A stretch of DNA of 64,000 nt from Desulfomicrobium escambiense DSM 10707. GTDB taxonomy: Bacteria > Desulfobacterota > Desulfovibrionia > Desulfovibrionales > Desulfomicrobiaceae. Positions 1 through 64,000 of this stretch are shown here, one piece after another (the stretch's first letter is position 1; each line of letters opens with the position of its first letter). The position numbers and the translations under genes were made by a program. A model generated the notes under the pieces. That model saw nothing but the letters and a program-made list of their open reading frames with translations. It searched no databases and was not told where the DNA came from. The stretch is from positions 124,001 through 188,000 of the forward strand of contig NZ_AUAR01000002.1 of NCBI RefSeq assembly GCF_000428825.1, given 5' to 3'.

Positions 1-65
1 GGAAAAACGAGCATGACGGAAAAGAGGATCAGGGCCGGGATGGAGATGACCATGGTTTCGTTCAT
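1..65 (-). CDS. FetB-type ABC transporter permease, N-terminal fragment
   Basis: Only the first 21 codons are in the window; the gene runs off the left edge. The start ATG overlaps the stop of the upstream ATP-binding protein gene in an ATGA, so the two are translationally coupled. The visible residues begin MNETMVISIPALILF and look like the start of a first membrane helix. Partners of FetA-like ATPases are usually UPF0014/FetB permeases, and the short N-terminus fits that family. The identification rests mainly on the neighbour and is therefore provisional. Confidence 0.55.
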   Translation of the reverse strand, partial: MNETMVISIPALILFSVMLVF

Positions 66-703
66 GGGAGCCTCCGGAGCTTTCCCGATTCGAGGGCGAT
101 CTCGGCGAAGCCGAAATCGAACCACTGCCGGTTGTGGGTCACGGCCAGGACGGTACGCGCCGTGTCCTGTGCGAAATAACGGACCACGGCCTCCAGGGAC
201 TCCTGGTCCAGGCTGGAGGTGACCTCGTCCAACAGGCAGAAGGAGCGCTCCAGCTGCAGGCCCTGGATGATGGTCAGGCGTTGCTGCTCCCCTCCCGACA
301 ACCGCCCGTAGGGGCTCGAGCGCAAAGCCGGGTCCAGGCCCATGGCCTCCATGAGGTGGTCCTGCATGGCCCGGTCCGCGCGGCGGGCGCGGTTGGCGGC
401 GAAGGTGAAGGGCAGGTCCAGGTACTGTCCGGCCGAGCCGTCGAAAGGCAGCGGCTTCTGCCCGATGTAGAGGAAACGGGCGCGGTGTTCGGCCTGGTCC
501 GCGGCGGTCACCGTGCGGCCGTCCCAAAGCACCTCGCCCTCGTCCACGGGCTCGAACAGCAGGGCGACCTTGAGGATGGTCGATTTTCCCGCCCCGGACG
601 GTCCCGTCAGCACCAGGTGTTCCCCCGGAGTAACGGCCAGGTCGACCCGGTCAAGGATGACCCGCCCGCCCCGGCGCACGGTCACATTGCGAAGTTCCAG
701 CAT
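62..703 (-). CDS. ABC transporter ATP-binding protein, FetA-like
   Basis: This 213-residue protein is a complete single ABC ATPase domain. Walker A (GPSGAGKST) is at residues 34-42, the LSGGEQ signature at 135-140, Walker B with catalytic glutamate (CLLDE) at 156-160 and the H-loop histidine at 190. It would energise the permease encoded immediately downstream, with which it overlaps by 4 bp. In E. coli the FetA/FetB (YbbL/YbbM) pair exports iron and helps against oxidative stress; that substrate is only inferred here. The short length and the single coupled permease gene argue against an importer with a binding protein. The start at 703 gives a normal ABC N-terminus (MLELRNVTV). Confidence 0.8.
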   Translation of the reverse strand: MLELRNVTVRRGGRVILDRVDLAVTPGEHLVLTGPSGAGKSTILKVALLFEPVDEGEVLWDGRTVTAADQAEHRARFLYIGQKPLPFDGSAGQYLDLPFTFAANRARRADRAMQDHLMEAMGLDPALRSSPYGRLSGGEQQRLTIIQGLQLERSFCLLDEVTSSLDQESLEAVVRYFAQDTARTVLAVTHNRQWFDFGFAEIALESGKLRRLP

Positions 704-791
704 GTTCTCTCCATGAAATGACGAATCGATGACCCAACATTGCAGGCACGCTGCGGAAGATCAAGGCCGGGATCTCCCGCCCTGCCACAGC

Positions 792-817
792 GTCATTCCC
801 GCGCAGGCGGAATCCAT
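792..817. repeat. Solitary ATTCCC-type palindromic repeat
   Basis: A 26-bp element in the gap between the FetA-like gene and the next gene. It begins GTCATTCCCGCG and ends GGAATCCAT, matching the repeat family seen in several copies at 27.2-28.1 kb with one base missing in the right arm. The rest of the 164-bp gap (704-867) shows nothing else recognisable. Confidence 0.65.
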
Positions 818-867
818 CTTCGGACGGAACGAAACCAAGGGCATGAGCCCCGCCTGCAAAATACCCC

Positions 868-2190
868 CTACGCCTTCCCCTCCAGCAATTCCAACAGCAC
901 CGAGCCCAGCGCGGGCCCGTCGTGATCGGCGTGGGCGTAGCGCACCCGGGCCACGGGCTTGCCTATGCGCAGCACGCGCGCGATGTCGATGGGCGTGCCC
1001 GAAACCACGGCGTCGCAGGGCACGGCAGCGATGGTCGCCTCCAGGTCGCGGATCTGCCCCGGGCCGTACCCCATGGCCGGCAGCACGGGGCCGATGTCCG
1101 GATACGCGGCGAAGGTCTCGTCCAGACTGCCGGCGAGCCAGGGCCTGGGGTCCACCAGCTCGGCCGCCCCGCACTGCCGCGCGGCCAGGAAGCCCGCCCC
1201 GTGGGGCATGCCGCCGTGGGTCAGGGTCGGGCCGTCCTCGACCACCAGGACGCGACGCCCCCGGATGAGCTCCGGACGGTCCACGGTCAGGGGCGACCTG
1301 GCCAGGACGATGCGCGCCCCCGGATTGCAGGCCCGGATGTTCGCGAGCACGGCCTCGACCTGATCCGGCCGGGCCGTATCGACCTTGTTGATGACGGCCA
1401 CGTCGCACATGCGCATGTTCGTCTCGCCGGGATGGTAGAGCAGTTCGTGCCCGGCACGGTGCGGGTCGAAGACCGTGACGTGCAGGGCGGGCCTGTAGAA
1501 CGGCGTGTCGTTGTTGCCGCCGTCCCAGACGAGGACGTCCGCCTCGGCCTCGGCCTGCGCCAGAATCCTGGAGTAATCCACCCCGGCGTAGACCACCACG
1601 CCCATGTCCAGGATGGGCTCGTACTCCTCCCGCTCCTCGATGGTGCAGCGATGAAGGTCCAGATCGGCGTGGGAGGCGAAACGCTGCACGGCCTGGGCGC
1701 GCAGGTCGCCGTAGGGCATGGGGTGGCGCACGATGACCACCCGGCGCCCATCCTCCTGAAGCACGCGGACGATCTCGCGGCTGACCTGGGACTTGCCGCA
1801 GCCCGTGCGCACGGCGCACACGGCCACCACCGGCCTGGTCGTCGGCAGCATGGTGTAGGTTGCCCCGGCGATCATGAAGTCCGCGCCCGCGGCCGTGACC
1901 AGGGAAGCCTTGTGCATGACCTCGTTGTGGGTGATGTCGGAATAGGAAAAGACCACGAGGTCGACGGAGAACCCCCTGATGAGGCGCGCAAGCTCCGAGT
2001 CGGCGAAGACCGGGATGCCCTCGGGGTACATGTCCCCGGCCAGTTCCGGGGGGTAGACGCGGCCGTCGATGTCCGGAATCTGCGTGGCCGTGAAGCAGAC
2101 CACGCGGTAGCGCGGGTTGCCGCGGAAATAGATGTTGAAGTTGTGGAAATCACGGCCGGCCGCGCCCATGATGATGACCTTTTCGACCAT
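868..2190 (-). CDS. Cyclic 2,3-diphosphoglycerate synthetase-like NTPase (COG2403 type)
   Basis: A 440-residue cytoplasmic protein with an N-terminal Rossmann-like segment (VIIMGAAGRDFHNFN) and a central P-loop of the GCGKSQ type near residues 130-135, followed by an NKVD motif like the G4 element of GTPases. This is the layout of the cyclic 2,3-diphosphoglycerate synthetase/COG2403 family, whose characterised members are archaeal; the role of bacterial homologues is not established. Start: an in-frame ATG lies 12 bp further upstream, but a GGAGG sits five bases before the ATG at 2190, so that start is preferred. It is divergent from alanine dehydrogenase across a 344-bp gap with repeated operator-like palindromes. 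Family call is firm, reaction uncertain. Confidence 0.75.
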   Translation of the reverse strand: MVEKVIIMGAAGRDFHNFNIYFRGNPRYRVVCFTATQIPDIDGRVYPPELAGDMYPEGIPVFADSELARLIRGFSVDLVVFSYSDITHNEVMHKASLVTAAGADFMIAGATYTMLPTTRPVVAVCAVRTGCGKSQVSREIVRVLQEDGRRVVIVRHPMPYGDLRAQAVQRFASHADLDLHRCTIEEREEYEPILDMGVVVYAGVDYSRILAQAEAEADVLVWDGGNNDTPFYRPALHVTVFDPHRAGHELLYHPGETNMRMCDVAVINKVDTARPDQVEAVLANIRACNPGARIVLARSPLTVDRPELIRGRRVLVVEDGPTLTHGGMPHGAGFLAARQCGAAELVDPRPWLAGSLDETFAAYPDIGPVLPAMGYGPGQIRDLEATIAAVPCDAVVSGTPIDIARVLRIGKPVARVRYAHADHDGPALGSVLLELLEGKA

Positions 2191-2534
2191 GGCAACCTCC
2201 ATGCCCAGCTCTGTCCGACAAAATGGAAATTAAATATAGATATTGGAAATATAACATTCCAAATAGGGCATCGCGTCGACGCCCTCTATTTTCAAGCCAT
2301 TATCATCAAAATGGAAACAAATAATTCCAGACGGACGCAGAACCGAGTATCACGCAGCGGTCGGCTCCGACGGGAAAGCGACCACGCCCCCCCCCGCAAA
2401 CCCTTGCCGTTTCTGCATTGACCATTTTTCCGTCCGGCTTTGCCTGCTTCCTCGCGTTGTGGTAAGCTTTTTGCCATGAGTCCCGCATCGTTCCCTTCAA
2501 CCCAGGCACAAGACGCAGCGCAAGGAGCTCGAAC
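2191..2534. promoter_or_regulatory. Divergent intergenic region with paired TGGAA-N8-TTCCA palindromes
   Basis: This 344-bp gap separates the divergent cyclic-DPG-synthetase-like and ald genes. It is locally AT-rich at 2220-2330. Two copies of an inverted repeat with the same arms and same spacing are visible: TGGAA-N8-TTCCA at 2244-2261 and at 2312-2329, with centres 68 bp apart. A further half site TGGAA is at 2224-2228, 20 bp before the first copy. The arrangement looks like a dimeric repressor or activator bound at two sites; which protein binds is unknown. No riboswitch or RNA gene is recognisable. A ribosome-binding site AAGGAG precedes ald. Confidence 0.55.
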
Positions 2535-3647
2535 ATGATCGTCGGCGTTCTCAAGGAAATCAAGACGCAGGAAAACCGGGTCTGCATGACGCCGGCCGGT
2601 GTGGAAGTCATGAAGCAGCACGGGCACACCGTGCTGGTGGAAAAGACGGCCGGTGTGGGCAGCGGCTTCGCTGACGCCGACTATGAGGCCGCAGGGGCTA
2701 AAATCGTCGCAGCCCCGGCGGACATCTACGGCCAGTCCGACATGGTCATGCACGTCAAGGAGCCCCAGCCTTCCGAATACGGCCTGATCCGCCCCGGACA
2801 GGTCGTCTTCACCTATTTTCATTTCGCGGCCGACGAGAAGCTGACCCGCGAGTTCATGCGGACCGGCTCCGTGGCCATCGCCTACGAGACCGTAACCGGC
2901 CCCCAGGGCGGCCTGCCGCTCCTGACACCCATGAGCGAGGTGGCCGGACGGATGGCCGCCCAGGAAGCCGCCAAGTACAATGAGCGCGTCCACGGCGGCC
3001 GTGGCATCCTGCTGGGCGGCGTGACCGGCGTGGCCCCGGCCAACGTCCTGGTCCTCGGCGGCGGCATCGTCGGCACCAACGCGGCCATGATGGCCGCCGG
3101 CCTGGGTGCCCGCGTCCACATCCTGGACATGAACCTCGACCGCCTGCGCTACCTCTCGGAGATCATGCCCAAGAACGTCACGCCGCTGATGAGTTCCCCG
3201 GCCAAGATCCGCGAACTGGCCAAGGAGGCCGACGCAGTCATCGGCGCGGTCCTCGTGGTCGGTGCCAAGGCGCCCAAGCTCGTGACCCGCGAGATGTTCA
3301 AGGACATGAAGCCGGGCTGCGTGCTCGTGGACGTGGCCATCGACCAGGGCGGCTGCTTCGAGACGTCGAAGCCCACCACGCACACGGACCCGATCTACGA
3401 GGTGGACGGCATCATCCACTACTGCGTGGCCAACATGCCCGGCGCCGTGCCCATCACCTCGACCATGGCCCTGACCAACGCCACCCTGCCCTACGCCCTG
3501 CAGATAGCGGACAAGGGCTGGCAGGCCGCCTGCAAGGAAAACCCGGGGCTCAAGAACGGCCTGAACATGGTTGGCGACAAGATCACCTTCAAGGGCGTGG
3601 CCGACGCCTTCGGCCTGCCCTACACGCCGGCCGAATCCTGCCTCTAG
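2535..3647 (+). CDS. ald: Alanine dehydrogenase
   Basis: A 370-residue enzyme, the usual length, interconverting L-alanine and pyruvate plus ammonia with NAD(H) in the cytoplasm. The family residues are in place at the classical positions: Arg15, Lys75 and His96 for substrate binding and catalysis, the dinucleotide-binding GGGIVG at 175-180 with acidic Asp198 at the end of the following strand, and Asp270. An AAGGAG ribosome-binding site lies upstream of the ATG. The gene stands alone and is closed by a strong terminator. In sulfate reducers this enzyme feeds alanine into pyruvate oxidation. The paired palindromes upstream suggest specific regulation. Confidence 0.96.
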   Translation: MIVGVLKEIKTQENRVCMTPAGVEVMKQHGHTVLVEKTAGVGSGFADADYEAAGAKIVAAPADIYGQSDMVMHVKEPQPSEYGLIRPGQVVFTYFHFAADEKLTREFMRTGSVAIAYETVTGPQGGLPLLTPMSEVAGRMAAQEAAKYNERVHGGRGILLGGVTGVAPANVLVLGGGIVGTNAAMMAAGLGARVHILDMNLDRLRYLSEIMPKNVTPLMSSPAKIRELAKEADAVIGAVLVVGAKAPKLVTREMFKDMKPGCVLVDVAIDQGGCFETSKPTTHTDPIYEVDGIIHYCVANMPGAVPITSTMALTNATLPYALQIADKGWQAACKENPGLKNGLNMVGDKITFKGVADAFGLPYTPAESCL

Positions 3648-3670
3648 GAGTGGAAGAAACCCGCCTTTCG

Positions 3671-3703
3671 AAAGGCCGCTCCTTCACCGGGGCGGCCTTT
3701 TTG
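3671..3703 (+). terminator. Rho-independent terminator after ald
   Basis: A 9-bp perfect stem (AAAGGCCGC at 3671-3679 pairing with GCGGCCTTT at 3692-3700) followed by a T-run, 24 bp past the ald stop. Confidence 0.85.
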
Positions 3704-3819
3704 TCTTCCTGCGCACCGCGCTCGTCCCTCGACGAAGCCCCGGCGTTGACGGTATGGACGGAACACGGACGCCGCCGCACCCTTCCGGCCGACCCCAACC
3801 AACAGACAAGGAGGCTCCC

Positions 3820-4671
3820 ATGCGCCTCGCACTGCTCTGCATCATTCTCCTGCTCTCCACGCCGGTCCTGGCCGCGCAACAGGTGGAGATCATCGAACTG
3901 CGCCACCGCACGGTCGAGGATGTCCTGCCCGTGCTGGAGCCCCTCGTCGAGCCGGGCGGGGCGCTGTCGGGCATGAACGGGCATCTCATCGTGCGCACCT
4001 CGCCCGCCAACCTTCAGGAGCTGCGGAAGGTGCTGGCCGTCATCGACCAACCCGTCCGCCAGCTGCTCATCCGCGTCAGCCAGAGCCGCGAGACGAGCGG
4101 CGCGAGGCGGTCCCTGGGCGTGTCCGGCGCAGTCGAGGTCGGCGACAACGTGCGTGTCGTCGCGCCGGGAGGGAACATGCCCGGCGGAACCGGGGTGGAG
4201 GTGCGCAGCGGCGGGTCGGCCGCCGGAGTGTACGGGCAGGACGTCCGAAGCAGCTCCTCGAGCGGCGCGGACCAGTTCGTGCGGGTCATGGACGGGGGCG
4301 AGGCCTTCATCAGGGTCGGCCGGTCCCTGGCCGTGCCCTTCCGCCGCGTAGAGATGCGGCCGGGCGGCGTCAGGGCCAGCCAGGGCGTGGTCTACGTCGA
4401 CATCGGACAGGGATTTTCCGCCGTACCGCGCCTGTCGGGCGACCGCGTGACCATCGAGATCAGCCCGCAGTTCGACAGCCTCGCAGGCCGCGGACGCGAC
4501 GTGGACACCCAGAGCCTCTCGACCACGGTTACGGGACGACTGGGGGAATGGATCGAACTCGGCGGCGGCGCCAGCCGAACGGACGAAAGCACGGGAAGCC
4601 CCACGGGCGCCGCGGCGCAGGAAACGCGCGACACCCGCAGCGTCTGGCTGCTGGTCGAGGAGGTGCGCTGA
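3820..4671 (+). CDS. Exported secretin N-domain (NolW-like) protein
   Basis: A 283-residue protein with a clear signal peptide (about residues 1-19, ending VLAA). Residues about 21-90 resemble the ring-forming N-domain of secretins (NolW/secretin_N): a QVEIIELRHRTVEDVLPVL segment, then HLIVRTSPANLQEL and VIDQPVRQLLIRV. The rest contains a glycine/serine-rich stretch and beta-rich sequence, including EAFIRVGRSLAVP, that aligns loosely with the region before a secretin barrel, but no full secretin barrel or its signature is present. The start was chosen for the AAGGAGG just upstream; the open frame extends further but without a ribosome site. No secretion or pilus genes are adjacent, so its partner is unknown. 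Confidence 0.6.
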   Translation: MRLALLCIILLLSTPVLAAQQVEIIELRHRTVEDVLPVLEPLVEPGGALSGMNGHLIVRTSPANLQELRKVLAVIDQPVRQLLIRVSQSRETSGARRSLGVSGAVEVGDNVRVVAPGGNMPGGTGVEVRSGGSAAGVYGQDVRSSSSSGADQFVRVMDGGEAFIRVGRSLAVPFRRVEMRPGGVRASQGVVYVDIGQGFSAVPRLSGDRVTIEISPQFDSLAGRGRDVDTQSLSTTVTGRLGEWIELGGGASRTDESTGSPTGAAAQETRDTRSVWLLVEEVR

Positions 4672-4701
4672 ACCAGGGGCGCTCCGGCCCTCCCCGCACC
4701 C

Positions 4702-5160
4702 TCAGCCCTGCAGAGGAATCTGCAGCTCGACCTGGTTGTCCGCACTGCCCTCGTCAATCCAGTCCAGGTAGACCTCGCGGCCGACGGGCTGCAGCGCCTC
4801 GCCCCTTTGCAGGGCCTGCGGCGTGAAAGCGCTCCAGGCCGGCCCGATCCCCTTCATGGGCCCGCGGTACACGGTGCTCAGGCATTCGTGGGCGGCAACC
4901 TCCGCGCACGCGAAAGCGCCCTGACCGCGGCAGGCGTCAACCGAAAAACCGACCTTCATGGTGAACTCCCTGTCGGGAGAGCCGTCGCACCCTTCGTAGG
5001 TGAAGACGCAGGGACCGGTCACGGCCATGCCCCGGCTCTCGGCTTCGGCCAGGAGCATGGGGATGATCTTTTCGGCGTAGGCCGGGACATCGGGAATGGT
5101 CAGGGTCGTGACGGCCTCGATGGCCGTGTATGCCGGGATGCGCTTGCGCTCGATCTGCAT
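4702..5160 (-). CDS. GyrI-like/effector-binding-domain protein
   Basis: A 152-residue soluble protein with the look of a stand-alone effector-binding domain (GyrI-like, AraC_E_bind/SOUL-type fold): an N-terminal segment of the type IPAYTAIEAVTTLTIPDVPAY, a central EFTMKVGFSV strand and a C-terminal EVYLDWI. Members bind small ligands or act as antitoxin-like inhibitors; nothing in the sequence shows which applies here. A GGAGG lies six bases before the ATG. It follows the HDOD gene on the same strand with a 32-bp gap and could be cotranscribed with it. Convergent with the secretin N-domain gene. Confidence 0.6.
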   Translation of the reverse strand: MQIERKRIPAYTAIEAVTTLTIPDVPAYAEKIIPMLLAEAESRGMAVTGPCVFTYEGCDGSPDREFTMKVGFSVDACRGQGAFACAEVAAHECLSTVYRGPMKGIGPAWSAFTPQALQRGEALQPVGREVYLDWIDEGSADNQVELQIPLQG

Positions 5161-5192
5161 GGGCCCTCCTTGGGGGGTCAGTGTTTCCGGGT

Positions 5193-6386
5193 TCAGTCAA
5201 AGGCGGCCACGATGGCGTCGAGCTGCGCCGCGATGCGCGAGGCGATGTCCGCGGTCTGGTCCGGCCGCAGGGGCAGCAGCGCGGCAAAGCCGGGCCTGAT
5301 GGGCGGAGGGCCGCACTCGCCGCTGCACCCCAGGCCCATGGCGTGGACGACAAGGTCCGCCAGATGTAGGACGCCGGGCAGCATGGAATCCGGCGCCTTG
5401 AGGGGGTCGTGATGAAAGCCTGCGGCCTGGCTCAGGGATCTGGGCATACCCCAGCCCTCCAGGAGATGACGGCCCATGGTCCCGTGGTCCACGCCGAAGA
5501 AGAGGACCTCCTCGTCCATGAGCGGCCGGCCGTGCCGGAGGCCGCTGTTGATGCAGTACCGGGAGCGCTCCGGAAAGGCCGTGAAGAAGTACAGCCGGCC
5601 GATGTCGTGCAGCAGGCCCGCGACAAAGGCCTGCTCCGGCTCCACGGCCTTCGTGGCTTCGGCCAGGGCCTTGCTGGCCAGGGCGCAAGCCAGGCAATGT
5701 TCGAGGAAGGTTCGCATGTCGACCACGGACGCAGGAATCACCCCGAACTGCTCGACCATCAGCAAACTCGAGGCCAGCATGCCCACTTCCTTCTGCCCCA
5801 CGATGGTCACGGCCCGCGAGACGGTCTCGACCTTGCCGTGGCAGCCATAAAGGGGGGAGTTAACCAGGCGCAGGAGGCGCGCCGTGAGCCCAGGGCTCTG
5901 CCCGATGATGGACACGATCTTCCGGCTGGAGGGTTCGGGGGTGGAGAGTTCCCGGTTCAGTTGGAAGGCCACGGCCGAGAGCTGCGGCGGCTCGAAGCTG
6001 TCCAGGCAGAAGGTCGGCAGCTCTTCGGGGGACGGGGTGTCCCCCACGGGCTTCCGGCATTCCCGCAACAGCGCAGGCAGCCCCTTTTCCATGCGCTGCG
6101 CCTCGGCCTCGACGCGCAGGCCGAGCAGGACGGGTCCGGGGGGAATGGCCATGTCGTGGCCCGCATAGTACTTGCGCGCCCGCTCGGTGGCCTTGGCCAG
6201 CAGCGAGGGGTTGAGGGGCGCATGCTCCCCGACGACGGACACGGTCGAAACGCCGCGCTGGCGCAAGGCCTCGATGGCGCTCCCGTTCAGGGTCGCGCCG
6301 CGCGGGTAGAGGACGCGTCCCGTACCGTCCGTGATGTCCGCCGCCAGGGTCTCACCTGGCGTGACGCGATCGATGAGCTTCTCCAT
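5193..6386 (-). CDS. HDOD domain signal-transduction protein
   Basis: A 397-residue cytoplasmic protein. The N-terminal 110 residues contain a segment common in HD-GYP/HDOD proteins (DRVTPGETLAADI ... GRVLYPRGATL). Residues roughly 130-330 form an HDOD domain: a helical block with LTARLLRLVNSPLYG and a later LLHDIGRLYFF motif. HDOD proteins are regulators related to HD phosphohydrolases that usually lack catalytic activity, and they influence chemotaxis, second-messenger or stress signalling. A GGAGGG lies before the ATG. The neighbour downstream is the effector-binding-domain gene. The specific pathway cannot be told from the sequence. Confidence 0.8.
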   Translation of the reverse strand: MEKLIDRVTPGETLAADITDGTGRVLYPRGATLNGSAIEALRQRGVSTVSVVGEHAPLNPSLLAKATERARKYYAGHDMAIPPGPVLLGLRVEAEAQRMEKGLPALLRECRKPVGDTPSPEELPTFCLDSFEPPQLSAVAFQLNRELSTPEPSSRKIVSIIGQSPGLTARLLRLVNSPLYGCHGKVETVSRAVTIVGQKEVGMLASSLLMVEQFGVIPASVVDMRTFLEHCLACALASKALAEATKAVEPEQAFVAGLLHDIGRLYFFTAFPERSRYCINSGLRHGRPLMDEEVLFFGVDHGTMGRHLLEGWGMPRSLSQAAGFHHDPLKAPDSMLPGVLHLADLVVHAMGLGCSGECGPPPIRPGFAALLPLRPDQTADIASRIAAQLDAIVAAFD

Positions 6387-6428
6387 GCCGTCCCTCCATG
6401 CGCAGACAACGAATCTCCGACCATTTCC

Positions 6429-8897
6429 TCATCTATGCGGCGGGGCAAAAAAACGCAACCGCAGGGCGTTCGAGACCACGAAGACCGAGCTCATGGCCAT
6501 GGCCGTGCCGGCCAGCATGGGGCTCATGGTAGGCCCGCCGAAAAGGTGCAGAAGGCCGGCCGCCACCGGGATGCCGATGGTATTGAAGGCGAAGGCCCAG
6601 AACAGGTTCTGGCGGATGTTGCGCATGACCGCGCGGCTTAAGGAGAGCGCCGTGAGCACGCCCGAAAGGTCCTCGCGCATGAGCACCACGTCGCCCGACT
6701 CCATGGCCACGTCCATGCCCGAGCCCATGGCCACGCCCAGGTCGGCCCGGGCCAGGGCCGGGGCGTCGTTGATGCCGTCGCCGACCATGCCGACCACCCG
6801 GCCTTCCTGCTGCAAGGCCTCGATCTCCTCGGCCTTGCGGTCGGGCAGCACCCCGGCCACGACCCGCTCGATGCCGAGTTTCCCGGCCACGGCGCGGGCC
6901 GCGCGTTCGGAGTCGCCCGTCAGGAGCACGACCTCCATGCCCAGCTCCCGCAGCCGCTTGACCGTCGACGCGGACTCGGGCCTGATCTGATCGCTGATGG
7001 CCAGCAGGCCGGCCAGGCGCCCGTCAACGGCCACATGGACCACCGTGGCCCCCTGCCCTTCCAGGCGCGCGCGGTCCGCGGCCGCCGCGGCCGGATCGAT
7101 GCCCAGAGCGCGCATCATCAGCTCGTTGCCGATGGCCACCCGCCGGCCATCGGCCTCGGCGCTCACGCCCTGTCCGGGCACGGCCGAAAAGCCCGAGGCC
7201 TTGGGCACGGTGCCTCCCGCCGCGGCCACCACGGCCCGGGCCAGGGGATGCTCGGACTGGGCCTCCACGGCCGCGGCCAGCCGCACCAAGCCGTCCCTTT
7301 CAAAACCCTCGCCCCGCGCCGTCCAGACCTCGGCCAGCACGGGCTTGCCCACGGTCAGCGTCCCGGTCTTGTCGAAGACCAGGGTGTCGAGCTCCCCGGC
7401 CCGCTGCAGGGCGCGGCCGGACTTGATGAGCACGCCCAGCTGCGCGCCGCGCCCCGTGCCGACCATGATGGACGTCGGCGTGGCCAGGCCCATGGCGCAG
7501 GGGCAGGCGATGACCAGCACCGAGATGGCGATGCGCAGGGCGAAGACGAAGGGCTCGTCGCTGAAGAAGTACCAGGCCAGACCCGAAACCAGGGCCAGGG
7601 CCATGACCACGGGCACGAAATAGTAGCTGATGGTGTCGGCCAGGCTGGCGATGGGGGCCTTGGAGCCCTGGGCGTCGCGCACCAGGCGCACGATGCGGGC
7701 AAGCATGGTGTCCTCGCCCACCAGGGAGGCGCGCATGACGAAGGAACCCGTGGTGTTCAGGGTGCCGCCGAAGACCGTGTCGCCGGGGGCCCGGCGCACG
7801 GGCAGGGGTTCGCCCGTGAGCATGGACTCGTCCACGTGGCTCTCCCCCTCGGCCACCTCGCCGTCCACGGGCAGACGCCCGCCAGGGCGGATGCGCAGCA
7901 GGTCGCCGGGTTCGATCTCTTCCACCGGGATCTCACGCTCGCCGCTCCCCTCCACCAGGAAAGCCGTGTCCGGGGCCAGGGCCATGAGGGCGCGCACCGC
8001 GCCCGTGGTGCGGGACACGGAGCGGGCCTCGAAATACTTGCCCAGCGATATCATGGCGATGAGCACGGCCGCGGACTCGTAATAGAGGTCCATAGCCCGG
8101 GCCATGGCGTCCACCCCGAGCCAGATCTCGACCGTGTTCCACAGGGAGTAGACCAGGGCCGCGCCCGTGCCCACGGCCACCAGGGAGTCCATGTTCGGGG
8201 CGCGGCGGGCCAGGGCCGGGAAGCCCACGAGATAGAAGCTGCGCCCGCTCCAGACCACGGGCAGGGTCAACAGGAGCTGGGCCAGGGCGAAGGCGCCGGG
8301 CGCGTGCATGGGGTCGAGCCAATGCGGCAGAGGCAGGCCCCACATGTGGCCCATGGACAGGACCAGGAGCGGCAGGGCAAAGGCCATGGCCCATACCACG
8401 CCGCGCCTCTTCTCGGCCAGGCGGGCGGCGATGCGCGCCTCCTCCTCCCCGGCCTTCTCCCGGCGCGGCAGGTCCGTGGTGAAGCCCGCGTCGTGGATGG
8501 CCTGGCGCAGGGCGCGCTGGGACACCTTCGACGGGTCGAAGACGAACCGCCCGCTCTCGGCCCCGAGGTTGACCGCGGCCTCCTTCACGCCGTCCATGCC
8601 GGCCGCGATGCGCTCGATGCGCGACGAGCAGGCCGCGCAGTGCATGCCGCCGATGCGCAGCTCAAGCACCGTCTCGGCGGCCGGCTCCTCCACGCTGAAG
8701 CCCATGTCGCGCACGCGCCCCAGAATTTCGTCCAGTTTCACACCGCCCGCGTCGTAGCGCAGGTCCATCTCGCCTGTGGCCAGGTTGACGGAGATCCCCT
8801 CCACGCCGGGCATGCCCCCGACCACCTTCTCGATGCGCGACGAACAGGCAGCACAGTGCATTCCCCCGACGGTCAGACGTTTCGCTTCGCTACCCAT
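6429..8897 (-). CDS. copA: Copper-exporting P1B-type ATPase
   Basis: An 822-residue inner-membrane ATPase that exports Cu(I). Two N-terminal metal-binding domains each carry GMHCAAC (residues 12-18 and 84-90). The membrane CPC motif is at about 465-467 and the phosphorylation motif DKTGTLT at 509-515, followed by the [10 protein letters not shown] hinge. Length and order match CopA. The open frame begins two codons earlier at a GTG, but GGGAGG is correctly spaced for the ATG at 8897. Alone in its transcription unit; no CopZ or CueR gene is adjacent, and no obvious CueR box was seen. Divergent from the fumarate reductase operon. Confidence 0.95.
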
Positions 8898-9129
8898 GCG
8901 CACCTCCCAGCCTTTATTCCAATTTTTTCAGGACTTTTTCCATTCTGCAGGGCGGACGATACGTACCCGCCCTACGTACATGATTGACTGATCAATCCCA
9001 ATGGACTAGCAACTCTTTCTACAAAAATCCATGTCCGAAATTCTTCGGAGCATCATCGCGTTGAGACAAACGAATTGGTTGTTCAACCAGGAGCCTGTAC
9101 TGCATCGGCTCCGCAACTTCGGAGGAAGT
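8898..9129. promoter_or_regulatory. copA-frdC divergent region with two short palindromes
   Basis: This 232-bp gap separates copA and frdC. It holds a palindrome GATTGA-N4-TCAATC at 8982-8997 and a second, TGGTTG-TT-CAACCA, at 9076-9089, 40 bp before the frdC start. The first resembles an FNR half-site pair, but its TTGA/TCAA arms are four bases apart rather than six, so it is not a standard FNR box. Either could be an operator for the respiratory operon. Confidence 0.35.
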
Positions 9130-9780
9130 ATGTCCGTTGATGCCACCATGCATGTCGCGCGCCCGAGCCGCCGGGATGCATACCTCGACTGGATCCAGAT
9201 GCTCACGGGCGTCGGTCTGGTCCTGTTCATGGCCTTCCACACCCTGCTCACCTCGTCCATCATCTTCGGCGCGGGGGCCCTGGACGGCGTCGCCGGCTTC
9301 CTGGAGACCCTGCACCTCGACACCCTGGCCCACATCTTCGTTCCCATCCTCTTCTTCACCCACTTCGTCGTGGCCGCCCGCAAGATCCCCTTCAGAAGCG
9401 AAGGTCAGACCGCCATCTGGCGCGACGCCAAGCTCCTGCGCCACCGCGACACCTGGCTTTGGATCGTGCAGGCCGTTTCGGCCATGATCATCCTCGTTCT
9501 GGGCGCCATCCACATGTGGACCAACATCAACGACGCGGCCATCCTGGCGACCACGTCCACGGCCCGCGTGCAGAGCGGCGGCTGGACGTTCTTCTACCTG
9601 CTGCTTGTGCCGCTGGTGCAGCTGCACATCTTCATCGGCGTGTACCGCATCGGCGTGAAGTGGGGTTTCATCACCGACGCCCTGCGGCCCAAGGCCGTGA
9701 AGATCCTGACCATCGTCTTCGGCTGCGTCACCGCCCTGGCCCTCATCGCCCTGGCCCGCTACGCCACCATGACCGTCTAA
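9130..9780 (+). CDS. frdC: Fumarate reductase/succinate dehydrogenase cytochrome b subunit
   Basis: A 216-residue integral membrane protein with about five helices, anchoring the flavoprotein and iron-sulfur subunits and passing electrons between menaquinone and FrdB. Candidate haem-ligand histidines lie in the helices (MAFHTLL, HIFVPILFFTHF, GAIHMW, VQLHIF), as expected for the dihaem cytochrome b of the epsilon/delta-proteobacterial quinol:fumarate reductases. The start is set by GGAGG seven bases upstream of the ATG at 9130; the open frame extends 33 codons further but that part has no ribosome site. First gene of frdCAB with a 15-bp gap to frdA. Confidence 0.92.
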   Translation: MSVDATMHVARPSRRDAYLDWIQMLTGVGLVLFMAFHTLLTSSIIFGAGALDGVAGFLETLHLDTLAHIFVPILFFTHFVVAARKIPFRSEGQTAIWRDAKLLRHRDTWLWIVQAVSAMIILVLGAIHMWTNINDAAILATTSTARVQSGGWTFFYLLLVPLVQLHIFIGVYRIGVKWGFITDALRPKAVKILTIVFGCVTALALIALARYATMTV

Positions 9781-9795
9781 TTTCAGGGAGCTGCC

Positions 9796-11652
9796 ATGTA
9801 CACCCATACTTCTGATCTGTTGGTCATCGGCGCCGGACTCTCGGGCGAACGCGTGGCCGTGGAGTCGGCCCTGGCGGGGTTCGACGTCGTCTGCCTGTCC
9901 ATCGTGCCGGCCAGGCGCTCCCACTCCTCCGCGGCCCAGGGCGGCATGCAGGCCGCCATCGGCAACTGCGCCATGGGCGAGGGGGATAATCCAGATGTGC
10001 ATTTCCTGGACACGGTCAAGGGCTCGGACTGGGGCTGCGACCAGGAAGTGGCCCGCATGTTCGCCGACACCGCGCCCATCGAGATGCGCCGCCTGGCCCA
10101 CTGGGGCGTGCCGTGGAACCGCGTCGTGCCGGGCAAATCCTTCTATTTCAAGGGCGGCGAGAAGTTCGAGAAGTTCGAGAAGCCCGAGAAGGAAGGCCTC
10201 ATCACGGCCCGCTCCTTCGGCGGCACGGCCAAGTGGCGCACATGCTACACCTCCGACGGCACGGGCCACGCCGTCATGTGCACCATGGACAACAAGTGCG
10301 CGGAGCTTGGCATCACGGTCCTGGACCGCAAGGAGGCCATCTCCCTCATCCATGACGGCGAGAAGTGCATGGGCGCGGTGGTGCGCTGCCTGCGCACGGG
10401 CAAGCTCGAAGTCTTCCTGGCCAAGGCCACGGTCGTCTGCACCGGCGGCTACGGGCGGCTCTACACGGCCACGACCAACGCCGTCATCTGCGACGGCGCG
10501 GGCAACGCCATTGCCCAGGAAACGGGCCTGGTGCCCATCGGCAACCCCGAGTCCATCCAGTTCCACCCCACGGGCATCGTGCCCACGGACATCCTCGTGA
10601 CCGAAGGCTGCCGCGGCGACGGCGGCACGCTCCTCGATGTGAACGAGGAGCGCTTCATGCACATCTACGAGCCCGAGAAGGCCGAACTGGCCTCCCGCGA
10701 CGTGGTCGCCCGGCGCATGACCGAACACATGCGCGCAGGCAAGGGCGTGCAGTCGGCCTACGGCGAGCACCTCTGGCTCGACATCCGCCACCTCGGCGAC
10801 AAGCACATCTCCACCAAGCTCCGCGAGGTCGACGAGATCTGCAAGAACTTCCTCGGCGTGGACGCCCGCACCCAGCTCATCCCGGTCCGCCCGACCCAGC
10901 ACTACACCATGTCCGGCATCCGCACGGACAAGACCGGCGCGGCCTATGGCCTGAAGGGCCTCTTCTCGGCCGGAGAGGCGGCCTGCTGGGACATGCACGG
11001 CTTCAACCGCCTGGGCGGCAACTCCCTGGCCGAGACCGTGGTCGCCGGCGGCATCATCGGCAAATGCATCGTCGAATACCTGAGGGGCTGCGAGACGACC
11101 TACAGCACGGCCGCCATCAATGCCGAAGTCAAACGCCAGCAGCAGCGCATCGACGACCTCATCGCCGGGCGCCTGGGCAGGGAGAACGTCTACAAGGTCC
11201 GCTCCGAAATGCAGGAGGCCCTCATGAAGGGCTGCTTCGTCTTCCGCAACGAGAAGGACCTGCAGACCTGCATCGAGACCCTGCAGGGCGTGTACGACCG
11301 CGCCGGGAAAATCGGCCTGGTCTCGAACGGCCTGGGCGCCAACCACGAGCTGGCCGCGGCCCTCAAGCTGCGCGGCCAGGTGCGCCTGGCCCTGTGCATC
11401 GCCGCCGGGGCCCTGGCCCGCAAGGAAAGCCGCGGCAGCCACAACCGCGAGGACTACCCCGCCCGCGACGACCAGAACTGGCTCAACAGGACCCTGGCCT
11501 ACTGGCCCGAAGGCGCCGACATGCCCGTGCTCAAGTACGAGGACGCCACCCCGTACTTCGAGATCCCCCCGGGCGAACGCGGCTACGGCGGAGGCAAGAT
11601 CATCCAGGCCGATCCCGCACTGATCGCGGCCAAGACCATCAAGGGCAAATAA
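9796..11652 (+). CDS. frdA: Fumarate reductase flavoprotein subunit
   Basis: A 618-residue catalytic subunit that interconverts fumarate and succinate at the cytoplasmic face of the membrane. The FAD-binding glycine motif (VIGAGLSGERVAVES) lies at residues 10-24 and His43 in HSSAAQGG is the expected covalent FAD attachment site. Further family motifs include GGYGRLY and the substrate-arginine region near the HTMSG-like QHYTMSGI. Preceded by an AGGGAG ribosome site, 15 bp after frdC and 10 bp before frdB, so the three form one operon. In sulfate reducers the complex supports fumarate respiration or disproportionation; whether it runs as reductase or dehydrogenase here is not visible. Confidence 0.96.
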   Translation: MYTHTSDLLVIGAGLSGERVAVESALAGFDVVCLSIVPARRSHSSAAQGGMQAAIGNCAMGEGDNPDVHFLDTVKGSDWGCDQEVARMFADTAPIEMRRLAHWGVPWNRVVPGKSFYFKGGEKFEKFEKPEKEGLITARSFGGTAKWRTCYTSDGTGHAVMCTMDNKCAELGITVLDRKEAISLIHDGEKCMGAVVRCLRTGKLEVFLAKATVVCTGGYGRLYTATTNAVICDGAGNAIAQETGLVPIGNPESIQFHPTGIVPTDILVTEGCRGDGGTLLDVNEERFMHIYEPEKAELASRDVVARRMTEHMRAGKGVQSAYGEHLWLDIRHLGDKHISTKLREVDEICKNFLGVDARTQLIPVRPTQHYTMSGIRTDKTGAAYGLKGLFSAGEAACWDMHGFNRLGGNSLAETVVAGGIIGKCIVEYLRGCETTYSTAAINAEVKRQQQRIDDLIAGRLGRENVYKVRSEMQEALMKGCFVFRNEKDLQTCIETLQGVYDRAGKIGLVSNGLGANHELAAALKLRGQVRLALCIAAGALARKESRGSHNREDYPARDDQNWLNRTLAYWPEGADMPVLKYEDATPYFEIPPGERGYGGGKIIQADPALIAAKTIKGK

Positions 11653-11662
11653 GGAGCACGCC

Positions 11663-12400
11663 ATGGGCAGAATGCTGACCTTCGAAATATTCCGCTACAA
11701 TCCCGAGGAAAAAGGAACCGAACCGCGCATGCAGACCTACCGGCTGGAGGAGACGGCGAACATGACCCTGTTCATCGTCCTCAACCGCCTGCGCGAGGAG
11801 CAGGACCCGAGCCTCATCTTCGACTTCTGCTGCCGGGCCGGCATCTGCGGGTCCTGCGGCATGGTCGTCAACGGCCGTCCGCGCCTGGCCTGCCAGACCA
11901 AGACCAAGGACCTGCCGGACCACATCGTCCTGCTGCCCCTGCCGGTCTTCAAGCTCGTGGGCGACCTGTCCGTGGACACGGGCGTCTGGTTCCGCGAAAT
12001 GTACCAGAAGACCGAGTCCTGGGTGCACACCAGAAAGGTCTTCGACCCCGCCAAGGAAGAAGAGCGCATGGACAACGCCGTGGCTGAGCAGATCTACGAA
12101 CTCGAACGCTGCGTGGAGTGCGGCTGCTGCATCGCGGCCTGCGGCACGGCCCGCATGCGCGACGACTTCCTCGGCGCCGCCGCCCTGAACCGCGTGGCCC
12201 GCTTCGTCGTCGACCCGCGCGACGAGCGCACCGACAAGGAGTACTTCGAGATCATCGGCAACGATTACGGCATCTTCGGCTGCATGGGCCTCTTGGCCTG
12301 CGAGGACGTCTGCCCCAAGCACTTGCCCCTGCAGAACCAGCTCGGCTTCCTGCGGCGCAAGATGGGCATCACCGCCATCAGGAACCTCTTCGGGAAATAG
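11663..12400 (+). CDS. frdB: Fumarate reductase iron-sulfur subunit
   Basis: A 245-residue electron-transfer subunit with three cluster-binding regions. The [2Fe-2S] cysteines are near 57, 62, 65 and 77; a CxxCxxCxxxC set at 150-160 and cysteines 207, 213 and 217 provide the [4Fe-4S] and [3Fe-4S] ligands. It passes electrons between the FAD of FrdA and haem in FrdC. AAGGAG lies upstream of the ATG. The fumarase alpha gene begins three bases after its stop, tying the respiratory complex to fumarate hydration in one transcript. Confidence 0.96.
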   Translation: MGRMLTFEIFRYNPEEKGTEPRMQTYRLEETANMTLFIVLNRLREEQDPSLIFDFCCRAGICGSCGMVVNGRPRLACQTKTKDLPDHIVLLPLPVFKLVGDLSVDTGVWFREMYQKTESWVHTRKVFDPAKEEERMDNAVAEQIYELERCVECGCCIAACGTARMRDDFLGAAALNRVARFVVDPRDERTDKEYFEIIGNDYGIFGCMGLLACEDVCPKHLPLQNQLGFLRRKMGITAIRNLFGK

Positions 12401-12403
12401 GCC

Positions 12404-13243
12404 ATGCGCACCATCGACGCTACACAGATCATCGACACCGTGGCCCGGATGTGCATCGACGCCAACCGCAACCTCCCGCAGGACGTGCGCGCCGGCTTCA
12501 CCCGCTGCGCTGCCGCCGAGGACGGAGCCGCGGCCAGGGAGATCTTCCGCCAGCTGACCGAGAACTATGAACTGTCCGAAAGGACCGGCCTGCCCCTGTG
12601 CCAGGACACAGGGCTGGCCGTGTTCTTCGTCGACGTCGGCGAGGACCTGCGCGTTGCGGGCATGAACATCCGCGAGGCCATCAACGAAGGCGTGCGCAAG
12701 GGCTACACCGAAGGCTTCCTGCGCAAGTCCGCCTGCGACCCGCTGACCCGCGCCAACACGGGGGACAACACCCCGGCCGTCATCCACTTCGACATCGTGC
12801 CCGGCGACAAACTGAAAATCGCCTTCATGGCCAAGGGGGGGGGGAGCGAGAACATGTCCCGCGTGACCATGCTCGCCCCGGCCCAGGGCTGGCCCGGCAT
12901 CAGGAAGTTCGTCATCGAGCGCGTGGCCGAGGCCGGTCCCAACCCCTGCCCGCCGACCATCGTCGGCATCGGCATCGGCGGCACCTTCGACTACGCGCCC
13001 ATCCTGGCCAAAAAGGCCCTGCTGCGAAAACTGGACGACGTGAACCCGGACCCCAAGCTGGCCGGCATGGAAAGGGAACTCCTCGAAGCCCTGAACAAGC
13101 TCGGCATCGGCCCCATGGGCCTGGGCGGCAGGACCACCTGCCTGGCCGTCAAGATAGCCATGAGCCCCTGCCACATCGCGAGCCTCCCCCTGGCCGTGAA
13201 CATCCAGTGCCATTCCTCCAGACACCAGGAGGTGGAACTCTGA
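12404..13243 (+). CDS. Class I fumarate hydratase, alpha subunit
   Basis: A 279-residue subunit matching the N-terminal half of single-chain, oxygen-sensitive [4Fe-4S] fumarases. Recognisable motifs are GLPLCQDTGLA, the NTGDNTPAVIHF segment and the GGGSEN loop, with conserved cysteines for the cluster. Together with the beta subunit it hydrates fumarate to malate. Two-subunit class I fumarases are common in anaerobes. The start is three bases after the frdB stop and the stop overlaps the beta-subunit start (TGATG), showing tight coupling. A tartrate dehydratase, which has the same architecture, is possible but much less likely in an operon with fumarate reductase. Confidence 0.92.
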   Translation: MRTIDATQIIDTVARMCIDANRNLPQDVRAGFTRCAAAEDGAAAREIFRQLTENYELSERTGLPLCQDTGLAVFFVDVGEDLRVAGMNIREAINEGVRKGYTEGFLRKSACDPLTRANTGDNTPAVIHFDIVPGDKLKIAFMAKGGGSENMSRVTMLAPAQGWPGIRKFVIERVAEAGPNPCPPTIVGIGIGGTFDYAPILAKKALLRKLDDVNPDPKLAGMERELLEALNKLGIGPMGLGGRTTCLAVKIAMSPCHIASLPLAVNIQCHSSRHQEVEL

Positions 13244-13800
13244 TGGCCGAATATACGCTGCGCACACCTCTCACGGACGAAGACACGACCCGGCTCAAGG
13301 CCGGCGACGTGGTCCGGCTGACGGGCACCATCTACACGGCCCGCGACGCCGCCCACAAGCGCCTCTGCGGCCTGCTCGACAAGGGCGAACCCCTGCCCTT
13401 CGACCTGCAGGGCTCCGTCATCTACTACGTGGGCCCCAGCCCCGCGCCCCCCGGCCGCCCCATCGGCGCCGCCGGCCCGACCACCAGCTACCGCATGGAC
13501 ACCTACGCCCCGCGCCTGCACGCCCTGGGCTGCAAAGCCTCCGTCGGCAAGGGCAAGAGAAGCGACGCGGTCAAGCAGGCCCTCGCGGACCACAAGGCCG
13601 TCTACTTCGGCGCCACGGGCGGGGCCGGTGCCCTGCTGTCCAAGTGCATCACGGCGGCCAAAGTCATCGCCTTCGACGACCTGGGCCCTGAGGCCATCCG
13701 CGAACTGACCGTGGAAGACTTCCCGCTCCTGGTCATCAACGACTGCCACGGCGGCGAGCTGTACGTGCAGCCCGACCGGACGGCAGCTGGGCTGGAATAA
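13243..13800 (+). CDS. Class I fumarate hydratase, beta subunit
   Basis: A 185-residue protein equal to the C-terminal domain of class I fumarases, carrying the typical DVVRLTGTIYTARDAAHKR segment, the GPTTSYRMD motif and a C-terminal DDLGPEAI. It combines with the alpha subunit to form the active hydro-lyase. Its ATG shares one base with the alpha-subunit stop and an AGGAGG lies just upstream inside the alpha gene, so this start is well supported. It is the last gene before a 289-bp gap with palindromic repeats, after which malic enzyme follows. Confidence 0.92.
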   Translation: MAEYTLRTPLTDEDTTRLKAGDVVRLTGTIYTARDAAHKRLCGLLDKGEPLPFDLQGSVIYYVGPSPAPPGRPIGAAGPTTSYRMDTYAPRLHALGCKASVGKGKRSDAVKQALADHKAVYFGATGGAGALLSKCITAAKVIAFDDLGPEAIRELTVEDFPLLVINDCHGGELYVQPDRTAAGLE

Positions 13801-13818
13801 GTAGGGTAGGAGGGAGAT

Positions 13819-13858
13819 GCGGGGCGCTGCCCCGCGCCCCGCAAGGGGCTCGCCCCTT
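13819..13858. repeat. GC-rich double hairpin repeat
   Basis: Two adjacent small hairpins 18 bp after the fumarase stop: GCGGGGC-gct-GCCCCGC at 13819-13835 and AAGGGGC-tc-GCCCCTT at 13843-13858. There is no T-run, so it is not a standard terminator. This style of sequence is typical of dispersed intergenic repeats in Desulfovibrio-like genomes. Confidence 0.5.
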
Positions 13859-13982
13859 GACCCGGTTGGGCGGGATTGGCAGTCATGAACACGCTGCGTC
13901 TTGAACGCGGGCGTGACGTTTATTATTTTTATTCGTGTTAGGCGCAAAACGAGACACACGCGCACGCCCCGTGCGAATATGT

Positions 13983-14023
13983 GCACCATTGTAGGGGCGA
14001 AAAATTTTTCGCCCCTACGGTGC
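13983..14023. repeat. Long palindrome upstream of malic enzyme
   Basis: A perfect 28-bp palindrome at 13991-14018 (left arm GTAGGGGCGAAAAA, right arm its exact complement), extended by GCACC at 13983-13987 and GGTGC at 14019-14023. It ends 66 bp before the malic enzyme start. As RNA it would form a very stable hairpin; as DNA it has the form of a dispersed palindromic repeat. Confidence 0.75.
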
Positions 14024-14089
14024 GGGATACGCACGGCCCGATCACCGAAATTGTCAACGCCGCCCATGCGGCATCACATGGAGGACAAC

Positions 14090-15412
14090 ATGGCCCTTTT
14101 CACACCCCAGGAAGCGCTGGATTACCATTCCGAAGTCCGTCCCGGCAAAATCGAGGTCGTGCCGGTCAAGCCCTACTCCACCCAGAAGCACCTGACCATG
14201 GCCTACAGCCCGGGCGTGGCCGAGTCCTGCCTGGCCATCGCCAAGGACCCGGACCTGACCTACAAGTACACCGGGCGCGGAAACCTCGTGGCCGTGGTCT
14301 CCAACGGCACCGCCGTCCTGGGCCTGGGCAACATCGGCGCCCACGCAGGCAAGCCCGTCATGGAAGGCAAGGGCCTGCTCTTCAAGATTTTCGCCGACGT
14401 CGACGTCTACGACATCAACCTCGACGTGACCGACCCCGACAAGCTCTGCGAGATCGTCAAGGCCATGGAGCCCACCTTCGGCGGCATCAACCTCGAAGAC
14501 ATCAAGTCCCCGGAATGCTTCTACATCGAGGACAAGCTCAAAAAGGAAATGGGCATCCCGGTCTTCCACGACGACCAGCACGGCACGGCCATCATCTCCG
14601 CCGCCGGCCTGCTCAATGCGCTCGAAATCACGGGCAAGAAGATCGGCGACCTGCGCATGGTCGTATCCGGCGCCGGCGCCGCGGCCATCTCCTGCACCCG
14701 GCTGTACGTGGCGCTGGGCATGAAGCTCGAAAACATCGCCATGTTCGACTCCCGCGGGCACATGCACCTGGGCCGCACGGACCTGAACGAGCAGAAGCGG
14801 GAATTCGCCACCAAGAAGGCCTACGGCTCCCTGGCCGAGGCCATGGTCGGAGCCGACGTCTTCCTGGGCCTGTCCAAGGCCGGCGTGGTCAGCAAGGACA
14901 TGGTCAAAGGCATGGCCAAGGACCCCATCATCTTCGCCTGCGCCAACCCGGTCCCGGAAATCTCCTACACCGACGCCAAGGAAGCCCGCCCCGACGCCAT
15001 CATGGCCACGGGCCGCTCGGACTACCCCAACCAGATCAACAACGTCCTGGGCTTCCCCTTCATCTTCCGCGGCGCCCTGGACGTCATGGCCACCAACATC
15101 AACGAAGAAATGAAAATGGCCGCCGCCAAGGCCCTGGCCGACCTGGCCAAGCAGCCGGTGCCGGACTACGTCCTCGAAGCCTACGGGGTCGACAAGCTGG
15201 AATTCGGCATCGACTACATCATCCCCAAACCCGTTGACCTGCGCCTCATCGAGTTCGAGTCCGCCGCCGTGGCCCAGGCCGCCATGGACACGGGCGTGGC
15301 CCGCAAGCCCATCGCCGACATGGACGCCTACAAGGCCTCGCTGCGGGAAAGGATCACCAAGTCCCGCGAACGCCTCGACGCCTTCGTGAAGAGCTACCCG
15401 CAGATCTTCTGA
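14090..15412 (+). CDS. maeB: Malic enzyme (decarboxylating malate dehydrogenase)
   Basis: A 440-residue enzyme converting malate to pyruvate and CO2 with reduction of NAD(P). It is the short form without a C-terminal phosphotransacetylase-like domain. Family motifs include [11 protein letters not shown], the metal-site region [10 protein letters not shown], the dinucleotide-binding [11 protein letters not shown] and [10 protein letters not shown]. The open frame extends 63 codons upstream through a palindrome, but GGAGG precedes the ATG at 14090 and the protein then starts where the family does. It follows frdCAB and fumarase on the same strand, so fumarate can be taken through malate to pyruvate. 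Confidence 0.94.
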
Positions 15413-15435
15413 TCGGCGTCCGAAGCCCAAAAAGA

Positions 15436-15472
15436 ACCGCCCCGTCAGCGTAAGCCGGCGGGGCGGTGTTGT
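15436..15472 (+). terminator. Probable terminator after malic enzyme
   Basis: Stem ACCGCCCCG (15436-15444) with CGGGGCGGT (15459-15467), followed by a weak T-rich tail. It lies 23 bp after the maeB stop. Confidence 0.65.
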
Positions 15473-15541
15473 CTAAGGGGATGGCGGCCGCAGTGATGGA
15501 GCATGAACCGCACGCTTGTCACTGCGAAAATCGAGGAGCGT

Positions 15542-16594
15542 TCACCGCAGCTTGAAATGCACCGGCAGGATGGCCTGGCAGGCCACGGGCACGCCGCGGG
15601 CCGTGGCCGGACGGAAGCGGGAGCGCATCACGGCCTCGCGGGCGGACGCGTCCAGACCGTAGCCTGGCGTCTGGAGCACATCGATGGCCGCGACTGCGCC
15701 GGACGCGTCGAGGGAAATCTTCAGCACCACGGTCCCTTCCTTGCCCAGCCGCCGGGCCTCGCGCGGGTACTCGGGCATGGCCATGCGCGCGATCGCGGGC
15801 CCGCCCGGGGTCCCGAAACTGAGCAGCCCGCCCTCGCCCCCTCCTTGGCCGCGTCCCTCGCCGCCAGGCCCCCCGCCTGCGCCGGGCCCGTTTCCCTTGG
15901 CCGGTACGCCGTCGCCTCCCGCAGCGGCTGCACCGACGCCGCTGCCCGTGGGGTCGCCAGTCCCTGCGCCCGAAACGGTTCCAGCCGCTACGGCGGCAGG
16001 TTCTCCCGGAGATTCCTGAGAGTCATGTCCTGGGAGCGATTCATTTTCAGGGCGAGGGGATTCCGGCGGCTCGGAACGAACGGGTTCCGGCTGGGGAGGT
16101 GCTGTTTCTTTGGGGGCAAGCGCTTCGGGTGCGACAGGCTTTGGCTTGGGGGAGGATGCGGCGGGGCGGACATCAGGCTGTCTGGGTGCGACGTGCCGCG
16201 CGGGTTGGGTCTCAGACGCATCCTCCGACTTCTCGGCGCCAAGAAGGGGCAGAAGATCGGACATGCGTCCCGCGAACGCGTCCGTTTCGCCACTGCCGAG
16301 CGCGGCGCCGGCTTTTTCCCCCGCCCCGGCTCCCCGGCCGTCCCGGGCGCCGCCCCCGCCGGAAATTCCGGCGAGCTCCAGGGACAGCAGTCGTGGTCCG
16401 GTCATGCCCCACCAGGGCACGAACCACAGCCTGACCGCGCCGAAAACCGCGACGTGCACCAGCAGGGCGCAGAAGACGGCCAACAGGAAATGCCCAGTTG
16501 TAACGCGGCGCCAAAAATTGTCAGGTCCAGCGGCGCCATTTTTCCCGTGGACGCCCCCCGGGGCTTGACCTATGTTTTCGGTGGCCTGCCCGTC
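15542..16594 (-). CDS. TonB-family energy-transducer protein
   Basis: About 350 residues from the preferred start. A short cytoplasmic segment leads into one membrane helix (roughly residues 36-58, HFLLAVFCALLVHVAVFG), then a long proline-, glycine- and alanine-rich periplasmic spacer, and a C-terminal TonB domain of about 80 residues with MPEYPREARRLGKEGTVVL and the closing FRPATARGVPV. TonB proteins carry proton-motive energy to outer-membrane receptors. No ExbB, ExbD or receptor genes are nearby. The start is uncertain: the ATG at 16594 lacks a strong ribosome site, and the frame extends to an ATG at 16708 that would overlap the divergent rlmI gene. Confidence 0.8.
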   Translation of the reverse strand, partial: DGQATENIGQAPGGVHGKNGAAGPDNFWRRVTTGHFLLAVFCALLVHVAVFGAVRLWFVPWWGMTGPRLLSLELAGISGGGGARDGRGAGAGEKAGAALGSGETDAFAGRMSDLLPLLGAEKSEDASETQPARHVAPRQPDVRPAASSPKPKPVAPEALAPKETAPPQPEPVRSEPPESPRPENESLPGHDSQESPGEPAAVAAGTVSGAGTGDPTGSGVGAAAAGGDGVPAKGNGPGAGGGPGGEGRGQGGGEGGLLSFGTPGGPAIARMAMPEYPREARRLGKEGTVVLKISLDASGAVAAIDVLQTPGYGLDASAREAVMRSRFRPATARGVPVACQAILPVHFKLR

Positions 16595-16651
16595 CATGGC
16601 GCGCAGGCACTCACATTGCGGGGGTTCCCCCTGCGCATCAAGGACATCATC

Positions 16652-17833
16652 GTGGACCAACAGCTCATCATCGCCGCGGGCCGGGAAAAATCGCTGTTCC
16701 GGCGTCATCCGTGGATCTTTTCCGGTGCGGTGGCCTCTGTCAAGGGCCGCCCCAAATCAGGGCAGACCGTCGATGTTCTGGGACAAAACAGCCAGTGGCT
16801 GGCCAGGGCCGCCTTTTCGCCCAAATCCCAGATCCAGGGCCGGGTCTGGACCTTCGATGCGGACGAACGGATCGATGCCGAATTCTTCCTGCGCCGCATT
16901 GGCCAGTCCGCCGCCAGACGCCGGAGGCTCGAAACCGAAAGCGACGCCCTGCGCCTCGTACAATCGGAATCCGACGGCCTGCCGGGCCTCATCCTGGACC
17001 GCTACGCCGCGGTCCTCGTCTTCCAGCTCCTGACGGCCGGTGCCGAATTCTGGCGGGCGGAGATCATCGCGGCGTTGCGCACCCTGTTTCCGGACGACGC
17101 GATTCTGGAACGCTCCGACGTGGACGTGCGGGCCAAGGAGGGACTGGCCGAGCGGATCGAAGCCGTGCATGGCGAAATCCCGGAGCTTGTCGAAATCCGC
17201 GAGAACGGCGTGCGCCTCCTGGTCGACGTCAGAAGCGGCCACAAGACCGGCTTCTACCTCGACCAGCGTGACAGCCGTCTGGCCGTGGGCCGGGCCGCGG
17301 CCGGGGCCGAAGTCCTGAACTGCTTCTCCTACACCGGCGGCTTCGGCCTGGCCGCACTTCGGGGCGGGGCAAAAAGCGTCACCCAGCTCGACGCCTCGGC
17401 CCCGGCCCTGGAACTGGCCGTCCGCAACCGCGCCCTGAACGGCTTCGCCCCCGATTCCATGACCACGGTCTGCGGCGACGCCTTCCAGATCCTGCGCGCC
17501 TGGCGCAAGGAAGGCCGCACCTTCGACCTCATCGTCCTGGACCCTCCCAAGTTCGTCGACTCCAAGGCCAGCCTCACCCGCGCGGCCCGCGGCTACAAGG
17601 ACGTCAACCTCTGCGCCTTCCACCTCCTGCGCCCCGGCGGCCGCCTCTTCACCTTCTCCTGCTCGGGCCTGATGGAGGACACCCTGTTCCAGAAAATCGT
17701 GGCCGACGCGGCCCTGGACGCAGGGCGCACCGGACGGATCGTGCGCAGGCTTACGCAGGCCCCGGACCACCCGGTGGAGCTTGCCTTTCCGGAGGGGGCG
17801 TATCTGAAGGGGCTCGAAATCGAGGTAGAGTGA
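16652..17833 (+). CDS. rlmI: 23S rRNA (cytosine-C5)-methyltransferase, RlmI family
   Basis: A 393-residue SAM-dependent RNA methyltransferase. The N-terminus (residues about 3-75) is a PUA domain starting with the family's GREKSLFRRHPWIFSGAV. An EEHGxxLLVD-like ENGVRLLVDVRSGHKTGFYLDQ element and VLNCFSYTGGFGLAA (SAM motif I) follow, then VLDPPKF and FSCSGLM. In E. coli RlmI methylates 23S rRNA C1962. No ATG fits; GTG at 16652 has AAGGA seven bases upstream and gives exactly the family length. It lies 57 bp from the divergent TonB-family start. Its stop is five bases from the convergent ParE-like gene. Confidence 0.93.
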   Translation: MDQQLIIAAGREKSLFRRHPWIFSGAVASVKGRPKSGQTVDVLGQNSQWLARAAFSPKSQIQGRVWTFDADERIDAEFFLRRIGQSAARRRRLETESDALRLVQSESDGLPGLILDRYAAVLVFQLLTAGAEFWRAEIIAALRTLFPDDAILERSDVDVRAKEGLAERIEAVHGEIPELVEIRENGVRLLVDVRSGHKTGFYLDQRDSRLAVGRAAAGAEVLNCFSYTGGFGLAALRGGAKSVTQLDASAPALELAVRNRALNGFAPDSMTTVCGDAFQILRAWRKEGRTFDLIVLDPPKFVDSKASLTRAARGYKDVNLCAFHLLRPGGRLFTFSCSGLMEDTLFQKIVADAALDAGRTGRIVRRLTQAPDHPVELAFPEGAYLKGLEIEVE

Positions 17834-17838
17834 GAGGG

Positions 17839-18123
17839 CTACCTGGAGGTAGGAGGTTTGCGCCGGGTGTGGAAGACACGAAGGATGTGCACTTCATCCG
17901 CCAGGACTCTGTATGGGATGAGCAAGTCATACCTTTCAATAACCAGCTCCCGTGTGCCGGGTACTCTCCCCGGCCGTCCCAGACTGGGGAAATCCGTCAA
18001 AGTCGCCACCTTGGTCACGACGCAATCAAACATGTTCGCAGCCGAATCCGGATCATCCGCCGCGATGTATTCCGCCTCGGCATTCAAATTCGCCAGGGCT
18101 TTGCGCAGCCATCTAACGCGCAT
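17839..18123 (-). CDS. ParE/RelE-family toxin
   Basis: A 94-residue protein of the ParE/RelE fold: MRVRWLRKALANLNAEAEYIA at the start, an FPSLGRPGRVPGTREL loop and a C-terminal ILRVFHTRR. ParE members poison DNA gyrase while RelE members cleave mRNA; the sequence alone does not decide. The start at 18123 was chosen because GGGGCGG precedes it, the frame fits the family, and the gene then overlaps its antitoxin by 11 bp, the usual coupling. It sits at the left edge of the accessory island, next to rlmI. Confidence 0.88.
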   Translation of the reverse strand: MRVRWLRKALANLNAEAEYIAADDPDSAANMFDCVVTKVATLTDFPSLGRPGRVPGTRELVIERYDLLIPYRVLADEVHILRVFHTRRKPPTSR

Positions 18124-18352
18124 TGCCGCCCCATTTATCGTGCATCGCCTCGATCTCCTGATCGCTCGCAAAATCGCCGGCATCCGCTTCTCCCAGCGCC
18201 TGAGAAATCTCGTTCACCTGCCACGACTCCCGCTCGAGAAATTCCATGATGGCCTGCCCGGCAAGAAATGACTTCGTTCTGCCGGTAGCCTTGGCCAAAT
18301 CTCCCAAACGATCCATGGCTTCATCAGGTAGCCGCATGGACATGACGCTCAT
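18113..18352 (-). CDS. Ribbon-helix-helix antitoxin (ParD-like)
   Basis: A 79-residue protein whose first 45 residues form a ribbon-helix-helix DNA-binding domain (MSMRLPDEAMDRLGDLAKATGRTKSFLAGQAIMEF), followed by an acidic C-terminus that would wrap the toxin. It neutralises the overlapping ParE-like toxin and should repress its own promoter. GGAGG lies four to five bases before the ATG at 18352. A perfect 10-bp palindrome ATGTATACAT is found about 40 bp upstream and is a candidate operator. Confidence 0.88.
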   Translation of the reverse strand: MSVMSMRLPDEAMDRLGDLAKATGRTKSFLAGQAIMEFLERESWQVNEISQALGEADAGDFASDQEIEAMHDKWGGNAR

Positions 18353-18383
18353 AACTCCTCCTCGGCAGATAAAAATGGCTGAG

Positions 18384-18399
18384 GATACAATGTATACAT
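18384..18399 (-). promoter_or_regulatory. Candidate operator/promoter of the ParDE-like module
   Basis: Contains ATGTATACAT (18390-18399), a perfect palindrome. Read on the gene strand the element is TGTATACATTGTATCC, with two TGTAT-like units. Position, about 40 bp before the antitoxin start, fits an autoregulatory site for a ribbon-helix-helix repressor. Confidence 0.4.
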
Positions 18400-18455
18400 C
18401 GAACTACGCACAGAAATCAGCTATGACTCTTGCCGTGCAGAGTCAAGGCCGACTC

Positions 18456-18953
18456 TTACGAAACCAGAATGGCCTTCAAATCCTTCAGCAGCAGAAAAAG
18501 GTGATACGGATCGGTCACGCTCGGCTCGAAATCCCAGGAAGCATACCATGCCCGTGCCTGCTCGTCCTTGGCATGCACCAGAATAGCCCTGATCCCCGCT
18601 ATGTCCGCCGCTTGGAGTGTCCGTAACAAGGCGTCCTTCAGGAGCGCCCGCCCAAGGCCTTTACGCTGAAACTCCGCATCCACCAACAGTCTGGCCAAAA
18701 TCATGACCGGCACGGGATGCCGCGCCAGCCCTTTGCAAACCCTGCCTGGCGCATCCGCGGGCGACACGCTCCCGACGGCAAGGGAATAGAAGCCGACCAC
18801 CCGCCCCTGTGCGATGCTGACATACGTCTGGGCGCTGCCGGCCTTCTGACTGAGCAACGCGTACCGCTGCAGGAACTGATTGAGCGCGGGCTGGCCGCAG
18901 TCGAATCGGTCAACGTCGTCGCCGGGACGCAGCTTGCGCACGGGTTCGAACAT
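18456..18953 (-). CDS. GNAT acetyltransferase toxin, TacT-like
   Basis: A 165-residue GNAT-fold protein. It has the TacT-family features DRFDCGQPALNQFLQRYA near residues 15-32, a VVGFYSLAVGSV strand, the acetyl-CoA-binding QRKGLGRALL, and a C-terminal FEPSVTDPYHLFLLLKDL. Characterised relatives acetylate the amino group of aminoacyl-tRNA and stop translation. Its ATG shares one base with the antitoxin stop (TGATG). Together with the DUF1778-type gene upstream it is a complete type II toxin-antitoxin pair, the second in 1.4 kb. Confidence 0.9.
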   Translation of the reverse strand: MFEPVRKLRPGDDVDRFDCGQPALNQFLQRYALLSQKAGSAQTYVSIAQGRVVGFYSLAVGSVSPADAPGRVCKGLARHPVPVMILARLLVDAEFQRKGLGRALLKDALLRTLQAADIAGIRAILVHAKDEQARAWYASWDFEPSVTDPYHLFLLLKDLKAILVS

Positions 18954-19231
18954 CAGCCGAGCACCCCGGCATCGGCGATGAGGCTGCGAAGCCTGGCCTT
19001 GGTCTGCACAGGCCTGTCGAGGGCTTTCTCGAAGGCCGCCCACTGCTCCTCCCCAAGCTCGAAATGGCGCCGCTCGGAAAGAGCCTGGTTTGCGGCGTTG
19101 ACGCCCGCCTCCAGCAGAAACTCGCTCACGCTCTTATGACTGGCCTGCGCGGCCTCCTGCAGCAACTGCTTCACGGAAATGCTCGCTCGAACATCGATCC
19201 TTTCGGTTTTGGACATGGTTGTGGTTGCCAT
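18953..19231 (-). CDS. DUF1778/TacA-like antitoxin
   Basis: A 92-residue protein with an N-terminal ribbon-helix-helix region (TERIDVRASISVKQLLQEAAQ) and a C-terminal toxin-binding tail containing FELGEEQWAAFEKALDRP, which is the DUF1778 hallmark. GGAGG lies five bases before the ATG at 19231, so this start is chosen over one nine codons earlier. Upstream, two GTTGTC units 12 bp apart and a GTCATGAC palindrome near 19273-19285 could be the autoregulatory site. The pair lies 78 bp from the RAYT left-end repeat. Confidence 0.9.
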   Translation of the reverse strand: MATTTMSKTERIDVRASISVKQLLQEAAQASHKSVSEFLLEAGVNAANQALSERRHFELGEEQWAAFEKALDRPVQTKARLRSLIADAGVLG

Positions 19232-19300
19232 AGTGCCTCCAGAATTTGTCACCCGCATAATGTACCGACAACGTCATGACAACCTATGATTTCAAAAATA

Positions 19301-19332
19301 AGTCAAATAAGGGGTCAAATCTTCCTTTGACT
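19301..19332. repeat. Left-end hairpin of the RAYT element
   Basis: An imperfect hairpin whose inner 20 bp are inverted relative to the right-end copies at 21933 and 22077. It sits 30 bp before the RAYT start, where RAYT genes commonly carry their recognition palindromes. Confidence 0.65.
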
Positions 19333-19361
19333 CAACCAGCCACCGACGCTACCAAACACCC

Positions 19362-20333
19362 ATGGCACGACCACTCAGAATCGAATTCGAAGGCGCATGG
19401 CACCATGTCATGAACCGCGGCCGGCAACGGGAAGTCATTTTCCGCGATCCGGAGGACTACAAGGCATTCACCGGCCTGCTCAAGAGCACCTCGGAGATGT
19501 TCCGCCTGGGCGTCGCGGCCTATTGCCTGATGCCCAACCATTACCATCTGCTTCTCCAGACTCCGGAGGCCAACCTGGCCCGCGCCATGCGGCATCTCGG
19601 CGGGGTGTACACGCAGTGGTTCAACCGGCGGCACGGCCTGGACGGGCAGCTTTTCCGCGGAAGGTACAAGGCCATTTTGGTCGGGGAGGACGAATACCTG
19701 CAGGGTTTGGTCCGCTACATCCACCACAATCCGCTCAAGGCAGGGATGGTCAAAACGCTGGAAGAGTACCCCTGGAGCAGCCACCTCGGCTATCTGCGAC
19801 GAGGAGACGCCTGGAAATGGCTGCACACCGGCCCGCTTCTCGCGCAATTCTCCGACGACCCGGCCAAGGCGCGCGCCGAATACCGCCGCTTCATGGCCCG
19901 GGATGACGACGAAAACATCGAAAGGGTCTTTTCGCTCAAGAAACTTCCCACCATTCTCGGCAATTCGGAATTCGTGCAGACCATCAAGGACCACTTCTTC
20001 GCCGCCAAACTCAGCCCGGAGGTCCCGCAGTCACGGCAGCTCGCGCCTGTTACGGCAGAAGATATCAGGAAAGCTGTCTGCAACGTCTACGGGGTCGAAG
20101 AGGAAACCATGAACTCCTCGTCCCGAGGCATCACCAACGAACCCCGCGACGTGGCCATGTACCTGGCCCGAACCCTCAGAGGCGACAGCCTCAATCGCAT
20201 TGCCGCAAAGTTCAAAATTGAAAAATACAGCACCGTCGCCAGCGCCATCTCGCGAATCAAGATGAGAATTGTGGCAGACAAGGACCTTGCGGGTAGGGTG
20301 GAGAGAAGCAAAAGGGAAATCGGGAAGAGATAA
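19362..20333 (+). CDS. REP-associated tyrosine transposase (RAYT, Y1 family)
   Basis: A 323-residue single-strand DNA transposase. The Y1 domain has the HUH metal motif as HYH at residues 60-62 and the nucleophilic tyrosine at 119 (VRYIHHNPLKAG). Other family motifs are AWHHVMNRG and GQLFRGRYKAILV. The C-terminal 80 residues resemble DnaA domain IV (RDVAMYLARTLRG ... YSTVASAISRIK), a usual add-on in this subfamily. RAYTs cut and join short palindromes and are thought to spread REP/REPIN sequences. The gene is intact. Its 3' 240 bp are duplicated twice about 1.5 kb downstream, with one stretch of 100 bp (20172-20271) identical to 21773-21872. Confidence 0.93.
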   Translation: MARPLRIEFEGAWHHVMNRGRQREVIFRDPEDYKAFTGLLKSTSEMFRLGVAAYCLMPNHYHLLLQTPEANLARAMRHLGGVYTQWFNRRHGLDGQLFRGRYKAILVGEDEYLQGLVRYIHHNPLKAGMVKTLEEYPWSSHLGYLRRGDAWKWLHTGPLLAQFSDDPAKARAEYRRFMARDDDENIERVFSLKKLPTILGNSEFVQTIKDHFFAAKLSPEVPQSRQLAPVTAEDIRKAVCNVYGVEEETMNSSSRGITNEPRDVAMYLARTLRGDSLNRIAAKFKIEKYSTVASAISRIKMRIVADKDLAGRVERSKREIGKR

Positions 20334-20375
20334 GGGAAGATGTGGTCCCTTCATGTCTGACGCGGTCGCCCTGCC

Positions 20376-21608
20376 TCACAAAAAACCGAACATCCATAAT
20401 GGGATCCTACGGCCTGCGCCGATCTCGATGTCGTCCAGAGCCAGCCAGGCGTTTTCAACCCCTTTTATCTGGCCGCCGTCCTTGCCTTTCCCCCCGATTT
20501 CGAAGGTCAGGCTACCGTCGACGAGAAAGTCGCCTTTTGCCGCAACCCTGACCGCATGGTCTGGCTGCAGCATGTTCAGGAAGAACGTTTCGCGGACCGC
20601 GCCCCTGTCCGCCGTAGCTGCTCCAGAAAGGGCATGATAGAGGTTGGGGTTGTTCAGATAGATTTTCTCGGGCTTCTCCATGGCACGCAACCCCTTGTCG
20701 CTCTTGGACACGGTCAGCAGAATGCCCGCCTCCTCCAGAAATCTGAGATAACTTTTCAGAGTCCGCTCATCGCCGATCTCAAGCATTCCCTTCAACGCCT
20801 TCATGTCCGGGGTGAACGGCACCATCCCCGACACGATGGCCAGCAGCTTACGCATCTTGCCCACGCTCGCCCCGCCGAGAGTGGGGTGGATGGCGGGCAG
20901 GTCCACCTCCAGGGCGGCCTGGACCTGCTGGGTCAGCGTGAGCTGGAACTGTGCCGTGTCCGGATATTCCAGAAAATACGGGTAATACCCGCGCGTCAAA
21001 TAATCTTGAAATAAAGCCAGCACCTTGCGCCCGCCCCGCTCCAGGGCTGCGACCACCCCTTCCGCCGCCCGCCCGTGGCCGTCTGTCAGGTCCGCAAGGC
21101 TCAATTTTTGGAACTCCAGCCCGTGGACCATGCCAAGGTATTCCCTGAACGAAAGCCCCCGCATCCGCAGGACCAGGGCTCTGCGGCTCAGATCATGGCT
21201 GCCGCGCACGATCTCCAGAGCCGAACTGCCCGAGGCCATGATTTTAAGGCCGGGAAAGGTGTCGGCCATGCTTTTAAGCTCCATTGCCCAGGCGGGATAT
21301 TTGTGGATTTCATCGAAGCAGACGAGCTCGCCGCCGTATTTGAAAAATTCATCGGCGATCTCGTACAACGACGACCGCGCAACGAGGAAATGATCGGCCT
21401 GAACGTAAAGGATCTTACGCGAGAAAATATCACCACCCGCGTGCGCCAGCAGCCGCTGGACCATGACCGTGGTCTTCCCGACCCCGCGTGAACCGACGAT
21501 GATGCATAAACGTCCCCCGGACAGAGCGTCCACGAAAAACGAACGCCGGTAGGGGCGCTTGCGGACACGAATCAATGTCTGGCTGAGAGCGAAAAGATCG
21601 TCGAGCAT
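20376..21608 (-). CDS. AAA ATPase with DUF4143-type C-terminal region
   Basis: A 410-residue cytoplasmic ATPase. Walker A is GSRGVGKTT at residues 39-47, Walker B is VCFDEIHK, and ASGSSALEI is the sensor-1 region. The C-terminal half, with LKSYLRFLEEAGIL, PEKIYLNNPNL and a final restriction-nuclease-like VDGSLTFEIGGKGK, matches the widespread AAA/DUF4143 family, whose function is unknown although it is often found in genomic islands. AAGGAG precedes the ATG and a perfect GGATTTAAATCC palindrome (21629-21640) lies about 20 bp upstream. It lies between direct repeats of the RAYT 3' end, in the opposite orientation to them. Confidence 0.85.
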   Translation of the reverse strand: MLDDLFALSQTLIRVRKRPYRRSFFVDALSGGRLCIIVGSRGVGKTTVMVQRLLAHAGGDIFSRKILYVQADHFLVARSSLYEIADEFFKYGGELVCFDEIHKYPAWAMELKSMADTFPGLKIMASGSSALEIVRGSHDLSRRALVLRMRGLSFREYLGMVHGLEFQKLSLADLTDGHGRAAEGVVAALERGGRKVLALFQDYLTRGYYPYFLEYPDTAQFQLTLTQQVQAALEVDLPAIHPTLGGASVGKMRKLLAIVSGMVPFTPDMKALKGMLEIGDERTLKSYLRFLEEAGILLTVSKSDKGLRAMEKPEKIYLNNPNLYHALSGAATADRGAVRETFFLNMLQPDHAVRVAAKGDFLVDGSLTFEIGGKGKDGGQIKGVENAWLALDDIEIGAGRRIPLWMFGFL

Positions 21609-21712
21609 GGCGGTCTCCTTTTGTGATAGGATTTAAATCCGACCATACTGGCATTTAATTAGGATCGCAATCCCGATTACATGAGAACAGCTTGCCCAGA
21701 ATTTTCCAGGCG

Positions 21713-21952
21713 ATGTCCTCCGCTAGTGGCGCCACCAACGAACCCCGCGACGTGGCCATGCATCTGGCCCGCACCCTCAGAGGCGACAGCCTCAATCGCA
21801 TTGCCGCAAAGTTCAAAATTGAAAAATACAGCACCGTCGCCAGCGCCATCTCGCGAATCAAGATGAGAATTGAGGCAGACAAAGACTTGGCGGACAGGGT
21901 GGAGAGGAGCAAAAGGGAGATTGAGAAGAGACAAAGGAAGACTTGACCCCTT
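21713..21952 (+). pseudogene. RAYT 3'-end fragment, first copy
   Basis: About 235 bp homologous to the last quarter of the intact RAYT gene, reading in frame to its own stop at 21946. Encodes the DnaA-like C-terminal helices (RDVAMHLARTLRG ... ISRIKMRI) but none of the catalytic Y1 domain. It begins at the position matching the ATGAACTCC of the intact gene and ends with the right-end repeat. An open frame of 84 codons starts at 21692, but the upstream part is unrelated. Either a remnant of a second RAYT or a duplicated tail; expression is doubtful. Confidence 0.8.
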
Positions 21953-21956
21953 TGCC

Positions 21957-22096
21957 TTCAAATTGAAAAATACAGCACCGTCGCCAGCGCCATCTCACGA
22001 ATCAAGATAAGAATTGAGGCGGACAAAGACTTGGCGGATAGGGTGGAGAGGAGCAAAAGGGAGATCGAAATGAGACAAAGAAAGATTTGACCCCTT
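21957..22096 (+). pseudogene. RAYT 3'-end fragment, second copy
   Basis: A shorter, 140-bp copy of the RAYT 3' end that starts at the FKIEKYST codons and runs to its own stop, again followed by the GATTTGACCCCTT right-end repeat. It abuts the first fragment with only four bases between them, so the two are tandem. A TTGACCCCTTTGTCCC unit is then repeated around 22087-22120. Confidence 0.75.
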
Positions 22097-22471
22097 TGTC
22101 CCTTGACCCCTTTGTCCCTTTGGCGTGGGATCGAAGATTATCTGGCCGTCGCAAGGCGGTGGGGCTGCTCCGGCGGCCTAGATCCTGCTGGGTGACTGGT
22201 GCGGCGAAATACGCCGACATCGCAAAGTTGATATTGCGAGAAAGGTAGAAGACAAAGAATTCCGAGGTATTACCTAGGCGGTTTCACTCGAGGCAAGAAA
22301 ACCTGATTTTCTGGCCCAGTGGAGCACTTTCTCTTGACCTCGGTCCTTTTGATGGGTGCCTCCATTGCCTTTCGCGTCATTTGAAGACGGTTTTGAGGTG
22401 ACTTTGTCAGCAGTCTCAGTGGCCTGTGCCTCTCCAATTGGAGAGGCACAGGCCACTGACATTTACGCAAA
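22097..22471. other. Gene-free stretch between the RAYT remnants and the pilin gene
   Basis: About 375 bp without a supportable gene. It starts with tandem TTGACCCCTTTGTCCC copies, continues with sequence that has stop codons in all frames and no recognisable protein, and ends with the 42-bp palindrome that follows the pilin gene. It may contain degraded insertion-element sequence. Confidence 0.5.
22417..22458. repeat. 42-bp perfect palindrome after the pilin gene
   Basis: Twenty-one bases (CAGTGGCCTGTGCCTCTCCA then A) are followed by their exact complement in reverse, centred at AATT. It lies 14 bp past the pilin stop. It could act as a transcript-end hairpin, though no T-run follows on the pilin strand. 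Confidence 0.75.
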
Positions 22472-22888
22472 TTAGTTATTAAAAGTACAATTTGCTCCAT
22501 TGTCGACAATATTTGCCGTCATATCGACACCATAATAACCTGTTGTCACAGTGACATCAGCGGACGTACTGACACTTGCAATGGCCGTAATCGCCGAAGT
22601 AGCAGTAACCATTGTCCCGTTAGAAGAAGTATAAACATATCCAGGAAATTTATTTCCAGGGACAGTACTATTGCACAGGCCACCGAATACAGTATTGTTA
22701 AGCGAATATTGTGCGGCCACTTCGGACATACAATTCTTCAAATCAGATTCACAAGCTGATTTCGAAGCATTCCTCTTATACTTCACAAACTGCGGAATCG
22801 CGATCGCCGCCAGGATGCCGATGATGGCCACGACGATCAGAAGTTCGACCAGGGTGAAACCTTTTTCATTCTTTCTGAACCGGTTCAT
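22472..22888 (-). CDS. Type IV pilin major-subunit-like protein
   Basis: A 138-residue prepilin. The leader MNRFRKNEKG is cut after Gly10, leaving mature Phe1 and Glu5, followed by the classical hydrophobic helix (FTLVELLIVVAIIGILAAIA). The 100-residue head has four cysteines and many serines, threonines and asparagines. Length and leader are those of a type IVa pilin. GGAGG lies five bases before the ATG at 22888. Base composition is visibly more AT-rich than neighbouring genes. No other pilus genes are in the window, so assembly must rely on machinery elsewhere. A sigma-54-like promoter lies upstream and a long palindrome directly downstream. Confidence 0.93.
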   Translation of the reverse strand: MNRFRKNEKGFTLVELLIVVAIIGILAAIAIPQFVKYKRNASKSACESDLKNCMSEVAAQYSLNNTVFGGLCNSTVPGNKFPGYVYTSSNGTMVTATSAITAIASVSTSADVTVTTGYYGVDMTANIVDNGANCTFNN

Positions 22889-22940
22889 ACAATCCTCCAC
22901 AAAAATTGGGTTGAGGTATCCATGCTTGTGGTGGGCCTCT

Positions 22941-22956
22941 ATCATCTTCCGTGCCA
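22941..22956 (-). promoter_or_regulatory. Candidate sigma-54 promoter of the pilin gene
   Basis: On the gene strand TGGCACGGAAGATGAT has the -24 GG and, after ten bases, GA where the -12 GC is expected. It lies about 55 bp before the pilin ATG. Pilin genes are often sigma-54 dependent; the imperfect -12 element makes this tentative. Confidence 0.35.
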
Positions 22957-23232
22957 GGTTGTCATTCCCTTTTTTTTCCGTTGGTTAGTCGAGAGCGGCA
23001 TTTTTTTGCGGGACTATGCCGACAAAATTTGTCAGTTCGTGGCGAATTTGGGCCAAATCCTGCCAATCCTTGACTTGCGCCCCAGATGACCTAAACCAAA
23101 TGGGGCTGAAAACGTCGTGTCCGGCTCGCCGGGGTGCATCGACGCAAAGCGAACCAGGTGTTTGCCGACAGATGGCCTGAGCCGAACTCGGGCACACTTC
23201 GTTATAGTAAAGTTACCAAATAAGGAGGAGCA
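22957..23232. promoter_or_regulatory. Pilin/Bax-inhibitor divergent region with two palindromes
   Basis: Contains GACAAA-A-TTTGTC (23021-23033) and ATTTGG-G-CCAAAT (23046-23058), two 13-bp perfect palindromes 25 bp apart. No gene is recognisable. A TATAGT sequence at 23203-23208 could be a -10 element for the rightward gene. Confidence 0.3.
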
Positions 23233-23937
23233 ATGAACTTCCAGACCATTTCCCGGACCCGGACCGATGTGCAGGCCACCAACCTGTTCCTGCGCGGGGT
23301 CTACAATTGGATGAGCCTGGGGCTCGGGCTCACGGCCCTTGTGGCCTACGCCGTGGCCACCACGCCGGCCTTGGCGCAGGCCATCTTCACGAACCCCATC
23401 CTGTTCTGGGGACTGATCCTGGCCCAGTTCGGCATGGTCATGGGATTGTCCGGCGCCGTGCACCGCATGTCCGCCGGAATGGCCACGGGCCTGTTCCTGC
23501 TTTACAGCGCCCTGAACGGCGCGACACTTTCGGTCATCCTGCTGGTGTACACGGCGGCCTCCATCTTCAAGGCCTTCATCGTCTGCACGGGCATGTTCGC
23601 GGCCATGAGCGTCTACGGCGCGACGACCAAGAAGGACCTGACCGGATGGGGCAGCTTCCTGTTCATGGGCCTCATCGGCATCATCATCGCGTCCATCGTC
23701 AACATCTTCATGGCCAGCTCGGCCCTGGACTTCGTCATCAGCGGCATCGGCGTCCTCATCTTCACGGGCCTGACCGCCTACGACACCCAGAAGCTCAAAG
23801 TCATGGGCGAGTCCGCGCCCATGGACGACGCCCTGGCCATCCGCCGAGGCACCATCCTCGGCGCCCTGACCCTGTACCTGGACTTCATCAACCTGTTCCT
23901 CTTCCTGCTCAGGTTCTTCGGGTCCTCCCGCGAATAA
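23233..23937 (+). CDS. Bax inhibitor-1/YccA family membrane protein
   Basis: A 234-residue protein with about seven membrane helices, the normal size for the family. Features include the N-terminal FLRGVYNWMSLGLGLTALVAY and the helix-7 region LTAYDTQKLK with the conserved aspartate. Bacterial relatives (YccA, YbhL, BsYetJ) modulate the FtsH protease or act as pH-sensitive calcium leak channels; which applies here is unknown. AAGGAGGAG precedes the ATG. It is followed by a strong terminator, so it is a single-gene unit just upstream of lpxK. Confidence 0.92.
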   Translation: MNFQTISRTRTDVQATNLFLRGVYNWMSLGLGLTALVAYAVATTPALAQAIFTNPILFWGLILAQFGMVMGLSGAVHRMSAGMATGLFLLYSALNGATLSVILLVYTAASIFKAFIVCTGMFAAMSVYGATTKKDLTGWGSFLFMGLIGIIIASIVNIFMASSALDFVISGIGVLIFTGLTAYDTQKLKVMGESAPMDDALAIRRGTILGALTLYLDFINLFLFLLRFFGSSRE

Positions 23938-23941
23938 CACC

Positions 23942-23966
23942 GGGCGGCGCAAGCCGCCCTTTTCCT
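23942..23966 (+). terminator. Terminator after the Bax inhibitor-1 gene
   Basis: Perfect 7-bp stem GGGCGGC-gcaa-GCCGCCC (23942-23959) followed by TTTTCCTTT, four bases after the stop codon. Confidence 0.85.
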
Positions 23967-23979
23967 TTGTGGCGTACCC

Positions 23980-25077
23980 ATGACCCCAGACCGCATCCTT
24001 GGCCTGCAAGAAAAATTCGCGCACATCCTGGGCCCGCTCAGCAAGGCCTACGCCCGGCTCATGCGCCTGCGCGCCCAGTTCTACCTGTCCGGCAAATGGG
24101 CCTCCTGGCGGCCGCCGGCGGCCTGCATCAGCGTCGGCAACATCTCCTGGGGCGGCACGGGCAAGACGCCCGTGGTCTCGTGGCTCCTGGACTGGGCCCG
24201 CGGCGAGGGCATCGACGCCACGGTCCTGACCCGGGGCTACGGCGGGCGCCCGCCGCACCTGCCCTACGAGGTCCAGCTCCTGAGCCCGCCCCGCGAGGCC
24301 GGGGACGAGCCCCTGCTCCTCAAGCGCACCCACCCGCAGGCCCGCATCCTGGTGGACCCCAAGCGCGTGCGGGCCGGAAAGACCGCGGGCCGCAACCGCA
24401 CGGACCTCTTCATCCTCGATGACGGGTACCAGCACCTGCGCATCCAGCGCGACCTGAACCTCTGCCTGCTCTCGCCGCGCGACCTGGACGAGGAGTGGAA
24501 CCGCGTCATCCCGGCCGGTTCCTGGCGCGAGGACGTCTCGGCGCTGAAGCGGGCCGACGCCTTCCTGGTCAACACCATGTTCGACAGCGACGACGGCTGC
24601 ATCGAAACCGTGGCCCGCATCAAGCTGACCCATCTGGGCAAACCCATCTTCTTCTTTCGCGTCACGGCCCGCGGCGTGGCCAACGCCCTGACCGGCGAGG
24701 CCATGGACACCCTCGACGGCACGCGCTTCGTCCTGGTCACGGCCATCGCCAACCCGGACAAGGTCTGCCAGACATGCAAGGGCGATCTGGGCGAAAAGCC
24801 CGTACGTCACTTGGTCTACCCGGACCATCACCCTTTCAGCGTCTCGGACTGGCAGGCCATCGTCGCCTCGGCCGAGCGCAACGCCTGCACGCACATCGTC
24901 TGTACGCCCAAAGACGCGGTCAAGCTGGCCCCCTTCGCCGACGAGCGGCTGTGGACCCCGCAGCTGACCACGACCTTCTCGGCCGCCGGCTCGCAGTCAT
25001 TCCGCGCCTGGCTCGACGAGCGCGTCCACATTTTACCCCGGAAACCACATGCCCCCGAAGAAACGAGCAACGAATAA
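23980..25077 (+). CDS. lpxK: Tetraacyldisaccharide 4'-kinase
   Basis: A 365-residue inner-membrane-associated kinase that phosphorylates the 4' position of the lipid A disaccharide. The P-loop SVGNISWGGTGKT at residues 51-63 and the following VLTRGYGG are characteristic, as are LDDGYQHLRIQRDL and the DHHPF-containing C-terminal region. It shows that the organism makes lipid A. It overlaps the 5' end of rnr by 29 bp in another frame, so the two are probably cotranscribed. Confidence 0.95.
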   Translation: MTPDRILGLQEKFAHILGPLSKAYARLMRLRAQFYLSGKWASWRPPAACISVGNISWGGTGKTPVVSWLLDWARGEGIDATVLTRGYGGRPPHLPYEVQLLSPPREAGDEPLLLKRTHPQARILVDPKRVRAGKTAGRNRTDLFILDDGYQHLRIQRDLNLCLLSPRDLDEEWNRVIPAGSWREDVSALKRADAFLVNTMFDSDDGCIETVARIKLTHLGKPIFFFRVTARGVANALTGEAMDTLDGTRFVLVTAIANPDKVCQTCKGDLGEKPVRHLVYPDHHPFSVSDWQAIVASAERNACTHIVCTPKDAVKLAPFADERLWTPQLTTTFSAAGSQSFRAWLDERVHILPRKPHAPEETSNE

Positions 25078-27151
25078 ATTTTCCCGCAAAGCCCTCCTGG
25101 ACGCCCTGCGCCAGGCCGGAGCTCCCCTGCGCAGCAAGAACATCTACGGCCTCTTCGACGCCGACGCGTCCCTGAAAAAGGTCATCAAGTCCACCCTGGC
25201 CCAGATGGTCGAGAGCGGCGAAATCGCCCAGATGGGCAAGAGCTACGGCCTGCTGGACAGCCTGCCGCGCATGACAGGCACCCTGGACGTGCGCCGCTCG
25301 GGCGTGGGCTACCTCATCTCCGACGACCGCCGCCAGAAGGACCTCTTCATCCACCCCAGCAACTTCGGCGGGGCCTGGCCCGGCGACCGGGTCACGGCCG
25401 TGGTCGACACGGGCCGCAAGAAGGACGCCCCGGAAGGGCGCATCGTCGAAATCCTGGAGCGCGGGGTCGCGGAACTGATGGTCCGCGTCAGCCGCCGCAT
25501 TTCCGGCGACAGCTTCTTCTGCCATCCCACGGATGCACGCATGCCCTTCTATACCGTGGTCGACACGAGCGACATTCCGACCCCCGAAAAGGGCGACATC
25601 CTGAGCGTGCGACCCGAAGAGGAGCAGGAGAAGGGGCTGTGGCGCTGCACGGCCCTGCGACGCCTCGGCGAGGAGCGCGACCTGGCCACCCAGGAACTGC
25701 TGGTCAAGACCAGCTATTCCATCCCCGAGGAATTCCCGACGCCCGTCCTGCGCCAGGCCGAGGCCCTGCCCGCCGAACCGTCGCCCGCGGACTGGGCCGG
25801 CCGCACGGACCTGCGCGGGGTGGCCCTGGTGACCATCGACGGCGAGACGGCCAAGGACTTCGATGACGCGGTCTACGTGGAGCGCCAGGAGAACGGCTAC
25901 CGCCTCGTCGTGGCCATCGCCGACGTGGCCCACTACGTGCCCGAGAACTCGGCCCTGGACGTGGAAGCCCGGGTGCGCGGCAACTCCTACTATTTCCCCC
26001 TGTCGGTGGAACCCATGTTCCCGGAAGCCCTGTCCAACGGCCTGTGCAGCCTGCGGCCGCACGTGCCGCGCCTGGCCATGGTCGTGGACACGCCCTACTC
26101 CCTGGACGGCGAGCCCGGAAAGCCCAGGCTCTACAACGCCGTGATCGAGAGCCAGGCCCGCCTGACCTACAACCAGGTCCAGGCAGCCCTGGACGGCTCG
26201 CCGGACACGAACACCGAACCCCTCATGCCCATGCTGCGCGACGCCGAGGCGCTGGCGCAGCTCTTCCTCAAACGTCGCACGGAGCGCGGCTGCCTGGACT
26301 TCGACATCCCCGAGGCCCAGGTGAGGCTGGTGGAGGACATCGTCAGCGTCCACGCCGGTACGCGCCTCTTCAGCCACCGCCTCATCGAGGAGTTCATGAT
26401 CGCGGCCAACGAACGCGTGGCCGAATACCTCGGGGCGCGCGAACGCGTCTTCCCCTACCGCATCCACCCGCAGCCCGACGAGCGCAAGCTTGAGACCCTG
26501 CGCAACCTCCTGGCCCACACCAGTCTGGTGGACCGTCTGCCGAAAGACCTGGACCAGAAAGGCCTGCAGAGCCTGACACACGCCGCCGACGGCACGGACA
26601 TGGAGTTCCTGGTCAACCGCCTGGTCCTGCGGACCATGATGCAGGCCCAGTACTCGCCGGACAACGGAGGGCACTACGGCCTGGCTTCCGAGGCCTACTG
26701 CCACTTCACCTCGCCCATCCGCCGCTACGCGGACCTGCTGGTGCACCGGAGCCTCAAACGCCTGTTGGCCGGCGAGGCGGAAAGCATGGACATGGATGAA
26801 GTGCAGGGCATCTGCGAGGGCCTGAACTCACTTGAGCGCAAGGCCATGGAGGCGGAGAGGGAGATTCAGAAACGCGCGTCAATCCTGGCCCTGGAGGACA
26901 GGGTCGGCGAAACCATGCGCGGCGTGATTTCGGGCGTGGCGGATTTCGGCTTCTGGGTGGAACTGCTGGACATGCCCGTGGACGGCCTCGTGCGCCTGGC
27001 CACCCTGGACGACTACTACGTCTACGACCCCGAGCGTCAGGACCTCCTGGGCCAGCGCACGGGCAAGACCTTCTCCATGGGCCAGACCCTGGACGTGGTG
27101 CTTGATGTCGTGAGCCTGGAGCGGGTGGAGATCAATTTCACGCTGGCGTGA
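25049..27151 (+). CDS. rnr: Ribonuclease R
   Basis: A 700-residue 3'-5' exoribonuclease of the RNB family that degrades structured RNA. The N-terminus is a winged-helix-like segment (residues about 1-75), then cold-shock-type RNA-binding domains (RRSGVGYLISDDRRQKDLFI), the RNB catalytic domain with IDGETAKDFDDAVYVE supplying the metal-binding aspartates, and a C-terminal S1 domain (GVISGVADFGFWVEL). It is shorter than the E. coli enzyme because the basic C-terminal tail is absent. The start lies inside lpxK. Followed by a region rich in palindromic repeats. Confidence 0.95.
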   Translation: MPPKKRATNKFSRKALLDALRQAGAPLRSKNIYGLFDADASLKKVIKSTLAQMVESGEIAQMGKSYGLLDSLPRMTGTLDVRRSGVGYLISDDRRQKDLFIHPSNFGGAWPGDRVTAVVDTGRKKDAPEGRIVEILERGVAELMVRVSRRISGDSFFCHPTDARMPFYTVVDTSDIPTPEKGDILSVRPEEEQEKGLWRCTALRRLGEERDLATQELLVKTSYSIPEEFPTPVLRQAEALPAEPSPADWAGRTDLRGVALVTIDGETAKDFDDAVYVERQENGYRLVVAIADVAHYVPENSALDVEARVRGNSYYFPLSVEPMFPEALSNGLCSLRPHVPRLAMVVDTPYSLDGEPGKPRLYNAVIESQARLTYNQVQAALDGSPDTNTEPLMPMLRDAEALAQLFLKRRTERGCLDFDIPEAQVRLVEDIVSVHAGTRLFSHRLIEEFMIAANERVAEYLGARERVFPYRIHPQPDERKLETLRNLLAHTSLVDRLPKDLDQKGLQSLTHAADGTDMEFLVNRLVLRTMMQAQYSPDNGGHYGLASEAYCHFTSPIRRYADLLVHRSLKRLLAGEAESMDMDEVQGICEGLNSLERKAMEAEREIQKRASILALEDRVGETMRGVISGVADFGFWVELLDMPVDGLVRLATLDDYYVYDPERQDLLGQRTGKTFSMGQTLDVVLDVVSLERVEINFTLA

Positions 27152-27247
27152 TCACAAGAAGAGGTGCGGTGATTGGAGAACTTCGTCTCCAGACGGATTT
27201 CTCCGTTCTATCAAGGAAGAACTGAGAACACCCGCACCTCCTCCAAT

Positions 27248-27323
27248 GTCATTCCTGCGAAGACTGGAATCCATGTCTTTACCCGCATTTTTGAAGATGG
27301 ATTCCCGCTTTCGCGGGAATGAC
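27248..27323. repeat. 76-bp paired palindrome unit 1
   Basis: Two 27-bp elements in inverted orientation, GTCATTCC...GGAATCCAT (27248-27274, slightly degenerate) and its reverse complement (27297-27323, arms ATTCCC and GGGAAT intact), separated by 22 bp. Same length and spacing as unit 2. Confidence 0.85.
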
Positions 27324-27488
27324 GTGGTGATTGAATGATAACTTATCGTTTTGCCAAGAAAATCAAGAAACACGGCATCGGACAACTCGTCATTGTGGCA
27401 ATATCAGGATATTTACAGAAAATTTTGCGTTGATCCAAAAAAATAGTGCATCTAAGGCAAACGCAACGAAATTCCGCACCACCACCTT

Positions 27489-27564
27489 GTCATTCCCGCG
27501 AAGGCGGGAATCCATGCCTTTCCCTGCATTTTAGAAGATGGATTCCCGCCTTCGCGGGAATGAC
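27489..27564. repeat. 76-bp paired palindrome unit 2
   Basis: Two perfect 27-bp elements of the ATTCCC-N8-GGGAAT type in inverted orientation (27489-27515 and 27538-27564) separated by 22 bp whose sequence resembles the unit 1 spacer (both contain GCATTTT near the right side and end GAAG). Lies 76 bp before the GIY-YIG start codon. Confidence 0.9.
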
Positions 27565-27640
27565 ACAATGGCACATCGACTATTTGCCTCTTTGCCGTCG
27601 AGACAAGAAAAATTAAAACATCTCCTTCTGAAAAAACGCC

Positions 27641-27943
27641 ATGGACGCCTCAAAATCCTATTTTGTGTACATCCTAGCAAGCAAGCTAAACGGAACATTG
27701 TACACTGGCGTGACATCGAGCCTGAAAGCTCGGATTTGGCAGCACAAAAGCAACGTTGTGGAAGGATTCACCCAGAAGTACCAGGTGCACAAACTCGTTT
27801 ATTTCGAGATGCACAGCTCTCCAAATGATGCAATCTTACGTGAAAAACAGATCAAAAAATGGAACAGGGATTGGAAGATCCGACTGATCGAGGAAAACAA
27901 TCCTGCATGGAAGGATTTGTGGGAAGAGATTTCGTCTATGTAA
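27641..27943 (+). CDS. Small GIY-YIG nuclease-family protein (UPF0213-like)
   Basis: A 100-residue single-domain protein. The N-terminus has the GIY-YIG core as YFVYIL followed by LYTGVT, the catalytic arginine region SLKARIWQHK and the metal-binding glutamate in AILREKQIKKW. Such minimal proteins are widespread; their biochemical role is not settled. The ribosome-binding site is weak and base composition is AT-richer than neighbours, hinting at transfer. The gene is flanked on both sides by ATTCCC-N8-GGGAAT palindromes: a 76-bp unit ends 76 bp upstream and another copy begins 15 bp after the stop. Confidence 0.88.
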   Translation: MDASKSYFVYILASKLNGTLYTGVTSSLKARIWQHKSNVVEGFTQKYQVHKLVYFEMHSSPNDAILREKQIKKWNRDWKIRLIEENNPAWKDLWEEISSM

Positions 27944-27958
27944 AACTGAATGAAAGGC

Positions 27959-27985
27959 ATAGATTCCCGCCTTCGCGGGAATGAC
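27959..27985. repeat. ATTCCC-type palindrome directly after the GIY-YIG gene
   Basis: A 27-bp copy in reverse orientation with intact ATTCCC-N8-GGGAAT core, 15 bp past the stop codon. Confidence 0.88.
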
Positions 27986-28092
27986 ATGGTAGTGACGCCG
28001 AAGGGTTGTGCGAAGACTATCTGTTGAATTTCAGCAAGGCCCACCTTCAGACAACGTAATAACCTTGCTTCGGCCTGCCGCTTCATTTGAAC

Positions 28093-28119
28093 GTCATTCC
28101 CGCGAAGGCGGGAATCCAT
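28093..28119. repeat. ATTCCC-type palindrome before mnmE 3' end
   Basis: A 27-bp copy in forward orientation, so it and the copy at 27959 point away from each other across 107 bp, unlike the inward-facing 76-bp units upstream. Confidence 0.88.
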
Positions 28120-28164
28120 CCCATGCACTTCACACGAGAAGACTGAACATTTCGCGCTTCCCCA

Positions 28165-29538
28165 TCACTTGCCGATGCAGAACCCGTCGAAAACGGCGTT
28201 CAGCACTTCCTGCGACGTGATCGCGCCCGTAATCTCGCCCAGGAGGGCGCAGGCCGTGTCCAGGTGGACCGAGAGGATGTCGTAGGGCAGACCTGCGGAC
28301 AGGTCGTACAGGAGGCTGTCCAGTTCGCCCATGGCGGCGACCAGGGCCGTGTGCTGGCGCAGGTTGGGGACCAGGGCACCGGGTTCAGGGGTGCCGGCGC
28401 CGGCGACCAGGCGGCGCACGGCGGCCAGGAGGCCGGGCAGGCCCTGGCCGAGTTTGGCCGAGAGGGGGCAGATCGTCCGTTCACGCCAGGGCTGTTCCGC
28501 GAACCATGCGGGGTCGCCGGATACGAGATCCATCTTGTTGGCAACGACCAGCAGGTTTTTCACCTCGTCCGCAAGGTCGAGATCCTCGGCGCCTGGACCC
28601 AGGTCCGCGTCGATGATCAGCAGCACCAGGTCGGCCCGGGACATGAGCTCCCGGCTGCGCTCGATGCCGAGCATCTCCACGCTGTCCAGGGAGGCGCGCA
28701 GGCCCGCCGTGTCCACCAGACGCACGGGCAGGCCGTCAAGCTGTACGGATTCCTCCAGATAATCGCGAGTCGTGCCGGGGATGTCCGTAACGATGGCGCG
28801 GCTCACGCCGAGGATGGCGTTCATGAGGCTCGACTTGCCCGCGTTGACCTGCCCGGCCAGGACCACCAGGGCGCCCTCGCGCCAGCATCGGCCGCGGTCG
28901 TAGTTGCCGGCCAGTTCGGCCATGGCCGCCCGCGCCTCGGACACGCCGCGCTCCAGTTCCTCAGGGGCCAAGCATTCCACTTCGTCCTCGGGAAAATCAA
29001 CCGCCACACAGAGCTGCACGCGCAACGCCTCAAGGCTCGCGCGGAGCTCGGCGATGCGCCGCGCCAGGAGCCCTTCGAGCTTGGTCCCGGCCAATCCCAC
29101 GGCCACGCCCGTGGGCGCGCCCACGAGCTCCATGATGGCCTCGGCCTGGGTCAGGTCCATGCGACCGTTCAGGAAAGCCCGCTTGGAGAACTCCCCCGGC
29201 TCGGCCAGCCGCGCTCCGCGCGTCAGGCAGGCCTCAACCACCAGACGCAGGACGGCCGCGCCGCCGTGGCACTGGAACTCGAGCACGTCTTCGCCGGTGA
29301 AGGAGCGCGGGCCCGGCATCCAGGCGGTCAGGACCTCGTCGATGAAGTTTCCCGCCGCGTCACGCAACTGGCCGTGGTGCAGGCGGTACGCCCCGAAACC
29401 GGAAAAATCCGGACGCGAGGACTGGAAGAGCCCGAGCCCGATGTCCCGGGCCGCGGGGCCGCTCAGGCGGACGATGCCGATGGCGCCCTGTCCGGGCGGG
29501 GTGGCGATGGCGACGATGGTATTGGTGTGTGTTGGCAT
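28165..29538 (-). CDS. mnmE: tRNA modification GTPase MnmE
   Basis: A 457-residue GTPase which with MnmG adds carboxymethylaminomethyl groups to U34 of certain tRNAs. The N-terminal folate-binding domain begins TIVAIATPPGQGAIGIVRLSGP; the G domain has the P-loop GQVNAGKSS, DTAGL and NKMD; the protein ends in the catalytic CIGK. Length is normal. No Shine-Dalgarno is visible: a terminator-like hairpin with a seven-T tail ends only five bases before the start codon. It is the last gene of the rpmH-rnpA-yidD-yidC-jag-mnmE order. Confidence 0.95.
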   Translation of the reverse strand: MPTHTNTIVAIATPPGQGAIGIVRLSGPAARDIGLGLFQSSRPDFSGFGAYRLHHGQLRDAAGNFIDEVLTAWMPGPRSFTGEDVLEFQCHGGAAVLRLVVEACLTRGARLAEPGEFSKRAFLNGRMDLTQAEAIMELVGAPTGVAVGLAGTKLEGLLARRIAELRASLEALRVQLCVAVDFPEDEVECLAPEELERGVSEARAAMAELAGNYDRGRCWREGALVVLAGQVNAGKSSLMNAILGVSRAIVTDIPGTTRDYLEESVQLDGLPVRLVDTAGLRASLDSVEMLGIERSRELMSRADLVLLIIDADLGPGAEDLDLADEVKNLLVVANKMDLVSGDPAWFAEQPWRERTICPLSAKLGQGLPGLLAAVRRLVAGAGTPEPGALVPNLRQHTALVAAMGELDSLLYDLSAGLPYDILSVHLDTACALLGEITGAITSQEVLNAVFDGFCIGK

Positions 29539-29543
29539 GGCGT

Positions 29544-29574
29544 AAAAAAAGGGCGGACCGTACAGGCCCGCCCT
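29544..29574 (-). terminator. Terminator-like hairpin between jag and mnmE
   Basis: On the minus strand AGGGCGG pairs with CCGCCCT around an inner GGCC/GGTC-type stem, followed by TTTTTTT. It lies five bases after the jag stop and ends five bases before the mnmE start, so it could end the jag transcript or control mnmE. Confidence 0.8.
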
Positions 29575-29579
29575 GGTTG

Positions 29580-30467
29580 TTAGGATTGACGCGCCTGCGG
29601 CGGATCCTGCCGCCTGGGCGGCCGGCCCGCGTGCTTGCCGCGCTTGACCGGCAGGATGAGGACCCGCTTCATGTGCCCTTCCCCCTTGCTGCGCGTCTGC
29701 ACGCCCCGGTCGTCCTGCAGGGCCATGTGCACCACCCGGCGATGGAAGGAACTGAGCGGTCTGGTGCTCTGCACCCGGCCGGATTTCTTGGCCTTTTCCG
29801 ACAGGAACTGGGCGATGCTCAGAAGCTGCTCCTCCTGCTTCTGCCGGTAGTCGCCGGCGTCGAGCTGGATGCGCGGGCTCTTGGGCCAGGTCTTGGAAAC
29901 GATGCGGTTGGCCAGGTACTGCAGGGCGGTGATGGTCTGCCCGTCGCGGCCGATGATGAGCCCGGAGCTTTCCTCGCCTTCGATATGGACCGTGACGGGG
30001 CTCGATGCGACGTCGACGGTCAGGGTCACGTTCTCGGCGATGGGCCGCAGGAGGGCGGTCATGATGACGCGGATGTCGGCCTCCAGCCGGGCCTTTTCCT
30101 CGTCGGAAAGCAGGACCGCCGGAGTCCCTTCGTCCTCATCCTCAAACTCTTCGACCAGGTCGGGGCCGGCTTCGACCTCAGCCTCGGCAGCTTCAACCGC
30201 CTCGTCAGGCCCTGCCGCGACTGGCGCCGCGGGCGGCGAAGCGACCGGTTCTTTCTTCTGCGGCGCGGCCGTTTCCTCCGGCACTGAGGCAAGACGCCGG
30301 CGGACGGCCCTGATGGCGGCCTTCTTGGCGCCCAGGCCGAAAATGCCCGAGGACCCGCCGCTGAGGATCTCGATCTCCAGGGCGTCCCGCCCAACGGCGA
30401 AGAAACGGCACGCGTCCTCGATGGCCAAGTCCACGGTCTTGGCCCGGAATTCCTTGTATGCGCTCAT
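29580..30467 (-). CDS. jag: Jag/KhpB-type RNA-binding protein (Jag_N-KH-R3H)
   Basis: A 295-residue cytoplasmic RNA-binding protein. Residues about 1-50 are the Jag_N domain (YKEFRAKTVDLAIEDACRFF and a GSSGIFGLGAKKAAI turn); a long acidic, alanine- and proline-rich linker follows; a KH domain includes GLIIGRDGQTITALQYLANRI; and an R3H domain carries RPLSSFHRRVVHMAL. It stands between yidC and mnmE as in most bacteria, suggesting a link to membrane-protein insertion. A terminator follows it. The basic C-terminal tail after VLILPVKRGK is short and species-specific. Confidence 0.93.
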   Translation of the reverse strand: MSAYKEFRAKTVDLAIEDACRFFAVGRDALEIEILSGGSSGIFGLGAKKAAIRAVRRRLASVPEETAAPQKKEPVASPPAAPVAAGPDEAVEAAEAEVEAGPDLVEEFEDEDEGTPAVLLSDEEKARLEADIRVIMTALLRPIAENVTLTVDVASSPVTVHIEGEESSGLIIGRDGQTITALQYLANRIVSKTWPKSPRIQLDAGDYRQKQEEQLLSIAQFLSEKAKKSGRVQSTRPLSSFHRRVVHMALQDDRGVQTRSKGEGHMKRVLILPVKRGKHAGRPPRRQDPPQARQS

Positions 30468-30549
30468 GCGATTCTCCTTCGCGTCCGGAAGTTCAACAAC
30501 GCGCCCGTCGCAGGCGCGGCACCGTTTCCGGAACCGCGCCGCACAGGCC

Positions 30550-32163
30550 CTACTTCGACTTTCTGATCATCAGCCACTGCTGGCCGATGGAAAGCACGTT
30601 GTTGACCATCCAGTACACGACCAGGCCGGACGGGAAGTTCAGGAACAGGAAGGTGAAGATCACGGGCATGAACATCATGATCTTGGCCTGCATGGGGTCG
30701 CCCATGGGCGGGGACATGCGCTGCTGCAGGAACATGGTGGCGCCCATGATCAGCGGCGTGATGTAGTACGGGTCCTTGGCCGAGAGGTCGGCCAGCCAGA
30801 CCATGTCCGTAAAGGGCAGGTGTGGGATGAAGGGCGCGTGCCGAAGCTCGATGGCGCCGAGCAGGGCCTGGTACAGGGCGAAGAACACGGGAATCTGCAG
30901 CAGCATCGGCAGGCAGCCGCCGGCCGGGTTGACCTTGTAGGTCTTGTAGAGCTGCATGATCTCGGCGTTCATCTTTTCGCGGTCGTCGGCGTACTTCTCG
31001 CGGATCTTGGCCATCATGGGCTGCAGCTTCTTCATCTGCTCCATGGACTTGTAGCTCTTGTGCGAGAGGGGCCAAAACAGCGCCTTGATGATGACCGTCA
31101 GGATGATGATGGCCACGCCGTAGTTGCCCACATAGCCATGCAGGAAGTGCAGGAACTGGTTGAGGGGCTTGGCGATGATGTCGAAGAAGCCGTAGTTGAT
31201 GCTGGCCTTCAGGTTCTTGGGCAGCCCGGACAGGCCCTTGTTGGTCTTGGGGCCGAAATAGTAGGACGCCGTGCGCAGCTGGGTGGTGCCCGGATCCAGA
31301 AGCATCTGGTCGGCTACGGTCAGACGGTAGACGTCGTCCTCGAGCTTGGCGCGAACGGTCATGTCGGCCGACGTCGGCACCAGAGCAAGCAGGAAGTAGT
31401 TGCTCTCGATGCCGCCCCACTGGGCCGGGGCGGAGGATTCAACTCCCAGATGCAGGTCCTTCTGGCTGTCCTCCTGCTTGAGGGAGCCGGCGGCCATGTA
31501 GGCGATCTTGGTGTGGTTGTACTTGTCGCTCTCGGCCGTGAGCCGGCCGCTCGAAACGGAAAAGGCGAGATTGCCCTGGATCTGGGCCGGGGAGGTGTTG
31601 GTGATCTTGACCTCTTCCTTGATCTCGTAGGTGCCGCCGGTGAAGATCAGGCTGCGCTCGACCTTCACGCCGCCGAGGGTGCCCACCAGCTGGATGGCGC
31701 CCGTCTGGCCGTCGGCCAGGTCCATGTCGCCGCCCTGCACCGTCCATTCACCCTGGGCCCAGGTGGGCTGGGAGTTCCAGATCAGCCCCATGGGGGCCTT
31801 GGTGACGGACTGGGCGGAAACCAGGTCGATATTCTTGGAGTCCGCTGCGATGGTTTCCTTGTAGTTCTTGAGCACGAAGCTCTCGAGCACGCCGCCGGAG
31901 GTGTTGATCACGGCGTGGTACAGGGGAGTGTCCACGTTCAGCTTCTGGCCGCTGACCGGCGAAAACTGCACCTTCGGGGCGGACGACGCCGCGGGCGCGG
32001 CCTGGGAACCGGCTTCGGGAGCCTGGGCCGTGGTCTGGCTGGGGGCAGTCACGTTCTGGGTGTCCGTCTCCAGGGGGGTGACGGGCGGGAAGAAGTAATT
32101 CCAGCCCAAAAGCACCATCAGGGACAGGGAAACGGCAAGGATGACGCGCTTGTTGCTATCCAT
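30550..32163 (-). CDS. yidC: Membrane protein insertase YidC
   Basis: A 537-residue inner-membrane insertase of the Gram-negative type: a first helix near the N-terminus (RVILAVSLSLMVLLGWNYFF), a large periplasmic beta domain up to about residue 330, then the conserved five-helix core with the hydrophilic-groove region and a short basic C-terminus. It inserts proteins with or without SecYEG. The open frame starts at a TTG that overlaps the yidD stop, but ATG at 32163 is preceded by GAGAG and gives the family-typical MDSNKR start. It belongs to the rpmH-rnpA-yidD-yidC-jag cluster. Confidence 0.95.
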   Translation of the reverse strand: MDSNKRVILAVSLSLMVLLGWNYFFPPVTPLETDTQNVTAPSQTTAQAPEAGSQAAPAASSAPKVQFSPVSGQKLNVDTPLYHAVINTSGGVLESFVLKNYKETIAADSKNIDLVSAQSVTKAPMGLIWNSQPTWAQGEWTVQGGDMDLADGQTGAIQLVGTLGGVKVERSLIFTGGTYEIKEEVKITNTSPAQIQGNLAFSVSSGRLTAESDKYNHTKIAYMAAGSLKQEDSQKDLHLGVESSAPAQWGGIESNYFLLALVPTSADMTVRAKLEDDVYRLTVADQMLLDPGTTQLRTASYYFGPKTNKGLSGLPKNLKASINYGFFDIIAKPLNQFLHFLHGYVGNYGVAIIILTVIIKALFWPLSHKSYKSMEQMKKLQPMMAKIREKYADDREKMNAEIMQLYKTYKVNPAGGCLPMLLQIPVFFALYQALLGAIELRHAPFIPHLPFTDMVWLADLSAKDPYYITPLIMGATMFLQQRMSPPMGDPMQAKIMMFMPVIFTFLFLNFPSGLVVYWMVNNVLSIGQQWLMIRKSK

Positions 32164-32168
32164 CGATT

Positions 32169-32402
32169 TCAATCTCTCTTTGAGAAGTTAGGGGAGGGAA
32201 CCGGGTCGTAGCCGCCGGCGCACAGGGGATGACAACGCATGATCCGCATGAAGGCAAGGCCCATCCCCCGGAAAATGCCATGAGTCATGACGGCCTGCCG
32301 GGCGTATTCGGAACACGAAGGAGTGAAGCGGCAACACGGGGAATACAGCGGGGATATCAGATACTGATACAGCGAAAGGAAAGATACGAATACTCGTCTC
32401 AT
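32169..32402 (-). CDS. yidD: Membrane protein insertion efficiency factor YidD
   Basis: A 77-residue membrane-associated protein with the family signature of clustered cysteines (SPCCRFTPSCSEYARQA) and CHPLCAGGYDPVP. It assists YidC-dependent insertion. GGAG lies five bases before the ATG, 16 bp after rnpA, and its stop lies just before the yidC start. Position and size are exactly as expected. Confidence 0.95.
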   Translation of the reverse strand: MRRVFVSFLSLYQYLISPLYSPCCRFTPSCSEYARQAVMTHGIFRGMGLAFMRIMRCHPLCAGGYDPVPSPNFSKRD

Positions 32403-32418
32403 GCAATCTCCGGTCAGC

Positions 32419-32790
32419 CTACCCGGCGGTGGCGCGCGACACGATCTTCGCCATCAGGGGGCCGAGCTCCGAGGATACCTGCGCAAGGCTCAGACTGTCC
32501 GCGGAGATGCCCCGCTTGGGCACGACGACAATGTCCGCGCGCAGGGAAAAATCGTGCTGATGGAGCCGGAAGAACTCCCGGACCAGACGTTTGATCCGGT
32601 TGCGACGCACGGACTTGCCGACTTTTCTGCTCACCGTCAGTCCAAGACGCCAGGTCCCCCCGGCGTCTTCCCGCTCGAGAACAAAGAGGCTGAAGCTCTT
32701 TGAGAAAAAACGACGGCCCCGATCATAACAGTTCGTGAACTGGGGCCGTCTCTTCAGGCGGTACGAGGAAGGGGAGGTTAGACGGCTAAT
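32419..32790 (-). CDS. rnpA: Ribonuclease P protein component (unusual start)
   Basis: The protein subunit of RNase P, which matures tRNA 5' ends. The conserved body is intact: [46 protein letters not shown] and DIVVVPKRG. No ATG, GTG or TTG lies in frame near the expected N-terminus. The coordinates use an ATT at 32790, overlapping the rpmH stop and preceded by AAGGGAAG, which gives 123 residues; CTG at 32757 would give 112. The only in-frame ATG, at 32985, lies upstream of rpmH and would create a 188-residue protein enclosing the whole rpmH gene, an arrangement known from Thermus. The true start is unresolved. Confidence 0.85.
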
Positions 32791-32915
32791 CTTTTTCTTC
32801 CCTTGGCTCTTCTGCGGCGCAGGACTGCCTGGCCGTTCTTGGTCCGGGAGCGCACCAGGAACCCGTGGCTTCTTTTGCGCTTGGTGGTGCTGGGCTGATA
32901 TGTTCTCTTGCTCAT
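32778..32915 (-). CDS. rpmH: 50S ribosomal protein L34
   Basis: A 45-residue, very basic ribosomal protein with the universal sequence pattern [21 protein letters not shown] and [18 protein letters not shown] lies eight bases before the ATG at 32915. It is the first gene of the rnpA-yidD-yidC cluster. Its entire length is also open in the rnpA reading frame (-1 relative to its own), which is unusual enough to note. Confidence 0.97.
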
Positions 32916-33046
32916 TTCTGTTCTCCTTCGAAAAAAGTAAACTGGGAAAATAGCCGCAAGAAAGCGGCTCGTCAAGCACTCTCATGCATGTGCACTCTGG
33001 ACAATTTCCCCCGCTTCACCCAAACTGGGCGGAACAAGGAGGAACC

Positions 33047-33649
33047 ATGTTTTTTCACACCCCGGACTGGGAACTGGCGCTCTTCACCTGGATCAACCAG
33101 GACATCCAGAACGGCCTGCTCGATGTGCTCATGCCGCTTCTGTCCAGCTCGGCATTCCTGTGGGCCGCAAGCATCGCCTTGATGGCCGCGGGCATGAAGT
33201 TCCGGCGCGTCACCGCGACCATGATCGTGGGTGTGGCTCTGTGCGTCGGCATTTCGGACCAGGTGTGCTACCACATCAAGGAAAGCATCGGCCGGGTGCG
33301 CCCCTACCAGAGCCTGCCGGGCACGCGCTATCAGGACTCGGGCGTCTGGAAGACGCTCCCTGCGGACTTCTCGCCGCAAAAGCGCACCGGCTCGTCATTC
33401 CCGTCCTCCCACGCCTCCAACGCGGCGGCCGCCGCAACATTCCTCTATGCCGCGCTGCGCAGGAAATCCCTGTGGGCCATCCCCGTGGCCATCGGCTTTT
33501 CGCGCATCTACGTCGGCAAGCACTTCCCTACGGACGTCCTGGCCGCGTGGGCCGTGGGCCTGGCCGTGGGCGGCGTGTTCGTGACCCTCTATCCGGCGCT
33601 GTGCAGCCGCCTCCGTTCGCGATGGATGAGGAACAAGTTGCGGACGTAG
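33047..33649 (+). CDS. PAP2-family membrane phosphatase
   Basis: A 200-residue membrane protein with the three PAP2 phosphatase motifs: KESIGRVRP at 78-86, PSSH at 119-122 and SRIYVGKHFPTD at 152-163, all catalytic residues present. Members dephosphorylate undecaprenyl pyrophosphate, phosphatidylglycerophosphate or lipid A. AAGGAGG before the ATG at 33047 sets the start. Its 3' end overlaps the convergent LAB_N gene by 61 bp. The neighbouring glycosyltransferase and LAB_N genes hint at lipid carrier or lipid A metabolism, but this is inference. Confidence 0.9.
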   Translation: MFFHTPDWELALFTWINQDIQNGLLDVLMPLLSSSAFLWAASIALMAAGMKFRRVTATMIVGVALCVGISDQVCYHIKESIGRVRPYQSLPGTRYQDSGVWKTLPADFSPQKRTGSSFPSSHASNAAAAATFLYAALRRKSLWAIPVAIGFSRIYVGKHFPTDVLAAWAVGLAVGGVFVTLYPALCSRLRSRWMRNKLRT

Positions 33650-33876
33650 ATGATGGAGCCCGTGGACTGCCCGACGATGAAGACGATGTCGCGGCGCAGG
33701 ATGGCATAGATCAGCAGAAAAAAGCTGCCCAGCAGGCTGAAATACCAGAAGCTGACAGGGATGACGCTGCGCTTCTCCTTTTCGGAGACCACCCACTGCC
33801 AGAAAAACCGCAAAAAGAAAAAAGCCTGACCCAGAAATCCGATGGCCAGCAGCCACCACTCGGTCGAAAATTCCAT
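33589..33876 (-). CDS. Lipid-A-biosynthesis N-terminal (LAB_N) domain membrane protein
   Basis: A 95-residue protein with about three helices and the LAB_N pattern: WWLLAIGFLGQAFFFLRFFWQW, SVIPVSFWYFSLLGS and GSIIYVRNLFLI. Stand-alone LAB_N proteins accompany glycosyltransferases and lipid-A-modifying genes, and their structure resembles small sugar transporters of the SWEET/PQ-loop type; precise function is unknown. It lies 92 bp after the GT2 gene on the same strand, probably in one operon, and its C-terminus is encoded opposite the PAP2 3' end. Confidence 0.85.
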   Translation of the reverse strand: MEFSTEWWLLAIGFLGQAFFFLRFFWQWVVSEKEKRSVIPVSFWYFSLLGSFFLLIYAILRRDIVFIVGQSTGSIIYVRNLFLIHRERRRLHSAG

Positions 33877-33968
33877 GTTCCGCCCAAGGCGCGAGCGCGC
33901 CGCATTCCCGCCCGGGGCGTCATGCGCCGCCGCATCATGACGCCCCGAAATCCGGAATGTTTCGAGGA

Positions 33969-34700
33969 TTATTCGAGATTCGTATCGGAAACAACGTAGC
34001 CGATGTGCCGCTTTTGCATCCAGCGCACCGCCAGGAGATCATAGGCCGAAGCCCAGGCCCGGTCCCAGATCCCGTACTTCGAGACGCCCCTGCTTCGCGG
34101 ACGATGGTTGACGGGCACCTCCGCCACCGTCGCGCCCTCCAGTTTCATGAGCGTCGGCAGGAAGCGGTGCATGCCGGTGAACATGGGAATGGCCCGCACC
34201 ATCTCCGTGCGCATGACCTTCAGGGAACACCCCGTGTCGCGCACGGTTTCGCGGCTGACCCTGTTGCGCACCCAGTTGGCGAAGCGGGAGGCGTAGCGCT
34301 TGACCAGGGTGTCCTGACGCCTGGCCCGCCAGCCGATGACCATGTCCACACCCTGTTCGTAGACCTCGAGCATGGCCGGGATGTCGGCCGGGTCGTTCTG
34401 CAGGTCCGCGTCGAGGGTCACTACCACATCGCCGCCGGCGAAGCGGAAACCCGCGGCAAAGGCCGCGGACTGCCCGCAGTTCCTGGCGAATGCGATGTAC
34501 CGCACACGGGGGTCGGCGCCGGCCAGATCGCGGATGATGGACAGGCTCGCGTCGGAACTGCCGTCGTCGACCAGGACCATTTCCCACGCGCAGGCCAGCC
34601 CCGAAAGGCTCCGAGACACCTCCCGGCACAGGTCCCGAAGGTTTTCCTCTTCGTTATATACCGGAATTATCAGTGAAATTTTATTAATTTTGTTTTTCAT
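33969..34700 (-). CDS. GT2 glycosyltransferase, dolichol-phosphate-mannose-synthase/ArnC-like
   Basis: A 243-residue glycosyltransferase 2 family enzyme. IIPVYNEEENL opens the GT-A fold, DDGSS is at 45-49 and the metal-binding DAD at 97-99 (TLDADLQNDP); GCSLKVMR and KYGIWDRAWA follow. The pattern matches enzymes that load a sugar on undecaprenyl or dolichyl phosphate (ArnC, GtrB, DPM1). The C-terminal helices found in ArnC/GtrB are absent, so it would be peripheral. It has no clear ribosome-binding site at the ATG chosen; an alternative start lies 11 codons upstream. Likely operon with the LAB_N gene. Confidence 0.88.
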   Translation of the reverse strand: MKNKINKISLIIPVYNEEENLRDLCREVSRSLSGLACAWEMVLVDDGSSDASLSIIRDLAGADPRVRYIAFARNCGQSAAFAAGFRFAGGDVVVTLDADLQNDPADIPAMLEVYEQGVDMVIGWRARRQDTLVKRYASRFANWVRNRVSRETVRDTGCSLKVMRTEMVRAIPMFTGMHRFLPTLMKLEGATVAEVPVNHRPRSRGVSKYGIWDRAWASAYDLLAVRWMQKRHIGYVVSDTNLE

Positions 34701-34766
34701 ACAAAAAAAGTGACTATAGCATTTGACAAGCATTGTAAACCTGCCTAAAAGGTTCTTCTCACATGA

Positions 34767-34843
34767 CGCGGGGTGGAGCAGCATGGTAGCTCGTCGGGCT
34801 CATAACCCGAAGGCCGTAGGTTCAAATCCTGCCCCCGCTACCA
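34767..34843 (+). tRNA. Initiator tRNA-fMet (CAU)
   Basis: A 77-nt cloverleaf with the CCA end encoded. The anticodon loop CTCATAA is closed by three G-C pairs (GGG/CCC), the mark of initiators. The T arm is GTAGG-TTCAAAT-CCTGC. The acceptor stem pairs from position 2 (GCGGGG with CCCCGC) while the first position is a C·U mismatch, again an initiator feature. Nothing else of note surrounds it except the PP-loop gene 128 bp downstream. Confidence 0.95.
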
Positions 34844-34970
34844 AAAAGATCAAGGGCTTGGATGGAAACATTCAAGCCCTTTCCGTTTTCCCCAACCCGA
34901 CATATCCGCCGAAATCCGGTCCAACAAGGGCGCCGCTTCCTTGCCCGGCCTGCCCGCAACGATTATTTCC

Positions 34971-36038
34971 ATGAACATGACCAAAGAATCATTCGACGCA
35001 CTGTCCCTCTTTTCCGGAGGCCTGGACAGCATCCTGGCCACCATGCTCCTGCAGCGCCACGGGCACAGGGTCCTGGGCCTGCACTTCGTCAGCCCCTTTT
35101 TCGGCAAGCCCGAGAAAAAGGACTTCTGGGAGAGCGAATACGGCATCCCGGTCGAGATCATCGACGTCGGCCAGGAGTTCGTCGACCTCATGGCCGCCTT
35201 CCCGCCCCACGGCTTCGGCAAGGTTTTGAACCCCTGCGTGGACTGCAAGATCCTCATGCTGCGCAGGGCCAAGGAACTCCTGCCGGCATACGGCGCCACG
35301 TTCATCATCTCCGGCGAGGTCCTCGGGCAGCGCCCCATGTCCCAGCGCGCCGACACACTGAACATCATCCGCAACGACGCCGACGTGCGCGACGTGCTGC
35401 TGCGCCCCTTGAGCGCGGGCGTGCTCCAGCCCACGCCCATGGAGGAGTCGGGCCTGGTCGACCGTTCGAAACTCCCGTCCCTGGTCGGACGGGGACGGAA
35501 AGGGCAGTATGACCTGGCCAGGACCCTGGGCGTGACGACCATCCCCACCCAGGCCGGAGGCTGCCGCCTGGGCGAGCGGGAATCGGCCCGCCGCTACTGG
35601 CCCATCCTACGCGCCTTCCCCCGGCCCCTGGCCCATTATTTCGACCTGGCCAACGTCGGCCGCCAACTCTGGCGCGACGGCGGCCACTGGCTGGCCATGG
35701 GCCGGGAGCACAAGGACAACGAGAAGCTCCTGAAGCTGGTGCGGCCCGAGCATTACGTCTTTGTGCTCAAAAATTTCCCCGGCCCCCACGCCGTGGGCTG
35801 CCCCGTCCCTGGTCGGGACTGGCCCGAGGACATTCTGGCCGAGGCCTGCGCCTGCCTGGCCTCCTTCTCGCCCAAGGCCCGCAGGGGCGGAGGCGAGGTG
35901 GAGGTGTCCGTCACCCGGTTCGGGCAGGAGCGGGTCATCGCCGTCCGCCCCGACGCCCCGCACGGCTTCTCGGACAACGCGACCTGGCCCGAAACCAGAG
36001 CGCAGCAGAAGGAATGGGAAAAAAGCCTGGGACGGTGA
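34971..36038 (+). CDS. MnmA/ThiI-like PP-loop ATPase
   Basis: A 355-residue cytoplasmic protein with an N-terminal PP-loop (SLFSGGLDSILATMLL, SGGLDS at 15-20) and the adjacent NPCVDCKILML cysteine pair, as in MnmA and ThiI-type sulfurtransferases, which adenylate a tRNA uridine before thiolation. The remaining 200 residues do not look like the MnmA C-terminus and suggest a distinct subfamily common in deltaproteobacteria, sometimes annotated as thiouridylase-like. No strong ribosome site is seen; ATG at 34971 or 34977 is possible. It directly follows the initiator tRNA gene. The exact modification is unknown. Confidence 0.75.
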   Translation: MNMTKESFDALSLFSGGLDSILATMLLQRHGHRVLGLHFVSPFFGKPEKKDFWESEYGIPVEIIDVGQEFVDLMAAFPPHGFGKVLNPCVDCKILMLRRAKELLPAYGATFIISGEVLGQRPMSQRADTLNIIRNDADVRDVLLRPLSAGVLQPTPMEESGLVDRSKLPSLVGRGRKGQYDLARTLGVTTIPTQAGGCRLGERESARRYWPILRAFPRPLAHYFDLANVGRQLWRDGGHWLAMGREHKDNEKLLKLVRPEHYVFVLKNFPGPHAVGCPVPGRDWPEDILAEACACLASFSPKARRGGGEVEVSVTRFGQERVIAVRPDAPHGFSDNATWPETRAQQKEWEKSLGR

Positions 36039-36115
36039 ACGCCGCGGCAACCATCCCGCCTCACCCTCCTGTCCGGCGGCAGGCACGGTTTTTCACGGGG
36101 GATCCTTGACGGAAG

Positions 36116-36144
36116 ACTGATAGACCACTATTGATAAGTTTTGC
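36116..36144 (+). promoter_or_regulatory. Candidate sigma-70 promoter for wrbA
   Basis: TTGACG (36116-36121) and TATTGA (36139-36144) are separated by 17 bp, in the 153-bp gap before wrbA. Confidence 0.45.
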
Positions 36145-36191
36145 CAAAAACGACCACCACCGGCCGGACAGGGCCGGACAAGGAGACCGTC

Positions 36192-36803
36192 ATGAAGATG
36201 CTCATCGTCTACCATTCCACATACGGACACATCAGGACCATGGCCAAGGCCGCTGCCGAAGCGGCTGCCGCAATCCCCGGCGTGGAGGTGGCCCTGCGCC
36301 GCGTCCCCGAAACTCTGAGCGACGAAGTGCTGACCAAGATGGGCGCCCTGGACGCGGCCCGGGCCCAGGCCGACGTGCCCGTGGCCACGGTGGAGGAACT
36401 GGGCCAGGCCGACGCGGTGCTCTTCGGCACGCCCACCCGCTTCGGCAACATGACCGGCCAGATGCGCCAGTTCCTGGACGCCACGGGCGGCCTGTGGGCG
36501 AATGGAACCATGGTTGGGAAACCGGGCGGCGTCTTCACTTCCAGCGCCACCCAGCACGGCGGGCAGGAGTCGACCATCCTGTCCTTCCATACCTATCTTC
36601 TGCACCAAGGCATGGTCGTGGTCGGGCTGCCCTACGCCTTCCAGGGCCAGATGCGCCTGGACGAAATCACCGGCGGCTCCCCATACGGGGCCAGCACCAT
36701 CGCCGGCGGTGACGGCTCGCGCCAGCCCTCGGAAAACGAACTGGACGGAGTGCGCTATCAGGCCGCCCACTTGGCAAAAATCGGCCTCAAGCTCAAAGCC
36801 TGA
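36192..36803 (+). CDS. wrbA: NAD(P)H:quinone oxidoreductase, WrbA family
   Basis: A 203-residue flavodoxin-fold enzyme reducing quinones by two electrons with NAD(P)H, protecting from semiquinone radicals. The FMN phosphate loop is [11 protein letters not shown] near the N-terminus; [19 protein letters not shown] and the [12 protein letters not shown] loop are WrbA signatures. AAGGAG precedes the ATG at 36192; an upstream in-frame ATG lies before that site and is rejected. Single-gene unit closed by a strong terminator. Confidence 0.94.
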
Positions 36804-36826
36804 CGGTCTGCGCCACAAGATGAACG

Positions 36827-36858
36827 AAGCCCCGCGATCGACAGACCGCGGGGCTTTT
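36827..36858 (+). terminator. Terminator after wrbA
   Basis: A 10-bp perfect stem AAGCCCCGCG / CGCGGGGCTT with a 10-base loop and a T tail. It may also act for the convergent RND operon because the stem begins with AA. Confidence 0.88.
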
Positions 36859-36891
36859 CATTTCGGTCCCGGTGCTCGAAAGACCCTTCCC

Positions 36892-39800
36892 CTAACCCTC
36901 GGCTTTCTTCCCGAAGACCCGCCGCACCACGCGGCCGGCCTTGTCCAGGTACATGTAATAGACAGGCGTGATGTACAGGGTCAGAAGCTGCGACGTGACC
37001 AGGCCGCCGACCACGCACAGACCCAGGGGCTGGCGCGCGTCGCCGCCTGCGCCGTATCCGACGGCAATGGGCATGGTGCCCATGATGGCGGCCATGGTCG
37101 TCATCATGATGGGTCGAAAACGCACCAGGCAGCCTTCGAAGATGGCCTCGGCCGGGGTCTTGTTCCCGGCCCGCTGGGCCTCCAGGGCGAAGTCGATCAT
37201 CATGATGGCGTTCTTCTTGACGATGCCGATGAGCATGATGATGCCCACGAACCCGTACAGGTTGAGATCCATCCCGAAGAGCTTGAGCGTCAGGAGCGCC
37301 CCGAAGCCGGCCGAGGGCAGGCCTGACAGGATGGTCAGGGGGTGGATGAAGGACTCGTACAGGATGCCAAGCACGATGTAGATGACCATCACGGCCAGGA
37401 TGAGCAGCAGCCGCATGTTCTTGAGGGAACTCTGGAAGGCTTGGGCCGTGCCCTGGAAACTCGCGCTGAAGGTGTCGGGCAGCGTGTTCGCCGCCAGCTC
37501 CTCCACGGCGGCGGTGGCCTCGCTCAGGGACACGCCGGGGCGCAGGTTGAAGGACAGGGTCACGGACGGCAGCTGCCCGGAATGGTTGACGGACAGCGGC
37601 CCCACCCCGGTGGTGGTGTCCACAAGCGTGTCGAGGGGCGCGAGCCTGCCGTCCCCGGTGCGGACGTACAGGAGCGACAGGGCCGACGGGTCGCGCCGGT
37701 ATTCGGGCAACAGCTCCATGATGACGGAGTAGCTGTCCGTGGGCGCGTAGATGGTCGAGACCTCGCGCGAGCCGAAGGCCGACTGCAGGGCCAGCTCAAC
37801 CTCGCGGGGCGTCACGCCCAGGCTCGCGGCCTTGTCGCGGTTGATGAGGAGACGCACCTCGGGGTTCTTGAGCTGCAGGTCGCTCGTCACGTCCTGCAGC
37901 TGGGGCAGCCCCTTGAGGGCTCCTTCCATGATCACGGCGTAGCGGTAGAGCTCGTCGGTGTCCGGACTCTGCAAGGTGTACTGGTACAGGCTCTTGGTGC
38001 TGCGGCCGCCAATGTTGATGGCCGGCGGGTTGACCAGGAAGGCCTGGATGCCCGGCTGGGTGTTCAGCTTGGGACGAAGCTTTGCAATGAGCTGGTCGGC
38101 GGTCTCGTTGCGCTCGGCGTGGTTCTTCAGGCGGATCATGAAGCGGCCCGAGTTGCCCGCGGCGTTGGGACCGCCGCCGCCGACCACGGACATGAACGTC
38201 TCCACCGCCGGCTCGGCCAGCAGCACGTCATGCAAGGCCAGCTGGTTGCGGACCATGTTCTCGTAGCTGATGCCCTGCACGGCCTCGGTCACGGCGTTGA
38301 TCTGGCCCGTGTCCTGACTGGGCAGGAAGCCCTTGGGCATGTCGCGGAACAAAACGACGCTCCCGGCCAGGACCGCCAGAGACACGAGGAAGGTCAGCAC
38401 GTGATGCCGCAGGCAGGCCGCCAGGCTCCAGCGGTACAGGGCCAGCAGGCCGTCGAAGACCTTCTCCGAGGCCCTGAAGACCGCCCCGTGCCGCACCTCG
38501 TGCGTCTTCTTCAGGAAAAGGGAGCACAGCATGGGCGTCAGGCTCAGGGACACGAAGCCGGAGATGAGGATGGCCACGGAGATGACCACCGCGAACTCGC
38601 GGAAGAGCCGGCCCACGATCCCGCCCATGAACAGGACCGGGATGAACACAGCGGCCAGGGAGATGGTCATGGACAGGATGGTGAAGGATATCTCCTTGGA
38701 CCCGTCGAAGGCAGCCTGGAGCACGGGCTTGCCCATCTCCAGGTGGCGCACGATGTTTTCGAGCATGACGATGGCGTCGTCGACCACGAAGCCAACGGCC
38801 AGGATGAGCGCCATGAGCGACAGGTTGTCCAGGGAGTAGCCGCAGAGGTACATGACGGCGAATGTGCCGACCACGGACATGGGCAGGGCCATGCTCGGGA
38901 TGAGCGTGGCCCGCACGTTGCGCAGAAAGATGAAGATGACGCCGACCACCAGGCCCATGGTCAGCAGCAGGGTGAACTTCACGTCCTCCACCGACTCCCG
39001 GATGGACTCGGAGCGGTCGTAGAGGATCTTGAGTTCGATGGAATCAGGCACCTGCTCAGAAAAAGCCGGCAGCAGCTTGCGGATGTTGTCCACGACTTCG
39101 ACGGTGTTGGTCCCCGGCTGGCGCTGCACGGCCAGGACGATGGCCCGCGTGTCCCCGCGCCAGCTGGCGATCTTGTCGTTCTCCACGCTGTCGATGACCG
39201 TGCCCAGATCATGCAGACGAATGGGGGCGCCGTTGCGCCAGGCCACTACCAGGGGCCGGAAGGCGGCCGCATCCATGAGCTTGCCGCTGGCCTGCACGTT
39301 CATGGCCGTGAACTCTCCGTACAGGGTGCCCGTGGGCAGACTGACGTTGGAACGGTCGATGGCGTTTGCCACCTCTTCGAGGCCCACATCGCGGCCGGCC
39401 AGGGCCTTGGGGTCAAGCTGCACGCGCACCGCGTACTTCTTGGCGCCGTAGACCGAGACCTGGGCCACGCCGCCGATCATGGAAATGCGCGGGGCGATGA
39501 CGGTGTCGGCGTACTCGTTGACCACGGACATGGGCTGGGTGGCCGAGGACATGGTCAGATAGAAGATGGGCGAGTCGGCCGGGTTGACCTTCTGGTAGGA
39601 CGGCGGGCTGGTCATGTCCGGCGGCAGCTGGCGCTGGACCTTGGCAATGGCCGACTGCACGTCCTGGGCCGCGGCGTCGATGGAGCGGTCCAGGGCGAAC
39701 TGCAGGGTCACGCGCGTGGTACCCAGGGTGTTGGTGGAGCTGATGGAATCGATGCCCGCGATGGTCGCGAACTGGCGTTCCAGGGGGGTGGCCACGGTGG

Positions 39801-39981
39801 AGGCCATGGTCTCGGCGCTGGCCCCGGGCAGGTTGGCCGAAACCTGGATGGTCGGGAAATCCACGTTGGGCAGGTCGCTGACCGGCAGGATGCGGTAGCT
39901 CATGACCCCGAAGACCAGGATGGCCAGCATGACCAGGGTCGTGGTCACGGGCCGACGGATGAAGAGGTCGGCGATGTTCAT
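36892..39981 (-). CDS. RND efflux permease, HAE1/MdtB-like
   Basis: A 1029-residue inner-membrane proton-driven pump subunit. Two repeats of a helix, large periplasmic loop and helices are evident; the N-terminus FIRRPVTTTLVMLAILVFG and the LPVSDLPNVDFPTIQVSA segment are typical, and helix 4 has the proton-relay aspartates in GFVVDDAIVMLENIVRH. Closest in style to multidrug (MdtB/MdtC, AcrB) rather than heavy-metal pumps. It overlaps its adaptor gene by 4 bp. No outer-membrane factor is in this operon, so it may use the one at 50.5 kb or another. Confidence 0.93.
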   Translation of the reverse strand: MNIADLFIRRPVTTTLVMLAILVFGVMSYRILPVSDLPNVDFPTIQVSANLPGASAETMASTVATPLERQFATIAGIDSISSTNTLGTTRVTLQFALDRSIDAAAQDVQSAIAKVQRQLPPDMTSPPSYQKVNPADSPIFYLTMSSATQPMSVVNEYADTVIAPRISMIGGVAQVSVYGAKKYAVRVQLDPKALAGRDVGLEEVANAIDRSNVSLPTGTLYGEFTAMNVQASGKLMDAAAFRPLVVAWRNGAPIRLHDLGTVIDSVENDKIASWRGDTRAIVLAVQRQPGTNTVEVVDNIRKLLPAFSEQVPDSIELKILYDRSESIRESVEDVKFTLLLTMGLVVGVIFIFLRNVRATLIPSMALPMSVVGTFAVMYLCGYSLDNLSLMALILAVGFVVDDAIVMLENIVRHLEMGKPVLQAAFDGSKEISFTILSMTISLAAVFIPVLFMGGIVGRLFREFAVVISVAILISGFVSLSLTPMLCSLFLKKTHEVRHGAVFRASEKVFDGLLALYRWSLAACLRHHVLTFLVSLAVLAGSVVLFRDMPKGFLPSQDTGQINAVTEAVQGISYENMVRNQLALHDVLLAEPAVETFMSVVGGGGPNAAGNSGRFMIRLKNHAERNETADQLIAKLRPKLNTQPGIQAFLVNPPAINIGGRSTKSLYQYTLQSPDTDELYRYAVIMEGALKGLPQLQDVTSDLQLKNPEVRLLINRDKAASLGVTPREVELALQSAFGSREVSTIYAPTDSYSVIMELLPEYRRDPSALSLLYVRTGDGRLAPLDTLVDTTTGVGPLSVNHSGQLPSVTLSFNLRPGVSLSEATAAVEELAANTLPDTFSASFQGTAQAFQSSLKNMRLLLILAVMVIYIVLGILYESFIHPLTILSGLPSAGFGALLTLKLFGMDLNLYGFVGIIMLIGIVKKNAIMMIDFALEAQRAGNKTPAEAIFEGCLVRFRPIMMTTMAAIMGTMPIAVGYGAGGDARQPLGLCVVGGLVTSQLLTLYITPVYYMYLDKAGRVVRRVFGKKAEG

Positions 39982-41120
39982 TCCCCGGCTCCCTGCTTGC
40001 CCCCGGCCGGAGCCGCCGCCTCGCCCTGGCCGCGGACGGTCACGGCCGCGCCGGGCGTGAGGCGCAGGTGGCCGTCGAGGACGATCCGCTCCCCGCCGCT
40101 CAGTCCCGACTCGACGACAACGAGATCGCCGTGTCGCAGTCCGGTCCTGACGGTGCGATACTCGACGGTGTTGTCGGGCAGAATGACGAAGACGTACTCG
40201 CCGTCGGCTCCCTGGGCCACGGCGCGTCCGGGCACGAGGACGGCGTCCTGCATGTTCCCGACCTCCAGGGACACGTCGGCGAACTGGCCTGGCCAGAGCT
40301 GCCGCCCCGCATTGGCGAAGCGGGCCTTCAAGGTGATGGTGCCGGTCCTGGAGTCCACGGCGCTGTCGATGAAGGACAGGCTGCCGGAAACGGCCTCGCT
40401 CACGCCGGCCGGCCTGGCCGTGACCTTGAGGGGGGCCTTGGCCTGGGCGGCCATGATGGCCGACAGATGGGCCTCGGGCACGGAAAAACGCACGTTGACC
40501 GGTTCGATGCGGGAGATGATTACCATGGGCGTATCGGCGTTGGCCTTGACCATGTTGCCGGCGTGGAGCTGCAGAACGCCTGTCCGGCCGGTGATGGGCG
40601 AGCGGATTTCGGCGTAGGACAGGGCCACTCCGGCCGCCTCCACGGCAGCCTCGGCCTCCCGCTGCTCGGCTTGGAGCTCGGCCAGGGCCGTGTCCGTGGT
40701 TTCCTGCCGATCGCGACTGATGAGCCCCTGCCGCAACAGATCGTCGTTGCGGCGCTTGTCTTCGCCGGCCTTCTTCAGTTGGGCCTTGATCCGGTCGAGG
40801 CCGGCCCGGGCCGAGCGCAGCTGCGCCTCGAGATCGCGGGAGTCGAGGGAGAAGAGCGGGTCCCCCTCGCGCACGTCGCTGCCTTCCTCGAAGTGCACCG
40901 TGCGCAGCAGGCCGTTGATACGCGCCTTGATCTCCACCATCTCGCTGGCCTCGACGGTGCCCACGGCGGTCAGGATGACGGGAATGGAGCCGCGCACCGC
41001 TTCGCCGGCCAGGACAGGGGCCGCCTTGGCCTTGGGCTTTTCCTGCGCAAAAGCCTGGCTATGGGCCGAAAACAGACAAATCAGGGCAAGCAGGCATATG
41101 GACACGGATCTCTTCGTCAT
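39978..41120 (-). CDS. RND periplasmic adaptor (membrane-fusion) protein
   Basis: A 380-residue exported protein with a signal peptide ending near residue 26 (SAHSQAFAQ). It has the adaptor layout: lipoyl-like halves around VEIKARINGLLRTVHFEEGSDVREGDPLF and the matching IRSPITGRTGVLQLHAGNMV, a coiled-coil hairpin between about 100 and 165, then beta-barrel domains with VPGRAVAQGADGEYVFV. It links the RND permease to an outer-membrane channel. First gene of the two-gene operon, with a 4-bp overlap to the permease. Confidence 0.92.
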   Translation of the reverse strand: MTKRSVSICLLALICLFSAHSQAFAQEKPKAKAAPVLAGEAVRGSIPVILTAVGTVEASEMVEIKARINGLLRTVHFEEGSDVREGDPLFSLDSRDLEAQLRSARAGLDRIKAQLKKAGEDKRRNDDLLRQGLISRDRQETTDTALAELQAEQREAEAAVEAAGVALSYAEIRSPITGRTGVLQLHAGNMVKANADTPMVIISRIEPVNVRFSVPEAHLSAIMAAQAKAPLKVTARPAGVSEAVSGSLSFIDSAVDSRTGTITLKARFANAGRQLWPGQFADVSLEVGNMQDAVLVPGRAVAQGADGEYVFVILPDNTVEYRTVRTGLRHGDLVVVESGLSGGERIVLDGHLRLTPGAAVTVRGQGEAAAPAGGKQGAGE

Positions 41121-41243
41121 GGGCGTCTCGAATGTTGCGGGCGGACGGAATTGTCCGGGATATTTTGGAGACGCAATACGAACGAAGCCCCGAGAGCGTC
41201 AACGAAAAGGCCAGTGCACCGCCCAAAAAAGTTGCGCCGGCCC

Positions 41244-41780
41244 TCACTTCGAGGAGGCGTACCCGCTGCCGATGGCGGAAAAGGGGAGGTCGAGCCCGAG
41301 CTCCGGAACCTGCCGCCCGATCCAGGCGATGAAGGTGTTGCTGTTCGGACCTGGAAACACCTTGTATTCCTGCGGCCAGGGATAGGCTTTCGCGGCCCGG
41401 TCCACGGCCTCGATCAACGCCTCGGCCTCCTTCCCCCTGTGCTCCTTGAGCAGGCGCGGGGTGGCCCCGTACCAATGGCGGTCCGGATAGTCCTGTTCGA
41501 TGCGCACCACCGGCAAGCCCCGCGAGGCGCGCCAGCCGATCACCTCGTAGACCGTGTAGGCGGATTGCCCGGCCCCCTTGGCCGCGATCCAGGTATGAAT
41601 CGCGAACCAGCCGCGCCAGCCCCAGGCGTCCGCACCGTAAACCTGCAAAACCGCCTCCCTGGTCGCGGCCGGATCAGGGGCGATGCCGGCCGGTTCGCGG
41701 CTGGCGGTGCGCCAATCCTGATTCGGGGAACAGCTGGCCAGCAACGCCGCGACAAGCATCAACGCAACATGACGCATCAT
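41244..41780 (-). CDS. DUF3750-family lipoprotein
   Basis: A 178-residue protein with a lipoprotein signal (MRHVALMLVAALLASC, modified cysteine near residue 17). The mature part has HTWIAAKGAGQSAYTVYEVIGWR and the C-terminal FPGPNSNTFIAWIGRQVPELGLDLP, which are marks of DUF3750. The histidine and asparagine/cysteine-like arrangement suggests a hydrolase-like fold, but the function is unknown. ATG overlaps the tcdA stop (ATGA), so it is cotranslated with that gene. It is shorter than many members. Confidence 0.75.
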   Translation of the reverse strand: MMRHVALMLVAALLASCSPNQDWRTASREPAGIAPDPAATREAVLQVYGADAWGWRGWFAIHTWIAAKGAGQSAYTVYEVIGWRASRGLPVVRIEQDYPDRHWYGATPRLLKEHRGKEAEALIEAVDRAAKAYPWPQEYKVFPGPNSNTFIAWIGRQVPELGLDLPFSAIGSGYASSK

Positions 41781-42550
41781 AGGTCCCTCGTGATTGTTTC
41801 CCCGGCCTGCGTGGCAATCGGCTCGCCCAGCAGAATGCCCACCACCTCGCTGGCCACGTACAGGCCGAACATGCCCGTGAGGTACGAAATGGAGCCGATG
41901 GGCGCCCGCGGACGGCCGCTGACGCCCTGCTCCGGCGCCTCCTCGATGACGGGTTCATTCTTGTTCTGCGCCGCCTCGGTCGAAAAGACGCAGCGCACGC
42001 CGGCCGTCACGCCCCTGCGCCGCAGCCGCTTGCGGATGATCTGGGCCAGGGGGCACATGAAGGACTTGGAAATATCCGCGGCCCTGATCTTCGACGGGTC
42101 GAGCTTGGCCGCCGCGCCCATGCTGGCCACCACTTCCAGCCCTTTTTCACGGGCCGCGACGATGAGGTTGACCTTGGAGTTGACCCCGTCGATGGCGTCC
42201 ACGACCACGTCGAACTGCCCCTCCATCAGCCCGGCCACATTGTCCCCGTCCACGAACTGAATCCGCGCCTCCACGGCGCAGTCCGGGTTGATGTCGAGCA
42301 CCCGCTCCCGCGCCACCTCGGCCTTGGGCCGGCCAATGGTCGAATGCAGGGCGAAAAGCTGGCGGTTGATGTTTGAAGCGCTCACGACATCATGATCGAA
42401 GAGCACCAGGCTCCCCACCCCGGCCCGCGCCAGGGCCTCCACCACATAGGACCCCACGGCCCCCAAACCGAACACGGCCACGGTAGCCCCCTGCAGGCGG
42501 GCCAACCCGTCCTCCCCGATGAGCTGCATGGTCCGGGCGAATCGCATCAT
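41777..42550 (-). CDS. tcdA: tRNA threonylcarbamoyladenosine dehydratase
   Basis: A 257-residue E1-like enzyme that cyclises t6A37 of tRNA to ct6A using ATP. The nucleotide-binding VFGLGAVGSYVVEALARAGVG is near residues 30-50, followed by FDHDVVSASNINRQ, a family hallmark, DAIDGVNSKVNLI, and the catalytic CVFSTEAAQ region. ATG at 42550 has GGAG nine bases upstream; the frame stays open far upstream because it runs antisense to tatD, so that extension is rejected. Followed by the overlapping DUF3750 gene. Confidence 0.92.
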   Translation of the reverse strand: MMRFARTMQLIGEDGLARLQGATVAVFGLGAVGSYVVEALARAGVGSLVLFDHDVVSASNINRQLFALHSTIGRPKAEVARERVLDINPDCAVEARIQFVDGDNVAGLMEGQFDVVVDAIDGVNSKVNLIVAAREKGLEVVASMGAAAKLDPSKIRAADISKSFMCPLAQIIRKRLRRRGVTAGVRCVFSTEAAQNKNEPVIEEAPEQGVSGRPRAPIGSISYLTGMFGLYVASEVVGILLGEPIATQAGETITRDL

Positions 42551-42603
42551 AACTTGTTCTCCAATATAGGGTTCAGGCAGGCACGCAGGCCTGCCCGTAC
42601 GAT

Positions 42604-43422
42604 TCATTCCGCGGTCACGGCCGCACCCTCGCAACATCGGAAAAACAGCCGCGCGTTGGCTGCCGTTCGCGCCGCCACCTCCCCTGGCTCCTCGCCCCGC
42701 AACTCCGCCAGCGCCTCCACCACCATGGGCAAATAGGCCGGCTCGTTGCGCTCGAAATCCACGCCCACGGGCGCGATGGCCGGGCTGTCGGACTCCACCA
42801 GCAGCCTGTCGGGCGAAACCCGTACGCAGGCAGTGCGCGCTTTGCGATTGGCCGTGCGGGTGATGGAGGCGCAGATGGAGATGTGAAAGCCCAGCTTTTC
42901 GAACACGGGCACCATCTCGTGGGACCCGGCATAGGCGTGGAGCATCATGAACGGGGGCCTCTCGTCCATGGCCGCGACCAGATCGGCCAGCCGCCCGAAG
43001 GCCTTGCGGCAGTGGATGGTCACGGGCCGGCCATACCTGGCGGCCAGCGACATCTGGGCCAGGAAGACCTCCTCCTGCTCGCCGTCGTTGCGCTCGGGCA
43101 GGGCGTTGTCCAGCCCGATCTCGCCCACGCCCACGGGATTGGCGGCCACCAGCGCCTCCAGCCGTTCGAGCCATCCCGGCCCCCGCTCGCCCACGTACCA
43201 GGGGTGCAGGCCCAGGGACACGCAGATGTCGGGGTGGCTGCGCCCCAGGCCCAGGACATAGGCCCAGTCGCCCTCGTGGGTGCCGTTGCAGCACATCATG
43301 CGCACCCCGGCGGCCCGGGCCCGGATCAGGGCCGGTTCCAGGGCGTGGCGCAGGAACCCGTCCTGCAGATGGCAGTGGGAGTCCACGAGATCAACGTTGC
43401 CGGACGCGTTCCAGTCGGTCAC
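42604..43422 (-). CDS. TatD-family metal-dependent hydrolase
   Basis: A 272-residue TIM-barrel enzyme. The metal-binding HxH is at residues 16-18 (DSHCHLQ), with GEIGLDN, HCRKAF, HAYAG and the late ESDSPAIAP providing the other ligands. TatD proteins are reported DNases or exonucleases. There is no suitable ATG; GTG at 43422 has AGGGG seven bases upstream and matches the family N-terminus. The frame remains open to 44304 because it is antisense to the sirtuin gene. Divergent from that gene. Confidence 0.9.
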   Translation of the reverse strand: MTDWNASGNVDLVDSHCHLQDGFLRHALEPALIRARAAGVRMMCCNGTHEGDWAYVLGLGRSHPDICVSLGLHPWYVGERGPGWLERLEALVAANPVGVGEIGLDNALPERNDGEQEEVFLAQMSLAARYGRPVTIHCRKAFGRLADLVAAMDERPPFMMLHAYAGSHEMVPVFEKLGFHISICASITRTANRKARTACVRVSPDRLLVESDSPAIAPVGVDFERNEPAYLPMVVEALAELRGEEPGEVAARTAANARLFFRCCEGAAVTAE

Positions 43423-43503
43423 GGAAAAACCCCTGTTTTGCCTTTGCGCACCGCCTGTGCTAGCCATTTCCCATCGGACTCTTCGGCACCGACAGGAGCG
43501 GAC

Positions 43504-44199
43504 ATGCACAGGCGGCACATCGTGGTTCTGACCGGCGCGGGCATCAGCGCCGAGAGCGGCATCCCCACCTTCCGGGGTTCGGGGGGCCTGTGGTTCAAAT
43601 ACCGCATCGAGGACGTGGCCACGCCCGAGGCTTTCGCCCGCGACCCCGCAATGGTGCTGGATTTCTACAACCAACGCAGGGCGCAGCTCGAAAGCGTGCA
43701 GCCCAACCAGGCACATAAGGCCCTTGCCCGTCTGGAGCAAGGGCACAAAGTCAGCGTCGTGACCCAGAACGTGGACGACCTGCACGAACGGGCCGGCTCC
43801 ACGAGCGTGCTGCACCTGCACGGACAGCTCCGGCGCGCACGCAGCACCGTGGCCCCGGACTGGACCATGGACATCGGCTACGGCCCCATCCGCATGGGCG
43901 ACACCTGCCCCCTGGGCAGCCAACTGCGGCCCGACGTGGTCTGGTTCGGCGAGCCCGTGCCGGCCATGGACGAGGCCCGCGACGTGGTCGCCTCGGCCGA
44001 CGTGCTGCTCATCGTCGGCACATCCCTGGGCGTGTACCCGGCCGCGTACCTGGCCCACGACGCCCCGGCCGGGGCCGAGATCATCGTCGTGGACCCCGAG
44101 GCCCGGGAGGAAAGAGTTCCGGGGGCCAGAATCTTCCGGGAAAAAGCCGCCGGGCGCGTACCGCTCCTGGTGGCAGAATTGCTTGAAAACCCCGCCTGA
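43504..44199 (+). CDS. cobB: Sirtuin NAD-dependent deacylase lacking zinc-binding cysteines
   Basis: A 231-residue Sir2-family protein with all NAD and catalytic motifs: GAGISAESGIPTFRG at 11-25, TQNVDDLHERAG at 88-99, and the catalytic histidine 106 in HLHGQL. Tyr55 and Arg58 keep the Y-x-x-R pair that class III sirtuins use for succinyl-lysine. The region that normally holds the zinc tetracysteine (residues 110-145) has one cysteine only (135), so the metal site is lost. AGGAG precedes the ATG. It could reverse acylation of acetyl-CoA synthetase, encoded 18 kb away. Confidence 0.9.
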   Translation: MHRRHIVVLTGAGISAESGIPTFRGSGGLWFKYRIEDVATPEAFARDPAMVLDFYNQRRAQLESVQPNQAHKALARLEQGHKVSVVTQNVDDLHERAGSTSVLHLHGQLRRARSTVAPDWTMDIGYGPIRMGDTCPLGSQLRPDVVWFGEPVPAMDEARDVVASADVLLIVGTSLGVYPAAYLAHDAPAGAEIIVVDPEAREERVPGARIFREKAAGRVPLLVAELLENPA

Positions 44200-44220
44200 C
44201 CACGGCGGAAGGAGAACCAT

Positions 44221-44310
44221 ATGCAGGAACTGCTCTACCTGCTCCTCATCTTCGGCGTCTGGCTCGTGCTGGTCCGATTCGTCTTTCCGAAGATAGGCAT
44301 CCACGGCTGA
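44221..44310 (+). CDS. 29-residue single-helix membrane peptide
   Basis: A very short gene 21 bp after the sirtuin stop, with a good AAGGAG seven bases before ATG. The product MQELLYLLLIFGVWLVLVRF then a basic VFPKIGIHG tail forms one membrane helix with a cytoplasmic or periplasmic stub. The ribosome site and sensible composition support it being real. Function unknown; similar small proteins may act as regulators or assembly factors of membrane complexes. Probably cotranscribed with the sirtuin. Confidence 0.6.
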   Translation: MQELLYLLLIFGVWLVLVRFVFPKIGIHG

Positions 44311-44364
44311 GGCTCCATGCCCAGCGGCTGCAGTTGGCAGCCCAAGGACAAGGATAAGGACAAT

Positions 44365-44766
44365 TCATGATTCGCGCAGCTCGGTCAGAATGAGCCCCAC
44401 GAAGCCGCTGGCCGAGCCGCGATATTCCCAGCCAAGGTGCGTCCCGCAGCCGCGGCACATGGCATAGCGCCATGCGTAGCCCGGAAACCAGGTGAACTCC
44501 GGGGTGAACCCGCCCTCGAAACGGCACCCCGGAGCCGCGGCGAAGCACCCGACCTCGAAGAGGATGCCCGACGGATTGAACAGGGCGTGGCTGTGCTTGC
44601 CGTTCACCTCGACGCGGTCGCGCACGCGGGCCACGGTCTGGCCGCAGGTCCGGCACAGCAGAACCCTGTCCCCGGGCTTGTCGGGGGATGACCTGTCCTG
44701 ATCGGCCAGGACCGGGCTGCGGCCTGGACCGTCGGCACTTCGCAAACAAAGGGGCGACGCGTTCAT
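44365..44766 (-). CDS. CULT-domain (cereblon thalidomide-binding-like) protein
   Basis: A 133-residue soluble protein. Zinc ligands are CRTC at 38-41 and CRGC at 104-107. The tryptophan cage is formed by Trp93, Trp99 and Trp113, with the same 6- and 14-residue spacing as Trp79/85/99 in the Magnetospirillum bacterial cereblon homologue. HSHALFNPSGILFEVGCF, FTWFPGYAWRYAMC and HLGWEY are family motifs. In eukaryotes the domain is the substrate and thalidomide-binding part of cereblon, recognising C-terminal cyclic imides; the bacterial role is unknown. The first 30 residues are not conserved-looking, so the start may be later. Convergent with the sirtuin/small-peptide unit. Confidence 0.85.
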   Translation of the reverse strand: MNASPLCLRSADGPGRSPVLADQDRSSPDKPGDRVLLCRTCGQTVARVRDRVEVNGKHSHALFNPSGILFEVGCFAAAPGCRFEGGFTPEFTWFPGYAWRYAMCRGCGTHLGWEYRGSASGFVGLILTELRES

Positions 44767-44810
44767 GCCGGGAAGGTACCCCGGACGCCCCCGAAAGCAA
44801 AGAGGACCGC

Positions 44811-45269
44811 ATGAACATGCTCGCCGTGCGCACGGCCCAGGCCAGCCTGGCCGCGCGCATCTTCGAATCCCTCAGGAACGCGGTCGGTGCGGACCGGGCC
44901 CGCGCCCTGCTGGCCGAGGCCGTCGAAAACGACGCCCGCTGCGCAGGCGCCGCATTCGCGCGCCTCGCCTTGCAGGCACCGAGCCTCGCGCACTTCGCCA
45001 CGGTTTTGGAACGCTGGCGCGAAGGCGGCGCCCTGACCATCGAGAACGTGGCCCTGACAGGGGACTCGCTTTCCTTCGCCGTTGCGGACTGCGCGTACGC
45101 CCGCGCCTACGCGGACATGGGTCTCGACCCCGAGTTGGGTTTCATCCTGTCCTGCTGCCGGGACGAGCCCTTTGCCCACGGGTACAGCCACCGGCTGTCC
45201 ATGGAGCGCTCCCGAACCATCATGCAGGGAGCTCCAGCCTGCCTTTTCACCTTCACCTGGGCCGGGTGA
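44811..45269 (+). CDS. L-2-amino-thiazoline-4-carboxylic acid hydrolase-like protein
   Basis: A 152-residue cytoplasmic protein with the ATC-hydrolase family pattern: a helical N-terminus, WREGGALTIENVALTGDSLSF, CAYARAYADMG, then LGFILSCCRDEPFAHGYS and a C-terminal LFTFTW. Characterised relatives hydrolyse a cyclic thiazoline to cysteine derivatives, and many members are of unknown substrate. The double cysteine and histidine in the SCCRDEPFAHGY stretch are likely active-site residues. Start set by AGAGGA before the ATG. Divergent from the CULT gene by 44 bp. Confidence 0.75.
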   Translation: MNMLAVRTAQASLAARIFESLRNAVGADRARALLAEAVENDARCAGAAFARLALQAPSLAHFATVLERWREGGALTIENVALTGDSLSFAVADCAYARAYADMGLDPELGFILSCCRDEPFAHGYSHRLSMERSRTIMQGAPACLFTFTWAG

Positions 45270-45886
45270 CCAGCTCTCCCGGCCCGCCCCCTTCACGCCC
45301 CCGCGCTTTCGTCCGGCCCGGACGACAGGCGAACCTCATGGTGCCTTCATGTCCACGAACACTGTCTTGTCGAAAAAAAATCATATAAAAACAGGCCGCT
45401 GTCTTTATTTTGAACAATTCGCACAGATTCGTTTGCCCTGACTCGGGCAAGCACGACGATCTCAGGCGCTGTTCAGATCGGATGTGCGGAAACATGTGCC
45501 GAAAAATGTTCGCAACATGTTCCTTGCCCGAATCCGTCAAAATTCCCCGATCCGGCCCCATGAAAATGCGCGCGACCCTTATACCGGACGCAATCGTGAA
45601 ACGGAGAACAGCGAAACGAACATTGAATACTTTTTAATTTCATAATGTTATTTTATTTATGCACAAAATGCACAGCTCGTTCACACACCCTGCGGAGTTG
45701 TTCACAGGGGTGTTTGCCGAATGTTCGTAACGTGTTCGAAAGCAGGGCTGCCGTGTTCCGAAAACGCCGCTCCGACGGCCCGCCCGTTTCCGCACACGAT
45801 CCGCACAACATCGGCTGCCGCACAGACGAAAAAGGCCGCCCCCCGGACAGGGAGCGGCCTGCTGGACCACTGTGGAGAGAGAAGGG
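45270..45886. other. 617-bp gene-free region with direct repeats
   Basis: No credible gene. It is AT-rich at 45630-45665. ATGTTC-N5-TGTTC-type elements occur at 45506-45522 and 45721-45737, 15 of 17 bases the same. A TTGCCctgactcGGGCAA hairpin lies near 45432-45449. Two TTCACA-containing boxes near 45680 and 45701 weakly resemble DnaA boxes. A terminator for the MscS gene occupies 45829-45860. Confidence 0.5.
45829..45860 (-). terminator. Terminator after the MscS-family gene
   Basis: On the minus strand AGGCCGC pairs with GCGGCCT, followed by TTTTT; it lies 26 bp after the stop codon. Confidence 0.8.
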
Positions 45887-48226
45887 TCAGTCTCCGCTTT
45901 TGACCCGCATCACCCCGTCGCCGGGGCGCATGTGCACGTCCATCTGCGGGAAGGGGATTTCCACGCCGTGCTCGCGGAACCTTGCGTCGATGGCCTCCCG
46001 GATCTCGGAACAGGTCGACAGCCCCAAGTCCACGTGCCGCACCCAGAAGCGCAGGATGAAATCCAGGGAACTGGCCCCGAAATCGTTGAAGATGACCCAG
46101 GGCTCGGGGGTCGACAGGACTGCGGGATGTTCCTGGGCGACTTCCAGCATGATCTTTTTGACCCGCTGCACGTCGGAACCGTAGGCCACGCCGACCATCA
46201 CATCGCGGCGGATGCGCACGTCGTTGCGGTGGGTCCAGTTGGTGACCTGGTTGGCGATGAGGGTCGAATTGGGCAGGAATATCTTGGCGTTCTCGAAGGT
46301 CTGGACCTCGGTGTTGCGGATGTTCACGCTCATGACCTTGGCCCACACGCCGTTCACCTCGATGATGTCGCCGGGCTGAATGGCGCGGTCGAAGAGGAGG
46401 ATGAGGCCGCTGATGAAGTTGCTGATGATGGTCTGCATGCCGAAGCCGATGCCCACGGACAGGCCGCCGGCGATGACCGCGAAGTTGTTCAGGCTGATGC
46501 CGAGCAGGTTCAAACTGACCAGGCCGTAGAGCATCCACAGGCAGTAGATGCCGATGCGCTGCAGGGAGGCAGCCGCGCCGTGGTCGATGTTCTTGCCGCG
46601 CAGGTTCTCGCTGTCGAGGATCGTCTTCCAGGCCATGGCCAGGGAGCGGACCACCTGGAAGAGCAGCAGGACCACGCCCAGACGCATGAAGTTGAAGGAG
46701 AAGTCGCCCCAGTTGAGCTCCAGGGAGGACAGCTTCTCCACGAGGGCGTTGGTGCCCAGATTGACGTTGACCCAGGCCATGATGCCGATGATCACGGCCA
46801 GCCAGACCAGAAGCGTCAGGAAGGTCATGGCCAGGTCCGCGACCAGGGCGCGCCAACCGCGCTTGTCGAGCTTCTCGACCACAACCCGCACCACACTCGT
46901 GGCGCCAATGGCCAGCTGCACCGCCAGGGCCAGCACGCCCCACATGGTGCTGGCCAGTACGGCCAGATTGCCCCAGCCGAGCACGGCCACGGCCACGAGG
47001 ACGGCCAGTACGTACGGGTGCACACGTCTGACGAAACGCTCATATTTGAGCTCAGGCCGGATCATGCCGAAGAAGAGACTGCTGAGCACCAGCAGACCGA
47101 CCCAGGCCAGGTGTTCCAGCCATAGCGGCAGCCGCAGCAGATCCAGGATCGACACGCTCAGGGACAGGAAGACCAGGGGCAGCAGGGGCTGGATGGTGTC
47201 CTTCTGCAGGATGCCCCGCACGTTGCGGAAGACCCAGGCCAGGGCCTGCACGCCCAGAAGCATGAGCACATGGGTGAAGACCAGGAGCAGAGACGTCTGC
47301 TTGACCTTGCCGGAGAAAAAGGCGGCCAGCAGGGAAAGGGCCAGGGAAAGGCAGAGAATGGCCACGGCCGAGGTCAGGCGGCCGCCGGCGTGAGCGTTCT
47401 CGAACACGCCCGACAGGAAACGGTACGAGATGAAGCCGATGAAGACGAAAGGCAGCCAGAAAAGAACGAAGGTTCCGGCCCAATCGCCGGCATCGCCGGC
47501 CAGGGAGTACTGGCTGAAGAAGAAGGACTTCAGGTTCGCGAACCAGTCGGCCAACTCCTTGCCGACATCGGCTCCGGACTGCGGGAGCATGCGGAACTCC
47601 GCACCGTCCAGGAATTCCGCCCGCCAGATGAGCGGCAGCTGGGTCTCGAAGGTGGTGATCCACTCCACCGTGGCGCTGAGAATTTCACTCGTCTGCGCGT
47701 TGATCTTGTCCACCTGGCCCTGGACTCCCTTGAGCTTCTGACCGACGGCGGCCACGCTTTTGCGGATGGTCTGCACATCCTGGCGCACACCCTTGTCCAT
47801 GCCGTTCGACCACTTGCGCTCCAGGTCCTCCTCCAGAGACTGGATGGTGACTGCCTTGGCCGCGAGTTCCTTGGACAGGGCCTCCAGAGGCTGCATGTCC
47901 TTGGTCAGGGTCAGCTGCAGGTACTTGGCCTCGGCCAGGGCTACGCGCATGTCGTAGGGGTTGGTCTTGACCATGCGGGCCATGATCTCGAGCATCTTCA
48001 GCCTGCCGCGCGCGGTGTCCAGGGCGGCCGAAAAGGCCGCCTCCCGGCTGGCCAACTGCTCCTGCAGGCCTTCGACGTCCTGCTGCAAGCTCTCCACGTC
48101 CTGGGCTTTGGACTGGAAAAAGGAGGACAGAACCGCGCTCTCGGGTGCGGGCTGGGATTCCGCCGCCGCGCCCGGCCCGGGAAGACAGAGAAGCAGCAAA
48201 ACGGACAGGATGACGATCTTCTTCAT
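45887..48226 (-). CDS. Large MscS-family mechanosensitive channel
   Basis: A 779-residue inner-membrane protein. It has a signal peptide (residues 1-22), a predicted periplasmic coiled-coil region to about residue 220, several extra membrane helices, and a C-terminal MscS core with the pore helix VIAGGLSVGIGFGMQTIISNF and GDIIEVNGVWAKV. The layout resembles MscK/MscM or DUF3772-type channels, which open on osmotic downshock. The first codons are preceded by AAGGG. It follows the M48 gene on the same strand but each has its own terminator. Confidence 0.9.
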   Translation of the reverse strand: MKKIVILSVLLLLCLPGPGAAAESQPAPESAVLSSFFQSKAQDVESLQQDVEGLQEQLASREAAFSAALDTARGRLKMLEIMARMVKTNPYDMRVALAEAKYLQLTLTKDMQPLEALSKELAAKAVTIQSLEEDLERKWSNGMDKGVRQDVQTIRKSVAAVGQKLKGVQGQVDKINAQTSEILSATVEWITTFETQLPLIWRAEFLDGAEFRMLPQSGADVGKELADWFANLKSFFFSQYSLAGDAGDWAGTFVLFWLPFVFIGFISYRFLSGVFENAHAGGRLTSAVAILCLSLALSLLAAFFSGKVKQTSLLLVFTHVLMLLGVQALAWVFRNVRGILQKDTIQPLLPLVFLSLSVSILDLLRLPLWLEHLAWVGLLVLSSLFFGMIRPELKYERFVRRVHPYVLAVLVAVAVLGWGNLAVLASTMWGVLALAVQLAIGATSVVRVVVEKLDKRGWRALVADLAMTFLTLLVWLAVIIGIMAWVNVNLGTNALVEKLSSLELNWGDFSFNFMRLGVVLLLFQVVRSLAMAWKTILDSENLRGKNIDHGAAASLQRIGIYCLWMLYGLVSLNLLGISLNNFAVIAGGLSVGIGFGMQTIISNFISGLILLFDRAIQPGDIIEVNGVWAKVMSVNIRNTEVQTFENAKIFLPNSTLIANQVTNWTHRNDVRIRRDVMVGVAYGSDVQRVKKIMLEVAQEHPAVLSTPEPWVIFNDFGASSLDFILRFWVRHVDLGLSTCSEIREAIDARFREHGVEIPFPQMDVHMRPGDGVMRVKSGD

Positions 48227-48244
48227 ATGCGCCCTTACTGAAAC

Positions 48245-48271
48245 AAAAAGGCCACCCGTCCCCGGATGGCC
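48245..48271 (-). terminator. Terminator after the M48 peptidase gene
   Basis: On the minus strand GGCCATCC pairs with GGGTGGCC across a six-base loop, then TTTTTGTTT; 24 bp after the stop. Confidence 0.82.
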
Positions 48272-48294
48272 TGTCCGGATGTTCGTTTTCGTGA

Positions 48295-49629
48295 TTACAG
48301 GTATCCCCAGGTCTTGAGCCTGGAGTAGGCGTGCTGGGCCATCTCGCCCTGGCGCACGACCTTCAGGTAGCGTTGGTATTCCTGCGCCGCGTTCTGCTTG
48401 TCCTTCATGCCTTCGTAGGAAAACCCCTTGAAAAAGACCGTGGTCGGGTTGCCGGGAAGCATGCGTTCATAGGCCGCGAAGTCGGCCAGGGCCGCGGAGT
48501 AGTTCTTGGCCATGATGGAGGCCACGCCGTGCACGTGCTGGGCCTGGGCCTCGGTCGGGTAGACCCGGCGCGCCCTGTCCGCGTAGTCAGCGGCCTTGGC
48601 GGCATTCTTGAGGGCGACCTGGCACTTGGCCATCATGACCAGCCCCGCGTAGTCGTTGGGGGAAAGCCTGAGCCCTTCGGCATACCGGCCCTCGGCCGCG
48701 TCGTAGGACTTGGCGGCCATGGCCTTGTCGCCTTCCTGGAAAAGCTTGAACATGGGCGCGAGCTTGCGCAGCCCGGCCGTGGAAGCCATGTAGCGCTCCT
48801 TGTTGAGCGGCAGGTTCAGCCGGTCCCCGAAACTGGTCCGGGCCCGGTTCACGGCCGTCTGATAGCGCTCCTCGCTCATGGGGTGGGAGGAGAACATGGC
48901 CTCGATGGCGCTCGGCTGACGCTTGCCCATGGAGCGCAGGACGTCCATGAGGCCGACCATGCCTTGAGGGGAGTACCCGGCACCGACCATGTACTCCATG
49001 CCCAGCTCGTCGGCCTGGCGTTCGTCCTCGCGGCTGTACTTGGCCAGCAGCAGGCTCGCGCCGAGCCCCCCCACGCTTCCGGTCAGGTTGCCCAGGGTCT
49101 GGCTGGCGGCTCCGGCGATGAGGGAGGCCCCGCCCACCAGGGCGCCCAGGAGCTTGCTCGTGGACATGCGCGCCGCCGTGTGGCGGGCGTTGACGTGGCC
49201 GAGTTCGTGACCGATGAGCCCGGCCAGTTCGGCCTCGTTGTCCAACTCGGCCAGAATGCCGCGCGTGATGGCGATGCTCCCGCCGGGGAAGGCGTAGGCG
49301 TTGGCGTAGGTCGCGTTGACCACGCTGAACCTGTAGGGCATCTGCGGCCGGTGCGTGACCCGGGCCAAGGAGGCGCCGACGCCGGCCACGTAGGCGTTCA
49401 GCCCCGCGTCCTGGGAAACGCCGTAATCGGACGAGAACTGGTGGGGAGAGTTGACCTTGTCGACCTGGATCTCCTCGCCCTCGCCCACGAGCATGAGCTG
49501 GCTCTGCCCGGTCACGGGGTTGGCCGCGCAGCCCGCGGCCGTGGATACGGCAGCCAGGGCGGCGAGCTTCATGAAGTCGCGGCGGGTCAGGGTGCCCCGG
49601 TAGGCACGGTCGTCAAAAATCGAGGTCAT
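48295..49629 (-). CDS. M48-family metalloprotease lipoprotein with TPR-like C-terminus
   Basis: A 444-residue exported protease. The N-terminus has a twin-arginine-like TRRDFMK and a lipobox ending in AAGC, so it may be a Tat-exported lipoprotein. The zinc motif is HELGH (LIGHELGHVNARH), with the third ligand glutamate in EDERQADELG. Residues beyond about 290 contain helical repeats (KSYDAAEGRYAEGLRLSPNDYAG; ADFAAYERMLPGNP) of TPR type. Similar to BepA/LoiP-type outer-membrane quality-control proteases. AGGAGG precedes the ATG at 49629; earlier ATGs give an implausible N-terminus. Confidence 0.92.
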   Translation of the reverse strand: MTSIFDDRAYRGTLTRRDFMKLAALAAVSTAAGCAANPVTGQSQLMLVGEGEEIQVDKVNSPHQFSSDYGVSQDAGLNAYVAGVGASLARVTHRPQMPYRFSVVNATYANAYAFPGGSIAITRGILAELDNEAELAGLIGHELGHVNARHTAARMSTSKLLGALVGGASLIAGAASQTLGNLTGSVGGLGASLLLAKYSREDERQADELGMEYMVGAGYSPQGMVGLMDVLRSMGKRQPSAIEAMFSSHPMSEERYQTAVNRARTSFGDRLNLPLNKERYMASTAGLRKLAPMFKLFQEGDKAMAAKSYDAAEGRYAEGLRLSPNDYAGLVMMAKCQVALKNAAKAADYADRARRVYPTEAQAQHVHGVASIMAKNYSAALADFAAYERMLPGNPTTVFFKGFSYEGMKDKQNAAQEYQRYLKVVRQGEMAQHAYSRLKTWGYL

Positions 49630-49765
49630 GGTCGCCTCCTGCGCAAACTGTTGAACCCGCCTTCTACACCACCCCACCGCAGGCTGACAACCCGCCCCGC
49701 CCGCCCCTGGGACGCGGAGCGCCTTCTGCATTTCGCCCTTGACGCGGCCGCGCGGAAGTTTCAAA

Positions 49766-49789
49766 CAAGCAATTGAAACAAGTATTTGA
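49766..49789 (+). promoter_or_regulatory. Candidate operator upstream of the TetR gene
   Basis: Two direct units CAAGCAATTGA (49766-49776) and CAAGTATTTGA (49779-49789), 13 bp apart, within a stretch bounded by TCAAA and TTTGA. It lies 14 bp before the TetR start, where autoregulation is expected. Confidence 0.45.
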
Positions 49790-49802
49790 TTCTGGAGAAC
49801 CG

Positions 49803-50444
49803 ATGTCCAGCAAGAAATCCGCACGAACCAGGGACAAGCTGCTTACGGCCGCCGGCGACGTGTTCGTGGAAAAAGGGTTCCGCGACGCCACCGTGGCGGA
49901 GATCTGCGCCCGCGCCGGCGCCAACATCGCCGCGGTGAACTACTACTTCGGCGGCAAGGAGGCCCTGTACCAGGAGGCCTGGCGGCACTGCCTGGCCGAG
50001 TCCCTCCACGCCCACCCGCCCGACGGCCATGCGCGTCCGGGCGCCCCGCCCGAGGAACGGCTGCGGGAACGCCTGCTGGCACTCATGCGACGCATCGCAG
50101 ACCCGGAAACCAAGGACTTCTTCATCTCCCAGATGGAGATCGCCAACCCCACGGGCCTGCTTGAGGAGGTCATGCTGCGGGAACTCATCCCCATGCGCGA
50201 GAAAACCCTGGCCATGGTCCGCGAACTCCTCGGGCCGGACGCCGACGAGCGGCAGGTCGTCTTCTGCGAAGCGTGCATCGTCAGCATGTGCGTCCACCCC
50301 CTGATCATGCGCCGACTCGGGCAGAAAACATCGAACGCGCGGATGCCCGTGATCGCGGACGATCTCGACGCCTTCGCCGACCACGTGGTGCGTTTCGCCC
50401 TGGCCGGCATCCACGCCAGCCGCACCCCCGCGCGGGCATCGTGA
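49803..50444 (+). CDS. TetR-family regulator, CecR-like
   Basis: A 213-residue repressor-type protein. The N-terminal helix-turn-helix reads VFVEKGFRDATVAEICARAGANIAAVNYYFGGKEALYQEA, the TetR signature; the C-terminal ligand-binding part, with PETKDFFISQMEIANPT, resembles CecR (YbiH), which controls an ABC export operon in E. coli. GGAG precedes the ATG at 49803. It is the first gene of the export operon, 10 bp from the outer-membrane factor, so it probably represses the whole unit by binding the repeats upstream. Confidence 0.9.
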   Translation: MSSKKSARTRDKLLTAAGDVFVEKGFRDATVAEICARAGANIAAVNYYFGGKEALYQEAWRHCLAESLHAHPPDGHARPGAPPEERLRERLLALMRRIADPETKDFFISQMEIANPTGLLEEVMLRELIPMREKTLAMVRELLGPDADERQVVFCEACIVSMCVHPLIMRRLGQKTSNARMPVIADDLDAFADHVVRFALAGIHASRTPARAS

Positions 50445-50454
50445 GGACCCGGCC

Positions 50455-51882
50455 ATGAACGTGCGCATAGTCCTTCCCCTGATCCTGCTTGCCCTCACGG
50501 GCTGCGTCTCCGTAGGCCCGGACTACATTCCCCCGGCCCGGCAGACGCCGGCCGCGTGGAGCGGGCTGGACGGCCCGGCCAGCAACGCCACGGCCCCCGA
50601 TCTCGGCAGCTGGTGGGACAATCTGGACGACCAGCTGCTGTCGGAAATCGTGCGCGAAGCCCTGGACGCCAACCTCGATCTGCGCAGCGCCCAGGCCCGG
50701 CTCAAGGAAGCCCGCGCCCGCCGGGCCGTCGCCCTGGCGGGATTCTTTCCGGCCGTGAGCGCCTCGGGCAGCGGCAGCCGCAGCCAGTCGAGCCGCGAGA
50801 CCGGCAGCGGGATGACCCGCGAACTCTACAGCGGGAGCCTGGACGCCAATTGGGAACTGGACGTGTTCGGCGGCACCCGGCGGGGCTACGAGGCGGCCGA
50901 GGCGGATTTCGAATCGTCCGAAGCCGGGTTGCACGCCACTCAGGTCTCCATCGCGGCCGAAGCCGCCCTGGGCTACGTGGAGATGCGGACCCTGCAGGAG
51001 CGCCTGCGCATCGCCCGCGACAATCTCGCCAGCCAGACCGAAACCCTGCAGCTGACGCAGTGGCGCGCCCAGGCCGGGCTGGTCGACAGCCAGGACGTGG
51101 CGCAGGCGCGCAGCAACCTGGAGCAGACGCGCTCGCAAATCCCGGCCCTCGAAACCAGCCTGGCCGAAACGCGGCACAGCCTGGAGATTCTTCTGGGCAA
51201 AGCGCCTGGCGCAATGCGGGACCGCCTGGACGTCGAAGGCGGGTTGCCGGCCGTGCCCGAGCGCATCGCCGCAGGCATCCCGGCCGACACCTTGCGCCAG
51301 CGCCCGGACATCCGCGCGGCCGAGCGCACCCTGGCGGCGGAGACGGCCCGCGTGGGCGTGGCAGAGGCAGCGCGCTACCCGTCGTTCACCATCTCGGGCT
51401 CCCTCGGCCTGGAGGCCCTGACCTTCAAGGCCCTCGGCGGAGGCGACGCCGGCACGTCGTCGCTTCTGGCCGGCATCACGGTGCCCATCTTCGAAGCCGG
51501 CCGGCTGAAGAGCCAGGTCGAAATCCAGGACGCGGTCCGTGAACAGGCCCTGATCTCCTACGAAAAGGCGGTGCTTACGGCCCTGCAGGAGGTCGAGAAC
51601 GCCCTGGTCTCCCTGGCACGGTCCCGGGAACGCGCCCAGGCCCTGGGAGAGGCTGCCGATGCGGCGCGCAGCGCGGCGGACATGGCCCGGCTGCGCTACG
51701 GCTCCGGGCTCATCGATTTCCAGTCGGTGCTCGACACCGAGCGCAGCGTGCGCACCATCGAGGACAGCCTGGCCAGCGCCCGCGCCGACGGCGTGCTAGC
51801 CCTCATCCGATTGTACAAGGCCATGGGCGGCGGCTGGTCTGCGCAGGCCAAACCCGCTCCGGCCGTCAAGGACACGCCATGA
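50455..51882 (+). CDS. Outer-membrane efflux lipoprotein, NodT/OprM type
   Basis: A 475-residue TolC-like channel with a lipoprotein signal (lipobox LTGC, Cys17) followed by VSVGPDYIPP, the usual NodT start. Two repeats of OEP helical hairpins are visible: LVREALDANLDLRSAQARLKEARA-like segments near 60-95 and a second set at 280-300 (RQRPDIRAAERTLAAE). It forms the exit duct for the MacA-MacB pump encoded next, whose adaptor gene it overlaps by 4 bp. Confidence 0.93.
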   Translation: MNVRIVLPLILLALTGCVSVGPDYIPPARQTPAAWSGLDGPASNATAPDLGSWWDNLDDQLLSEIVREALDANLDLRSAQARLKEARARRAVALAGFFPAVSASGSGSRSQSSRETGSGMTRELYSGSLDANWELDVFGGTRRGYEAAEADFESSEAGLHATQVSIAAEAALGYVEMRTLQERLRIARDNLASQTETLQLTQWRAQAGLVDSQDVAQARSNLEQTRSQIPALETSLAETRHSLEILLGKAPGAMRDRLDVEGGLPAVPERIAAGIPADTLRQRPDIRAAERTLAAETARVGVAEAARYPSFTISGSLGLEALTFKALGGGDAGTSSLLAGITVPIFEAGRLKSQVEIQDAVREQALISYEKAVLTALQEVENALVSLARSRERAQALGEAADAARSAADMARLRYGSGLIDFQSVLDTERSVRTIEDSLASARADGVLALIRLYKAMGGGWSAQAKPAPAVKDTP

Positions 51883-53174
51883 ACGCATCCACTCCGCAGC
51901 ATGAGACCGGCGAGGCATCCCTGAAGCGCCTCATCGAAACCCGTTCCCCCGCCCGCAAAGGGCGACGCTGGTTCTGGCTCCTCGCCGCCCTGGCCGCCCT
52001 GACAGCAGGGGGGCTCCTTTTCCTGCGCAACGGCAAGGAAGCGGCGGGACCGGGCTACAAGACCGAGGAGGCCGTCGTCGAGACGCTCGTGGTCAAAGTC
52101 TCGGCCACGGGCAACCTGCAGCCCACAAACCAGGTGGACGTGGGCAGCGAACTTTCGGGCATCATCGATCAGGTTCTGGTGGACGTGAACGACAGGGTCC
52201 AAAAAGGTCAGGTCCTGGCCCGGCTGGACCTCTCCAAGCTGGAGGACGCCGTGTCCAAGTCGAAGGCCAATTTGGCCTCGGCCCAGGCCCAGGTGCTGCA
52301 GGCCGGGGCCACCGTGGCCCAGTCGCGGGCCGAACTGGGCCGGATGCGCAAGGTGTCCGCCCTTTCCGGCGGCAAGGTGCCGTCGGCCAGCGAGATGGAC
52401 ACCGCCGAGGCGGACCTCAAGCGCGCCGAGGCCGACGAGGCCAAGGCCAAGGCCGTTGTCCTGCAGACCAGGGCGGACCTGCAGACGGACGAGACCAACC
52501 TGCGCAAGGCCAGCATCCGCTCGCCCATCGACGGGGTGGTCCTGGCCCGCGAGGTGGACCCGGGGCAGACCGTGGCCGCGTCCTTCCAGGCGCCGGTGCT
52601 CTTCACCCTGGCCGAAGACCTGGCGAAGATGGAGCTGCAGGTCGATGTGGACGAAGCCGATGTCGGACAGGTGCGGGAAGGGCAGAACGCCACCTTCACC
52701 GTGGACGCCTGGCCGGGCCGCAGATTCGACGCCGTCATAACCAAGGTCAGCTACGGGTCCCAGGAAAAGGACGGCGTAATCTCCTACCTGACGGAACTGC
52801 AGGTGGACAATGGCGACCTTTCCCTGCGGCCCGGCATGACGGGTACGGCCGAAATCACGACCCTGGTCAGGGAGAACGCCCTGCTGGTGCCCAACGCGGG
52901 CCTGCGCTTCACGCCGCCGGAAACGGGCGTGGAGCGGCAAAAATCGGGCGGCAGCCTGGTGGGCGCCCTCATGCCCCGCCCGCCGCGGCAGGCCGCGCCG
53001 CAGGCCAAGGCCGCAAACGGCACGGCCCCGAAGGTCTGGGTCCTGCAGGACGGACGGCCCGTGCCCGTCGAGGTCCAAACCGGAGCCACCAACGGACGCG
53101 TGACGGAAATTCTGGGCGGCGCCCTGGCGGCTGGCGCGGAAGTCGTGACCGAGACGGTGGAGAGCGCCAGATGA
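51879..53174 (+). CDS. macA: MacA-like periplasmic adaptor
   Basis: A 431-residue membrane-fusion protein anchored by one helix (about residues 24-45). Lipoyl halves are VSATGNLQPTNQVDVGSELSG and IRSPIDGVVLAREVDPGQTV, with a long coiled-coil hairpin between (KSKANLASAQAQVLQ onward) and beta-barrel domains after. It couples the MacB-type ABC proteins to the outer-membrane factor. The 4-bp overlaps with both neighbours show one operon. It carries an alanine/proline-rich insert near residues 350-385 (around MPRPPRQAAPQAKAA), not common in MacA. Confidence 0.9.
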   Translation: MNASTPQHETGEASLKRLIETRSPARKGRRWFWLLAALAALTAGGLLFLRNGKEAAGPGYKTEEAVVETLVVKVSATGNLQPTNQVDVGSELSGIIDQVLVDVNDRVQKGQVLARLDLSKLEDAVSKSKANLASAQAQVLQAGATVAQSRAELGRMRKVSALSGGKVPSASEMDTAEADLKRAEADEAKAKAVVLQTRADLQTDETNLRKASIRSPIDGVVLAREVDPGQTVAASFQAPVLFTLAEDLAKMELQVDVDEADVGQVREGQNATFTVDAWPGRRFDAVITKVSYGSQEKDGVISYLTELQVDNGDLSLRPGMTGTAEITTLVRENALLVPNAGLRFTPPETGVERQKSGGSLVGALMPRPPRQAAPQAKAANGTAPKVWVLQDGRPVPVEVQTGATNGRVTEILGGALAAGAEVVTETVESAR

Positions 53175-53875
53175 GCGACCCCGCCCTGATCCGCCTCTCG
53201 GCCGTGACCAAGACCTATGGTCAGGGGCCGTCGGCCTTCCAGGCCCTCAAGGGCATCGACCTGGCCATCGGCCAGGGGGAGTTCGTGGCCATCATGGGCC
53301 CAAGCGGCTCAGGCAAATCCACGGCCATGAACATCCTGGGCTGCCTCGACGTGCCCACGAACGGGAGCTACGAATTCCAGGGCGTGCATGTGGAGCGCCT
53401 GCAGCGCGACGAGCGGGCGCTGCTGCGCCGCCATTTCCTCGGCTTCGTCTTCCAGGGCTTCAACCTGCTGACGCGGACCACGGCCCTGGAGAACGTCGAA
53501 CTGCCCCTCATCTACCGCGGACACGACGCCGGAACGCGCCACGCCGCGGCCCGCGAGGCCCTGCGGCAGGTCGGCCTCGACGGCTGGGAGCACCATACCC
53601 CGGCCGAACTGTCGGGAGGACAGCAGCAGCGCGTGGCCATCGCTCGGGCCATCGTCGCCGCCCCCCTGGTGCTCCTGGCCGACGAGCCCACGGGCAACCT
53701 GGACACGAAGACCAGCCGGGAGATCATGGACCTGATCACGAGCTTCAACCGCGACCGCGGCATCACGGTACTCATGGTCACCCACGAGCCCGACATCGCA
53801 GCCTTTGCCGGGCGCGTGGTGCGCTTCGTGGACGGCCGGGTGGACAGCGACCGCCCGGGCGGGGAGGACGCCTGA
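53171..53875 (+). CDS. MacB-type ABC transporter ATP-binding protein
   Basis: A 234-residue ATPase of the LolD/MacB class: Walker A GPSGSGKST at 43-51, signature LSGGQQQR, Walker B LLADEPTGNLDTK and the H-loop in VTHEPDIA. In E. coli MacB this domain is fused to the permease; here it is a separate chain whose stop shares one base with the permease start. It drives export of macrolides, peptides, lipoproteins or siderophores; substrate unknown. Confidence 0.93.
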   Translation: MSDPALIRLSAVTKTYGQGPSAFQALKGIDLAIGQGEFVAIMGPSGSGKSTAMNILGCLDVPTNGSYEFQGVHVERLQRDERALLRRHFLGFVFQGFNLLTRTTALENVELPLIYRGHDAGTRHAAAREALRQVGLDGWEHHTPAELSGGQQQRVAIARAIVAAPLVLLADEPTGNLDTKTSREIMDLITSFNRDRGITVLMVTHEPDIAAFAGRVVRFVDGRVDSDRPGGEDA

Positions 53876-55077
53876 TGCTCTGGAACACCCTGCTGCTGGC
53901 CCTGCGCGCCATCCGGCGCAACCTGATGCGCTCGTTTCTGACCATTCTGGGCATCGTCATCGGCGTGGCCGCGGTCATCACCATGGTCACCCTCGGCAAC
54001 GGGGCCACGAAGTCCGTCTCTGATCAGATCGCGAGCATGGGCAGCAACCTGGTCATGGTCGTGCCCGGCCAGCGCTTCGGTCCGGGTTCGGGCGGCGCGC
54101 CCAATTTCAAGGGCTCCGACGTGGAGGCCATCCGCAACCAGATCTCCGGGGCCGAAAGCGTGGCGCCCGTGGTCAACAAATCCGTGACCGCCGTGTACCA
54201 GGCCAACAACTGGGCCACCGTAGTCTCGGGCAGCAACAACGATTATTTCCGGGCCGGCAACTGGGAACTGGAGCAAGGCCGCACATTCAGCGAGACCGAG
54301 GAACGGGCGGGCAAGGCGGTCTGCGTCATCGGAGCGTCGGTGCGCGAAAAGCTCTTCGGCGGCCAGAACCCCGTGGGCAGCGAAATCCGCATCAAGCAGT
54401 TCTCGTGCGAGGTCATCGGGCTCCTCAAGTCCAAGGGGCAGTCGGCCATGGGGTCCGACCAGGACGACATCGTGGTCATGCCCCTGAGAACCGTGCAGCG
54501 GCGGCTCACCGGCAGCCAGGACATCAACCGGCTGAGCGTGTCCGTGCGCGACGGGGCGTCCATCGACGCCGTCAAGAAGCAGCTCGGGCTGCTGCTGCGG
54601 GAACGCCGCAACATCGGCGAGAACGAGGACGACGACTTCCGGGTCATGGACACCCGCCAGATCGCCGAAACCCTGACCGGCACGACGAAGATCCTGACCA
54701 TGCTCCTGGGCGCGGTGGCCGCCGTGAGCCTGCTGGTGGGCGGCATCGGCATCATGAACATCATGCTCGTCTCGGTCACGGAACGCACCCGGGAGATCGG
54801 CATCCGCCTGGCCATCGGCGCCCTGGAGCGCGAGGTGCTCCTGCAGTTCCTCATCGAGGCCGTGGTCCTGTCGAGCCTGGGCGGCCTCGTCGGCATCGCC
54901 CTGGCCACGGGCGCGTCCATGGGCCTTGCCCGCGTCATGGGCGTGCCCTATATCTTCGACCCGGCCATCAACATCGCCTCGTTCCTGTTCTCCGCGGCCA
55001 TCGGCGTCATCTTCGGCTACTTCCCGGCCCGCCGGGCGGCCGGACTAAACCCCATCGACGCCCTGCGCCACGAGTGA
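53875..55077 (+). CDS. MacB-type ABC transporter permease
   Basis: A 400-residue permease with an N-terminal helix (MRSFLTILGIVIGVAAVITMVTLG), a large periplasmic MacB_PCD domain and three C-terminal helices with the FtsX-fold motif VGGIGIMNIMLVSVTERTREIGIRLAIGA. It is the membrane half of the pump. The ATG overlaps the ATPase stop by one base. It completes a tetR-OMF-macA-ATPase-permease operon. Confidence 0.94.
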   Translation: MLWNTLLLALRAIRRNLMRSFLTILGIVIGVAAVITMVTLGNGATKSVSDQIASMGSNLVMVVPGQRFGPGSGGAPNFKGSDVEAIRNQISGAESVAPVVNKSVTAVYQANNWATVVSGSNNDYFRAGNWELEQGRTFSETEERAGKAVCVIGASVREKLFGGQNPVGSEIRIKQFSCEVIGLLKSKGQSAMGSDQDDIVVMPLRTVQRRLTGSQDINRLSVSVRDGASIDAVKKQLGLLLRERRNIGENEDDDFRVMDTRQIAETLTGTTKILTMLLGAVAAVSLLVGGIGIMNIMLVSVTERTREIGIRLAIGALEREVLLQFLIEAVVLSSLGGLVGIALATGASMGLARVMGVPYIFDPAINIASFLFSAAIGVIFGYFPARRAAGLNPIDALRHE

Positions 55078-55133
55078 CGCCGCCCGGGGAACCGGCGGCA
55101 AGCCCGTCCAGACCAACCAAACGGAGCCCATTC

Positions 55134-56474
55134 GTGTTCAGCCACGTCCCGAGCCTGCTGCGGCTCGCCCTGCCCCTCATCCTGTCCTCCTCGACGATCA
55201 CCATGATGCAGATCGTCGACGCCTACGTCCTGTCGCTGCATTCCAGCGCGGCCGTGGCGGCCATGGGGCCGGCCAGCCTGGCCGTGGTCCTGTTCCAGGG
55301 CTTCCTGTTCGGCACGGCCGGCTACGCCGGAACCTTCGTGGCCCACAGCCACGGCCGCGGCGACGAGGGGGGCATCCGCCAGGCGGCCTGGCTCGGCGTG
55401 CACGCGTCCCTGGTTTCGGGCCTGGCTGCCCTGGCCCTGGCCTGGCCCCTGGGGAGCCTTTTTCTCTTTGCCGGCCACGAGCCGCAGGTCGCCCGGGACG
55501 AGCAGGCCTATTTCGCCATCTGCATGGCCGGCTCCCTCTTCCCGGTACTGGGCGGAGCGCTGGGCGGGTGGCTGGCGGGCATCGGCCGGGCCGTGACCGT
55601 GACCTGGGTGACGCTCGTGTCCTTCGCGGTCAACGCCGTCCTCGACTGGGGGCTGGTGCTGGGGGAATGGGGGATGCCGCGCATGGGCATCGCGGGCGCG
55701 GCGCTGGGAACCGTGGCGGCGCAGGCCGTGGCGGCAGCGCTGTACATGGCCCTCTTCGCCATGTCGGGCGGGCTCGCCGACCGTCTGGCCCGCAGATTCC
55801 GCTGGGCCGAGTTCCGCAGGTTCCTGTCCCTGGCCACGCCGATGGGATTTCGGATCAGCGCTGAACTCGTGGCCTGGACCTTCTTCCTGCTGATCCTGGG
55901 ACGCCTCGGCACCGTCGAACTGGCCGCGTCCAGCATCGCCTTCCGCATCAACGGCACGGCCTTCTTCCCGGCCCTGGGCCTGGCCCAGGCCGCGGGTATC
56001 CTGGTCGGCCGGGCCCGAGGCGCGGGCCGGGACGAGGATGTCCTGCCCATCGCCTGGCAGTCCCTGATCGTGTGCGAGCTGTGGCTGGCGGTCATGGCCA
56101 TCCTCTTCGCCACGGCCTCGGAGCCGCTGGTGGCCGTTTTCGCCGGGGACGGACCCGAAAGCGCGGCCATCGTCGCCGCCGGGTCCGTGATCATGAAGTT
56201 CGTGGCCGCCTACTGCCTCATCGACGCGGCCAACATCGTCTTCGGCGGCGTGCTGTCCGCGGCGGGCGACACCCGCTGGATCGCCCGCGCCTTCCTCGCA
56301 GCCACCTGCCTCTTCCTGGCGGCCCTGTGGATGATCGACCTCTTCATGCCGAGCCTGGTGGCCGAATGGACCGCGGCCACGATCTTCGTCGCCGGCACGG
56401 CCGTGGCATGGACGCACCGGGTCCAGGCCGGAGCCTGGAGAAAGGCCCGGGTGCTCCATGACAGGGAGGCGTGA
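55134..56474 (+). CDS. MATE-family efflux transporter
   Basis: A 446-residue membrane protein with 12 predicted helices in two similar halves, starting LRLALPLILSSSTITMMQIVDAYVLS, a MATE N-terminal pattern. It would extrude cationic drugs or metabolites by sodium or proton antiport. GTG at 55134 is used because GGAG lies ten bases upstream and there is no better start. It follows the MacB permease by 56 bp on the same strand, so it may be part of the TetR-controlled unit. A hairpin covers its stop codon. Confidence 0.9.
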   Translation: MFSHVPSLLRLALPLILSSSTITMMQIVDAYVLSLHSSAAVAAMGPASLAVVLFQGFLFGTAGYAGTFVAHSHGRGDEGGIRQAAWLGVHASLVSGLAALALAWPLGSLFLFAGHEPQVARDEQAYFAICMAGSLFPVLGGALGGWLAGIGRAVTVTWVTLVSFAVNAVLDWGLVLGEWGMPRMGIAGAALGTVAAQAVAAALYMALFAMSGGLADRLARRFRWAEFRRFLSLATPMGFRISAELVAWTFFLLILGRLGTVELAASSIAFRINGTAFFPALGLAQAAGILVGRARGAGRDEDVLPIAWQSLIVCELWLAVMAILFATASEPLVAVFAGDGPESAAIVAAGSVIMKFVAAYCLIDAANIVFGGVLSAAGDTRWIARAFLAATCLFLAALWMIDLFMPSLVAEWTAATIFVAGTAVAWTHRVQAGAWRKARVLHDREA

Positions 56475-56498
56475 GGGACCGGGCAGGCCCGGACTCAC
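56471..56498. terminator. Hairpin between convergent MATE and comM genes
   Basis: GTGAG, CCGGG and their complements CCCGG and CTCAC nest around a four-base loop, overlapping both stop codons. No T-run, so termination strength is doubtful. Confidence 0.4.
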
Positions 56499-58030
56499 TC
56501 CCGGCTTTGCCTGTCCAGTCCGCGGTAGTTGATGGCTTCGGCCAGGTGCACGACGGTCAGGGTCTCGTCCCCGGCCAGGTCGGCGATGGTGCGGGAGATG
56601 CGCAGCACGCGGGTGAAGGCCCGGGCAGACATGCCCAGACGCTGCACCGCGCCTTCCAGAAAATCGTGCTCGCGCGAGGTCAAGGGGCAGAAACGCTCCA
56701 GCCACTTGCCCGAGAGCTCGGAATTGGATGAGAAGTGCAGGCCGTCGTAGCGCCTGCGCTGAACCTCTCGGGCCGCGTCGATGCGCCCCCGCATGACGGC
56801 CGAACTGATGCTTCCCTGCTCCTGTTTCAAATCCCGATACGGTACGGCCGGCACCTCGACGTGCAGGTCGATGCGGTCCAGCAACGGGCCCGAGAGGCGC
56901 GACCGGTAGCGCTGCACCTGCAGTGGCGTGCACGAGCAGTGGTGCTTCTCGTCGCCCAGATACCCGCACGGGCAGGGGTTCATGGCCGCCACCAGCATGA
57001 CGTCGCCGGGATACTCCAGGGACACGGCGGCCCGCGAGATGGTCACGCGGCCCTCTTCAAGGGGCTGGCGCAGCACTTCCAGCACGTGCTTCTTGAACTC
57101 CGGCAGTTCGTCCAGGAAGAGGACGCCCCGGTGGGCCAGGGACAATTCGCCCGGCCGCGGGTACTGGCCGCCGCCGATGAGTCCGGCGTCAGAGATGGTG
57201 TGGTGCGGCGAGCGGAAGGGGCGGGTCACGACCAGGGGCTGCTCTGCGGGCAGCTTGCCCGCCACGGAATAGATCTTGGTCACCTCCAGGGCCTCGTCGA
57301 AGGTCAGGGAGGGCAGGACCGTGGGGATGCGGCTTGAGAGCATGGTCTTGCCGCTGCCGGGAGGGCCGATGAACAAGAGGTTGTGGTTGCCGGCGCAGGC
57401 GATCTCTATGGCCCGCTTGGCCCGCTCCTGGCCCTTCACTTCGGCGAAGTCCAGGTGATGCCGCTCCCGCTGCTCCCACAGGCTCTGCACGTCGCAGGCC
57501 AGCGGCTCGACCTCCTCCTCGCCGAGAACGAAACGCACGACCTGGGACAAGGTGCGGCAGGCGAACACGGGCAGGCCCTGGACCACGGCCGCCTCGGGAC
57601 CGTTGGCCTCGGGCACGACCATGCCCCTCGCCCCGGCCTCGCGGGCGCGCAGGGCCAGGGGCAGAGCGCCGGACACGGGCTTCAGTTCCCCGGAAAGAGA
57701 AAGCTCCCCGGCCAGATACAGGCCGGAGAGCTTTTCCTGCGGGATGACCTCGGCCCCGGCCAGAAGGCCCAGGGCCAGGGGGAGGTCGTAGGCCGAGCCC
57801 TCCTTGCGGATGTCGGCCGGTGCGATGTTCACGGTGATGCGGCTGGGCGGGAGCTTGAAGCCGGTATTCTTGAGGGCCGAGAAGACCCGCTCCTTGGCTT
57901 CGCGCACCGCCCCCTCGGCCAGGCCGACCATGATGAAGGCCGGCATGCCCGAGCGCGCCAGGTCCACCTCCAGTTCCATGGTGAATCCGTCGATTCCCAG
58001 GAGCGCGGCGGTGGAGACCTTGGCGATCAT
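56495..58030 (-). CDS. comM: YifB/ComM-family AAA+ ATPase
   Basis: A 511-residue Mg-chelatase-like AAA+ protein. The N-terminal ChlI-type domain (MIAKVSTAALLGIDGF; PSRITVNIAPADIRKEGSAY) precedes an AAA+ module with Walker A FIGPPGSGKTM, Walker B VLFLDELPEF and a C-terminal helical domain with GLDRQ. ComM is a branch-migration helicase used in natural transformation, but the family is widespread. GGAG/AAGG before the ATG. It is the last gene of lepA-lepB-comM, 4 bp after lepB. Confidence 0.94.
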   Translation of the reverse strand: MIAKVSTAALLGIDGFTMELEVDLARSGMPAFIMVGLAEGAVREAKERVFSALKNTGFKLPPSRITVNIAPADIRKEGSAYDLPLALGLLAGAEVIPQEKLSGLYLAGELSLSGELKPVSGALPLALRAREAGARGMVVPEANGPEAAVVQGLPVFACRTLSQVVRFVLGEEEVEPLACDVQSLWEQRERHHLDFAEVKGQERAKRAIEIACAGNHNLLFIGPPGSGKTMLSSRIPTVLPSLTFDEALEVTKIYSVAGKLPAEQPLVVTRPFRSPHHTISDAGLIGGGQYPRPGELSLAHRGVLFLDELPEFKKHVLEVLRQPLEEGRVTISRAAVSLEYPGDVMLVAAMNPCPCGYLGDEKHHCSCTPLQVQRYRSRLSGPLLDRIDLHVEVPAVPYRDLKQEQGSISSAVMRGRIDAAREVQRRRYDGLHFSSNSELSGKWLERFCPLTSREHDFLEGAVQRLGMSARAFTRVLRISRTIADLAGDETLTVVHLAEAINYRGLDRQSRE

Positions 58031-58034
58031 GACC

Positions 58035-58637
58035 TTACTCCACCATCTGCCCGATGCGGTCCCAGCGGATGTCCGTCAGGCTCGCCCACGACCAGTAGAG
58101 GATGAGGGCCTTGCCGGCGATGGTGTTGCGCTCGACGAACCCCCAGAAACGCGAGTCGTAGGACTCGTCGCGGTTGTCCCCCATGACGAAGTACTTGTGC
58201 TCGGGCACCATGACGGGCCCGAAGTTGTCGCGCCTGGGCACGGAACTGGCGGAGTCGACATGCTGCACGTACGGCTCGACCAGCTGCACGCCGTTGCGGA
58301 AGACCTGCTTGTCGCGGATCTCGATGACGTCGCCGGGCAGGCCGATGACGCGCTTGATGAAGTCCTTGGAGGGGTCCTCGGGGAACTCGAAGACGATGAC
58401 GTCCCCGTGCTTGGGCCCTTCACGCTCCATGAGCATGATGTTCGTGAAGGGGAGCTTCACGCCGTAAGCGAACTTGGTGACCAGCAGATGGTCGCCGATC
58501 TGCAGGGTCTGCAGCATGGAGCCCGACGGGATCTTGAAGGCCTGGACCACGAAGGACCGGATGAAAAACGCCAGGATGAGCGCCACGATGAGCGCTTCCG
58601 CATATTCCTTGAGCATTGTCTGCCAACGAGGGTTCAT
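58035..58637 (-). CDS. lepB: Signal peptidase I
   Basis: A 200-residue membrane protease that removes signal peptides from exported proteins. One N-terminal helix (ALIVALILAFFIRSF) is followed by the catalytic Ser40 in PSGSM and the general-base Lys95 in KRVIGLPGD; MGDNRDESYDSR is the box E region. The single-helix form is normal for deltaproteobacteria. It lies 48 bp after lepA and 4 bp before comM in the same direction. Confidence 0.96.
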   Translation of the reverse strand: MNPRWQTMLKEYAEALIVALILAFFIRSFVVQAFKIPSGSMLQTLQIGDHLLVTKFAYGVKLPFTNIMLMEREGPKHGDVIVFEFPEDPSKDFIKRVIGLPGDVIEIRDKQVFRNGVQLVEPYVQHVDSASSVPRRDNFGPVMVPEHKYFVMGDNRDESYDSRFWGFVERNTIAGKALILYWSWASLTDIRWDRIGQMVE

Positions 58638-58685
58638 ATCTGCCTGCCTGATGCCTGATCCGCGCGGGGCGGAGAGTTGTCTGGA

Positions 58686-60488
58686 CTATTCGTCCGGTTG
58701 GAGGGCGGCCAGGAACGCTTCCTGGGGAATTTCCACGCTGCCCATGCGCTTCATGCGCTTCTTGCCTTCCTTCTGTTTTTCCAAAAGCTTGCGCTTGCGG
58801 GTGATGTCGCCGCCGTAGCACTTGGCGGTGACATTCTTGCGCAGGGGGGAGACCCGCTCGCGCGCGATGATTTTGCTGCCGATGGCCGCCTGGATGACGA
58901 TCTCGAAGAGCTGCCGGTGGATGACGCGCTTGAGCTTCAGGGCCAGGGCCCGGCCCCTGTAGGCCGCGTTGGAGCGATGCACGATGACGGCCATGGCGTC
59001 AACGGGCTCGGAGTTGATCAGCACGTCGAGCTTGACCAGGTCGGCCTCGCGATAGTCGATGACCTCGTAGTCCAGGGAAGCGAAGCCCTTGGTCACGGAC
59101 TTGAGGCGGTCGAAGAAGTCGTAGACGATCTCGGCGAAGGGCAGCTCGTAGCTGATGACCACGCGGGTCGAGGTCAGGTAGCGCATGTCCTTCTGGATGC
59201 CGCGCTTCTCCTCGCACAGCCCCAGCACGTTGCCCACATAGTCGTTGGGGACGTGGATCTCCATGCGCACGAACGGTTCGGCGATGGACGCGATCTTCTC
59301 CTGCGGGGGAAGGTTGCTCGGGTTGTCGATGTCGAAGGTCGCCCCGTCGGTGCGGGTCACGCGGTAGATGACCGAGGGCGCCGTGGCGATGAGCTTGGCC
59401 TGGAACTCGCGCTCCAGACGCTCCTGGATGACCTCCATGTGCAGCAGGCCCAGGAAGCCGCAACGGAAGCCGAAGCCCAGGGCCTGAGACGTCTCGGGCT
59501 CGTAGTAGAGGGCGGCGTCGTTCAGCTGCAGCTTTTCCAGGGACGACTTCAGGGTGTCGTACTCGGCCGGCTCCACGGGGTAGAGGCCGCAGAAGACCAT
59601 GGGCTTGACGGCCTTGAAGCCGGGGAAGGGCGAATCCGTGGGCCGGTCCGGGTCCGTGACGGTGTCGCCGACCTGGGCGTCCTTGAGTTCCTTGATGGCC
59701 GCGCAAAGAAAGCCCACCTCGCCGGGCCCCAGTTCCTTGATGTCCATGGCCTCGGGCGAGAAGACGCCGAGCCTGGTCACTTCGAATTTCTTGCCCGTGG
59801 CGCACATCTGCACGCGCTGGCCGTTTCTGATCGTGCCGTCGATGACGCGGAAGAGCACGACCACGCCCTGGTAGGAATCGTACCAGGAGTCGAAGATCAG
59901 GGCCTTGAGCGGCGCGTCGGTGTCACCCTTGGGCGCGGGGACGCGCTCCACCAGGCGCTCCAGCAGGTCCTCGACGCCCAGGCCCGTCTTGGCCGAAACC
60001 TTGGCGATGTCGGTGCAGTCGAGGCCGATGACCTCCTCGATCTCCTCGGCCACGCGGTCGGGCTCGGCGCTGGGCAGGTCGATCTTGTTCAGGACCGGCA
60101 GGACCTCGAGGTCGTTGTCCAGGGCCATGTACACGTTGGCCAGGGTCTGGGCCTCCACGCCCTGGGTGGCGTCGACCACCAGCAGCGCGCCGTCGCAGGC
60201 GGCCAGGCTGCGGGACACCTCGTAGGAGAAGTCCACGTGGCCGGGCGTGTCGATGAGGTTCAGAATGTACTCGCGCCCGCTTCTGGACTTGAAGGGGATG
60301 CGCACGCTCTGGGCCTTGATGGTGATGCCGCGCTCCTGCTCCAGCTCCATGCGGTCCAGGTACTGGTCCTTCTTCTGGCGCTCGGAGATGAGGCCGGTCT
60401 TCTCCATGATCCTGTCGGCCAGGGTGGACTTGCCGTGGTCGATGTGAGCGATGATGCTGAAATTTCTGATGTGTTCTTGCTTGGCCAT
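58686..60488 (-). CDS. lepA: Elongation factor 4
   Basis: A 600-residue ribosomal GTPase that back-translocates or helps assemble ribosomes. The GTP-binding motifs are [17 protein letters not shown] and NKIDLP; the EF-G-like domains and the LepA-specific C-terminal domain with [22 protein letters not shown] are complete. AAGGA lies just before the ATG at 60488. First gene of the lepA-lepB pair, a conserved order. Confidence 0.97.
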
Positions 60489-60760
60489 ATGTCCTTGCGG
60501 GGAGGTCGAAGCTCCCGTTCATTACGGATATAAACGTTTTCCAATATGTGATTTCGCGAGCGTTGTCCAACGGCGCCGCAGCAGGGGAAATTCCGGAACG
60601 GCTCCTGAAAAATCGAGTAAATCCAGATTGTTGCTGGAAATTCCGCCGAAATTGAGGGAAGGGGGGGGAGACCGGGGCGCCTCGCAAGCGGGAACTTGAG
60701 CTCGTTGGAAATCAAGGATATATGATCGGTTGCCCCATTACCCGCGACCAGGCTGGCATC
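60489..60760. promoter_or_regulatory. lepA / LytTR divergent region
   Basis: A 272-bp gap with an AT-rich core (60530-60560, GGATATAAACGTTTTCC). No RNA gene or clear operator could be recognised. A possible upstream start for the regulator, ATG 60722 with AAGGA near it, lies at its right end. Confidence 0.4.
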
Positions 60761-61618
60761 ATGCCCAAACTCAAAGCTCTGCTGCTGCACCCGGACCCGC
60801 AGGTCCGGTCCCAATTGCGGGACATGCTCGCGCCTGTCAAGGAGATCACCGTGCTCGGGGAAGCGGTGACCTCCTTCGAGGCCCTGGAGATGTTGTCCTT
60901 CATCCCCTACGACGTCTTCTTCATGGGCACGGAGCTGCCCCACGGCGTCAGCGGCATGGAGCTGGCCGCGCACCTGGCCCAGGGCGACGACCCGCCGGCC
61001 CTCATCTTCCTGGCCACGGAAGAGGACCACGCCTTCACCGCCTTCGAGCTCGGCGCGGCCGACTACATGCTCTGGCCCGTGAACGCCAACCGCTTCGCCC
61101 GGGCCATCGAGCGCCTGCGGCCCCTGCTGCCGCGCAAGAAGGCCTCCCCGCCGACCCAGCCCCTGCGCTCGCGCGAGCAGATCCCCGAAGAGACCCTGCA
61201 GCTGTCCATGGGCGAAGACGAGGAAGAGGTCTTCGTCAACGCCCTGCGTCAGGCCTGGGACATGAGCCGCGAGCGGCCGCCCGAGATCGAGAAGCTCCCC
61301 GTCAACCAGGAAGGCCGCCACATCCTCATCCCTTACACGCAGATCGTCTACGTGGAAGCCTACGAGGACTACAGCTTCGTGCACACCGCCCAGGACCGCT
61401 TCCTGACATCCTACCGCCTGAAGAACCTGGAGGCGCGACTTCGGCCCCACCGTTTCTGCCGAGTGCACCGCAAGTACCTGGTAAACCTGGACATGGTCAC
61501 GGAGATCGCGTCCATGCCCGGCGGCAATTTCATGCTGCGCACGGCTGGCCGCAAGAAGATCGAGCTGCCCGTCAGCCGCCGCCGCATCGGCGAACTGAAA
61601 AAAATATTGCAACTCTAG
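60761..61618 (+). CDS. LytTR transcription regulator with degenerate receiver domain
   Basis: About 285 residues. Residues 3-120 have the fold pattern of a response-regulator receiver, but the phosphoacceptor aspartate is replaced by Gly56 (FFMGTELP), the acidic pair at the N-terminus is HPD, and the lysine of the usual KP motif is Trp105 (MLWPVN), so it should not be phosphorylated normally. Residues about 180-285 are a LytTR DNA-binding domain (YTQIVYVEAYEDYSFVHT, FCRVHRKYLVNL). An ATG 13 codons upstream has AAGGA close by and could be the real start. It precedes acs by 123 bp and may control it. Confidence 0.88.
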   Translation: MPKLKALLLHPDPQVRSQLRDMLAPVKEITVLGEAVTSFEALEMLSFIPYDVFFMGTELPHGVSGMELAAHLAQGDDPPALIFLATEEDHAFTAFELGAADYMLWPVNANRFARAIERLRPLLPRKKASPPTQPLRSREQIPEETLQLSMGEDEEEVFVNALRQAWDMSRERPPEIEKLPVNQEGRHILIPYTQIVYVEAYEDYSFVHTAQDRFLTSYRLKNLEARLRPHRFCRVHRKYLVNLDMVTEIASMPGGNFMLRTAGRKKIELPVSRRRIGELKKILQL

Positions 61619-61741
61619 GGCGCTCACCTGCCCCACACGGCCGCTAGCCGAGAACAGGCTTGGCCCGAAACGCAAATCGAGTAGAGCATTATGGAACGAC
61701 GCACCGGCATGAATCGCGGCCTGCCGCGCAAGGAGAAGGCC

Positions 61742-63655
61742 ATGAAAGAATCCGACATGGCATACAGCGAGGAACTCGTCTTCCGCCCCCTGCCCCAACT
61801 GGTCATCGAGGCCAACGTCAACCCGCAGGAGTTCGCCACGGCCCAGGCCTCGGCCCGCGCCGACCACCTCGGCTACTGGGAGGACGCGGCCCAGGAGCTG
61901 GACTGGTTCCGCAAGTGGGACAAGGTCCTCGACGACTCCGACGCCCCGCGCTACCGCTGGTTCAAGGGCGCCCAGTGCAACATCGTCTACAACGCCCTGG
62001 ACCGCCACATCGAGACGGCCAACAAGAACAAGCTCGCCCTCATCTGGGAGGGCGAGGCCGGCGACACGAAGAAATACACCTACTACGAACTGTACCGCGA
62101 GGTGAACAAGCTGGCCAACGCCATGCGCTCCCTGGGCGTGGCCAAGGGCGACCGCGTGGTCCTGTACATGCCGCTCATCCCCCAGACCATGATGGCCATG
62201 CTGGCCTGCGCCAAGATCGGGGCCGTGCACTGCGCGGTCTTCGCCGGCTTCTCGGCCAAGGCCCTGCGCCAGCGCGTCACCGAGGTCGAGGCCAAGCTGG
62301 TGGTCACGGCCGACGGCTTCTACCGCAACGGCCGCATCATCAACCTGAAGGCCACGGTGGACGAGGCCCTGGTCGGCGGCTGCGACTGCGTGGAGACCGT
62401 GGTAGTGGTCAACCGCGCCAAGCTCGACGTGGACATGAGCGAGGCCCGCGACATCTGGTACGACGCCCTGGTCCGCCAGGAGCGCTCCGACGCGGCCACG
62501 GAGATCATGGACGCGTCCGACCCGCTCTTCATCCTGCACACCTCGGGCACCACGGGCGAACCCAAGGGCATCGTCCACGGCCACGGCGGCTACATGGTCG
62601 GCCTGCACCGGTCCCTGGACTGGGTCTTCGACATCAAGCCCACGGACATCTTCTGGTGCACGGGCGACATGGGCTGGATCACGGGGCACAGCTACGTGGT
62701 CTACGGCCCCCTCATCGCCGGCACGACCACGGTCATGTACGAAGGCCACCCCCTCTACCCCCAGGCCGACCGCATGTGGGACATCGTGGCCCGCTACGGA
62801 GTGACCATCCTCTACACCGCGCCCACGGTCATCCGCATGCTCATGCGCTACGGGCACCAGTACCCGCGCATGCACGACCTCTCGACCCTGCGCCTCTTGG
62901 GCAGCGTCGGCGAGCCCATCGCCCCGGACACGTGGCTGTGGTTCTACAAGCACATCGGCCACTCCCAGTGCCCCATCCTCGACACCTGGTGGCAGACAGA
63001 GACGGGCGGGTGCATGATCACGCCCTTCCCGGTCTCGGTCCTCAAGCCCGGCTCCGTGCACCGGCCCATGCCCGGCGTGGAGGTGGACATCGTCGACGAC
63101 GACGGCCAGCCCGTGGAGAACGGCATGGCCGGCAACCTCGTGGTGACGAAGCCCTGGCCCGCCATGCTGCTTGACGTATACCGCAAGCCCGAACTCTTCG
63201 AAACCGCCTACTGGCCTCTGGGCCCCGGCAAGTACTGGGCCGGCGACATCGCCACCCGCGACGAGGACGGGCTCGTCTGGATTCACGGCCGTTCCGACGA
63301 CATCATGAACATCGCCGGCCACCGCATCGGCAACGTCGAGGTGGAGAACGCCTTCCTGTCCCACAAGGCAGTGGCCGACGCGGCCGTCATCGGCATCCCG
63401 GACAAGATCAAGGGCGAGGTGGCCAAGGCCTTCGTGGTCCTGCAGCCCGAGTTCGCGGCCCTGGACGACCGCAACGAGATCATCCGCATGCTCAAGACCC
63501 ACCTGCGCAAGGAGGTGGGCCCCGTGGCCGTGGTCCGTTCCGTGGAATTCGTGGACGCCCTGCCGCGAACCCGCAGCGGCAAGATCGCGCGGCGCGTGCT
63601 CAAGGCCCGCGAGGCCGGCATCAACATCGACATGACGGTCATCGCCGAGGACTGA
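61742..63655 (+). CDS. acs: Acetyl-CoA synthetase
   Basis: A 637-residue AMP-forming ligase making acetyl-CoA from acetate, ATP and CoA. The adenylation motif [35 protein letters not shown] and [12 protein letters not shown] are intact, and the C-terminal [13 protein letters not shown] carries the lysine regulated by acetylation in other species. AAGGAG before ATG at 61742 decides the start; the frame extends 17 codons further. Regulation by the LytTR protein upstream and deacetylation by the sirtuin at 43.5 kb are plausible inferences. Confidence 0.96.
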
Positions 63656-63669
63656 GCCGGGCCAGAAAC

Positions 63670-64000
63670 GTGCACCATGCCGACGTGATCATCGCCGGGG
63701 CCGGGCCCGCGGGCAGCACCGCGGCCCTGGTCCTGGCCCGGCGGGGCTTCGAGGCCCTGCTCCTGGACAAGGCCTCGTTCCCGCGCCCCAAGCTCTGCGG
63801 CGGCCTGCTGACCTGGAAAAGCATGCGCCTGCTCGAGCGCCTGCACGGCCGTACCGCCAACGACCTTACCCACGAAGGCGTCGTGGACACCGTGGCCGGC
63901 GGTTTCGCGCTCCATCTCGGCGGCCATCCGCTGATCCGGGACCGGCTGGCCTACCCTTTCCACCTCGTCCGCCGCGCCCGCTTCGACGCGTTCCTGCTGG
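63670..64000 (+). CDS. Geranylgeranyl-reductase-like flavoprotein, N-terminal part
   Basis: A 110-codon fragment running off the right edge. It opens with an FAD-binding motif (ADVIIAGAGPAGSTAALVLARRG) and then the family's KLCGGLLTWKS, as in geranylgeranyl reductase/digeranylgeranylglycerophospholipid reductase-like FAD oxidoreductases, which reduce isoprenoid double bonds. GTG at 63670 follows the acs stop by 14 bp; no strong ribosome site is seen. Possibly cotranscribed with acs. Substrate cannot be told. Confidence 0.75.
   Translation, partial: MHHADVIIAGAGPAGSTAALVLARRGFEALLLDKASFPRPKLCGGLLTWKSMRLLERLHGRTANDLTHEGVVDTVAGGFALHLGGHPLIRDRLAYPFHLVRRARFDAFLL

Follow-up and report, generated by a model that had tools for sequence, protein, structure and literature searches.

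Between two genes that we take, from their translations, to be rnr (25049-27151) and mnmE (28165-29538, minus strand), the window (G000:C2:124001-188000, the whole stretch of 64,000 nucleotides analysed here) contains a gap with six tagged ATTCC...GGAAT palindromes and a 100-codon GIY-YIG open reading frame. This arrangement raises the question of whether the small GIY-YIG protein, rather than a RAYT-type transposase, is the enzyme of the palindrome family that surrounds its gene.

A GIY-YIG gene among CGTC-tagged palindromes

Using a combination of methods (palindrome and hairpin searches, folding, profile searches, protein alignment and structure modeling), we found that the palindromes predicted around the 100-residue GIY-YIG gene are indeed six, five of them exact and one decayed. 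The exact matches to ATTCCC-N8-GGGAAT, in a search that allowed up to one mismatch, start at positions 27301, 27492, 27542, 27963 and 28096, against 0.20 matches expected from shuffling the window (none of 100 shuffles reached five), while the decayed copy occupies positions 27248-27273. Upstream of the gene lie two 76-bp dimers with their heads outward, both recorded without strand on the basis of palindrome search, folding and dimer comparison: the dimer at 27248..27323, whose first repeat is decayed, and the dimer at 27489..27564, whose two repeats are perfect palindromes. Each dimer consists of two 26-bp inverted repeats; the size and inversion originally predicted for these pairs held, whereas the spacer between the repeats measures 24 bp instead of 22. 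The two dimers are identical at 68 of 76 positions overall and at 20 of 24 positions in their spacers, and when folded as single strands they form long hairpins (−20.4 and −35.5 kcal/mol, respectively) that none of 200 shuffles equaled. The gene itself (27641..27943, plus strand; assigned from the open reading frame, Pfam, alignment and a structure model) encodes a 100-residue GIY-YIG nuclease, the putative cognate enzyme of the repeats. Two repeats found by palindrome and hairpin search follow it: one at 27960..27985 on the minus strand, with its head outward (GAC at 27983-27985), and another further downstream at 28093..28118 on the plus strand, in the opposite orientation.

The window cluster is the densest palindrome cluster of its genome (G000) among the matches listed. 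Away from the gene, 27 inspected regions of G000 yielded two heads-outward and five heads-inward repeat pairs, so that the heads-outward form seen in the window is not the commoner one in this genome; the dimers in these regions included one of 71 bp and one of 78 bp. Another locus of G000 (L283, G000:C36:12686-14029) displays three near-identical 62-bp direct repeats, each made of one CGTC-REP and a spacer. Elsewhere in the window, a perfect 40-bp palindrome (22418-22457), possibly a terminator, lies just past the 3' end of a pilin-like open reading frame (22472-22945, minus strand).

A 2013 survey (PMC3733652) defines class CGTC-1 of the CGTC-REP super-family by its tag, stem, loop and tail, and counts the dRS3 repeats of Neisseria among its members. 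Its authors record CGTC-REPs in five phyla, place REPs mostly downstream of coding regions, describe CGTC-REPs as being without a dedicated transposase and as not found beside tyrosine transposases, and leave open which enzyme makes and keeps them (PMC3733652). The window palindromes display every one of the defining features (a CGTC or TGTC tag, an 8-bp stem starting with AT, a 4-base loop and a CCA tail), they form dimers, and they are dispersed in many copies (46 exact ones in G000). Hence, the predicted sharing of a core with the Neisseria dRS3 elements proved right, the window repeats being of class CGTC-1 and of the dRS3 type; what differs is that no dedicated enzyme accompanies the class in the survey (PMC3733652), whereas in the window the repeats frame a GIY-YIG gene. 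A link between GIY-YIG proteins and CGTC-REPs was not found among the titles and abstracts listed for the openly licensed papers that we searched; a term search of the RepRanger paper (PMC12306157) found none of the words GIY, RAYT, dRS3 and transposase, and CGTC solely in the reference list.

The product of the window gene matches the GIY-YIG profile of Pfam (PF01541, E 3.3e-16). In a 15-member alignment it keeps the invariant residues G23, R31, H35, E68 and K72, and the nearly invariant residues Y10, Y21 and N87; of these, Y21, R31 and E68 are the predicted catalytic residues. Its structure model has a mean pLDDT of 90.1, and its closest solved relative by both sequence (E 1.9e-8) and fold (E 2.8e-4) is UPF0213 (PDB 1zg2, BH0048); no named NCBIfam family was found for it. 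The gene is the only one of its kind in G000, where the whole window unit is also single-copy, and the two other GIY-YIG genes of this genome have no CGTC-REP within 1.5 kb.

A homolog from N. gonorrhoeae (L121), which is 55% identical to the window protein and which may be the published Neisseria Ssn, lies among dRS3 repeats, the nearest of which point heads-inward. Ssn proteins, reportedly presented in Nature Communications in 2025, are said to be widespread nucleases within the GIY-YIG superfamily, defined as stand-alone GIY-YIG domains of about 100 residues that cleave single-stranded DNA only and at specific sites; homology to the Neisseria protein and a cognate repeat, present in many copies and around the gene, belong to this definition too. 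The Neisseria member reportedly acts on the NTS repeats of that genus, its binding and cutting of the NTS repeat having been shown in vitro. To our knowledge, a mobile REP-gene-REP unit and a link to the whole CGTC-REP super-family were not part of that study. Similarly to Ssn, the window protein is a small stand-alone GIY-YIG domain of about 100 residues, it has a Neisseria homolog (L121, the putative Ssn), and it has a putative cognate repeat that occurs in many copies, also around its gene; cleavage has reportedly been shown for Ssn and is predicted for the window protein. We propose that the window protein is probably one of these Ssn nucleases, and that its gene is a probable member of this already described nuclease-repeat pairing. 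What is novel in our proposal is that CGTC-REPs are read as the ends of GIY-YIG elements, or as what remains of them.

Framing of the gene and boundaries of its copies

A collection of species genomes scanned with the protein alignment gave at least 577 confirmed relatives, the best 80 of which, chosen by protein similarity only, were used; the records of these 80 loci belong to Pseudomonadota, Myxococcota, Chloroflexi, Planctomycetes, Nitrospirae, Bacteroidetes, Elusimicrobia, Patescibacteria and others. In the 75 of these best 80 loci that were usable (300 bp of flank on both sides), a fixed REP detector (GTCA and then an 8-bp stem with no more than one mismatch) found a REP within 300 bp of the gene in 70 cases, REPs on both sides in 57 and heads-outward REPs on both sides in 49. 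The corresponding values were 11.1%, 0.32% and 0.15% for 4069 control positions of the same loci, and 117, 7 and 5 for 642 proxy genes of these loci (two of the 236 proxy genes shorter than 700 bp were framed heads-outward). Upstream, the nearest REP lay at a median distance of 14 bp (63 loci), and downstream at one of 11 bp (64 loci). The REP density, 10.5 per kb in the first 100 bp around the gene, dropped to 0.18-0.32 per kb at distances above 500 bp. Some background is inherent in the detector and is shared by the controls (17 hairpins reported in the window, five of which are the CGTC-REPs; 0.084 per kb in shuffled loci). The five loci counted as misses (L051, L117, L120, L127 and L129) have variant hairpins, as judged by eye, and a motif-free inverted-repeat test, weaker than the tagged detector, placed only 38 of the 75 loci above 99% of their controls.

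In an order-level set, a REP was detected within 300 bp in 17 of 30 GIY-YIG loci and in none of the other 13. Five of these 13 (L029, L031, L032, L033 and L042) have differently built heads-outward repeats by eye, and the other eight, in which no repeat was seen by eye, are weaker matches (E 6e-9 or higher). The five loci carry more distant GIY-YIG genes, and their repeats are longer, imperfect and tagged, starting with GTCATTCTGAG or GTCATTGCGAG. In two Bradyrhizobium loci (L080 and L120) the gene occupies the same place and the downstream repeat differs, as if repeats had been swapped around a fixed gene.

The stem cores differ between loci (ATTCCCG, ATTCCGG, ATTCCTG, ATACCGG, ATGCCCC, ATTGCGA and others). 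Upstream and downstream stems agreed in 34 of the 74 loci (out of 95) that have a head on both sides, against a mean of 12.8 and a maximum of 23 in shuffles; on the protein tree, the repeat class changed 27 times, against a mean of 37.7 and a minimum of 34 in 200 label shuffles (77 of 95 rows classed). The repeat core follows the protein tree, a result that favors co-inheritance more than strict co-evolution because the tree rests on few columns, many of its forks are open, and shared host ancestry contributes.

The best 80 of the at least 577 loci include four same-genome pairs, and the homology of all four begins within 3 bp of the upstream tag. In the pair L102/L109 (G327) it also ends exactly at the downstream tag. 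The homology of the pair L095/L107 (G321) ends at a tag too, but this is where the L095 contig ends, so that we rejected this pair as a complete unit; the alignments of the remaining two pairs stop inside the gene. Among 60 loci of multi-copy genomes, 20 same-genome pairs reached an identity of at least 72%; two of them are bounded by both tags and have unrelated flanks, in G327 (L102/L109, 413 bp) and in G318 (373 bp). One-sided boundaries were observed in G325 (right) and G304 (left), homology came within 8 bp of the tag at one end in G326 (two pairs) and G337, and it stopped inside or near the gene in the rest. Hence, dispersed copies with sharp common ends, as expected of a transposable element, occur in G327 and G318 at both ends; homology running from a CGTC head to a GACG head has the shape that a compact mobile unit would have. 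No target duplication was noticed in the printed copies.

The 48 gene-bearing genomes that were searched harbor one to ten gene matches each, with up to ten in a genome of 0.7 Mb, and truncated gene copies adjoin REPs in G013, G023 and G038 (group g14). By eye, several copies at four loci of these genomes (L023, L047, L048 and L050) retain only the 3' end of the gene, and the unit there is apparently nested in a longer repeat with the outer inverted sequence GTACGCAAAAACTGGATGAAC and its complement.

The comparison of empty and filled flanks that the original prediction had called for yielded no insertion junction. When the joined flanks of G000 repeats were searched in G079, G052 and G061, no precise empty site was found, and the match lengths suggest that several repeat sites are also filled in these three genomes. 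The locus L005, aligned in detail, is absent in G052 and G061, where the difference in length is larger and falls between a terminator and the gene that follows it; in such relatives without an insert at the site, the length change exceeds the size of the unit.

Repeat copy number, the GIY-YIG gene and a Y1 transposase

In 395 genomes of the phylum (77 with a strong alignment match, E below 1e-30; 76 with a weak match; 242 with none), repeats were counted as GTCATTCC-N10/11-GGAATCCA. At least five repeats were present in 44 of the 77 strong-match genomes, 20 of the 76 weak-match genomes and 25 of the 242 gene-free genomes, that is in 44/77 versus 45/318 of the others (odds ratio 8.1), and at least 100 repeats in ten, zero and one genomes, respectively. 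In a test confined to 32 families (195 genomes), the observed association was reached by none of 20000 permutations. One genome without a gene match (G452) contains 240 copies, and 22 of the 77 strong-match genomes have no repeat of this type. Many of the weaker matches (E 1e-8 to 1e-25) that were the only ones in 76 of the 395 genomes span profile positions of about 3-81; these matches may form a second clade of small GIY-YIG proteins, accompanied by few ATTCC-type repeats.

The genus (16 genomes) behaves differently from the phylum. The gene is present in G000, G058 and G064, which have 46, 63 and 6 copies of the palindrome, respectively, whereas G019, G024 (one contig) and G055 have 40, 56 and 53 copies and no GIY-YIG match. 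The simple rule of no gene, no repeats therefore fails in the genus. The expectation that copy number is higher with the gene holds across the phylum and within its families but not here, where copy-rich genomes that lack the gene, which had been named as evidence against the pairing, do occur locally. The gap between rnr and mnmE measures 1017 bp in G000, 997 bp in G058, 14 bp in G052 (which has the closest MnmE end, 89%), 6 bp in both G055 and G029, and 156-177 bp, without the gene, in G024, G061, G039 and G019; in this comparison, the mnmE match was absent in two genomes and rnr was not beside mnmE in four others.

All five genus genomes with at least 40 copies (G000, G019, G024, G055 and G058) carry a Y1 transposase gene some kb from rnr-mnmE. 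In the window, this gene lies at 19362-20333 on the plus strand and encodes 323 amino acids; its relatives in G058, G055, G024 and G019 are 73-77% identical to it, and the gene order near rnr/mnmE is the same in G055 and G024, both of which were checked. In the genus, the conserved Y1 gene tracks repeat abundance better than the GIY-YIG gene does. On this pattern of copy-rich genomes without the nuclease gene, all with Y1, the genus repeats may have been spread by another enzyme, or the nuclease gene may have been lost after spreading them.

The surroundings of the Y1 genes are of another kind. None of 31 Y1 loci (some of them cut by contig ends) is framed heads-outward on both sides, a hairpin was detected within 900 bp of the Y1 domain in six of the 31 (one of which, L157, is not REP-like), and no REP lies within about 0.9 kb of the Y1 gene on either side in G000, G055 and G024. 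The window arrangement resembles the RAYT/REPIN systems (REPtrons) in having the gene of a DNA-cutting enzyme framed by REPs, and REP dimers across the genome, and it differs from them in its enzyme (a GIY-YIG nuclease instead of a HUH tyrosine transposase) and its tag (CGTC/TGTC instead of GTAG); the framed Y1 gene that defines a REPtron was not seen in the 31 loci. With none of these loci framed heads-outward, a RAYT was rejected as the resident enzyme, but the genus pattern keeps it among the alternatives.

A probable nuclease-repeat pairing and its possible mobility

The pairing between nuclease and repeat is well supported. Because hairpins of this kind frame the gene in many unrelated bacteria as well, the GIY-YIG protein is probably the missing partner that cuts the CGTC-REPs, and it may also spread them. 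We infer that the protein binds and cuts the repeat, and that cutting leads to copying by way of rejoining. The reading towards which we lean, with reserve, is that the gene and its flanking repeats form one compact REP-gene-REP element, whose nuclease cuts hairpins at the CGTC tag, so that the unit or the dimers are rejoined elsewhere. In such a mechanism, the nuclease would recognize the CGTC-tagged hairpin, either single-stranded or extruded, and cut at the tag, outside the stem. Cuts at both outer tags would free or expose either the whole unit (autonomous), with the ends observed in G327 and G318, or a dimer of two REPs like those of 76 bp (non-autonomous). Host repair or replication would then rejoin the freed unit elsewhere; GIY-YIG enzymes act by hydrolysis, with no covalent intermediate, so that host functions would be required for this step. 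A bolder version, which we regard as less likely than not, is that CGTC-REPs, a very widespread class of bacterial repeats, are the inverted ends of a self-spreading element of about 400 bp and its miniature derivatives. The sole gene of this element would encode the GIY-YIG nuclease, and such a transposon class would mobilize hairpins with a hydrolytic homing-type nuclease in place of a transposase.

A somewhat less probable alternative, which we consider rather unlikely, is a cognate nuclease without transposition, modeled on the Neisseria Ssn/NTS system, where the nuclease reportedly acts on the single-stranded repeat and modulates uptake, recombination or repair. The protein would cut single-stranded REP DNA and modulate DNA uptake, recombination or repair, the repeats would spread and persist by recombination and selection, and those flanking the gene would be regulatory or retention sites. 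The position of the N. gonorrhoeae homolog L121 (55% identical) among dRS3 repeats agrees with this alternative, as do the failures to notice a target duplication and to obtain a precise empty site, but it does not by itself explain the dispersed same-genome copies that end exactly at tags, the several copies per genome (up to ten in 0.7 Mb), or the truncated copies beside REPs. It is improbable that a Y1/RAYT-type transposase moves the CGTC-REPs and that the GIY-YIG gene is carried along or makes secondary use of them. Such a role for Y1 would account for its presence, in the same neighborhood, in all five genus genomes with at least 40 copies, and for its correlation with copy number in the phylum sample (75/248 versus 14/147), which is also seen among genomes without any GIY-YIG match (23/137 versus 2/105). 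However, the GIY-YIG association with copy number holds in Y1-negative genomes (9/23 versus 5/124), similarly to Y1-positive ones (35/54 versus 40/194), none of the 31 Y1 loci is framed heads-outward on both sides, hairpins and REPs are scarce or absent near the Y1 genes as described above, and G029, with a partial Y1 relative (68%) at a contig end, has only eight copies; in the 2013 survey, CGTC repeats are likewise not flanking tyrosine transposases (PMC3733652). As for chance or mere crowding, with REPs gathering in gaps and a small gene happening into one of them, the location of the window unit within the rnr-mnmE gap and the surveyed preference of REPs for sites downstream of coding regions (PMC3733652) would fit it, but heads-outward framing of five in 642 proxy genes (2/236 below 700 bp), against 49 in 75 for the GIY-YIG gene, makes it exceedingly improbable, and the control positions and proxy genes of the same loci led us to discard it.

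The original proposal of the GIY-YIG protein, instead of a RAYT, as the resident enzyme thus gains from the framing (70/75), from the tag-bounded copies in two genomes and from the copy-number association in 395 genomes; the copy-rich genus genomes without the gene speak against it. On the pairing the proposal is largely right, and its mobility part is what we infer. If the small GIY-YIG protein is the enzyme of the CGTC-REPs, at least 577 GIY-YIG relatives would gain a function, together with a predicted target that is apparent from the sequences beside their genes, and single-stranded oligonucleotides would suffice to test the pairing. A unit that also moved by itself would be an autonomous mobile element of very small size, working without a transposase.
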